Shown here piece after piece: positions 1-24,317 of a DNA stretch of 24,317 nt (position 1 is the stretch's first letter; every line of letters starts with the position of its first letter). Below the pieces are notes generated by a model. That model was not told the origin of the DNA. It made no database searches and saw only the letters and a list, made by a program, of their open reading frames with translations. The translations under genes were made by a program, and so were the position numbers. The stretch is from positions 1-24,317 of IMG/VR virus record IMGVR_UViG_3300028840_002170; one strand, written 5' to 3'. Source of the stretch: a virus.

Positions 1-1
1 C

Positions 2-697
2 TACATCTTCGCCTGTCAGATCTTGCTCAATCCGAAGGCGGACTCGGCCCTCGGGTTTAAGGAGGAGTGGCTACAATTCTGGCCGGCCATGCAGCACGAC
101 AACCTCAATAAGTACATTCTGGTGGATCCGGCCAGCTCCAAGAAGAAGAAGGAGAACGACTATACTGTTATGGGCGTGATCGGGCTCGGCCCGGACCGCA
201 ACTACTACCTGATCGATATGATCCGGGACCGGCTCAACCTGACGGAGAAGGCCCGCCGGCTGATCCACCTCCATCAGCAGTATCAGCCTTTGGCCGTGGG
301 TTACGAGCAGTACGGGTTGCAGGCGGATATCGAATACCTCCAACTGGTGCAGAAGGAGATCAACTATCGTTTTAAGATCACCGAGCTGGGCGGGCAGACG
401 AGTAAGAACGATCGGATCGCGGCCTTTTTGCCGATCGTGGAGGCGGAGCGGTTCTACGTGCCGGAGCGCCTGGTGCGGCAGAACTATCTCGGCCACCAGG
501 AGGACCTGACGCAGGTCTTCATCCGGGAGGAGTTGGTGCCGTGGCCCTACGGGCTGCACGACGACATACTCGATATGATCGCGCGGATTCAGGATGGGGC
601 CATGGGGGCCGTGTTTCCGCAGGCCGTGCCGAACCTGCCGGACGGCTACGACGAGCGGCAGAACGAGTGGGATCCGGTACGTGATTACCTCCGGTAG
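2..697 (+). CDS. Terminase large subunit, C-terminal part (partial at window start)
   Basis: This is the nuclease end of the phage DNA-packaging motor, which cuts concatemeric DNA and docks on the portal. The frame is open from base 2, so the ATPase domain and start lie outside the window. About 231 residues are visible. They open with the FACQILLNP-type linker common after the terminase ATPase domain and continue into an RNase H-like nuclease domain. The likely metal-binding acidic residues are in YILVDPASS, in VGYEQYGLQ and in the terminal HDDILDMIARI block. This spacing of D, E and D is typical of large terminases. The protein ends with the usual charged tail. A TTG at 23 is internal to the domain and is not the start. 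The head genes downstream fit this call. Family assignment is by motif reading; confidence is high. Confidence 0.93.
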   Translation, partial: YIFACQILLNPKADSALGFKEEWLQFWPAMQHDNLNKYILVDPASSKKKKENDYTVMGVIGLGPDRNYYLIDMIRDRLNLTEKARRLIHLHQQYQPLAVGYEQYGLQADIEYLQLVQKEINYRFKITELGGQTSKNDRIAAFLPIVEAERFYVPERLVRQNYLGHQEDLTQVFIREELVPWPYGLHDDILDMIARIQDGAMGAVFPQAVPNLPDGYDERQNEWDPVRDYLR

Positions 698-717
698 TCA
701 CAAGGGGATTAGCTGAA

Positions 718-792
718 AGGTAGAAGGTAGAAGGAGAAGGACCGCCTCCGGCGGACCGTTCCTCAAACCTAACAGCCTTCAGCCTTCGACCT
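718..792. repeat. Imperfect palindrome (about 17-nt arms) in the terminase downstream gap
   Basis: The left arm at 718-734 and the right arm at 776-792 are complementary at 14 of 17 positions by hand alignment. Between them is a small GC hairpin, CCGCC-TCC-GGCGG at 743-755. No T-tract follows, so an intrinsic terminator is not supported. The arms are built from GAAGG/CCTTC heptad-like units, as in bacterial intergenic repeat families. The right arm runs into the 49-nt repeat at 773-821. The rest of the 129-nt gap (698-826) holds nothing else recognisable. Confidence 0.6.
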
Positions 793-821
793 GAAACCCT
801 AACGAGCGAGCGGAGTGAGCG
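773..821 (+). repeat. 49-nt intergenic repeat, copy 1, carrying a ribosome binding site
   Basis: This stretch matches 19269-19317 at 45 of 49 positions by hand alignment. All four differences are G here and A in the other copy. It ends in CGGAGTGAGCG, whose GGAG at 812-815 sits 11 nt before the ATG at 827 and is probably its Shine-Dalgarno. A GTG at 815 is in frame with that ATG but overlaps the GGAG, so ATG 827 is preferred. A degenerate inverted relative lies at 10299-10318. Confidence 0.8.
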
Positions 822-826
822 AGTCA

Positions 827-940
827 ATGGATTTTTACGACTGGATCGGGATCGGGTTCGCCTACCTGCTGGGGATCGTGCTCTACATTGGTGTATGGGT
901 GGCGGTCCTGTTCTTCTGGGAGGACCGGACCAAGGCATGA
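827..940 (+). CDS. 37-aa single-pass membrane microprotein
   Basis: The frame encodes MDFYDWIGIG followed by an unbroken hydrophobic stretch (about residues 7-31, rich in Gly, Val, Leu and Trp) and a charged end, WEDRTKA. It is therefore a probable single transmembrane helix with very short flanks. GGAG at 812-815 is a plausible ribosome binding site supplied by the upstream repeat. Its stop overlaps the next start as ATGA (937-940), the mark of translational coupling, which supports it as a real gene despite its size. Role unknown. A small holin- or spanin-like lysis accessory or a host membrane modulator is possible, but nothing in the sequence decides this. It could also simply be a leader peptide for the downstream gene. 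Confidence 0.65.
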   Translation: MDFYDWIGIGFAYLLGIVLYIGVWVAVLFFWEDRTKA

Positions 941-1467
941 AAAACGGGATCCACGAGCTGCATCCGGGCGACTTCATGGACCTGCACGATATGTACAAGG
1001 ACTGGGGCCAGATCGATGACTCCATCGCGACGGTTCCCGACATGTACAGGTACTATCAGGCGCACGTCAAGGACGCGGTCAAGGTGGTCCACAACAAGGT
1101 CATCGTGGGCGCGGTCTGGCTGGATCATCTCTACCCGGGGTTTTACGCCAGCCTGAACCTGATCCGCAACAAGCGCCGGCCGGCGGCCGAGTTCGCGCTT
1201 TATTGCGACCTGGTGCTCGATCACTTCTTTCGGAAGCACGACCTGGAGAAGATCATCGGGGTGACGTGGCGGCGCGAGGCGATCCTGTTCGCGCGGTATT
1301 TCGGGTTTCGGTACGACGGCGTGATCCGCCATCACGCCCGGGTCGAGGGCGAGTGGAAAGACTTCAAGTTGATCTCGATCCTGCGGGAGGAGTTCTATGG
1401 GAAAAGGGCTGCCGGACTGGGACACGGCCAAGCGGCAGATGATCTACGCGCCGCTGCTGGTGCCTAA
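937..1467 (+). CDS. GNAT-like acetyltransferase-fold phage protein
   Basis: The 176-aa product reads as a GNAT-fold protein. The central block has the RNKRRPAAEFA stretch, where acetyl-CoA-binding motif A would lie. Next is a helix (DLVLDHFFRKHDLEKI), then the typical end: FARYFGFRYDGVIRHH, an acidic strand and WKDFKLISILREEF. GFR.DG followed by a short strand and a Tyr/Phe-containing end is common in RimJ/RimL-like and phage gp13-type GNAT proteins. Start 937 is chosen over 895 because it overlaps the preceding stop (ATGA). The stop lies 71 nt inside the next gene, an unusually long overlap. Position between terminase and portal is common for such phage proteins. Substrate is unknown, and catalysis is not shown, since phage GNAT folds are often structural or degenerate. 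Confidence 0.7.
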   Translation: MKNGIHELHPGDFMDLHDMYKDWGQIDDSIATVPDMYRYYQAHVKDAVKVVHNKVIVGAVWLDHLYPGFYASLNLIRNKRRPAAEFALYCDLVLDHFFRKHDLEKIIGVTWRREAILFARYFGFRYDGVIRHHARVEGEWKDFKLISILREEFYGKRAAGLGHGQAADDLRAAAGA

Positions 1468-1615
1468 CCCGGAAATCTTGATCGTTCAGAAGAAGCTCCA
1501 GAAACGGGAGCGGAAGAAGGGTTACGAGGTGGAGCCGACGGCGATCAACCCGATGATGCAGTACCGCAACCTTTTGCGGGCCCCGGGATCGCTCCTGGTT
1601 CCGACGCAACAGTAG
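1397..1615 (+). CDS. Small hypothetical head-module protein (72 aa)
   Basis: ATG 1397 follows a strong GGGAGGAG at 1384-1391 with about 5 nt spacing, inside the end of the GNAT-like gene. The product starts MGKGLPDWDTAKRQ, has a strongly basic middle (QKKLQKRERKKGYE) and ends in a Pro/Gln-rich tail. It has no signal peptide or membrane segment. I do not recognise a family. The strong binding site, uninterrupted frame, and position in a tight operon with a gene 11 nt downstream support coding. The basic stretch would suit nucleic acid or portal contact, but that is only inference. Confidence 0.6.
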   Translation: MGKGLPDWDTAKRQMIYAPLLVPNPEILIVQKKLQKRERKKGYEVEPTAINPMMQYRNLLRAPGSLLVPTQQ

Positions 1616-1626
1616 AGGAGGGCACG

Positions 1627-1869
1627 ATGGGAAAAACCGACGTCCCGGCGCCGGCCGTGACGCCGCCGCCGGCCGAACCGGTCGTCATCCAGGCGCCGCC
1701 GCCGGCCGAGCCGGACCCGAAGCTGGCCGAGCTTGAGGCCAAGCTGGCGGCCGAGGAAAGGGCGGAACTGGAAAGAAAGCGGCAACGCGTGCAGCGCGCG
1801 AGCCGGAGCAGGCGCTCGATCCTGGTGGGAGACGAAGAGGTCCGCAAGCCAGCGCTTTTGGGCGCGTAA
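1627..1869 (+). CDS. Small Pro/Ala-rich and coiled-coil protein upstream of portal
   Basis: ATG 1627 follows GAGGAGGG with good spacing. Of 80 residues, the first 35 are Pro/Ala-rich and low complexity, residues 36-60 form a charged helix (KLAELEAKLAAEERAELERKR), and the end reads SRRSILVGDEEVRKPALLGA. An Arg/Ser-rich patch followed by a KxxLLGA terminus is a recurring pattern in small proteins encoded just before the head-tail connecting protein in podovirus-type phages. This comes from family knowledge and was not searched. Function is unknown; it may be a structural or assembly accessory. Confidence 0.65.
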   Translation: MGKTDVPAPAVTPPPAEPVVIQAPPPAEPDPKLAELEAKLAAEERAELERKRQRVQRASRSRRSILVGDEEVRKPALLGA

Positions 1870-1904
1870 CCTTAATCCATTATGAGTCAAGGGAGGAGAA
1901 TGAG

Positions 1905-2111
1905 ATGGCCAACTACACCATGACGATGGTCCCGGGACAGCAGGGCGCCAAGGGCCCGCCGAGCGATATGCTGCCCAAGGGCCTCAAGAAGAAGTGGCAC
2001 AAGGGCGAGGAGCGCAAGGTGGTCTACGGGTATAACGACACCATGGACCTGGCCTGCATCCTCTGGGTGCCGAAGGGCGACACGGTTACATCGATCACGA
2101 TTGCGATCTAG
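1905..2111 (+). CDS. Small hypothetical protein upstream of portal (68 aa)
   Basis: ATG 1905 is preceded by GGGAGGAG with about 6 nt spacing. The product is a short, probably beta-rich protein: MANYTMTMVPG, then a Gly/Pro/Lys-rich segment (PKGLKKKWHKGEERK), then strand-like VVYGYNDTMDLACILWVP and a hydrophobic end TSITIAI. There is no membrane helix or catalytic motif. I do not recognise a family. The stop lies 3 nt before the portal start, and the portal lacks an obvious Shine-Dalgarno. Translation of this gene may therefore feed the portal by coupling. Confidence 0.6.
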   Translation: MANYTMTMVPGQQGAKGPPSDMLPKGLKKKWHKGEERKVVYGYNDTMDLACILWVPKGDTVTSITIAI

Positions 2112-2114
2112 CCG

Positions 2115-3881
2115 ATGGCCGACGAGCAGATCGTCAAGGAGATCCTGGGCTGGCAAAAGTCCATGGAGGAGGTGCGGCAGCCCTGGGATGACCAGTGGGT
2201 CGACATCGAACGCTACCTCCATGTCCTGCGGACGACCGAGGAACGCCGACCGGGACCGGCCCGGCGCGAGGGACAGCGCGTCCGGATCTACAACTCGGCC
2301 GGGATCGAGGCGCTGGATCTGTTCACGAACGGCGTTTACGGCCACATGATCTCGCCGACTATCAAGTGGTTTCGGCTCCAGATGGCGGCCACGACGCAGC
2401 CATTCCTGGCGGACCGCTCGCCGCAGGCGCGCGCCTTCCTGCAGTACCCGAGCCGCTACGCCCGGGTAGACGAGATCCCGGAGGTGCGGATGTGGCTCCA
2501 GGACACGGCCCAGTACCTGTACGAGGCCTTCCGGGCGTGCAACTTCTACGAGGCCATGGTGCCGATCATCGAGGACGCGGCCGGCATCGGGACCTCCACG
2601 ACGTACGTCGACGACAACCTCCGCCGGAGGCGGGCCGAGTACATCCCTTGCCACCCGCGTGAGGTCTACATTGCCGAGGACGCCTACGGCCGGGTCAACC
2701 GGGTCCACCGCCGGGTGCTGCTCACCGTCAGCCAGGCGGTCGAGCGGTTCGGCGCGGAGCGGTTGAGCGAGAACCTGCGGAGCATGTTCAAAACCAAGCC
2801 GCTTTCGAAGCACCCGTTCCTGCACGCCGTGTTCGAGCGCAAGAACCGCGACACGCAGAACGCGCGCGCCGATCAGAAACCGTGGGCCAGCTACTGGCTG
2901 GAGCTCGGCTCGCCGAATATGGCCACGCAAAAGGGCGCCCGCAACGTGGTCCGCAAGGGCGGGTACGAACGGATCCCTTACGTGGTCTGGCGCTACAAGA
3001 AATCGACCCATGAGACGTACGGCCGCTGCCCCGGGATCAACGCCCTGCCGGACGTGCTTGCGGCCCAGGTGATCACTAAGACGCTTCTGGGCGCGGCCGA
3101 GCTGGCGGTCGATCCGGCCTATAACGTACCGGCCGAGATGCGCGGCAAGGTCAAGATCCGGCCCAAGGGGTTCAACTTCTACGGCGATGACCACAACCGG
3201 ATCGTGACACCGGTCTACAACCCGGCAAACTACCCGATCGGGACGGACCGCGAAGACCGCATCAGGGATGCCATCCGGGCGCACTATCACGTCGAGTTCT
3301 TCCTGCTCTTGACCTCGAGCGAGCGGCAGATGACGGCGACCGAGGTCTTGGAGAAGGCGGGCGAGAAGGCCGCCATCCTGGCGCCGATGATCGCGCGGCT
3401 CAAGGGCGAGTGCATCGACGACCTGTTCGACCGGCAGTTCGACATCGAGTGGAGCTACGGCCGGATCCCGCCGCCGCCGCCCGTGCTGCTCGAGTTCGCG
3501 GGTGCGCCGATCGAGATCGACTACCTGGGACCCCTGGCGCAGGCCCAAAAGCGGCTGTTTCAGCTCCAGGGCATCACGACGAGCCTGGGCCAGCTGGCAC
3601 CGATCGCGGCGATGCGGCCCGAGATCATGGACAACATCGACTTCGACGAGGCGGCCCGCGACATCCTCGAGGCGAACGCCTTCCCGCAGCGGGCGATGCG
3701 CGACCTCAAGGAGGTCATCGAGATCCGCCGCCAGCGCGACCAGATGGCGCAGCAGGCCCGCCAGGCCGAGGAGGCCAACGAGGGCGCCGAGACGATCCGC
3801 AAGCTCTCGGAGGCGGATCGGAATACGGAGGGCGCCCTGCGGCAGGCGTTGACCGAGGTGGCCGGCGGGGCTGGGTCCTAA
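2115..3881 (+). CDS. Portal / head-to-tail connecting protein
   Basis: The 588-aa product forms the dodecameric ring at the packaging vertex. Its N-terminus has the hallmark of the podoviral head-tail connecting family: W(D)DQW.DIERYL..., then RIYNSAGIEALDLFTNGVYGHMISPTIKWFRLQM. This is followed by the long alpha/beta core and a C-terminal helical region with a QRDQMAQQARQAEEAN coiled coil. Other family cues are FYEAMVPIIEDAAGIGTST (about residues 148-166), YGRCPGINALPDV and MTATEVLEKAGEK. Length is normal for the family. The start lies 3 nt after the previous stop without a strong ribosome binding site, suggesting translational coupling. The next gene starts directly after the stop. A long antisense frame over this gene is a high-GC artefact. 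Confidence 0.93.
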   Translation: MADEQIVKEILGWQKSMEEVRQPWDDQWVDIERYLHVLRTTEERRPGPARREGQRVRIYNSAGIEALDLFTNGVYGHMISPTIKWFRLQMAATTQPFLADRSPQARAFLQYPSRYARVDEIPEVRMWLQDTAQYLYEAFRACNFYEAMVPIIEDAAGIGTSTTYVDDNLRRRRAEYIPCHPREVYIAEDAYGRVNRVHRRVLLTVSQAVERFGAERLSENLRSMFKTKPLSKHPFLHAVFERKNRDTQNARADQKPWASYWLELGSPNMATQKGARNVVRKGGYERIPYVVWRYKKSTHETYGRCPGINALPDVLAAQVITKTLLGAAELAVDPAYNVPAEMRGKVKIRPKGFNFYGDDHNRIVTPVYNPANYPIGTDREDRIRDAIRAHYHVEFFLLLTSSERQMTATEVLEKAGEKAAILAPMIARLKGECIDDLFDRQFDIEWSYGRIPPPPPVLLEFAGAPIEIDYLGPLAQAQKRLFQLQGITTSLGQLAPIAAMRPEIMDNIDFDEAARDILEANAFPQRAMRDLKEVIEIRRQRDQMAQQARQAEEANEGAETIRKLSEADRNTEGALRQALTEVAGGAGS

Positions 3882-4160
3882 ATGGCCTACACCGAGTGGG
3901 ACGAGCTTGAAAAGGAGGAGTGCGACGCGATCACGGCCGACTACATGGCCGCCTTTTCCACGCCGGAGGGCCGGCGCGTCTTGGCGCACATGATGACGGA
4001 GCTCGGCTTTTTCGACACCGTGGACGACGAGGGAGAGCGCATCTTACGAAATTACGCCGTCAGGATCCTGCGGATCATGAACGCGATCAGCGGGGACACC
4101 GTCCCGGCCTGGATCGGCAAGATGATCGACCTGGCGCATATCAAACCAAAGGAGATATGA
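3882..4160 (+). CDS. Bbp19-like phage protein
   Basis: The 92-aa product has the compact helical pattern of the Bbp19-type domain found beside portal and scaffold genes in BPP-1-like phages. The signature is F(S)TPEGRRVLAHMMTELGFF, then an acidic loop (DTVDDEGER) and RNYAVRILRIMNAISG. The start codon follows the portal stop with no gap. The stop (TGA 4158-4160) falls inside the ribosome-binding region of the scaffold gene, so expression is coupled to both neighbours. Biochemical role is unknown; the position suggests head assembly. Family call is from motif recall, with good but not complete certainty. Confidence 0.75.
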   Translation: MAYTEWDELEKEECDAITADYMAAFSTPEGRRVLAHMMTELGFFDTVDDEGERILRNYAVRILRIMNAISGDTVPAWIGKMIDLAHIKPKEI

Positions 4161-4161
4161 T

Positions 4162-4857
4162 ATGACCGACAATGGAACGCCGGCCTGGATGGATCAGCTT
4201 CCAGACGACCTGAAGGGAAACGAGAACCTAACCCAATTCGAGACCATCGGTGATCTGGGGACGAAGTTTCTTGAGCTCGAGGGAAGAAGCGCCGACGCCT
4301 TATTTATCCCTGGCGAGGACGCCAGCGATGATGACCGGGCCACCTTCTTTCAAAGATTGGGCCGCCCGGCCGACCCGAAGGAATACGACCTGTCGTTACC
4401 CGAGGGCTTCCCCGAAAAGATGGGGCCGACTGAGGACGAGGACCGGGAGTACCGCGACATCCTGCACCGGCTGGGCATCACCGGCACGCAGGCCAAGGGC
4501 CTGTATGACTACGCCATGGGCAAGGCCAAAAGCAATCTCGAGACGATCGAGGCCCAGCGCGAGAAGTACCGCAGCGACAACGAGACGGTGCTCAAGCGGG
4601 AGTGGGGCGATCAATATGATGCGAATGTGACCAAGGCCAACAAGGTGATCGATAAGCTCGGCACGGACGGCTTTAAGGACTACCTGAAGGCCACCCAGAT
4701 GGGTAACTGGGCCGAGCTGGCGCGCTTTCTGGTCAAGGTGCATGACGTTGTCGGAGATGACGAATTCGTGGATGCAGAGATTACTGGTCCCGATGGAGGC
4801 GATTCGCGCCCGCGCGGGCCGGACGGACGACCCCGGTTCTCATACGACACGAAATGA
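4162..4857 (+). CDS. Capsid assembly scaffolding protein
   Basis: The 231-aa acidic, helix-rich protein precedes the major capsid gene, the usual place for scaffold. The pattern is typical: PAWMDQLPDDLKGNENLTQF near the start, then an IPGEDAS.DD...FFQRLGRPADPKEYDL segment (about residues 49-78). A long charged helical region follows, including a KRE-WGDQYDANVTKANK motif, and the protein ends in a disordered Gly/Pro/Asp tail. Such proteins fill the procapsid and leave or are cleaved during maturation. The start has a good AAGGAG site overlapping the previous stop. No protease domain is visible. Confidence 0.88.
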   Translation: MTDNGTPAWMDQLPDDLKGNENLTQFETIGDLGTKFLELEGRSADALFIPGEDASDDDRATFFQRLGRPADPKEYDLSLPEGFPEKMGPTEDEDREYRDILHRLGITGTQAKGLYDYAMGKAKSNLETIEAQREKYRSDNETVLKREWGDQYDANVTKANKVIDKLGTDGFKDYLKATQMGNWAELARFLVKVHDVVGDDEFVDAEITGPDGGDSRPRGPDGRPRFSYDTK

Positions 4858-4867
4858 TTTTTTACTT

Positions 4868-4898
4868 CCGGGGTGTAGGTATAACGCCTTGACCCCGG
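4868..4898 (+). promoter_or_regulatory. Hairpin with GTAGGTATAACG loop upstream of the capsid gene
   Basis: CCGGGGT (4868-4874) and ACCCCGG (4892-4898) form a perfect 7-bp stem around a 17-nt loop that begins GTAGGTATAACG (4875-4886). The same 12-mer occurs in a hairpin at 18031-18042, also between genes. TATAAC could serve as a sigma70-like -10 box, but no good -35 is visible. The T-run at 4857-4863 lies before the stem, so it is not a forward terminator. It may be a promoter, an mRNA-processing or stability element, or chance. Confidence 0.4.
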
Positions 4899-4914
4899 CG
4901 AGGAGAACCTGACG

Positions 4915-5880
4915 ATGGCAGAAAAAGACGTACGAAGCCAGTTGACGCTGATCGAGCTTGCCAAGCGGGCGGACAACAACGACCTGATGACGATCGCGGA
5001 GGTCTTGACCGAGGTCAATCAGTTCTACGACGATGCCCTCTGGCAGCCCTCGAACCAGCTGCTCTCGCATATCATCACGCGGCGCAACTCGCTGCCGTCC
5101 GGAGAGCACCGCAAGTTCAACGCGGGCGTCTCGCCGGCCGCGTCGAGCACGACCCAGGTGGTCGAGCCGATCGCGATGCTCGAGAGCTACAGCGAACCGG
5201 ATAAGGCCCTGGCCGATATGAGCCCGGACAAGGACCAGTTCCTCATGAACGAGGACACGGCCCACATCGAGGGCATGAGCCAGACCATGATGGACACCTT
5301 GATGTATGGCAACCGGGGCACGGCCCCGGAGGAGATCGACGGCCTGGCGCAGCGCCTCAGCACGATCGCGCAGAACAACGTCGTCTCGTGCGGCGGCTCG
5401 GGCTCGGATCTGACCTCGGTCTTCCTGGTGCAGTGGGGGATCAATAAGGTCCACATGATCTATCCGCGCAACTCGCCCACCATGGGCGTCGAGCGGATCT
5501 TTCTGGGCGAGGACACCGCGACGGACTCGAACTCGAAAAAATACCAGATCTACCGCACGCACCTGAAGGTGTACTACGGCCTGGCCGTGCATGATGAGCG
5601 GTGCATCCGGCGGTTGTGCAATATCGAGACGGCGGGGTCGAGCAACCTGTTCGACGATGACCTCCTGATCGAGCAGCTCAACCTGATGCCCTACGGCCGC
5701 AGCGGCCTGGTGATCTATTGCAACGCCACGGTCAAGAGCCAGATGGACAAGATCGCCAAGGACAAATCGAACGTGTATTACAAGCCGGATGAGATCTTCG
5801 GCCGGCCGGTGACGACCTTCCAGGGCGTGCCGGTCCGCCAGGTCGACGCGATCCTCAACACGGAATCGGCGATTACCTGA
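4915..5880 (+). CDS. Major capsid protein, gp7 (epsilon15/BPP-1) type
   Basis: The 321-aa protein builds the icosahedral shell with an HK97-type fold. Recognisable pieces in order are: an N-terminal LTLIELAKR followed by the IAEVLTEVNQFYDDALW helix, RRNSLPSGEHRKFNAGVS and MLESYSEPDKALADMS. Next come FLMNEDTAHIEGMSQTMMDTLMYGN with GTAPEEIDGLAQR, then SGSDLTSVFLVQWG.NKVHMIYPRNS and the C-terminal VTTFQGVPVRQVDAIL. This order is characteristic of the gp7-like major capsid family of epsilon15 and BPP-1. Length is normal for that group. ATG 4915 has AGGAG about 9 nt upstream. The cement protein gene follows. Confidence 0.92.
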   Translation: MAEKDVRSQLTLIELAKRADNNDLMTIAEVLTEVNQFYDDALWQPSNQLLSHIITRRNSLPSGEHRKFNAGVSPAASSTTQVVEPIAMLESYSEPDKALADMSPDKDQFLMNEDTAHIEGMSQTMMDTLMYGNRGTAPEEIDGLAQRLSTIAQNNVVSCGGSGSDLTSVFLVQWGINKVHMIYPRNSPTMGVERIFLGEDTATDSNSKKYQIYRTHLKVYYGLAVHDERCIRRLCNIETAGSSNLFDDDLLIEQLNLMPYGRSGLVIYCNATVKSQMDKIAKDKSNVYYKPDEIFGRPVTTFQGVPVRQVDAILNTESAIT

Positions 5881-5881
5881 T

Positions 5882-5894
5882 AGGCCCTGGGCCT
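5882..5894 (+). other. Short palindrome after the capsid gene
   Basis: AGGCCCTGGGCCT is a perfect palindrome around a central T, able to form a 5-bp stem with a 3-nt loop directly after the capsid stop. A T-run follows only about 18 nt later, overlapping the next ribosome binding site, so an intrinsic terminator is weakly supported at best. It could slow 3'-5' mRNA decay of the abundant capsid message. Confidence 0.25.
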
Positions 5895-5929
5895 GTAACC
5901 ATCAACCCGAGTTTTTGGAGGAAAACACC

Positions 5930-6406
5930 ATGATGGATTCCATTCTTGAATTCAGCGATGCCCAGAGCATCGCCACCACGCCGGCGACCGGAGGGAGTGA
6001 TCGCATCTTCAACTCCACGAACTACATCGACATCGGCGGTTACATCCAGCAGCCCGGCCGCGGCCGGCCGATCTGGATCAACGTGGTCGTGTCGACCGGG
6101 TTCGGCGGCAATCCGGCCTCGACGTTCCTGGTCTACCTGCAGACCGGCAAGACGGCCTCGCGCTGGGCCTCCGGCATCATCATCGCCAGCGGCAACGCCT
6201 CGCAGTTCGCGACCGCCGGGGAGACGATCTGCCGGATCAGCCTGCCGGCCGCCATGGGCGACGCAATCGACCAGATCCGCTACATCGGCCTGGTCTACCG
6301 GGCGCAGGTCGGCATGAAGGCCGGGGCGGTCAACGCCTGGCTCGACATCGACGGCGCCACCGGGGCCCACGATACGAAACGGTACGGCTCGATCTCCGGC
6401 GAGTAA
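5930..6406 (+). CDS. Bbp16-type capsid cement (decoration) protein
   Basis: The 158-aa protein is a predicted all-beta capsid-stabilising protein. The opening MMDSILEFSDAQSIATTPATGG, the NYIDIGG segment, GRPIWINVVVSTGF and the end VNAWLDIDGATGAHDT match the pattern of the Bbp16 cement family of BPP-1-like phages. In that family a MLDS.LEF start and a terminal AFLTLDP-type strand are recurrent. ATG 5930 is chosen because GGAGG lies 8 nt upstream; ATG 5933 is the alternative. An in-frame TTG at 5915 overlaps that binding site and is rejected. Such proteins bind between capsomers after expansion. Position directly after the capsid gene agrees. Confidence 0.85.
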   Translation: MMDSILEFSDAQSIATTPATGGSDRIFNSTNYIDIGGYIQQPGRGRPIWINVVVSTGFGGNPASTFLVYLQTGKTASRWASGIIIASGNASQFATAGETICRISLPAAMGDAIDQIRYIGLVYRAQVGMKAGAVNAWLDIDGATGAHDTKRYGSISGE

Positions 6407-6445
6407 TCGCCTGAAAGCCCTGCCTCCTTGCCACTAACCCCAAAC

Positions 6446-6487
6446 CCCTGCACCGGCGGTTTTCGCTCCTTTTCCGTCGGCGCAGGG
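6446..6487 (+). promoter_or_regulatory. 14-bp imperfect hairpin between cement gene and next gene
   Basis: Arms 6446-6459 and 6474-6487 pair over 14 positions with one A-C mismatch and one G-U pair, around a T-rich 14-nt loop. No T-tract follows the right arm, so it is not a classic intrinsic terminator. It ends about 10 nt before the AAAGGA binding site of the gene at 6510. Attenuation, transcript processing or stability control between highly and weakly expressed genes is plausible. The remainder of the 6407-6509 gap shows nothing else. Confidence 0.45.
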
Positions 6488-6509
6488 CCCCCTTACCAAA
6501 GGAGACAAG

Positions 6510-6863
6510 ATGGCAAGCTACGAATGTATCCGCACCTGCTACCACGACGGCCGGCTATTTCGGCAGGGCGCGGTCTACGAACTCAAGGGCGAGGTTCCGC
6601 CCCATTTCAAGCGATTCTCGGACGCCGCCCCGGCGGCGCTCCCAAGGCAGGAGGCCGAGCAGGCCCTGCCGGCCTTTGCCCAGCCTGATACGTCCTGGGC
6701 CGATGCGGCCAATGCGGCTAACAGCAGCGACGAGTCACGAGTCAATAGTGACGAGACCGAAAAAGAAGAGGAAGAAGAAGTTGAGGTCGAAGTGCTGGTG
6801 GACGAGGATGACCTCGAGCCCACCAAGGTCAAGCGCGGCAAAAAACGGGGCAAGAAGACGTGA
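6510..6863 (+). CDS. Small head/tail accessory protein with acidic-basic tail
   Basis: Of 117 residues, the first 35 form a compact folded segment (SYECIRTCYHDGRLFRQGAVYEL...VPPHFKRF). This resembles the N-terminal domain of many small proteins next to phage capsid and decoration genes. The rest looks disordered: an Ala/Asp/Ser linker, a run of about 16 mostly acidic residues (EEEEEVEVEV...DEDD), and a basic end KRGKKRGKKT. AAAGGA lies 6 nt before ATG 6510. The stop overlaps the GTG start of the next gene (GTGA). Function is unknown. The charge pattern suggests contact with DNA or an oppositely charged virion protein, which is inference. Confidence 0.6.
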   Translation: MASYECIRTCYHDGRLFRQGAVYELKGEVPPHFKRFSDAAPAALPRQEAEQALPAFAQPDTSWADAANAANSSDESRVNSDETEKEEEEEVEVEVLVDEDDLEPTKVKRGKKRGKKT

Positions 6864-8461
6864 CATGGGAGTGGATCATCCTGACAGCCGGAATATTGGC
6901 GGCCGTGTTCGCGCGGATTCCGCTCCACCCCGAGGGATACGACAAGCTCAAGGAGTGGGCCTTTACGGCCGTGATGGCCGTGGGCGCGCTCATGGGGGCG
7001 GCGACCGGGAGCCTGCCGGCGCCGGGCGGGCCGGGGGCCTGGCTCCTTCTCTGTTTTGTGCTGCTGGCTTCGATTTCGGTCTTGTGGTCGGATTTTTTTT
7101 ACAATGCCCGAGTCGAGATCCCGCGCCTCTTTGCGATCCTCTATTTCCTGTTCCTGGCTTCCACCCTGCCGCGTGATCCAGTCCTGTGGTCGCTCTGGGT
7201 CCCGGCGCCCTTCGTGGCGCTCTACGGGCTGAGCCAGCAGCTGCTCCGCAAGGACCTCCTCATCAAAGAACATAACGCCTTCCTGCGAAAAAAATACCGC
7301 TTCTTCGGGTGGTCGTTCGGGTCGAACCAGGCCGGGACGTATCTGGCGCCAATGCCGTTTATCGGGATGTATCTGGTCACGCTGATGCCCTGGCCGTGGT
7401 CGGCGGCGGTCTATTTCGGGGTGGCGCTGTGCGCCTTCGGGCTGTGGCATTCGCACTGCAAGGGCGCCATCGTGGCCAATCTGATCGGGACCATGGTCCT
7501 GGCGCCGTGGGCGATCCCGCTCATTCTGATCGCGGCAGCGGCCTTCGTCTGGAAAAGGCGGGCGCTTTTCGACGGGGCCGGGCACCGCGTCATGCTGCTG
7601 CGGATCTGCCTCGAAATGTTTAAGCACAAACCGCTCCTGGGCTGGGGCCCGCGCTCGTTTCGAACGCACCATCACGTGGCCGTGGCCGCCATCAATAAAC
7701 GCGATCCTTCCATATTGGGCAAGCCGGGCGTGGGCGGAAAATACGCGTTCTGGGTCGGCCGGCGGGCGCACAACGACTTTGCCGAGACCTTCGCGGATTA
7801 CGGCCTCGTGGGCGGGCTGCTGTTCCTGGGTTTTATCGCACTTGTTATATCACGTGCTATATCATCCGAGCCGATGCTGCTGGCCGGGGTGGTGGCCGCC
7901 GTATCCTCGGCGGCGTTTTTTTACCCCTGGCGGCAGATCGACGTGGGCCTGCCGCTCTTCGTGCTTCTGGGGATCAACCTGCAGGCCGCGCCGATTGCAC
8001 CTCCTCCGGCCGTGGCGCTGATCGTCGCGGTCGCGGCCGGGGCGATCCTGTGGGAGTTCTGCGCCAAGCCGTACTGGTCGATGCGGGCGGCCCTGGCTGG
8101 CAGGCTGCCAGAGGCGCTCACGTGGCAGCCGTTCGCCACGGAGTACCTCTTTCTGATCGCGCAGCTGGCGGTCAAGGTCAAGGACGCGGCTTTGGCGTTC
8201 AACTGCGCCGAGAAGGCCCTTTACCACTACGACGGCGACCGGCCCTACTGGGAAATCCTGAATATCTTCGGCGCGGCCGCCGCCATGGCCGGCGCGATCA
8301 CGACGGCCGAGCACGCCTTCAGGCGCTGCCTGACGATGCACCCGAACTACAAGCCCGCCCGGCGCGCCCTGGAGCAGCTCCAGTTGTATAAATTGGGCAA
8401 GCTGCGTCCGGCCCGCAAGAAGAAAAAACCGAACCGCAAGAAGGAGGCCGTAAACGCATGA
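6860..8461 (+). CDS. O-antigen ligase/polymerase-like (Wzy_C) membrane protein with C-terminal TPR-like region
   Basis: The 533-aa polytopic protein looks like a member of the O-antigen ligase/polymerase superfamily. About ten to twelve hydrophobic segments span residues 4-400. Family-type motifs are WSD..YNARVEIPRL (76-90), GSNQAGTYLAP (154-164), and WHSHCKGAIVA (196-206, where S.SRga is usual). The large periplasmic-type loop (232-310) contains HKPLLGWGPRSF and RRAHNDFAETFADYGLVGGLLFL (301-323), matching the Wzy_C pattern of a loop His before EYG.xG. Residues 415-510 form helical repeats resembling TPR units, then a Lys/Arg-rich end. Members polymerise or transfer lipid-linked glycans in the inner membrane. 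GTG 6860 overlaps the previous stop and its own stop overlaps the next start. Serotype conversion or exclusion of rival phages is a reasonable role; a protein O-glycosyltransferase is the alternative. Confidence 0.8.
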   Translation: MTWEWIILTAGILAAVFARIPLHPEGYDKLKEWAFTAVMAVGALMGAATGSLPAPGGPGAWLLLCFVLLASISVLWSDFFYNARVEIPRLFAILYFLFLASTLPRDPVLWSLWVPAPFVALYGLSQQLLRKDLLIKEHNAFLRKKYRFFGWSFGSNQAGTYLAPMPFIGMYLVTLMPWPWSAAVYFGVALCAFGLWHSHCKGAIVANLIGTMVLAPWAIPLILIAAAAFVWKRRALFDGAGHRVMLLRICLEMFKHKPLLGWGPRSFRTHHHVAVAAINKRDPSILGKPGVGGKYAFWVGRRAHNDFAETFADYGLVGGLLFLGFIALVISRAISSEPMLLAGVVAAVSSAAFFYPWRQIDVGLPLFVLLGINLQAAPIAPPPAVALIVAVAAGAILWEFCAKPYWSMRAALAGRLPEALTWQPFATEYLFLIAQLAVKVKDAALAFNCAEKALYHYDGDRPYWEILNIFGAAAAMAGAITTAEHAFRRCLTMHPNYKPARRALEQLQLYKLGKLRPARKKKKPNRKKEAVNA

Positions 8462-8766
8462 ACCTGGCAAACGTCAAGTGTATCGGGGACGAGGTCGTCA
8501 CTGTGGGGGCCGCCGCCACCGGCTTTTCGAGCGCACCGAGCGACGCGGATTACGCCGAGGTCTTCGCCATGTCGACGACCTCGTGCCGCTGCTGCTGGGG
8601 CGGGACCACGCCGACGGCCAACAACGGCGTCCTGCTGGACGAGCAGGCGGCCGGGAACGTCTTGAAGATCAAGCTCTACGGCGGTCAGGCGATCGCCGAC
8701 TTCCTGGCCTTCGGCAACACGAGCAAGCTCTACGTGGTCTATTACCGGAGCCGTAATTACGCCTGA
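8458..8766 (+). CDS. Small beta-rich virion accessory protein, paralogue 1
   Basis: The 102-aa product is clearly homologous to the next gene. Shared blocks are a GDE.(V/L) start, the SDADYAEV / SGADYAEI motif, an Arg-containing strand followed by a DP/TP turn, NGVLLDE, a hydrophobic L(Y/F)GG strand, and a final (V/A)YY strand. The ADYAE...GVLL...YY pattern recurs in small phage beta-sandwich proteins encoded near head-tail genes. It carries four Cys, three in the SCRCCW segment. ATG 8458 overlaps the stop of the Wzy-like gene, with AAGGAGG about 11 nt upstream. Precise role is unknown; decoration or a tail accessory is likely. Confidence 0.65.
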   Translation: MNLANVKCIGDEVVTVGAAATGFSSAPSDADYAEVFAMSTTSCRCCWGGTTPTANNGVLLDEQAAGNVLKIKLYGGQAIADFLAFGNTSKLYVVYYRSRNYA

Positions 8767-8778
8767 TGGAGGTGCGGC

Positions 8779-9105
8779 ATGGAAAATCATCTTGATCCGG
8801 CCGAAATGAAAGTCCTGGGCGACGAGATCTTGGTGGTGAGCAACACGGCCGTGGGCCTGGCGAGCGTGCCGAGCGGGGCGGATTACGCCGAGATCTACCC
8901 GAGCGATGCCGACCCGTTCCGCTGCCGCTGGGACGCGACCGACCCGGACGCCAGCAACGGCGTCCTGCTGGACGAGGCCACGACCGGCCACATCGAAATG
9001 GTGGCGCTTTTCGGCGGGACGGCGATCGCCAAGTTCAAAGCCATCCGGTCCGGGCTGAACGATTCGCAGCTTTACGCCGTCTATTACCAGACCATGAGCT
9101 ACTGA
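8779..9105 (+). CDS. Small beta-rich virion accessory protein, paralogue 2
   Basis: The 108-aa product is a tandem duplicate of the preceding gene with a longer N-terminus (MENHLDPAE). Alignment by eye covers almost the full length, including GADYAEI, the FRCRWDAT strand, SNGVLLDE, LFGGTAIAKF and YAVYYQ. A 23-nt DNA stretch coding for SNGVLLDE matches the first copy nearly perfectly, while flanks differ strongly, so the duplication is not recent. TGGAGG lies 8 nt before ATG 8779. It lacks most of the Cys of its partner. The pair could form hetero-oligomers; that is inference. Confidence 0.65.
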   Translation: MENHLDPAEMKVLGDEILVVSNTAVGLASVPSGADYAEIYPSDADPFRCRWDATDPDASNGVLLDEATTGHIEMVALFGGTAIAKFKAIRSGLNDSQLYAVYYQTMSY

Positions 9106-9106
9106 G

Positions 9107-9523
9107 ATGAATCCGCTGCGGGCTGTGTTGAGATCGGTGTTTCCGGCCCGGATGCGTTCCGGGCTGATCGGCGGGTTCGCCAAGCTGAATTGTTGGTACG
9201 CCAAGGGGATCGCGGTCCTCTCGTTCGTCCGCAACATGGAGATCACGGACATCGGGATCCTGATGGGCGTGGCCAAGTACCTGTTCGGCGACGCCCTGAG
9301 CAGCTGGCAGATCGTCGGGATCGGCGCCGGGTACTGGACCCTGAACACGCTCGTGAACCTGTGCGTGGGCTGGTTTTGGGAGCACCACAGCGGCTGGGAG
9401 ATCGAGGCGCGGGTGGTGAGCAAGCGGATCACGCCGCAGCGCACCATCCTGGTGGACCCGGAAACGGGCCAGGCTTATGGCCTGAAGGAGATGAAGGAGG
9501 CTTGCCATGGCCGTAACGACTGA
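9107..9523 (+). CDS. Small membrane protein of unknown function within tail genes
   Basis: The 138-aa product has a basic N-terminus (MNPLRAVLRSVFPARMRS) and two hydrophobic stretches. One is about residues 45-64 (ITDIGILMGVAKYLFG, weak) and one about 65-90 (WQIVGIGAGYWTLNTLVNLCVGWFW, strong). A soluble tail follows, ending in TPQRTILVDPETGQAYGLKEM. ATG 9107 overlaps the TGAGATGA junction with no strong binding site, so coupling is likely. It overlaps the next gene by 17 nt. I recognise no family. A holin-like or inner-membrane DNA-entry accessory is possible, but the long soluble tail is unusual for a holin. Confidence 0.55.
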   Translation: MNPLRAVLRSVFPARMRSGLIGGFAKLNCWYAKGIAVLSFVRNMEITDIGILMGVAKYLFGDALSSWQIVGIGAGYWTLNTLVNLCVGWFWEHHSGWEIEARVVSKRITPQRTILVDPETGQAYGLKEMKEACHGRND

Positions 9524-10292
9524 CGTGGGCGTGGTCAACATCGCCATGATCCGGCTCGGGCACGACCCGATCGATTTCCTTAGTGGGATAAGCCCGGAAG
9601 AGGTGGCCGCCAATACGATTTATGAGCCGATTCGCGACAAGATGCTTGAGGCCCTGCCGTGGGACTTCCAGGTGCAGGAATACACCCGCGAGATCGATGA
9701 CGAGCAGAAGACCGTCACGGCGATTACCCAGGCGGATCCGGCCGTGGTCACGGTGGCGAGTCACGGGTATAAGAACGGGATGCACGTCACGTTCGAAGAC
9801 CTTGCGGGCATGACCGAGCTGGACGAGGATCAGTATCGGATCGCGAGCGTGGCGACCAACACCTTTGAGCTGGAAGGGGTGGACTCGAGCGCATACACCG
9901 CCTTCAGCTCGGGCAGCGTACGGGTCCGGCCGCCACACCGCTATGAGTATGCCTATGCCCTGCCGAGCGATTACCTGCGGATGTGGCGCATGTACCCGAC
10001 GGATGAAAACTATGAGGTCCGGCGCAAGTTCCTGTATTGCAACTGGGACGAGATTTACATTGAATATCTGGCCAAGATCACGACCGTGAGCGAATGGGAC
10101 CCGACCTTCGTCATGGCGTTGGCGGCGGCCGTAGCCGTGCCGCTTTCGAAGAAGATCGGCGACACCACGATCGAGCTCGTCCAGGAGCTCAAGGACGAGG
10201 CCAAGAAGGCCCTACTGACGGCGCAGGAGACGTGCGCGCTCGAGAGCGAGCCCTACGACCTGGAATATTTTACGGCCTGGCAGGAGAGATAA
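9507..10292 (+). CDS. Tail tubular protein A (T7 gp11-like adaptor) with inserted FCCH-like beta domain
   Basis: The 261-aa product forms the adaptor ring under the portal. The N-terminal helices have the family pattern: NIAMIRLGHDPI, then AANTIYEPIRDKMLEALPWDF (residues 34-54). The C-terminal half has the YEYAYALPSDYLRMWRMYP segment, then YIEYLAKI and a helical end. Residues 69-139 are an extra beta domain with the signature TAITQADPAVVTVASHG...GM.V.F..LAGMTELD...Y.IA.VATNTFEL.GVDSSAYTAFSSG. This repeat-like domain is common in phage tail proteins and is often annotated as FCCH of ubiquitin-activating enzyme. AAGGAGG precedes ATG 9507. It sits directly before tail tubular protein B. Confidence 0.9.
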   Translation: MAVTTDVGVVNIAMIRLGHDPIDFLSGISPEEVAANTIYEPIRDKMLEALPWDFQVQEYTREIDDEQKTVTAITQADPAVVTVASHGYKNGMHVTFEDLAGMTELDEDQYRIASVATNTFELEGVDSSAYTAFSSGSVRVRPPHRYEYAYALPSDYLRMWRMYPTDENYEVRRKFLYCNWDEIYIEYLAKITTVSEWDPTFVMALAAAVAVPLSKKIGDTTIELVQELKDEAKKALLTAQETCALESEPYDLEYFTAWQER

Positions 10293-10298
10293 GTGATT

Positions 10299-10318
10299 AG
10301 GTGGAAGGCTGTTGGGTG
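10299..10318 (-). repeat. Degenerate inverted relative of the intergenic repeat
   Basis: These 20 nt match the reverse complement of 766-785 at 16 of 20 positions by hand alignment, so the element at 711-821 appears here in the opposite orientation. It fills most of the gap between the two tail tubular genes and provides GGAAGG (10303-10308), a plausible binding site 7 nt before GTG 10316. The match is short; homology is likely but not certain. Confidence 0.45.
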
Positions 10319-13135
10319 AAAAAAAAGATGGAGAAAAGAGAGTTTGCGCGGATAAGAATCTGGTTTTGGGTCGGGCTGTTTGTTTTCGCCATGCTGGCGG
10401 TGACGCTCAAGGCGGCTCAGGCCGCGCCGATCTGGCTGTATCTGACGGACTTTACCGGCGGCGAATACTCCGAGCTGATGGGCGCGAGGGCGGACTTCAG
10501 GCACTACTCCAAGGCGTGCAGCACGCTCGAGAATTTTCTCGTCTGGCCGCACGGGCCCGTGACACGCCGGCCGGGCTTCCGGTATGTGGCCAAAACCAAG
10601 TATCCCTCCAAGCAATCCCGCCTGATCCCTTTTACCTATTCGACGGAAAACAGCTATGTGATCGAGCTGGGCGATCAGTATGCGCGGTTTTATCGCGAGG
10701 GCGGCGCCGTGCATGCGGGATATTTAATCGAGGGCGAGAATGAGGTCTTGCCGCTCAATACCAAGGCCGAGATGGAGGTCGAGCCGATCCTCTGGAAACC
10801 TTTCGATGTGGGCGCAAATAGTGGGTTGACGGCATTTTGTGGTGGGTGCGGGGAAGGCGGCACAGGCGCCCTCAGTCTGTACAATCCGGCCCATTCGGGA
10901 AATCTGTTTATGTGGACGACGGTCAGCGGCGTCACGCCGGGCTGGCTGTATAAATTTCAATTTTTGCAACGCAAGGCCATTGTGGGGACGTATGGCGTCG
11001 TGTATTGGAATATCTTCAATATGGACCACCCCGCCGACAACGGTGATGACTGGGGCTTTGGCGGTGGAAACATCACGGGCTCGCAGCAAGCGGCAAACGA
11101 TAGCGGCGGCTGGGCCGAGGAAGATGCCTTGGTGGAATCAACCTTTTTCCTGATGCCGGAATCGTGCAGCGGCGTCACGATCGTGATCGGATTCTATCGT
11201 AATAATTCGGCCCAGAATCTCAAGGTCGATAACGTCTATTTATACGGCTGGACGGAAGCGCCGGAGATCCCCACGCCCTGGCTCGAGGAGGATCTGGACG
11301 AGTTGAGCTGGTGCCAGGATGCGGAAAACCTCTATATCGCGCATCCGGATTATCAGGTCCGTAAGCTGACCCTTCAGGCAGCTGAATCCTGGCAGCTTAG
11401 TACGTTCAGCCCAACAAACGACCCGACCGGCGGGGCAACTGGATATCCGCGCGTGATCGGCTTCTATGAGTCGCGGCTCGTGATGGGGGCCAGCGAGGCT
11501 TATCCGCAGCGGTTATTTTTATCAAGGACTAACGATCCCGATGATTTCACCTTCGGCACGTCCGATGATGACGCCATAGATATTACGATCAATCTCGATC
11601 GGGTCAATGATATCCAATGGATATCACCCGGGAATGTGCTGGCGGTCGGCACGAGCGGGGCGGAGTGTCGGATCGGATGGCCTGATACCGTGGAACCATT
11701 GACGCCGACCAATATCTTTGCCCGCCGGGAGACGAACTATGGATCCGCGGCGGTCCAGCCGGTGCGGGCCGGGCATAGCATTCTCTTCGCGCAGCGATCG
11801 GGACGCAAGCTGCGGGAGCTGACCTATAACTGGGAGGTGGGCGGATATGTGGCGCCCGATATATCGCTGCTTGATCGGAATGCGACCGAGGGCGGCATTA
11901 AGGAGATCGTCTATCAACAGGAACCTCTATCGGTTGTTTGGTGCGCGATGCACGACGGGACCCTGGCCGGTATGACGTATCTGCGCGATCAGGAGGTCGT
12001 CGCCTGGCATCGGCACCCCACCGAAGGGCATGTCGAAAGCCTCTGCGTTATTCCGGGCGAGGAGCAGGACGATCTCTACGCCATCGTGCGGCGTTACGTC
12101 GAGGACTGGGATAACTATACGGAGCTGACGACCGAATCGGATTTTGACGGCGATGGGAATGACAGCCTGGATGCGTGGGACTCCTTGAACAGTGGAGCGG
12201 TGAGCTTGACGGCCGCTGAAGGCATATCGGGTACGACGTGCGTTGAGATCGAGGCGACGGACGAGATGGACCCCGGGATCCACCAGGATATCTCGGGCGT
12301 GACGCCCGGGACGACGCTCAAGCTCGAGATCTACCAGAAGGAGAGCTATTCAGGGCAGGATGTCGAATGGGGGTATCAAGTCGAGACGGTCGGCGGTACC
12401 TCGGAGATTGTCACGAGCGGGACGACCAGGAGCACATCCAGCTGGGAGATGATGTACGATTATTTCGAGGTGCCCGAGGATTGCACCGCGATCAGGGTCA
12501 AGGGCTACGGTCTGGACATAGCAAGTGGTGCCACGATTTGGTTCGACAACTTCAGCGTCATCCAGTGGAATTATGACCGGCGCTACGTCGAGCGGCTCGA
12601 TCCGCTTTATGACGGATCGGGATTGGAGTATGCCAGCTTTCTGGATTCGGCGATCCCCTATGATGGGCCATTGGCGCATACGTTCACAAACTGCAACCAT
12701 CTTGGCGGTAGTACGATCTATGTCATGGCTGACGGCGAAGTCGTCACCGGGATCACGGTCTACGCCAATGAGAGCGGAAACAGCGAATTCTATCTGCCGG
12801 ATGGGGGCCGCAAGGTCCTGGCGGGATTACCCTATACGTCACTGCTTGAAACCATGCGGCTCGAGGTGCCCGGACCGATCGCGGGCGCGAGCCAGGGCCG
12901 GATCAAGCGGATCAGCGAGGTGATCGCCCGCGTCTATCAGACGAGCGATTTCGAGATCGGACCGGACGAGGACAATACCCGCACCATGGACGTGGATGGG
13001 GACGAGTACAGCGGGGACCTGCGTTACACCTATCCCTCGGGCTACGAGCGGGACGCCCGGGTGGTCGTCTACCAGGACGAGCCGTATCCGCTGACCCTGC
13101 TGGGGCTGAACCTGCGGGTGGAGCTCGGGGACTAA
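10316..13135 (+). CDS. Tail tubular protein B (nozzle, T7 gp12-like) with signal peptide and two inserted jelly-roll modules
   Basis: The 939-aa product is the nozzle subunit of a short tail. The core signature is LTDFTGGEYSELMGARADFRHY, then CSTLENFLVWPHGPVTRRPGFRYVA and RLIPFTYSTENSYVIELGDQYARFY. Later come ENLYIAHPDYQVRKL, GYPRVIGFYESRLVMGAS, the RRYVERLD block and a C-terminal DEPYPLTLLGLNL. Ahead of the core sits a classic signal sequence: basic start (KKKMEKREFARIRI), hydrophobic core (WFWVGLFVFAMLAVTL) and an AQA-AP cleavage-like site. Extra domains lie at 10796-11254 and 12101-12571. Both contain SGVTPG and end in a strand with V/F-DN, as in carbohydrate-binding jelly-rolls. GTG 10316 has GGAAGG 7 nt upstream. 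ATG 10328, ATG 10391 and GTG 10400 are alternatives, and the last two would remove or break the signal. Base use is more AT-rich than neighbours. Confidence 0.88.
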   Translation: MKKKMEKREFARIRIWFWVGLFVFAMLAVTLKAAQAAPIWLYLTDFTGGEYSELMGARADFRHYSKACSTLENFLVWPHGPVTRRPGFRYVAKTKYPSKQSRLIPFTYSTENSYVIELGDQYARFYREGGAVHAGYLIEGENEVLPLNTKAEMEVEPILWKPFDVGANSGLTAFCGGCGEGGTGALSLYNPAHSGNLFMWTTVSGVTPGWLYKFQFLQRKAIVGTYGVVYWNIFNMDHPADNGDDWGFGGGNITGSQQAANDSGGWAEEDALVESTFFLMPESCSGVTIVIGFYRNNSAQNLKVDNVYLYGWTEAPEIPTPWLEEDLDELSWCQDAENLYIAHPDYQVRKLTLQAAESWQLSTFSPTNDPTGGATGYPRVIGFYESRLVMGASEAYPQRLFLSRTNDPDDFTFGTSDDDAIDITINLDRVNDIQWISPGNVLAVGTSGAECRIGWPDTVEPLTPTNIFARRETNYGSAAVQPVRAGHSILFAQRSGRKLRELTYNWEVGGYVAPDISLLDRNATEGGIKEIVYQQEPLSVVWCAMHDGTLAGMTYLRDQEVVAWHRHPTEGHVESLCVIPGEEQDDLYAIVRRYVEDWDNYTELTTESDFDGDGNDSLDAWDSLNSGAVSLTAAEGISGTTCVEIEATDEMDPGIHQDISGVTPGTTLKLEIYQKESYSGQDVEWGYQVETVGGTSEIVTSGTTRSTSSWEMMYDYFEVPEDCTAIRVKGYGLDIASGATIWFDNFSVIQWNYDRRYVERLDPLYDGSGLEYASFLDSAIPYDGPLAHTFTNCNHLGGSTIYVMADGEVVTGITVYANESGNSEFYLPDGGRKVLAGLPYTSLLETMRLEVPGPIAGASQGRIKRISEVIARVYQTSDFEIGPDEDNTRTMDVDGDEYSGDLRYTYPSGYERDARVVVYQDEPYPLTLLGLNLRVELGD

Positions 13136-13145
13136 GGAGGGGAAT

Positions 13146-13760
13146 ATGCCGCTTGCATTCTTGATCGTATCCTTGGTGGCGGCGGCCGCATCGGCCTATT
13201 CGCAGGTCGAGCAAGGCCGGGCGGCGGCCAAGGCGGCGCAGTACAACGCCATGGTGGCCGAAAACCAGGCCGAGTGGGAGCAGTACCGCGCCGGGATCGC
13301 GGCCGAGCAGCTCGAGGCCCAGGCCCTCTGGGCGGACTACAACGCCTCCCTGGCGGCGCGTGAGGCCGAGATGGAGGCGGCGCTCGAGCGGCGCGAGGGC
13401 CGCAAGCTGATCGGCGCGCAGCTGGCGCGCTATGCCGCCGCCGGCGTTAGCACAACCGGGACGCCCCTGCTCGTGATGGAGGAGACGGCCGATGAGGTCG
13501 AGCTCTCGGCCCTGCTGCTTGAGCACCAGGGCGAGCTTGAGGCCTGGAGCTACCGCAGCGAGGCGGCCCAAAAGCGGACCGAGGCGAGCCTGACGACCAT
13601 GCTCGGCATCACGGACGCGGATGCCCTGCGGGCGGGCGCTGAGATCCAGCGCCTGCGCGGCGAGGCGGCCCAAAAGACGAGCCGGCTTCAGGCCGGGTCG
13701 ACTCTGCTGAGCGGGTTCGCACAGGGATACGCCGGATATAAGACCCTGAGCACCCGATGA
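13146..13760 (+). CDS. Internal virion (ejection) protein, T7 gp14-like
   Basis: The 204-aa product starts with one hydrophobic segment (residues 3-18, LAFLIVSLVAAAASAYS). A long Ala/Glu/Arg-rich helix follows (AAKAAQYNAMVAENQAEWEQYRAG...), then the family-typical middle GRKLIGAQLARYAAAGVSTTGTPLLVMEETADE, and another helical region ending in GSTLLSGFAQGYAGY. The YAAAGV...GTP motif followed by a terminal Gly/Leu-rich segment is characteristic of podovirus internal virion proteins of the gp14 kind. These are ejected into the host envelope. GGAGG lies 5 nt before the ATG. The two large ejection proteins follow. Confidence 0.82.
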   Translation: MPLAFLIVSLVAAAASAYSQVEQGRAAAKAAQYNAMVAENQAEWEQYRAGIAAEQLEAQALWADYNASLAAREAEMEAALERREGRKLIGAQLARYAAAGVSTTGTPLLVMEETADEVELSALLLEHQGELEAWSYRSEAAQKRTEASLTTMLGITDADALRAGAEIQRLRGEAAQKTSRLQAGSTLLSGFAQGYAGYKTLSTR

Positions 13761-13782
13761 GCAGGCCAAAGGAAATGTGATC

Positions 13783-15924
13783 ATGCCGAATATCCCGACC
13801 ATCCAGAGGCGCGAGACCAGGCTGGGACGACTCCAACCCGCCGCGGCCGTCATCCCCCGAACACCCCGGGCCGTGTATGTGAACCCGGAGGATTTCACTC
13901 GCAACGCGGCCCTGATCGCCGGGGTGGCCGGCCAGACGGCCCGCAACCTGGCCGACGCGGCCCAGACTTTGGCCGAGGTGGAGCGCCGCCAGAAGGCCCA
14001 GGAGGAGTTGACCTGGGTGATGAAGGCCGATAGCTCGCTGACGGACGCTTGGACCGGCTTTTTGCCGAGCGAGCTCGAAAAGCAGGGCGAGGACACCTAC
14101 GGTAACGTGGCCCGCGCGCGTAAATGGATCGACGAGCAGGCCGCCGGCTGGATGGACTCGGCCCCGAGCGAGGAGGCCCGCCTGACCCTGGGCGAGCGCG
14201 TCCAGACGCTGACGCGCAACGGCGTCATGCAGCTGGCGCGCCTCCAGGCCCGGCAGCGGCGGAACGTGGCCGAGCGCGGCTTCGGCACATCGCTCGATGC
14301 CAAGCGCAAGGCGGTGTATCTCGGCCAGGCCGATCCGGCCGTGGCCGTCGGCCAGATGAGCGGGGAATACGCGGCGGCCGCGCGTGACGAGGTGCGATTA
14401 TTCGACCAGGGCACGGCCGAGGCCCTGGCCATGGATGCGAGTAACCGCATTTACGGGGCCTACCTGGATGGACTGCTCGACCGGGATCCACTGCGGGCGA
14501 TCCAGGAGTTTAACGCCGGACACTTCAATCCGTTTCTGTCCGCCGATCAACTGAACGCCTACGCCGACCGGATCGCGGCCAAGACGCGCGAGCTTGAGCG
14601 CGACGCGGAGTATGCGACCAAGGAGGCCCAGCTGGCCCGCAAGCGGAGGGTGCGCGAGCTGCAGGATTTGATGACATCGGATCTTCAAAAGCGGTTCGAC
14701 ACGGGTGAAGGCCTGGCCGGGGTGGATATCGAGCGCAGCCTGAAGCGGCTCAAAAACGAATGGCTCGAGCAGGACCTGAAGGCCGATACCTACGAGCTCG
14801 ATCAGATCATCGAGGGCTATGCCGAGCGGCGCGAGATCAACATGGAGGCGCACCACGCCCTCCGGATGATCCACGGAATGCCGCTCGATGAGCGGGCCGC
14901 CTTTTTGAAACAGTACAAACCGACGGATAGAAACTATGATCTTGAAAAGAAACGATATCAGGTTATCGAAGCGGCCGTCCAGGACGACACCCAGGCCCTG
15001 GCTCAAGATCCCGCCGCATACTTTGCACCCGAGATCCAGCGGCACGTCGATCAACTGGTCACGCGCGGGGCGGTCGACCGGGAGGACCAGGCGGCCGTCG
15101 GACGCGAGCGCGTAAAGGAATCGCTGCGGCTGCAGACCGAGGCCGGCCTGCCCGGAATAGCGCAGCGGGCCCTGAGCAAGATCGAGACGCAGGCCTGGCA
15201 GGCGCGCTTTAACGAGGCCGGCGGGGACGAGCGCGCCAGCATGCTGCGGGGGTTGAAGGGCTTCCGGGAAAACCAGCACAAGGTCCTGGGCGAACTCGAC
15301 CTCAGTTACGGTCACGCCCTGATCAGCCTGCTGCCGCCCGAGGCGGCCGGGCCGGCGGCGCGCGCGATCGAGATGAAGGAGACCGAGTTCGGGCTATTGC
15401 CGGACGACAAGAAGGACCTGGAGCAAAAATCGAGGGACCGTTTCTACAAAGACTCGGAGATGGGCGGGGTCCTCGAGGAGCTCGCCCGCGCCACGGGCAA
15501 TCCGCAGTACCTGGCGCAAGCTAAATCCTTCGAGGATCTCAATACGCGCATGGCCTGGCTCTACGGGGATGATGACGACGGCGCCGAGACGCTCTGGAAA
15601 CCGTTCGACTTTATCAACGATGACGACATCGGCTACCTGTGGATCCCGAAGGGGCAGGACAAGGGCCGGTGGATCGATTTTCTGAATGAGGTCCGCCGCG
15701 ACCGAATCGAGAACGATCTGAAATGGACGCGCAAATACTATGCGGACGAGAAGGCCTATCAGGACGCCCTCGATGACCTGGTCGAAAATGCCTTCTGGGC
15801 GCCGGCTTCGGATGGAGAAGGATACGTGCTGCACGACCATAAGACCGGAAAAATGCTGATCGACAAGGACGGCCGCGCCATTAGGACGCACGTCCGGTCA
15901 TTGGCCGGCGGAGGGGCCTTTTGA
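13783..15924 (+). CDS. Large internal virion (ejection) protein, T7 gp15-like position
   Basis: The 713-aa soluble, almost wholly helical protein has a disordered Pro/Arg-rich start (MPNIPTIQRRETRLGRLQPAAAV) and long Ala/Glu/Arg coiled-coil stretches. A recognisable segment is LFDQGTAEALAMDASNRIYGAYLDGLLDRDPLRAIQEFNAG. This resembles the helical hairpins of podovirus internal core proteins, in which (D/R)P..A...(F/Y) repeats recur. The C-terminus is acidic with DDDDGAETLWKPF and an IDFLNEVRRDRIENDL helix. ATG 13783 has AAAGGA 9 nt upstream; GTG 13777 is too close to it. Its stop overlaps the next start (TGATG). Role as an ejectosome component is inferred from order and composition. Confidence 0.78.
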   Translation: MPNIPTIQRRETRLGRLQPAAAVIPRTPRAVYVNPEDFTRNAALIAGVAGQTARNLADAAQTLAEVERRQKAQEELTWVMKADSSLTDAWTGFLPSELEKQGEDTYGNVARARKWIDEQAAGWMDSAPSEEARLTLGERVQTLTRNGVMQLARLQARQRRNVAERGFGTSLDAKRKAVYLGQADPAVAVGQMSGEYAAAARDEVRLFDQGTAEALAMDASNRIYGAYLDGLLDRDPLRAIQEFNAGHFNPFLSADQLNAYADRIAAKTRELERDAEYATKEAQLARKRRVRELQDLMTSDLQKRFDTGEGLAGVDIERSLKRLKNEWLEQDLKADTYELDQIIEGYAERREINMEAHHALRMIHGMPLDERAAFLKQYKPTDRNYDLEKKRYQVIEAAVQDDTQALAQDPAAYFAPEIQRHVDQLVTRGAVDREDQAAVGRERVKESLRLQTEAGLPGIAQRALSKIETQAWQARFNEAGGDERASMLRGLKGFRENQHKVLGELDLSYGHALISLLPPEAAGPAARAIEMKETEFGLLPDDKKDLEQKSRDRFYKDSEMGGVLEELARATGNPQYLAQAKSFEDLNTRMAWLYGDDDDGAETLWKPFDFINDDDIGYLWIPKGQDKGRWIDFLNEVRRDRIENDLKWTRKYYADEKAYQDALDDLVENAFWAPASDGEGYVLHDHKTGKMLIDKDGRAIRTHVRSLAGGGAF

Positions 15925-17987
15925 TGTTGCTGACGGCTCGAAATGATCCGCAGAACGAGTACGACTGGATAACGCGCCAAGATCGGCCTGAGCCGGGTTA
16001 CTTCGATTGGGCCATGGCCACGCTCCGGCAGGGGCTCGACTATACCATGGAGGCGGCGATCGGGCGCGAGGCCCGCCGGCAGGACCTGCGGCAGAACGCC
16101 CTCATCATGCGCGGGATCGAGCCAACCGACCCGCAGGCCCAGAACCTGATCAGTCTGGATCCGCCGATGCCGCGCGACGAGTGGGAGGAGTCGGAGTGGT
16201 TCCGCGAGGGCGTTGAATGGCACGCCAACATGACGTCCATCCGGGCCCGGATGACGGCCGATGCGGTCGATCGGCGCCGCGAGCGCCAGGAGATCATCGC
16301 GCGCGCCCAGGAGGGCCGCCCGTTTCTGGCGGCCGCCGGCTGGGGGCTGGTGTTCCTGGCACAGTTCGCCGACCCGATCAACTTCATTCCGTTCCTCGGC
16401 CCGGCCGTCCGCGGCCGGATCCTGTCGCGTTTCGGCTGGGAGCTGGCCGAGGCCGGCCGCTGGGCCCCGCCCACCATGGCGACGTACTACAAGGGCCGGG
16501 CCGCCCTGGGCGCGGCCGAGGCGCTGATCGGAACGGCCGCGACCGAGCCCTTTATCGTGCAGACCCTGGCGGCCGAGGGCGAAAACCTGGGCTACGACGA
16601 CGCCCTGCTGGACATCCTCTTCGGCGCGGCCGTGGGCGCGCTCCTTGGCGTGGGCCAGGCCTGGCGCCATCGCGGCCGGGTGCAGCGCGCCCGTAAGACC
16701 CTGGCGGTCGACGACCGCAAGAATTTGGCCACGGCCATGGAGCTGGCGCGTGGCGATTTGGAGGCCGGCCGGCCGGTGGACGTGGCCGGCTTCGTCGAGG
16801 GCAGCGGGGTCCGCCAGCGCCTGGCGCAGCTCGACCCGGAGCATCCGACGTTCAACCGGGAGGCCTTCGCGCACAGCCTGCGGCGGCGGGCGGGCCGGAT
16901 CGCCCCGGAAGAGGTCGACGCGGCCCTGGCGGTCATGGATGCACGCGCCGAGGCTTGGGCCGGAGAATGGGGAACGCACCCGGATCGGTTTTATGAGGCG
17001 CAAACAACGGCGCTCGAGATGACGCCGGTCACGAAGGTGACGGCCGCCAAGGTCCGCAAGCGTTTCGGGACCACGGTCAAGGAGTCCTTCGGCTTGAGCG
17101 TCGATCAACTGACCGAGCCGCAGGCCGAGTACCTGCTGCGCTATCCGAACCGCCAGGCCTTGGCCCGAGGCGTGGAGGAAGGGGAGATTCCGCTCGGCCG
17201 GCAGGACCCGCGCGCGGGCGATCCGCTCGCGGAGCTACCGGCCGAGCAGGTCCGGGCGATCAAGAAGGTCGCCGGGGATGAATTCGAGGCGCCGGCCGAA
17301 AGGCTCTCGGCGCAGGAAATTAAGGCCGAGGCCCAAAACCTGTTGAACGCCGTGGCGCAACCCAACCCCGCCATGCTGCTCGAACGGCTCTGGCCGGCAT
17401 TCGTGCGCCGGCTGCCAGCCGAGCGGGCGCGGGCCGTCGGAAAGGCGGTCGAGAATCCGGCCGGGGCCGCGCGCGTCTTCCGGCAATACCTGGAGGGGCA
17501 GGCCGAGATCGGCGCAGCCGTGCTCAAGGAGATGAAAGAATATCGCCGCTGGCTCGGCCGGGTCTACGCCGGCCTGATCCGCAACCCGGAAATCACGCGG
17601 CGAATCCCGCAGCCGGTGCAGCAGTTTTTCGAGCATGACTTCACGGTGCCCGAGGCCGTGTTTCCCGGGCCGGTCGCGCGGCCGCCCGAGGAGGCCGCGC
17701 GGGTCGTCTCGGGCCGGACCGAGCGGGTGCCGGAGCCGCCCGACGGGCTCGAGGAGGCCGGCCGGAACGCCGCCCGGGAGGAAGGCCTCGACGAAGCCCT
17801 CAAGGCCCAGGGCCTGGACGAGAGCTATCGCTTTGACGAGCAGGCCGAGATCGATCAGCTCCGGAGCGAGGGCAGACTGCTGAAGGAGGAGGAGAACCTG
17901 CTGGACGCAGTAGATGGGCTTGTGGAGAATGCGGAAAATTATAGTAAAGGATGGAAGGCTGCGGTCGATTGCGTCGTCCCGGCGTAG
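15924..17987 (+). CDS. Large internal virion protein with membrane-active segments
   Basis: The 687-aa product continues the ejection module. The N-terminus (NDPQNEYDWITRQDRPEPGYFDWAMATLRQG) and the segment GWGLVFLAQFADPINFIPFLGP (about 139-160, with DPINFIP) are typical of large podovirus internal proteins that line or cross the membrane. A second hydrophobic stretch, ILFGAAVGALLGVG, lies at 231-244. The rest is helical and charged. No lytic transglycosylase motif is visible, in contrast to T7 gp16. ATG 15924 has GAGGGG 7 nt upstream and overlaps the previous stop; TTG 15921 is the alternative. The last 20 residues shift to AT-richer codons just before the structured gap that follows. Confidence 0.78.
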   Translation: MLLTARNDPQNEYDWITRQDRPEPGYFDWAMATLRQGLDYTMEAAIGREARRQDLRQNALIMRGIEPTDPQAQNLISLDPPMPRDEWEESEWFREGVEWHANMTSIRARMTADAVDRRRERQEIIARAQEGRPFLAAAGWGLVFLAQFADPINFIPFLGPAVRGRILSRFGWELAEAGRWAPPTMATYYKGRAALGAAEALIGTAATEPFIVQTLAAEGENLGYDDALLDILFGAAVGALLGVGQAWRHRGRVQRARKTLAVDDRKNLATAMELARGDLEAGRPVDVAGFVEGSGVRQRLAQLDPEHPTFNREAFAHSLRRRAGRIAPEEVDAALAVMDARAEAWAGEWGTHPDRFYEAQTTALEMTPVTKVTAAKVRKRFGTTVKESFGLSVDQLTEPQAEYLLRYPNRQALARGVEEGEIPLGRQDPRAGDPLAELPAEQVRAIKKVAGDEFEAPAERLSAQEIKAEAQNLLNAVAQPNPAMLLERLWPAFVRRLPAERARAVGKAVENPAGAARVFRQYLEGQAEIGAAVLKEMKEYRRWLGRVYAGLIRNPEITRRIPQPVQQFFEHDFTVPEAVFPGPVARPPEEAARVVSGRTERVPEPPDGLEEAGRNAAREEGLDEALKAQGLDESYRFDEQAEIDQLRSEGRLLKEEENLLDAVDGLVENAENYSKGWKAAVDCVVPA

Positions 17988-17991
17988 AGCC

Positions 17992-18091
17992 CCCAAACCG
18001 GCACGTGGGGCGCTCCTTTGGAAACGAAGGGTAGGTATAACGTCTACCCGAGATCGTGGACAGGCAGCCACAATGCGTGAGCCGGTTTGGG
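17992..18091 (+). ncRNA. Candidate structured RNA leader (multibranch fold)
   Basis: A perfect 11-bp helix joins 17992-18002 with 18081-18091, extended by 4 further pairs (two wobble) after one A-A mismatch. Inside it are three smaller hairpins. The first, 18015-18020/18025-18030, has a GAAA tetraloop closed by G-C. The second, 18031-18034/18044-18047, can be extended to GGGTAG/CTACCC and has GTATAACG in its loop. The third is a 4-bp stem at 18056-18059/18068-18071. The outer helix closes about 16 nt before ATG 18108, so folding could control that binding site. No T-tract follows, arguing against a terminator. Folding was done by eye only; no covariation is available. Confidence 0.5.
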
Positions 18092-18107
18092 AAAAAAGAG
18101 GGTCCGG

Positions 18108-18314
18108 ATGCTGAAAGATTCCCAAAAGATCGAGCAGGTCGTGCTGGCGGCCCGGCGGATCATCCATGCGCGGGACAATTGGTCGTGCTACGGATATGAC
18201 GTTCCGTTTCCGGCCACGATCGGCACATTGGTCGAGGATTTGCGCTGCGCGGTTCTGCAATACGACAACGACGAGGGAAAAGGAGGCGACGATGATGGAT
18301 TCACGGAAAGATAA
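18108..18314 (+). CDS. Small hypothetical protein (68 aa) after structured leader
   Basis: ATG 18108 follows AAGAGGG with a short spacer and lies just after the structured leader. The in-frame TTG at 18087 lies in the outer helix and lacks a binding site. The product has a helical start (MLKDSQKIEQVVLAARRIIHARDN), then WSCYGYDVPFPATIGTLVEDLRCAVLQYD, and an acidic/Gly end. It overlaps the next gene by 23 nt. I recognise no family. Its helical, soluble character and location between ejection-protein genes allow no firm function. Confidence 0.6.
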   Translation: MLKDSQKIEQVVLAARRIIHARDNWSCYGYDVPFPATIGTLVEDLRCAVLQYDNDEGKGGDDDGFTER

Positions 18315-18774
18315 TTACACTTGGATAGGCCATTTTCTGGCGGCGGCCACGGTGATGATCATCCTGCTCGGGGTGCTCTTGGGGACGGTCGTCAAGGGCA
18401 TGCCGGCGCCCGTGCTGCCGCAACTGACCTTTCAATGGACGAACAGTAACGAGGCCGACCAGGTCACGGAGTTTGTGCTCTATTACGGCAATACGGACGG
18501 CGGGCCTTACGACTGGGGATCGATCGCGATCCCGTATGCGGACTGCACCGTGGTCGGCGAGGACGAGAACGGTACCGACCTGCAGAACGCCGTGGCGGTG
18601 GCCGTGCTGGAGTTGACGGCCGGGCAATTGCACCATCTCTACTTCGTGCTGACCGCGAAAAACGCCGCCGGCGAGGAGAGCGTCTATTCAAATCAGGTTG
18701 ATGCCGAGATCGACCTGCGGCTGCTGCGGCCGCCGGAGCAACTGACGATCACCGTGCGGATCGTGACACCGTAA
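18292..18774 (+). CDS. Membrane-anchored fibronectin type III-like protein
   Basis: The 160-aa product has a short cytoplasmic-type start (MMDSRKDNYT) and one strong transmembrane/signal-anchor helix (about residues 10-35, WIGHFLAAATVMIILLGVLLGTVV). An FnIII-like beta domain follows (about 43-137): LTFQWTNSNEADQVTEFVLYYG, an NG-rich loop, then VLELTAGQLHHLYFVLTAKNAAGEESVYSNQV. The L.aG..Y.F.vtA.N.aGeeS.yS pattern is the classic G-strand region of FnIII domains. AGGAGG lies 5 nt before ATG 18292; ATG 18295 is adjacent. It should face the periplasm. The stop overlaps the next start. Most phage FnIII domains sit on virion surfaces, so a free membrane-anchored version is odd. Glycan binding or envelope retention is inference. 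Confidence 0.7.
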   Translation: MMDSRKDNYTWIGHFLAAATVMIILLGVLLGTVVKGMPAPVLPQLTFQWTNSNEADQVTEFVLYYGNTDGGPYDWGSIAIPYADCTVVGEDENGTDLQNAVAVAVLELTAGQLHHLYFVLTAKNAAGEESVYSNQVDAEIDLRLLRPPEQLTITVRIVTP

Positions 18775-19103
18775 TGGGCGGACCGGGCAGCGGCAGGCGG
18801 AAGAAGGAACGCGAGCCGGACACCATCACGGCGGCCGGCATCCTCGAGGAGATCAACGAGATCCTGGCCATCGTCATGGTCCTGGTGCGGACGCTCGAGC
18901 GGATCAGCGTAAGATTACAACCCTACTTGACGGCCGGCGAGAGCATGCGATCCGTAGTGATCGATTTGGATAAGCGGCGCGAACGGATGGAAAGGGACGG
19001 GCACCCGCTGCAGGACACAGTCGGCGCCGAACTGCTTGAGGAGTCGAAGGTCAAAACGATCTACGAGGAGAGAAAAGATCATGCCGGTCCGAAAGTGATC
19101 TAA
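18774..19103 (+). CDS. Small hypothetical protein with basic start and central hydrophobic helix
   Basis: The 109-aa product starts MGGPGSGRRKKEREPD, a Gly/Arg-rich start also seen on some phage DNA-binding and small-terminase-like proteins. A helix of mixed hydrophobic character follows (ILEEINEILAIVMVLVRTLERISVRL, about 23-48), then a charged C-terminal helix. There is no clear transmembrane segment because charged residues interrupt it; an amphipathic oligomerisation helix fits better. ATG 18774 overlaps the previous stop, with no strong binding site. The end overlaps the start of the next small gene. Function unknown. Confidence 0.6.
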   Translation: MGGPGSGRRKKEREPDTITAAGILEEINEILAIVMVLVRTLERISVRLQPYLTAGESMRSVVIDLDKRRERMERDGHPLQDTVGAELLEESKVKTIYEERKDHAGPKVI

Positions 19104-19254
19104 CGGCAAGTGGCGCATCGGTGATGGGCCCTGCATGTACACGAGCGAGACCAAGGCCGAGAAGGCCTACGCGGCATATCGCGGCAAAAAGCACGACTCG
19201 CGCCCTCACGGGGCGGACGGCAAGGCGCGGTTTAGCTATCAAAAGAAAGGGTGA
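19081..19254 (+). pseudogene. Small phage gene interrupted by in-frame TGA at codon 6
   Basis: ATG 19081 has a strong GAGGAG at 19065-19070. The frame reads MPVRK, TGA (19096-19098), then SNGKWRIGDGPCMYTSETKAEKAYAAYRGKKHD and ends in ARFSYQKKG at TGA 19254. Read through, the 57-aa product looks like the widespread small phage proteins that begin MPV(R/K)K..., continue with KWRIG.G...Y.SK..AE(K/R)AY.AY..KK, and are often found in structural modules. Both sides of the TGA fit that pattern, so the gene is either freshly broken, wrongly read at one base, or translated by readthrough. Many neighbours end in TGA, so a wholesale code change is unlikely. Restart at ATG 19135 would give 39 aa but lacks a binding site. 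The start overlaps the end of the preceding gene. Confidence 0.6.
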
Positions 19255-19268
19255 AGTTGAAAATCCTT

Positions 19269-19317
19269 CAGCCTTCAGCCTTCAACCTAAAACCCTAACA
19301 AGCGAACGGAGTGAGCG
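19269..19317 (+). repeat. 49-nt intergenic repeat, copy 2, carrying a ribosome binding site
   Basis: This is 45 of 49 identical to 773-821. It contains two more CCTTCAG-type units just upstream (from 19265) but lacks the left palindrome arm of copy 1. Its CGGAG at 19307-19311 lies 5 nt before GTG 19317, and the repeat's last base is the first base of that codon. The first in-frame GTG (19311) overlaps the binding site. The 62-nt gap 19255-19316 is essentially made of this element. Confidence 0.8.
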
Positions 19318-22004
19318 TGGCGACCGATCCCTGCATTGAGATCGTCAAGAAGGCGGCCGGCGTCTCGGACGACGAGGCGCTCGAGCTGATCGAGGAAGTC
19401 CGCCGGCGCAAGCAGCTCCTCGAGGCGGAAGGGAAGGGCCACCGCGCCGAGGAGGACCTGAAAAGATTCGCCGAGCGCAAGGCCCAGCAGACCCGGATCA
19501 ACGCGGCCCTGGCGCGCAAGCACGCGGCCCTGAACATCCTCAAGCGGCAGCGGGTGCTGGATCCGCACTGGGACACCTGGATGGAGCGGGCCGACCCGGC
19601 GGAGATGTCCAAGGGAGCATTCGGCCAGCACGTCCGGGAAGGCTACCAGGCGTTGCTCTACGGCTCGGTCAAGGGTCTGGCCGGCGCGCGGGCCTCGGTC
19701 GCGGCCCGGCGCGGGGCTATCATGGCGGACTGGCTCGGCGCGCTGACGCGCGAGATCTCGCAGTACAAGCCGGAGCTCATCAAGGCGCTGCGGGATGACC
19801 GCCGGCTGATGGATAACACAATCCGGGAGATGTACGAGCTACGGCCGGAGGGCCGGCCCGGAATCACGGGTGATCCGGACGCCAAGTTCATGGCGGAGCT
19901 GCTGACCAAATATTCTGAAATGGCCCGCGTGCGGGCGAACAATGCCGGCGCCTTTATCCGGCGGCTGCCGGGCTGGACGCCGCAAAACCACGACGCCAAG
20001 AAGCTGATAAAGGCCGGCCGCGAGACCTGGGTGCGGACCGTACTCGAGCACCTGGATGCGGAGCGGTCCTTTTCGGAGGCCGACCCGGAGGAGATCCCGG
20101 AGATCCTGGGCGAGATCTACCAGAACATCGTCACGGGCCGGGACCGGGCTTTGCGGCCGGCCGAGCGGGGCGAGTTCACCGGGCCGCGCAACCTGGCCCG
20201 CAGCCTCGAAAAGCACCGGGTGCTCCACTTCCGGTCGGCGGACGACTTCCTGATCTACCACGAGCGCTTCGGACGCGGGAACGTCTTCACGGGCACGCTT
20301 GAGCACCTCGAGCGCCTGGCGCGCAAGGTGTCGTTGATGGAGGTTTTGGGACCGAATCCGGAGAATATGCTGGCTGCGCACCTCAAGGCGAGCGCGCGCA
20401 AGATCCGCGAGGATCCGAACCTGCCTGAGGAGTACAAGCAGGCCGCGCTCCAGCACCTTAACATCAACCTGGGCCGCCGCGAGGGTACGATCGGCCGGGC
20501 CTTTGCGGAGGTCATGGGCGAGACCCTGATCGCCGAGAACCCGACCCTGGCGCGCTGGATGGCCGGAACGCGCGCCGTACAAAGCCTGGCCAAGCTGGGC
20601 GGCGTGACGCTCTCGAGCATCAACGACACCCTGACCTACGCCATGAACCTGCGGCACCGCGGCCGGGGCCTCTTCGAAAGCTACCTCGACGCCCTGGGCG
20701 TCGTCTTCCGGGGGCGGACGCCGAAGGAAAAGAAGGAAATCAGCTACGTGCTGGGCGCGATGTACGAGGGCATCCTGGGCGATATCGCCAACCGCTGGAA
20801 CGCCCAGGACCGCATACCCGGCAAGATGGCCGAGGCCATGGACACGTTCTTCCGTTGGAATGGCCTGACCTGGTGGACGAACCGGCTGCGGGCCGGCGCG
20901 GTCCACGGGGCGTCGGCCGAGCTGGCACTCAACGCCCGCCGCGCCTGGAGCGGGCTGAACGAGAACTACCGAGCCGTGCTCGAGACGCACGGCATCGGCG
21001 CCCGGGAGTGGAGGCTGATCCGCAAGATGCCCAAGGAGATCGGCGATTACGACTACGTGCTGCCGGAGTTCATCGATACCATCTCGGATGCGGACATCGA
21101 CCGATTGCTGATCCCGGAGCGGATCGCGGAGATCCGCAAGGCGTTGAAGGTCGACGAGGTCAAGACGGCCGCCACCAGGGCGGCGCGCGAGCAGGCCTTC
21201 GAGCAGCGTCTGGCGCGCGTGCGGCAGGAGGCGCGGCAAGACTTCCGGACCAAGATCCAGAGTTTCTTCGTGGACGAGATGGACAGCTCCGTGATCGATG
21301 CGGACGACCGCACCCGGGCCCTACTTCTGCAGGGCACCCGGCCGGGGACACTCGTGGGCGAGGCGGCGCGCTTCGTGGCGCAGTTCAAGTCCTTCCCGAT
21401 CGCGTACACCCAGCGGATCCTGCGCGGGCAGCGGTATCGGCGAGCGGCCGGCGGGCCGGACCCGGTGGGGATCGCCAATATCATCGCCGGCAGCCTGATC
21501 TTCGGCTACGCCGCCATGACCGCCAAGGATCTTGTCAAGGGCCGCACGCCGCGCGACCCGCGCCACTGGAACACCTGGCTGGCCGCGGCGCTCCAGTCGG
21601 GCGGGGCCGGCATCTATGGGGATTTCTTCCTGGGCAAGGCCTCGCGCTTCGGCAACGACGCGCTCGAGACCATGGCGGGTCCCGTGCCGGAGACGGCCGG
21701 CAGCATCGTCGGGATGGTCCAAAAGGTGATCAACGGGGACGCGGACGCCGGCGACGCCTTCCGCTTCGTGCAGAACAACACGCCCGTCATTAATCTCTGG
21801 TATACACGCTACGCGCTGGACACCCTGATCCTGTACAATCTGCAGGAGATGTTGGGCCCGGGCACGCTCAGGCGCCGGGAACGTCGCATGAAGGAGGACT
21901 ACGGCCAGGAGTACATCGTGCCGCCGTCGAGCTATGTGCCGCGCGGCGGCACCTGGAACCTGACCGAGCCGGGACGAAAGTTTGTAGAGGAGGTGATGCA
22001 GTAA
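19317..22004 (+). CDS. Very large internal virion / DNA-ejection protein
   Basis: The 895-aa product is mostly helical and Arg/Glu/Ala-rich, as expected for the largest ejection protein. The C-terminal region is distinctive: a small hydrophobic segment (about 716-740, VGIANIIAGSLIFGYAAMTAKDL), HWNTWLAAALQSGGAGIYGDFF, and NLWYTRYALDTLILYNLQEMLGPG.LRRRERRMKEDYGQEY (from about 825). It ends in a PPSSYVPRGG tail. That NLWYTR..LD.L.L..LQE...PG..RR.ERR..KDYGQ pattern recurs at the end of very large podovirus virion proteins. No peptidoglycan hydrolase motif is obvious in the N-terminus. GTG 19317 is preferred over GTG 19311 because GGAG at 19308-19311 gives 5 nt spacing. Its stop overlaps the next start. 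Confidence 0.83.
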   Translation: MATDPCIEIVKKAAGVSDDEALELIEEVRRRKQLLEAEGKGHRAEEDLKRFAERKAQQTRINAALARKHAALNILKRQRVLDPHWDTWMERADPAEMSKGAFGQHVREGYQALLYGSVKGLAGARASVAARRGAIMADWLGALTREISQYKPELIKALRDDRRLMDNTIREMYELRPEGRPGITGDPDAKFMAELLTKYSEMARVRANNAGAFIRRLPGWTPQNHDAKKLIKAGRETWVRTVLEHLDAERSFSEADPEEIPEILGEIYQNIVTGRDRALRPAERGEFTGPRNLARSLEKHRVLHFRSADDFLIYHERFGRGNVFTGTLEHLERLARKVSLMEVLGPNPENMLAAHLKASARKIREDPNLPEEYKQAALQHLNINLGRREGTIGRAFAEVMGETLIAENPTLARWMAGTRAVQSLAKLGGVTLSSINDTLTYAMNLRHRGRGLFESYLDALGVVFRGRTPKEKKEISYVLGAMYEGILGDIANRWNAQDRIPGKMAEAMDTFFRWNGLTWWTNRLRAGAVHGASAELALNARRAWSGLNENYRAVLETHGIGAREWRLIRKMPKEIGDYDYVLPEFIDTISDADIDRLLIPERIAEIRKALKVDEVKTAATRAAREQAFEQRLARVRQEARQDFRTKIQSFFVDEMDSSVIDADDRTRALLLQGTRPGTLVGEAARFVAQFKSFPIAYTQRILRGQRYRRAAGGPDPVGIANIIAGSLIFGYAAMTAKDLVKGRTPRDPRHWNTWLAAALQSGGAGIYGDFFLGKASRFGNDALETMAGPVPETAGSIVGMVQKVINGDADAGDAFRFVQNNTPVINLWYTRYALDTLILYNLQEMLGPGTLRRRERRMKEDYGQEYIVPPSSYVPRGGTWNLTEPGRKFVEEVMQ

Positions 22005-22408
22005 TGGCCCTGCCGGATGATGTCGGGACTGACAAGAAGACCCTGTACCCGGGGGTAACGAGCTTTCAGGCTGCGGCCGACAAATTCAAGGCGATCGCGG
22101 CGCGCGGCCACGAGGATTCGCGCCTGCTGATGGTCCTCAACTGCGTCTGGGATACCGACAACCTCCAACCCAAGTTGATGGAGGACATCAACCTGGCCGG
22201 CAACCCGCTCAAGGAATACGCCAGCAGCGACTACAGCGACCTGACGGCCGCCGTGATCTATCTCGGGTTATTGAGGCCGGACGGTGGCTGGGTCATCAAA
22301 AGATACGACCAAACCAACCGGGAGGTGAGATATGCCAAAGGCGCAGGTGGCTATAATTTCGCCGGCCGCGCGGCATTGGCCTATGATACGTTTGAGAATG
22401 TATTCTGA
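22004..22408 (+). CDS. Small hypothetical protein before the fibre region
   Basis: The 134-aa product has an N-terminal helical part (SFQAAADKFKAIAARGHEDSRLLMVLNCVWDTD). A beta-rich C-terminal part follows: YSDLTAAVIYLGLLRPDGGWVIKRYDQTNREVRYAKGAGGYNFAGRAALAYDTFENVF. The VIYLG...GGWVIKRYD.....RYA.G...Y...(W/R)..LAY pattern recurs in small proteins encoded next to phage tail fibre genes; this is recall, not a search. GAGGAGG precedes the ATG, which overlaps the previous stop. It is the last gene of the GC-rich block. Function unknown; a fibre-attachment or tail accessory role is plausible. Confidence 0.6.
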   Translation: MALPDDVGTDKKTLYPGVTSFQAAADKFKAIAARGHEDSRLLMVLNCVWDTDNLQPKLMEDINLAGNPLKEYASSDYSDLTAAVIYLGLLRPDGGWVIKRYDQTNREVRYAKGAGGYNFAGRAALAYDTFENVF

Positions 22409-22419
22409 TAGGGGGTGAG

Positions 22420-23190
22420 ATGCCTCAGTTCAATTTCGTAATCTCCGTAGCAGACAAGGAAACCTCGATGCTCTCGACGGATATTCGCAAGCGTGAGGGG
22501 GACATCATCACGGTGAAAGAACCAGGCAAAAATTACGGCTGGAAGGTGATTGATGAATACTTGATTGTCCCCGTGAACGTAGTGGTGTTGATTACCAAGC
22601 TCAAGGCGGAAGGTGTTCTGAAGCGCTCTCTCTATGAGAATGGCAAAGTGGATGGCATTGATTTTCGGGATATCAATCCAGATAGGGACGGCGTGGACAA
22701 AGAATCTGGTATGGTCTGGGATATCAAGGCGGAGAAAAAGATTGCCGAGCCGAAGAGACTAGCCAAAAACCGTTATCAGATTCCCTTGACAAGCCTTGGT
22801 GATATTGATCTTGAGAAAACCAGAGACATCAAGACGGTCTATCAGCCGTTCTTGAAAGAGTCTTTTGTTGTCAACATGCCTTGTTTCACCCTGCCCGATA
22901 GAGATATCGAATTGCGCTATGTGGGTGGTGTTTATGAAATGCGACAGATTAGAAAGTGGAAAAGAAACATCTACGAGGAGACAATTAACGGCAAGCTGAT
23001 CCGCTTTATTCGCCCGAAAGAACCAGCAATCCCTATCGAAATAAAAGACGATCCTTGGCGGCCTATCTATTGCGATACCTCGACTATTGGAAAAGAGGAT
23101 GAAAAGGTGTTCGAGTGGAGCACCACTGAAAACCTCGTGAAAGACAAACACGATAATAGTTGGTTAGAGGTGAGCTCTCTTGGCCAGTAG
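22420..23190 (+). CDS. Hypothetical protein of the AT-richer fibre cassette (256 aa)
   Basis: ATG 22420 follows GGGGGTGAG. The N-terminus (PQFNFVISVADKETS...IRKREGDIITVKEPGKNYGWKVIDEYLIVPVNV) resembles small phage proteins with a REGDI(I/V)xV...W.WG...FL(I)VPV core that occur near tail-fibre genes. The remainder is rich in Lys, Asp and Ile with no motif I recognise, including LRYVGGVYEMRQIRKWKRNIYEE and IPIEIKDDPWRPIYCD. GC falls to about 42% in sampled lines, against more than 75% in a sampled line of the preceding large gene. Codons therefore differ strongly and horizontal acquisition is likely. It overlaps the next gene by 11 nt. Function unknown. Confidence 0.65.
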   Translation: MPQFNFVISVADKETSMLSTDIRKREGDIITVKEPGKNYGWKVIDEYLIVPVNVVVLITKLKAEGVLKRSLYENGKVDGIDFRDINPDRDGVDKESGMVWDIKAEKKIAEPKRLAKNRYQIPLTSLGDIDLEKTRDIKTVYQPFLKESFVVNMPCFTLPDRDIELRYVGGVYEMRQIRKWKRNIYEETINGKLIRFIRPKEPAIPIEIKDDPWRPIYCDTSTIGKEDEKVFEWSTTENLVKDKHDNSWLEVSSLGQ

Positions 23191-24317
23191 CAGACGAGCA
23201 GGAACGAACGAGAATATTGCCTTCTATGGCTCGGGTCAGGCTTATGATGAAGGCGACATGACGGCATGGGAGGGGGCTACTGACAACGATCTCGTAACCT
23301 CAACGACCAGTGAAGTCCTGGAGGTCGAAAGCGAGGGCGGCGGCGGGGCGCTTTGGGATGAATCCCCTGACACGTTTGCAGGTGCCACGACCAGCTCGAG
23401 CTATATGCGGAGCATTCGGCCACGCTCGGGGCATTTTCACAGTAGTATCCCCAAAGACGATGGTAGCTGTGCTGGTTTTGATATTGCTGGCGGGACTGAT
23501 TACAAGTCTTGGAGGGTTGATGAGAATAACTTCAAAGTCCAAGATCTCCCGATCAGGTCTAATACAGATTATGCGGGTGAAGCTATAGTCATTGATTTTC
23601 GTGGGGCCAGCTGTGAGGCTGTCGGCGTCATGGTTTTTGACAGCGCCAATGTCTCCGATGATATGGTTGCGTTTCGTGCCCGCTCGACAGGGAACTCAAA
23701 TTTTTTCGTCAACTGCCTAGCCCATAATCTCGATGATTTTGCGTTTAAGGTTTATGACGGCACGGGGTATTTTTATAGTAATACCGAATATGGGTGTGGA
23801 GGGTCCTTGCGGGTTGATGCTGGCGAGACTGCTGTAACTGAAAATTGCGTTTTAGATGATCCATTAAGTATTGTCGGTACTCACACACAACCAAATAATA
23901 GTGATACAACTGATACCCCGACTTATGTGGATTCCGCTAATGACGATTTCCATCTGGATTCCGCCGATGTCACGGCCAAGGACAACGGCACCGACCTGAG
24001 CGCCGATGGTAGTTTCGCCTTTGATGACGACATTGATGGTGAGACGCGCAGCGGCTCGTGGGATATCGGCTTTGATGAGTACGTCGCGGCCGGATCCCCG
24101 TCGGCCTCGGAGAGCCCGTCGGAGTCACCGAGCGAAAGCCCCTCGTTAAGTCCTTCAGCATCTGAGTCACCATCAGAAAGTCCGTCGGAGAGTCCAAGCC
24201 TTAGTCCTTCGGCTTCCGAATCCCCTTCTGAGTCACCGTCGGAGAGTCCAAGCCTTAGTCCTTCGGCTTCCGAATCTCCTTCTGAGTCACCGAGAGAGAG
24301 TCCAAGCCTTAGTCCTT
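23180..24317 (+). CDS. Beta-helix fibre or adhesin with Ser/Pro repeat stalk (partial at window end)
   Basis: The frame is open from after TGA 23171 to the window edge. TTG 23180 is the best start, with GAGGTGAG 5 nt upstream, inside the end of the previous gene. About 379 residues are visible. Residues 1-300 look like a right-handed beta-helix: short strands rich in Asn, Gly and Asp such as AIVIDFRGASCEAVGVMVFDSANVSDDMVAFRA and NSNFFVNCLAHNLDDFAFKVYDG. They end in a DFHLDSADVTAKDNGTDL...DDDIDGETRSGSWDIGFDEY cap. That cap is common in bacterial secreted beta-helix proteins (the choice-of-anchor-Q-like end). From residue 306 the protein is a Ser/Pro/Glu/Leu repeat stalk. It probably binds or cleaves host surface glycan; specificity is unknown. 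Confidence 0.75.
   Translation, partial: MASSRRAGTNENIAFYGSGQAYDEGDMTAWEGATDNDLVTSTTSEVLEVESEGGGGALWDESPDTFAGATTSSSYMRSIRPRSGHFHSSIPKDDGSCAGFDIAGGTDYKSWRVDENNFKVQDLPIRSNTDYAGEAIVIDFRGASCEAVGVMVFDSANVSDDMVAFRARSTGNSNFFVNCLAHNLDDFAFKVYDGTGYFYSNTEYGCGGSLRVDAGETAVTENCVLDDPLSIVGTHTQPNNSDTTDTPTYVDSANDDFHLDSADVTAKDNGTDLSADGSFAFDDDIDGETRSGSWDIGFDEYVAAGSPSASESPSESPSESPSLSPSASESPSESPSESPSLSPSASESPSESPSESPSLSPSASESPSESPRESPSLSP
24128..24317 (+). repeat. 54-bp tandem repeats coding an 18-aa Ser/Pro/Glu unit
   Basis: Units start at 24128, 24182, 24236 and 24290 (the last cut by the window). Each encodes PSESPSLSPSASESPSES or close to it. Units 2 and 3 differ at a single base (TCC versus TCT). Unit 1 encodes the same residues with many different codons. 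Unit 4 has an Arg change (PRES). The repeats sit inside the fibre gene and keep the frame, so copy-number change would alter only stalk length. Confidence 0.9.

Follow-up and report, generated by a model that had tools for sequence, protein, structure and literature searches.

Why should a tailed phage keep a gene for a membrane glycan transferase among the genes that build its virion? The question is raised by a 24-kb virus record, analysed here at its full length of 24,317 nucleotides (the window), in which such a gene lies between capsid and tail genes. To our knowledge, phages are known to change the O-antigen almost exclusively through lysogenic conversion.

An enzyme gene among virion genes

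The features of the locus, in window coordinates, are as follows.

4915..5880, plus strand: major capsid protein of the GP7 (epsilon15) type (PF20911, E 8e-90)
5915..6406, plus strand: Bbp16-like cement protein (PF21190, E 3e-4; phrog_427, E 5e-10)
6510..6863, plus strand: p117, a small acidic virion-operon protein (profile search; kept at the same site in relatives)
6860..8461, plus strand: membrane glycan transferase of the Wzy_C/WaaL/PglL superfamily with a TPR-like tail (Pfam, profile, fold)
6860..6863, plus strand: GTGA overlap of the p117 stop with the enzyme gene start (sequence)
7307..7331, plus strand: conserved FG-x-N motif (GWSFGSNQ, N156), typical of the family (alignments)
7586..7820, plus strand: putative catalytic periplasmic loop with R243, PLLGWG, R302, H304-N-D-x2-E309 and HX10G (H304-G315) (alignments)
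8090..8410, plus strand: C-terminal TPR-like helical region, about residues 416-512 (profile and model)
8458..8461, plus strand: ATGA overlap of the enzyme gene stop with the start of the next gene (sequence)
8458..8766, plus strand: small protein, paralogue of gene 8779..9105 (DNA self-match about 80%)
8779..9105, plus strand: small protein, paralogue of gene 8458..8766 (DNA self-match about 80%)
9507..10292, plus strand: tail tubular (gp11-like) protein, the slot's right-hand border (phrog_394, E 8e-28)
10301..13135, plus strand: tail nozzle protein (phrog_376, E 9e-152)

Because its neighbours encode a GP7-type capsid, a Bbp16-like cement protein, and tail-tubular and nozzle proteins, the window represents an epsilon15/BPP-1-like podovirus; p117 also looks like epsilon15 gp9 when the two are compared by eye. 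The enzyme ORF (533 aa, start codon GTG) was found as an earlier, sequence-only reading had described it, encoding a polytopic protein between cement and tail genes and sharing 4 bp with each neighbour, and every motif quoted in that reading (SNQAGTYLA, HSHCKGA, HKPLLGWG, RAHNDFAE..DYGLVGG) is present in the protein. The length of the ORF is insufficient as evidence because a 398-aa ORF also exists on the antisense strand. A second IMG/VR record (G001; 44,045 bp) is 99.99% identical to the window over the 18,458 bp compared first, and both of its ends meet within the window at 20334-20342, so that combining the records gives a closed circular map. Given this identity and closure, the gene is no assembly accident, and the chimeric assembly that the sequence-only reading had named as its own possible undoing is ruled out by the second assembly, which carries the gene. 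The enzyme gene at 6860-8461 is real, and its codon composition resembles that of its neighbours, with a GC3 of 0.83 inside their range. No sigma-70-like promoter was found near it, between 4800 and 10400 of the window; the terminator-like matches in its region (10, versus 4.6 in shuffles) probably reflect T-rich membrane codons.

Several further features of the record deserve mention. The tandem pair of paralogous small proteins lies directly 3' of the enzyme gene, and the tail-tubular protein carries an inserted FCCH-like domain at residues 79-136. A 49-bp direct repeat (45/49 identical; 773-821 and 19269-19317) lies just 5' of two genes and, with its CCTTCAG repeats, is a possible regulatory element. 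The fibre-like gene that ends the window (23180-24317; 16593-17198 in L097) contains internal DNA repeats, and here the window and G001 differ at 5 of 1,939 bases, compared with 2 of 18,458 elsewhere.

Superfamily, putative active loop and tail

Pfam Wzy_C matches the enzyme at 31.3 bits (E 2e-7), slightly below the cut-off of 31.7, and rises above it in a six-frame search of the window (34.6 bits); two homologues score 45.9 bits (P0002) and 60 bits (P0003). Apart from DUF3145 and TPR matches below cut-off, Pfam gave Wzy_C only, with no PglL-specific domain, and a PHROGs search with the enzyme gave no match. A family profile of phage and bacterial homologues aligns across the membrane domain both with the WaaL structure 7TPG (E 7e-16) and with the oligosaccharyltransferase 9RMK (E 4e-18). 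For an AlphaFold model of the membrane core (18 sequences; pLDDT 80, pTM 0.80), the best PDB match is again WaaL 7TPG (E 8.8e-6, TM 0.55), and the SEDS protein FtsW comes next; a full-length model (8 sequences; pLDDT 73.5) gave Foldseek matches to TPR proteins only, or nothing significant. The sequence-only reading had proposed a glycan polymerase or ligase and had looked to a structure comparison to expose any mismatch with this fold, and both profile and fold support its choice of family. Membership of the Wzy_C/WaaL-Wzy-PglL superfamily (GT-C_B) is well supported by a Wzy_C match, a multi-pass fold matching a solved member, and a loop arginine together with the HX10G histidine, and the assignment stands at the superfamily level, at which polymerase, lipid-A ligase and protein oligosaccharyltransferase are not separable on these data.

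Across 16 phage rows, R243, R302, H304, N305, D306, E309 and G315 do not vary, and the residues of the putative catalytic loop are invariant or nearly so when bacterial rows are included. The family profile aligns H304, the histidine of HX10G, with the HND histidine of WaaL. The HX10G histidine is essential in D3 Wzy-beta (PMC4815439), and His338 of WaaL, in the residue numbering of that paper, is the proposed base (PMC10449877); we propose from the alignment that the WaaL counterpart of H304 is this same residue. The C-terminal TPR-like region noticed at the outset is weak in a single-sequence search (E 0.089) and clear when the family profile (A8) is compared with PDB TPR chains (E 2e-7), which bears out the original observation, and the full-length model has helices at 416-511. 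Membrane loop charges are ambiguous as to which side the tail faces.

The same comparisons bear on a PglL-like protein O-oligosaccharyltransferase, which would transfer lipid-linked glycan to host surface proteins, for example pilins, and so mask a protein receptor. The fold is common to ligases, polymerases and oligosaccharyltransferases, and the family profile slightly favours 9RMK over WaaL, but the Pfam result includes nothing specific to PglL and the enzyme's nearest bacterial counterparts are Wzy_C proteins that have a TPR tail and no annotation. We consider such an activity unlikely.

Recurrence and descent of the slot genes

We defined the slot as the interval after the capsid and cement genes and before the tail-tubular gene, and queried IMG/VR first with the capsid, then with the enzyme. 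Homologues occupy the slot in 13 other contigs (L051, L104, L115, L116, L117, L118, L121, L147, L148, L149, L151, L157 and L158), or 14 phages with the window, the enzyme searches having been seeded with slot members and so biased towards their kin. Both flanks are visible in 10 of the 14, window included, and the other four contigs stop inside or beside the gene; in several slot phages the enzyme gene overlaps the tail-tubular gene. Thus the synteny search that the sequence-only reading had recommended recovered the same placement, and what had seemed a singular insertion is instead a family recurring at one locus. In L051 a tail-fibre-like gene comes after the enzyme gene, and in L121 an APS-kinase/cytidylyltransferase-like gene (4356-5096) lies between the scaffold and capsid genes.

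Tailed phages unrelated to these carry further homologues in clusters of head or packaging genes. In L155 the gene lies between a lambda-type portal/protease block and the major capsid gene, an arrangement shared, as far as visible, by L152, L154 and L156. In L119 a Wzy-TPR gene between terminase and portal (4843-6100) is split over two reading frames, by either a real frameshift or a sequencing artefact. Among 50,697 records of annotated phages, searched with the window protein and five homologues, there was no match, and a scan of genome contigs with the single enzyme protein likewise gave none. The slot itself is mostly short, with a median gap of 980 bp among 79 loci having capsid and tail-tubular genes (a few of them overlapping copies). 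In the sister phages L015 (11579-17264) and L017 (10298-13737) it holds GT11, GT17 and GT2-like genes, and in L015 additionally methyltransferase and radical-SAM/B12 genes. The slot may be regarded as a genomic site at which surface-glycan genes are exchanged among environmental podoviruses.

In a tree of the conserved core, seven of the first eight slot proteins form one clade (98/90), and its sister group comprises L119 and TPR-tailed Deltaproteobacteria (Desulfobacterota-type) MAG proteins (98/92), in keeping with the suggested relation to bacterial TPR-tailed Wzy_C proteins. The eighth, L121, is placed apart with a bacterial protein (93/98); owing to it, a single clade of all first eight slot phages is rejected (p-AU 0.02), and from its position in the tree its enzyme looks like a separate capture. 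In a larger tree 14 phage proteins group together (92/90), 12 of them at 98/91. One clade of all phage Wzy proteins minus L121 is also rejected (p-AU 0.02), the broken L119 copy grouping with bacterial ones. On a portal tree of 77 phages, Wzy presence has to change about five times, so that gain, loss or transfer occurred repeatedly.

Within the L147-L158 group, the enzyme's dN/dS is about 0.09, similar to that of tail genes, with synonymous sites close to saturation for the more distant pairs. The enzyme is under strong purifying selection in relatives. Capture from a host, which the sequence-only reading had entertained, is not supported as a recent event, since GC3 within the neighbours' range and the deep phage clade speak against it; an old phage-resident family is indicated instead. 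It is a tentative proposal, to which we give slightly less than even weight, that TPR-tailed Wzy/WaaL-type enzymes constitute an ancient phage-resident family, hard-wired into the virion operons of several probably non-lysogenising tailed-phage lineages and dedicated to surface conversion during the lytic cycle, with at least one of these lineages having recruited a different bacterial Wzy into the same slot.

Strict placement among virion genes, the 4-bp overlaps and selection similar to that on tail genes might alternatively mean that the enzyme is part of the virion or acts on its proteins. Against this, the enzyme crosses the membrane several times and its active loop is of the periplasmic type, capsid assembly takes place in the cytoplasm, and relatives without Wzy make the same virion genes. 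On grounds of topology we judge a virion function highly improbable.

Proposed late surface remodelling and known systems

G001, G033 and four more slot-phage records, several of which are fragments, yielded no tyrosine integrase or resolvase (PF00589, PF00239); the E. coli-type control phage G061 does carry an integrase. On its opposite strand, G001 has a gene for a Cro/CI-like HTH protein (L097 10004-10588, plus), so a lysogenic, plasmid-like or other dormant state is possible. This protein, together with the Wzy_C conversion gene of epsilon15, a phage of related capsid type, would accord with an ordinary lysogenic-conversion gene in the style of epsilon15 or D3 Wzy-beta that lies in the virion operon by chance and benefits the lysogen. 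Yet epsilon15 and G061 have integrases and a Wzy gene that stands apart from the virion operon, either antisense or neighbouring the tailspike, the slot phages have no detected integrase or resolvase, and the Wzy of G061, the conversion type tested, is distant from the slot enzymes on a long branch. Furthermore, virion-operon genes are normally silent in lysogens, and we find chance placement of a conversion gene quite improbable.

Outside the slot, G001 carries two GT2 genes, a GT29-like gene and a PIG-L-like gene, all in the same direction and downstream of the window. The GT2, GT29-like and GT2 genes (L097 12728-14413, 14371-14958 and 15502-16431, minus) lie just past the window's last gene; the PIG-L-like deacetylase (L097 3036-3668, minus) matches at E 1e-5, slightly under cut-off. 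The GT29-like gene is sialyl-motif-like (E 5e-10 over 51 residues), and its protein has no match among annotated phages. G001 also encodes a pentapeptide-repeat protein (L097 4103-4816, minus; E 2e-39). The phage might with these genes build a lipid-linked glycan of its own, which the enzyme would polymerise or attach, and the glycosyltransferases in the slot of L015 and L017 fit such a scheme. However, GT2 was not found in three other slot phages (G033, G088 and G091; records of 46, 35 and 45 kb), implying that host precursors are used in these phages, and no flippase was identified; phage-made sugars strike us as a rather improbable explanation.

We favour, with a little better than even confidence, a late virion-operon-linked enzyme that would alter the host surface glycan, shielding progeny or blocking superinfection; surface remodelling as such is probable. 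Under this proposal of late remodelling, a Wzy_C/WaaL-type (GT-C_B) glycan transferase, resident in the phage and placed in the inner membrane, would be co-transcribed with virion genes and so made late, a timing suggested by operon position and overlaps. Its substrate would be lipid-linked (undecaprenyl-diphosphate) glycan, supplied by the host and here perhaps also by the phage's own glycosyltransferases, and it would polymerise or ligate this glycan on the periplasmic side in a non-native manner. Newly made surface polysaccharide would then no longer be a receptor for the phage, such that progeny would not become stuck on the dying cell or debris and superinfection would be blocked, with substrate, direction of glycan change and benefit all as we infer them. 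The effect may be small, because a late change can affect only glycan assembled before lysis. If the proposal is true, surface remodelling belongs to the lytic programme, and a gene family and motif are now defined for testing.

For lytic phages, masking of receptors has been proposed as protection from debris or superinfection, with Gnarl and Llp proposed to act late, sparing progeny or excluding kin; Gnarls are non-enzymes of 40-90 aa, and Llp targets a protein receptor (PMC12373910). WaaL of Cupriavidus metallidurans (7TPG/7TPJ) resembles the window enzyme in fold, profile and the aligned HND histidine, but the window enzyme has an additional C-terminal helix and TPR tail. PglL-type O-oligosaccharyltransferases resemble it in profile over the membrane domain, although it has no detected PglL-specific domain. 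Desulfobacterota-type MAGs (L105, L106) encode TPR-tailed Wzy_C proteins that belong to its sister group, yet these are chromosomal, about 25% identical, and have no phage genes next to them.

The window phage has the same capsid type as epsilon15, and its enzyme, like those of epsilon15 and D3 (Wzy-beta), is a phage-encoded Wzy_C membrane protein with an HX10G periplasmic motif. The Wzy_C gene of epsilon15 is encoded on the minus strand, has the tailspike and an inhibitor as neighbours, and is far from the capsid-tail slot; the contrast drawn by the sequence-only reading, which had placed conversion genes outside the late structural block, therefore holds, and the epsilon15 gene is antisense as well. 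Beside the window enzyme gene, no small membrane protein or Iap-like polymerase inhibitor was identified, such peptides being poorly recognisable. The conversion genes of epsilon15 and D3 are located away from the virion operon, accompanied by a polymerase inhibitor, in integrase-bearing temperate phages, whereas the window enzyme is TPR-tailed and lies in the virion operon of slot phages without a detected integrase. A conversion module would lie outside the virion operon under its own promoter and in an integrase-bearing temperate phage, and the window enzyme shows neither trait. It differs from serotype-conversion modules by the lack of a detected integrase, its placement, its TPR tail and its repeated recruitment.
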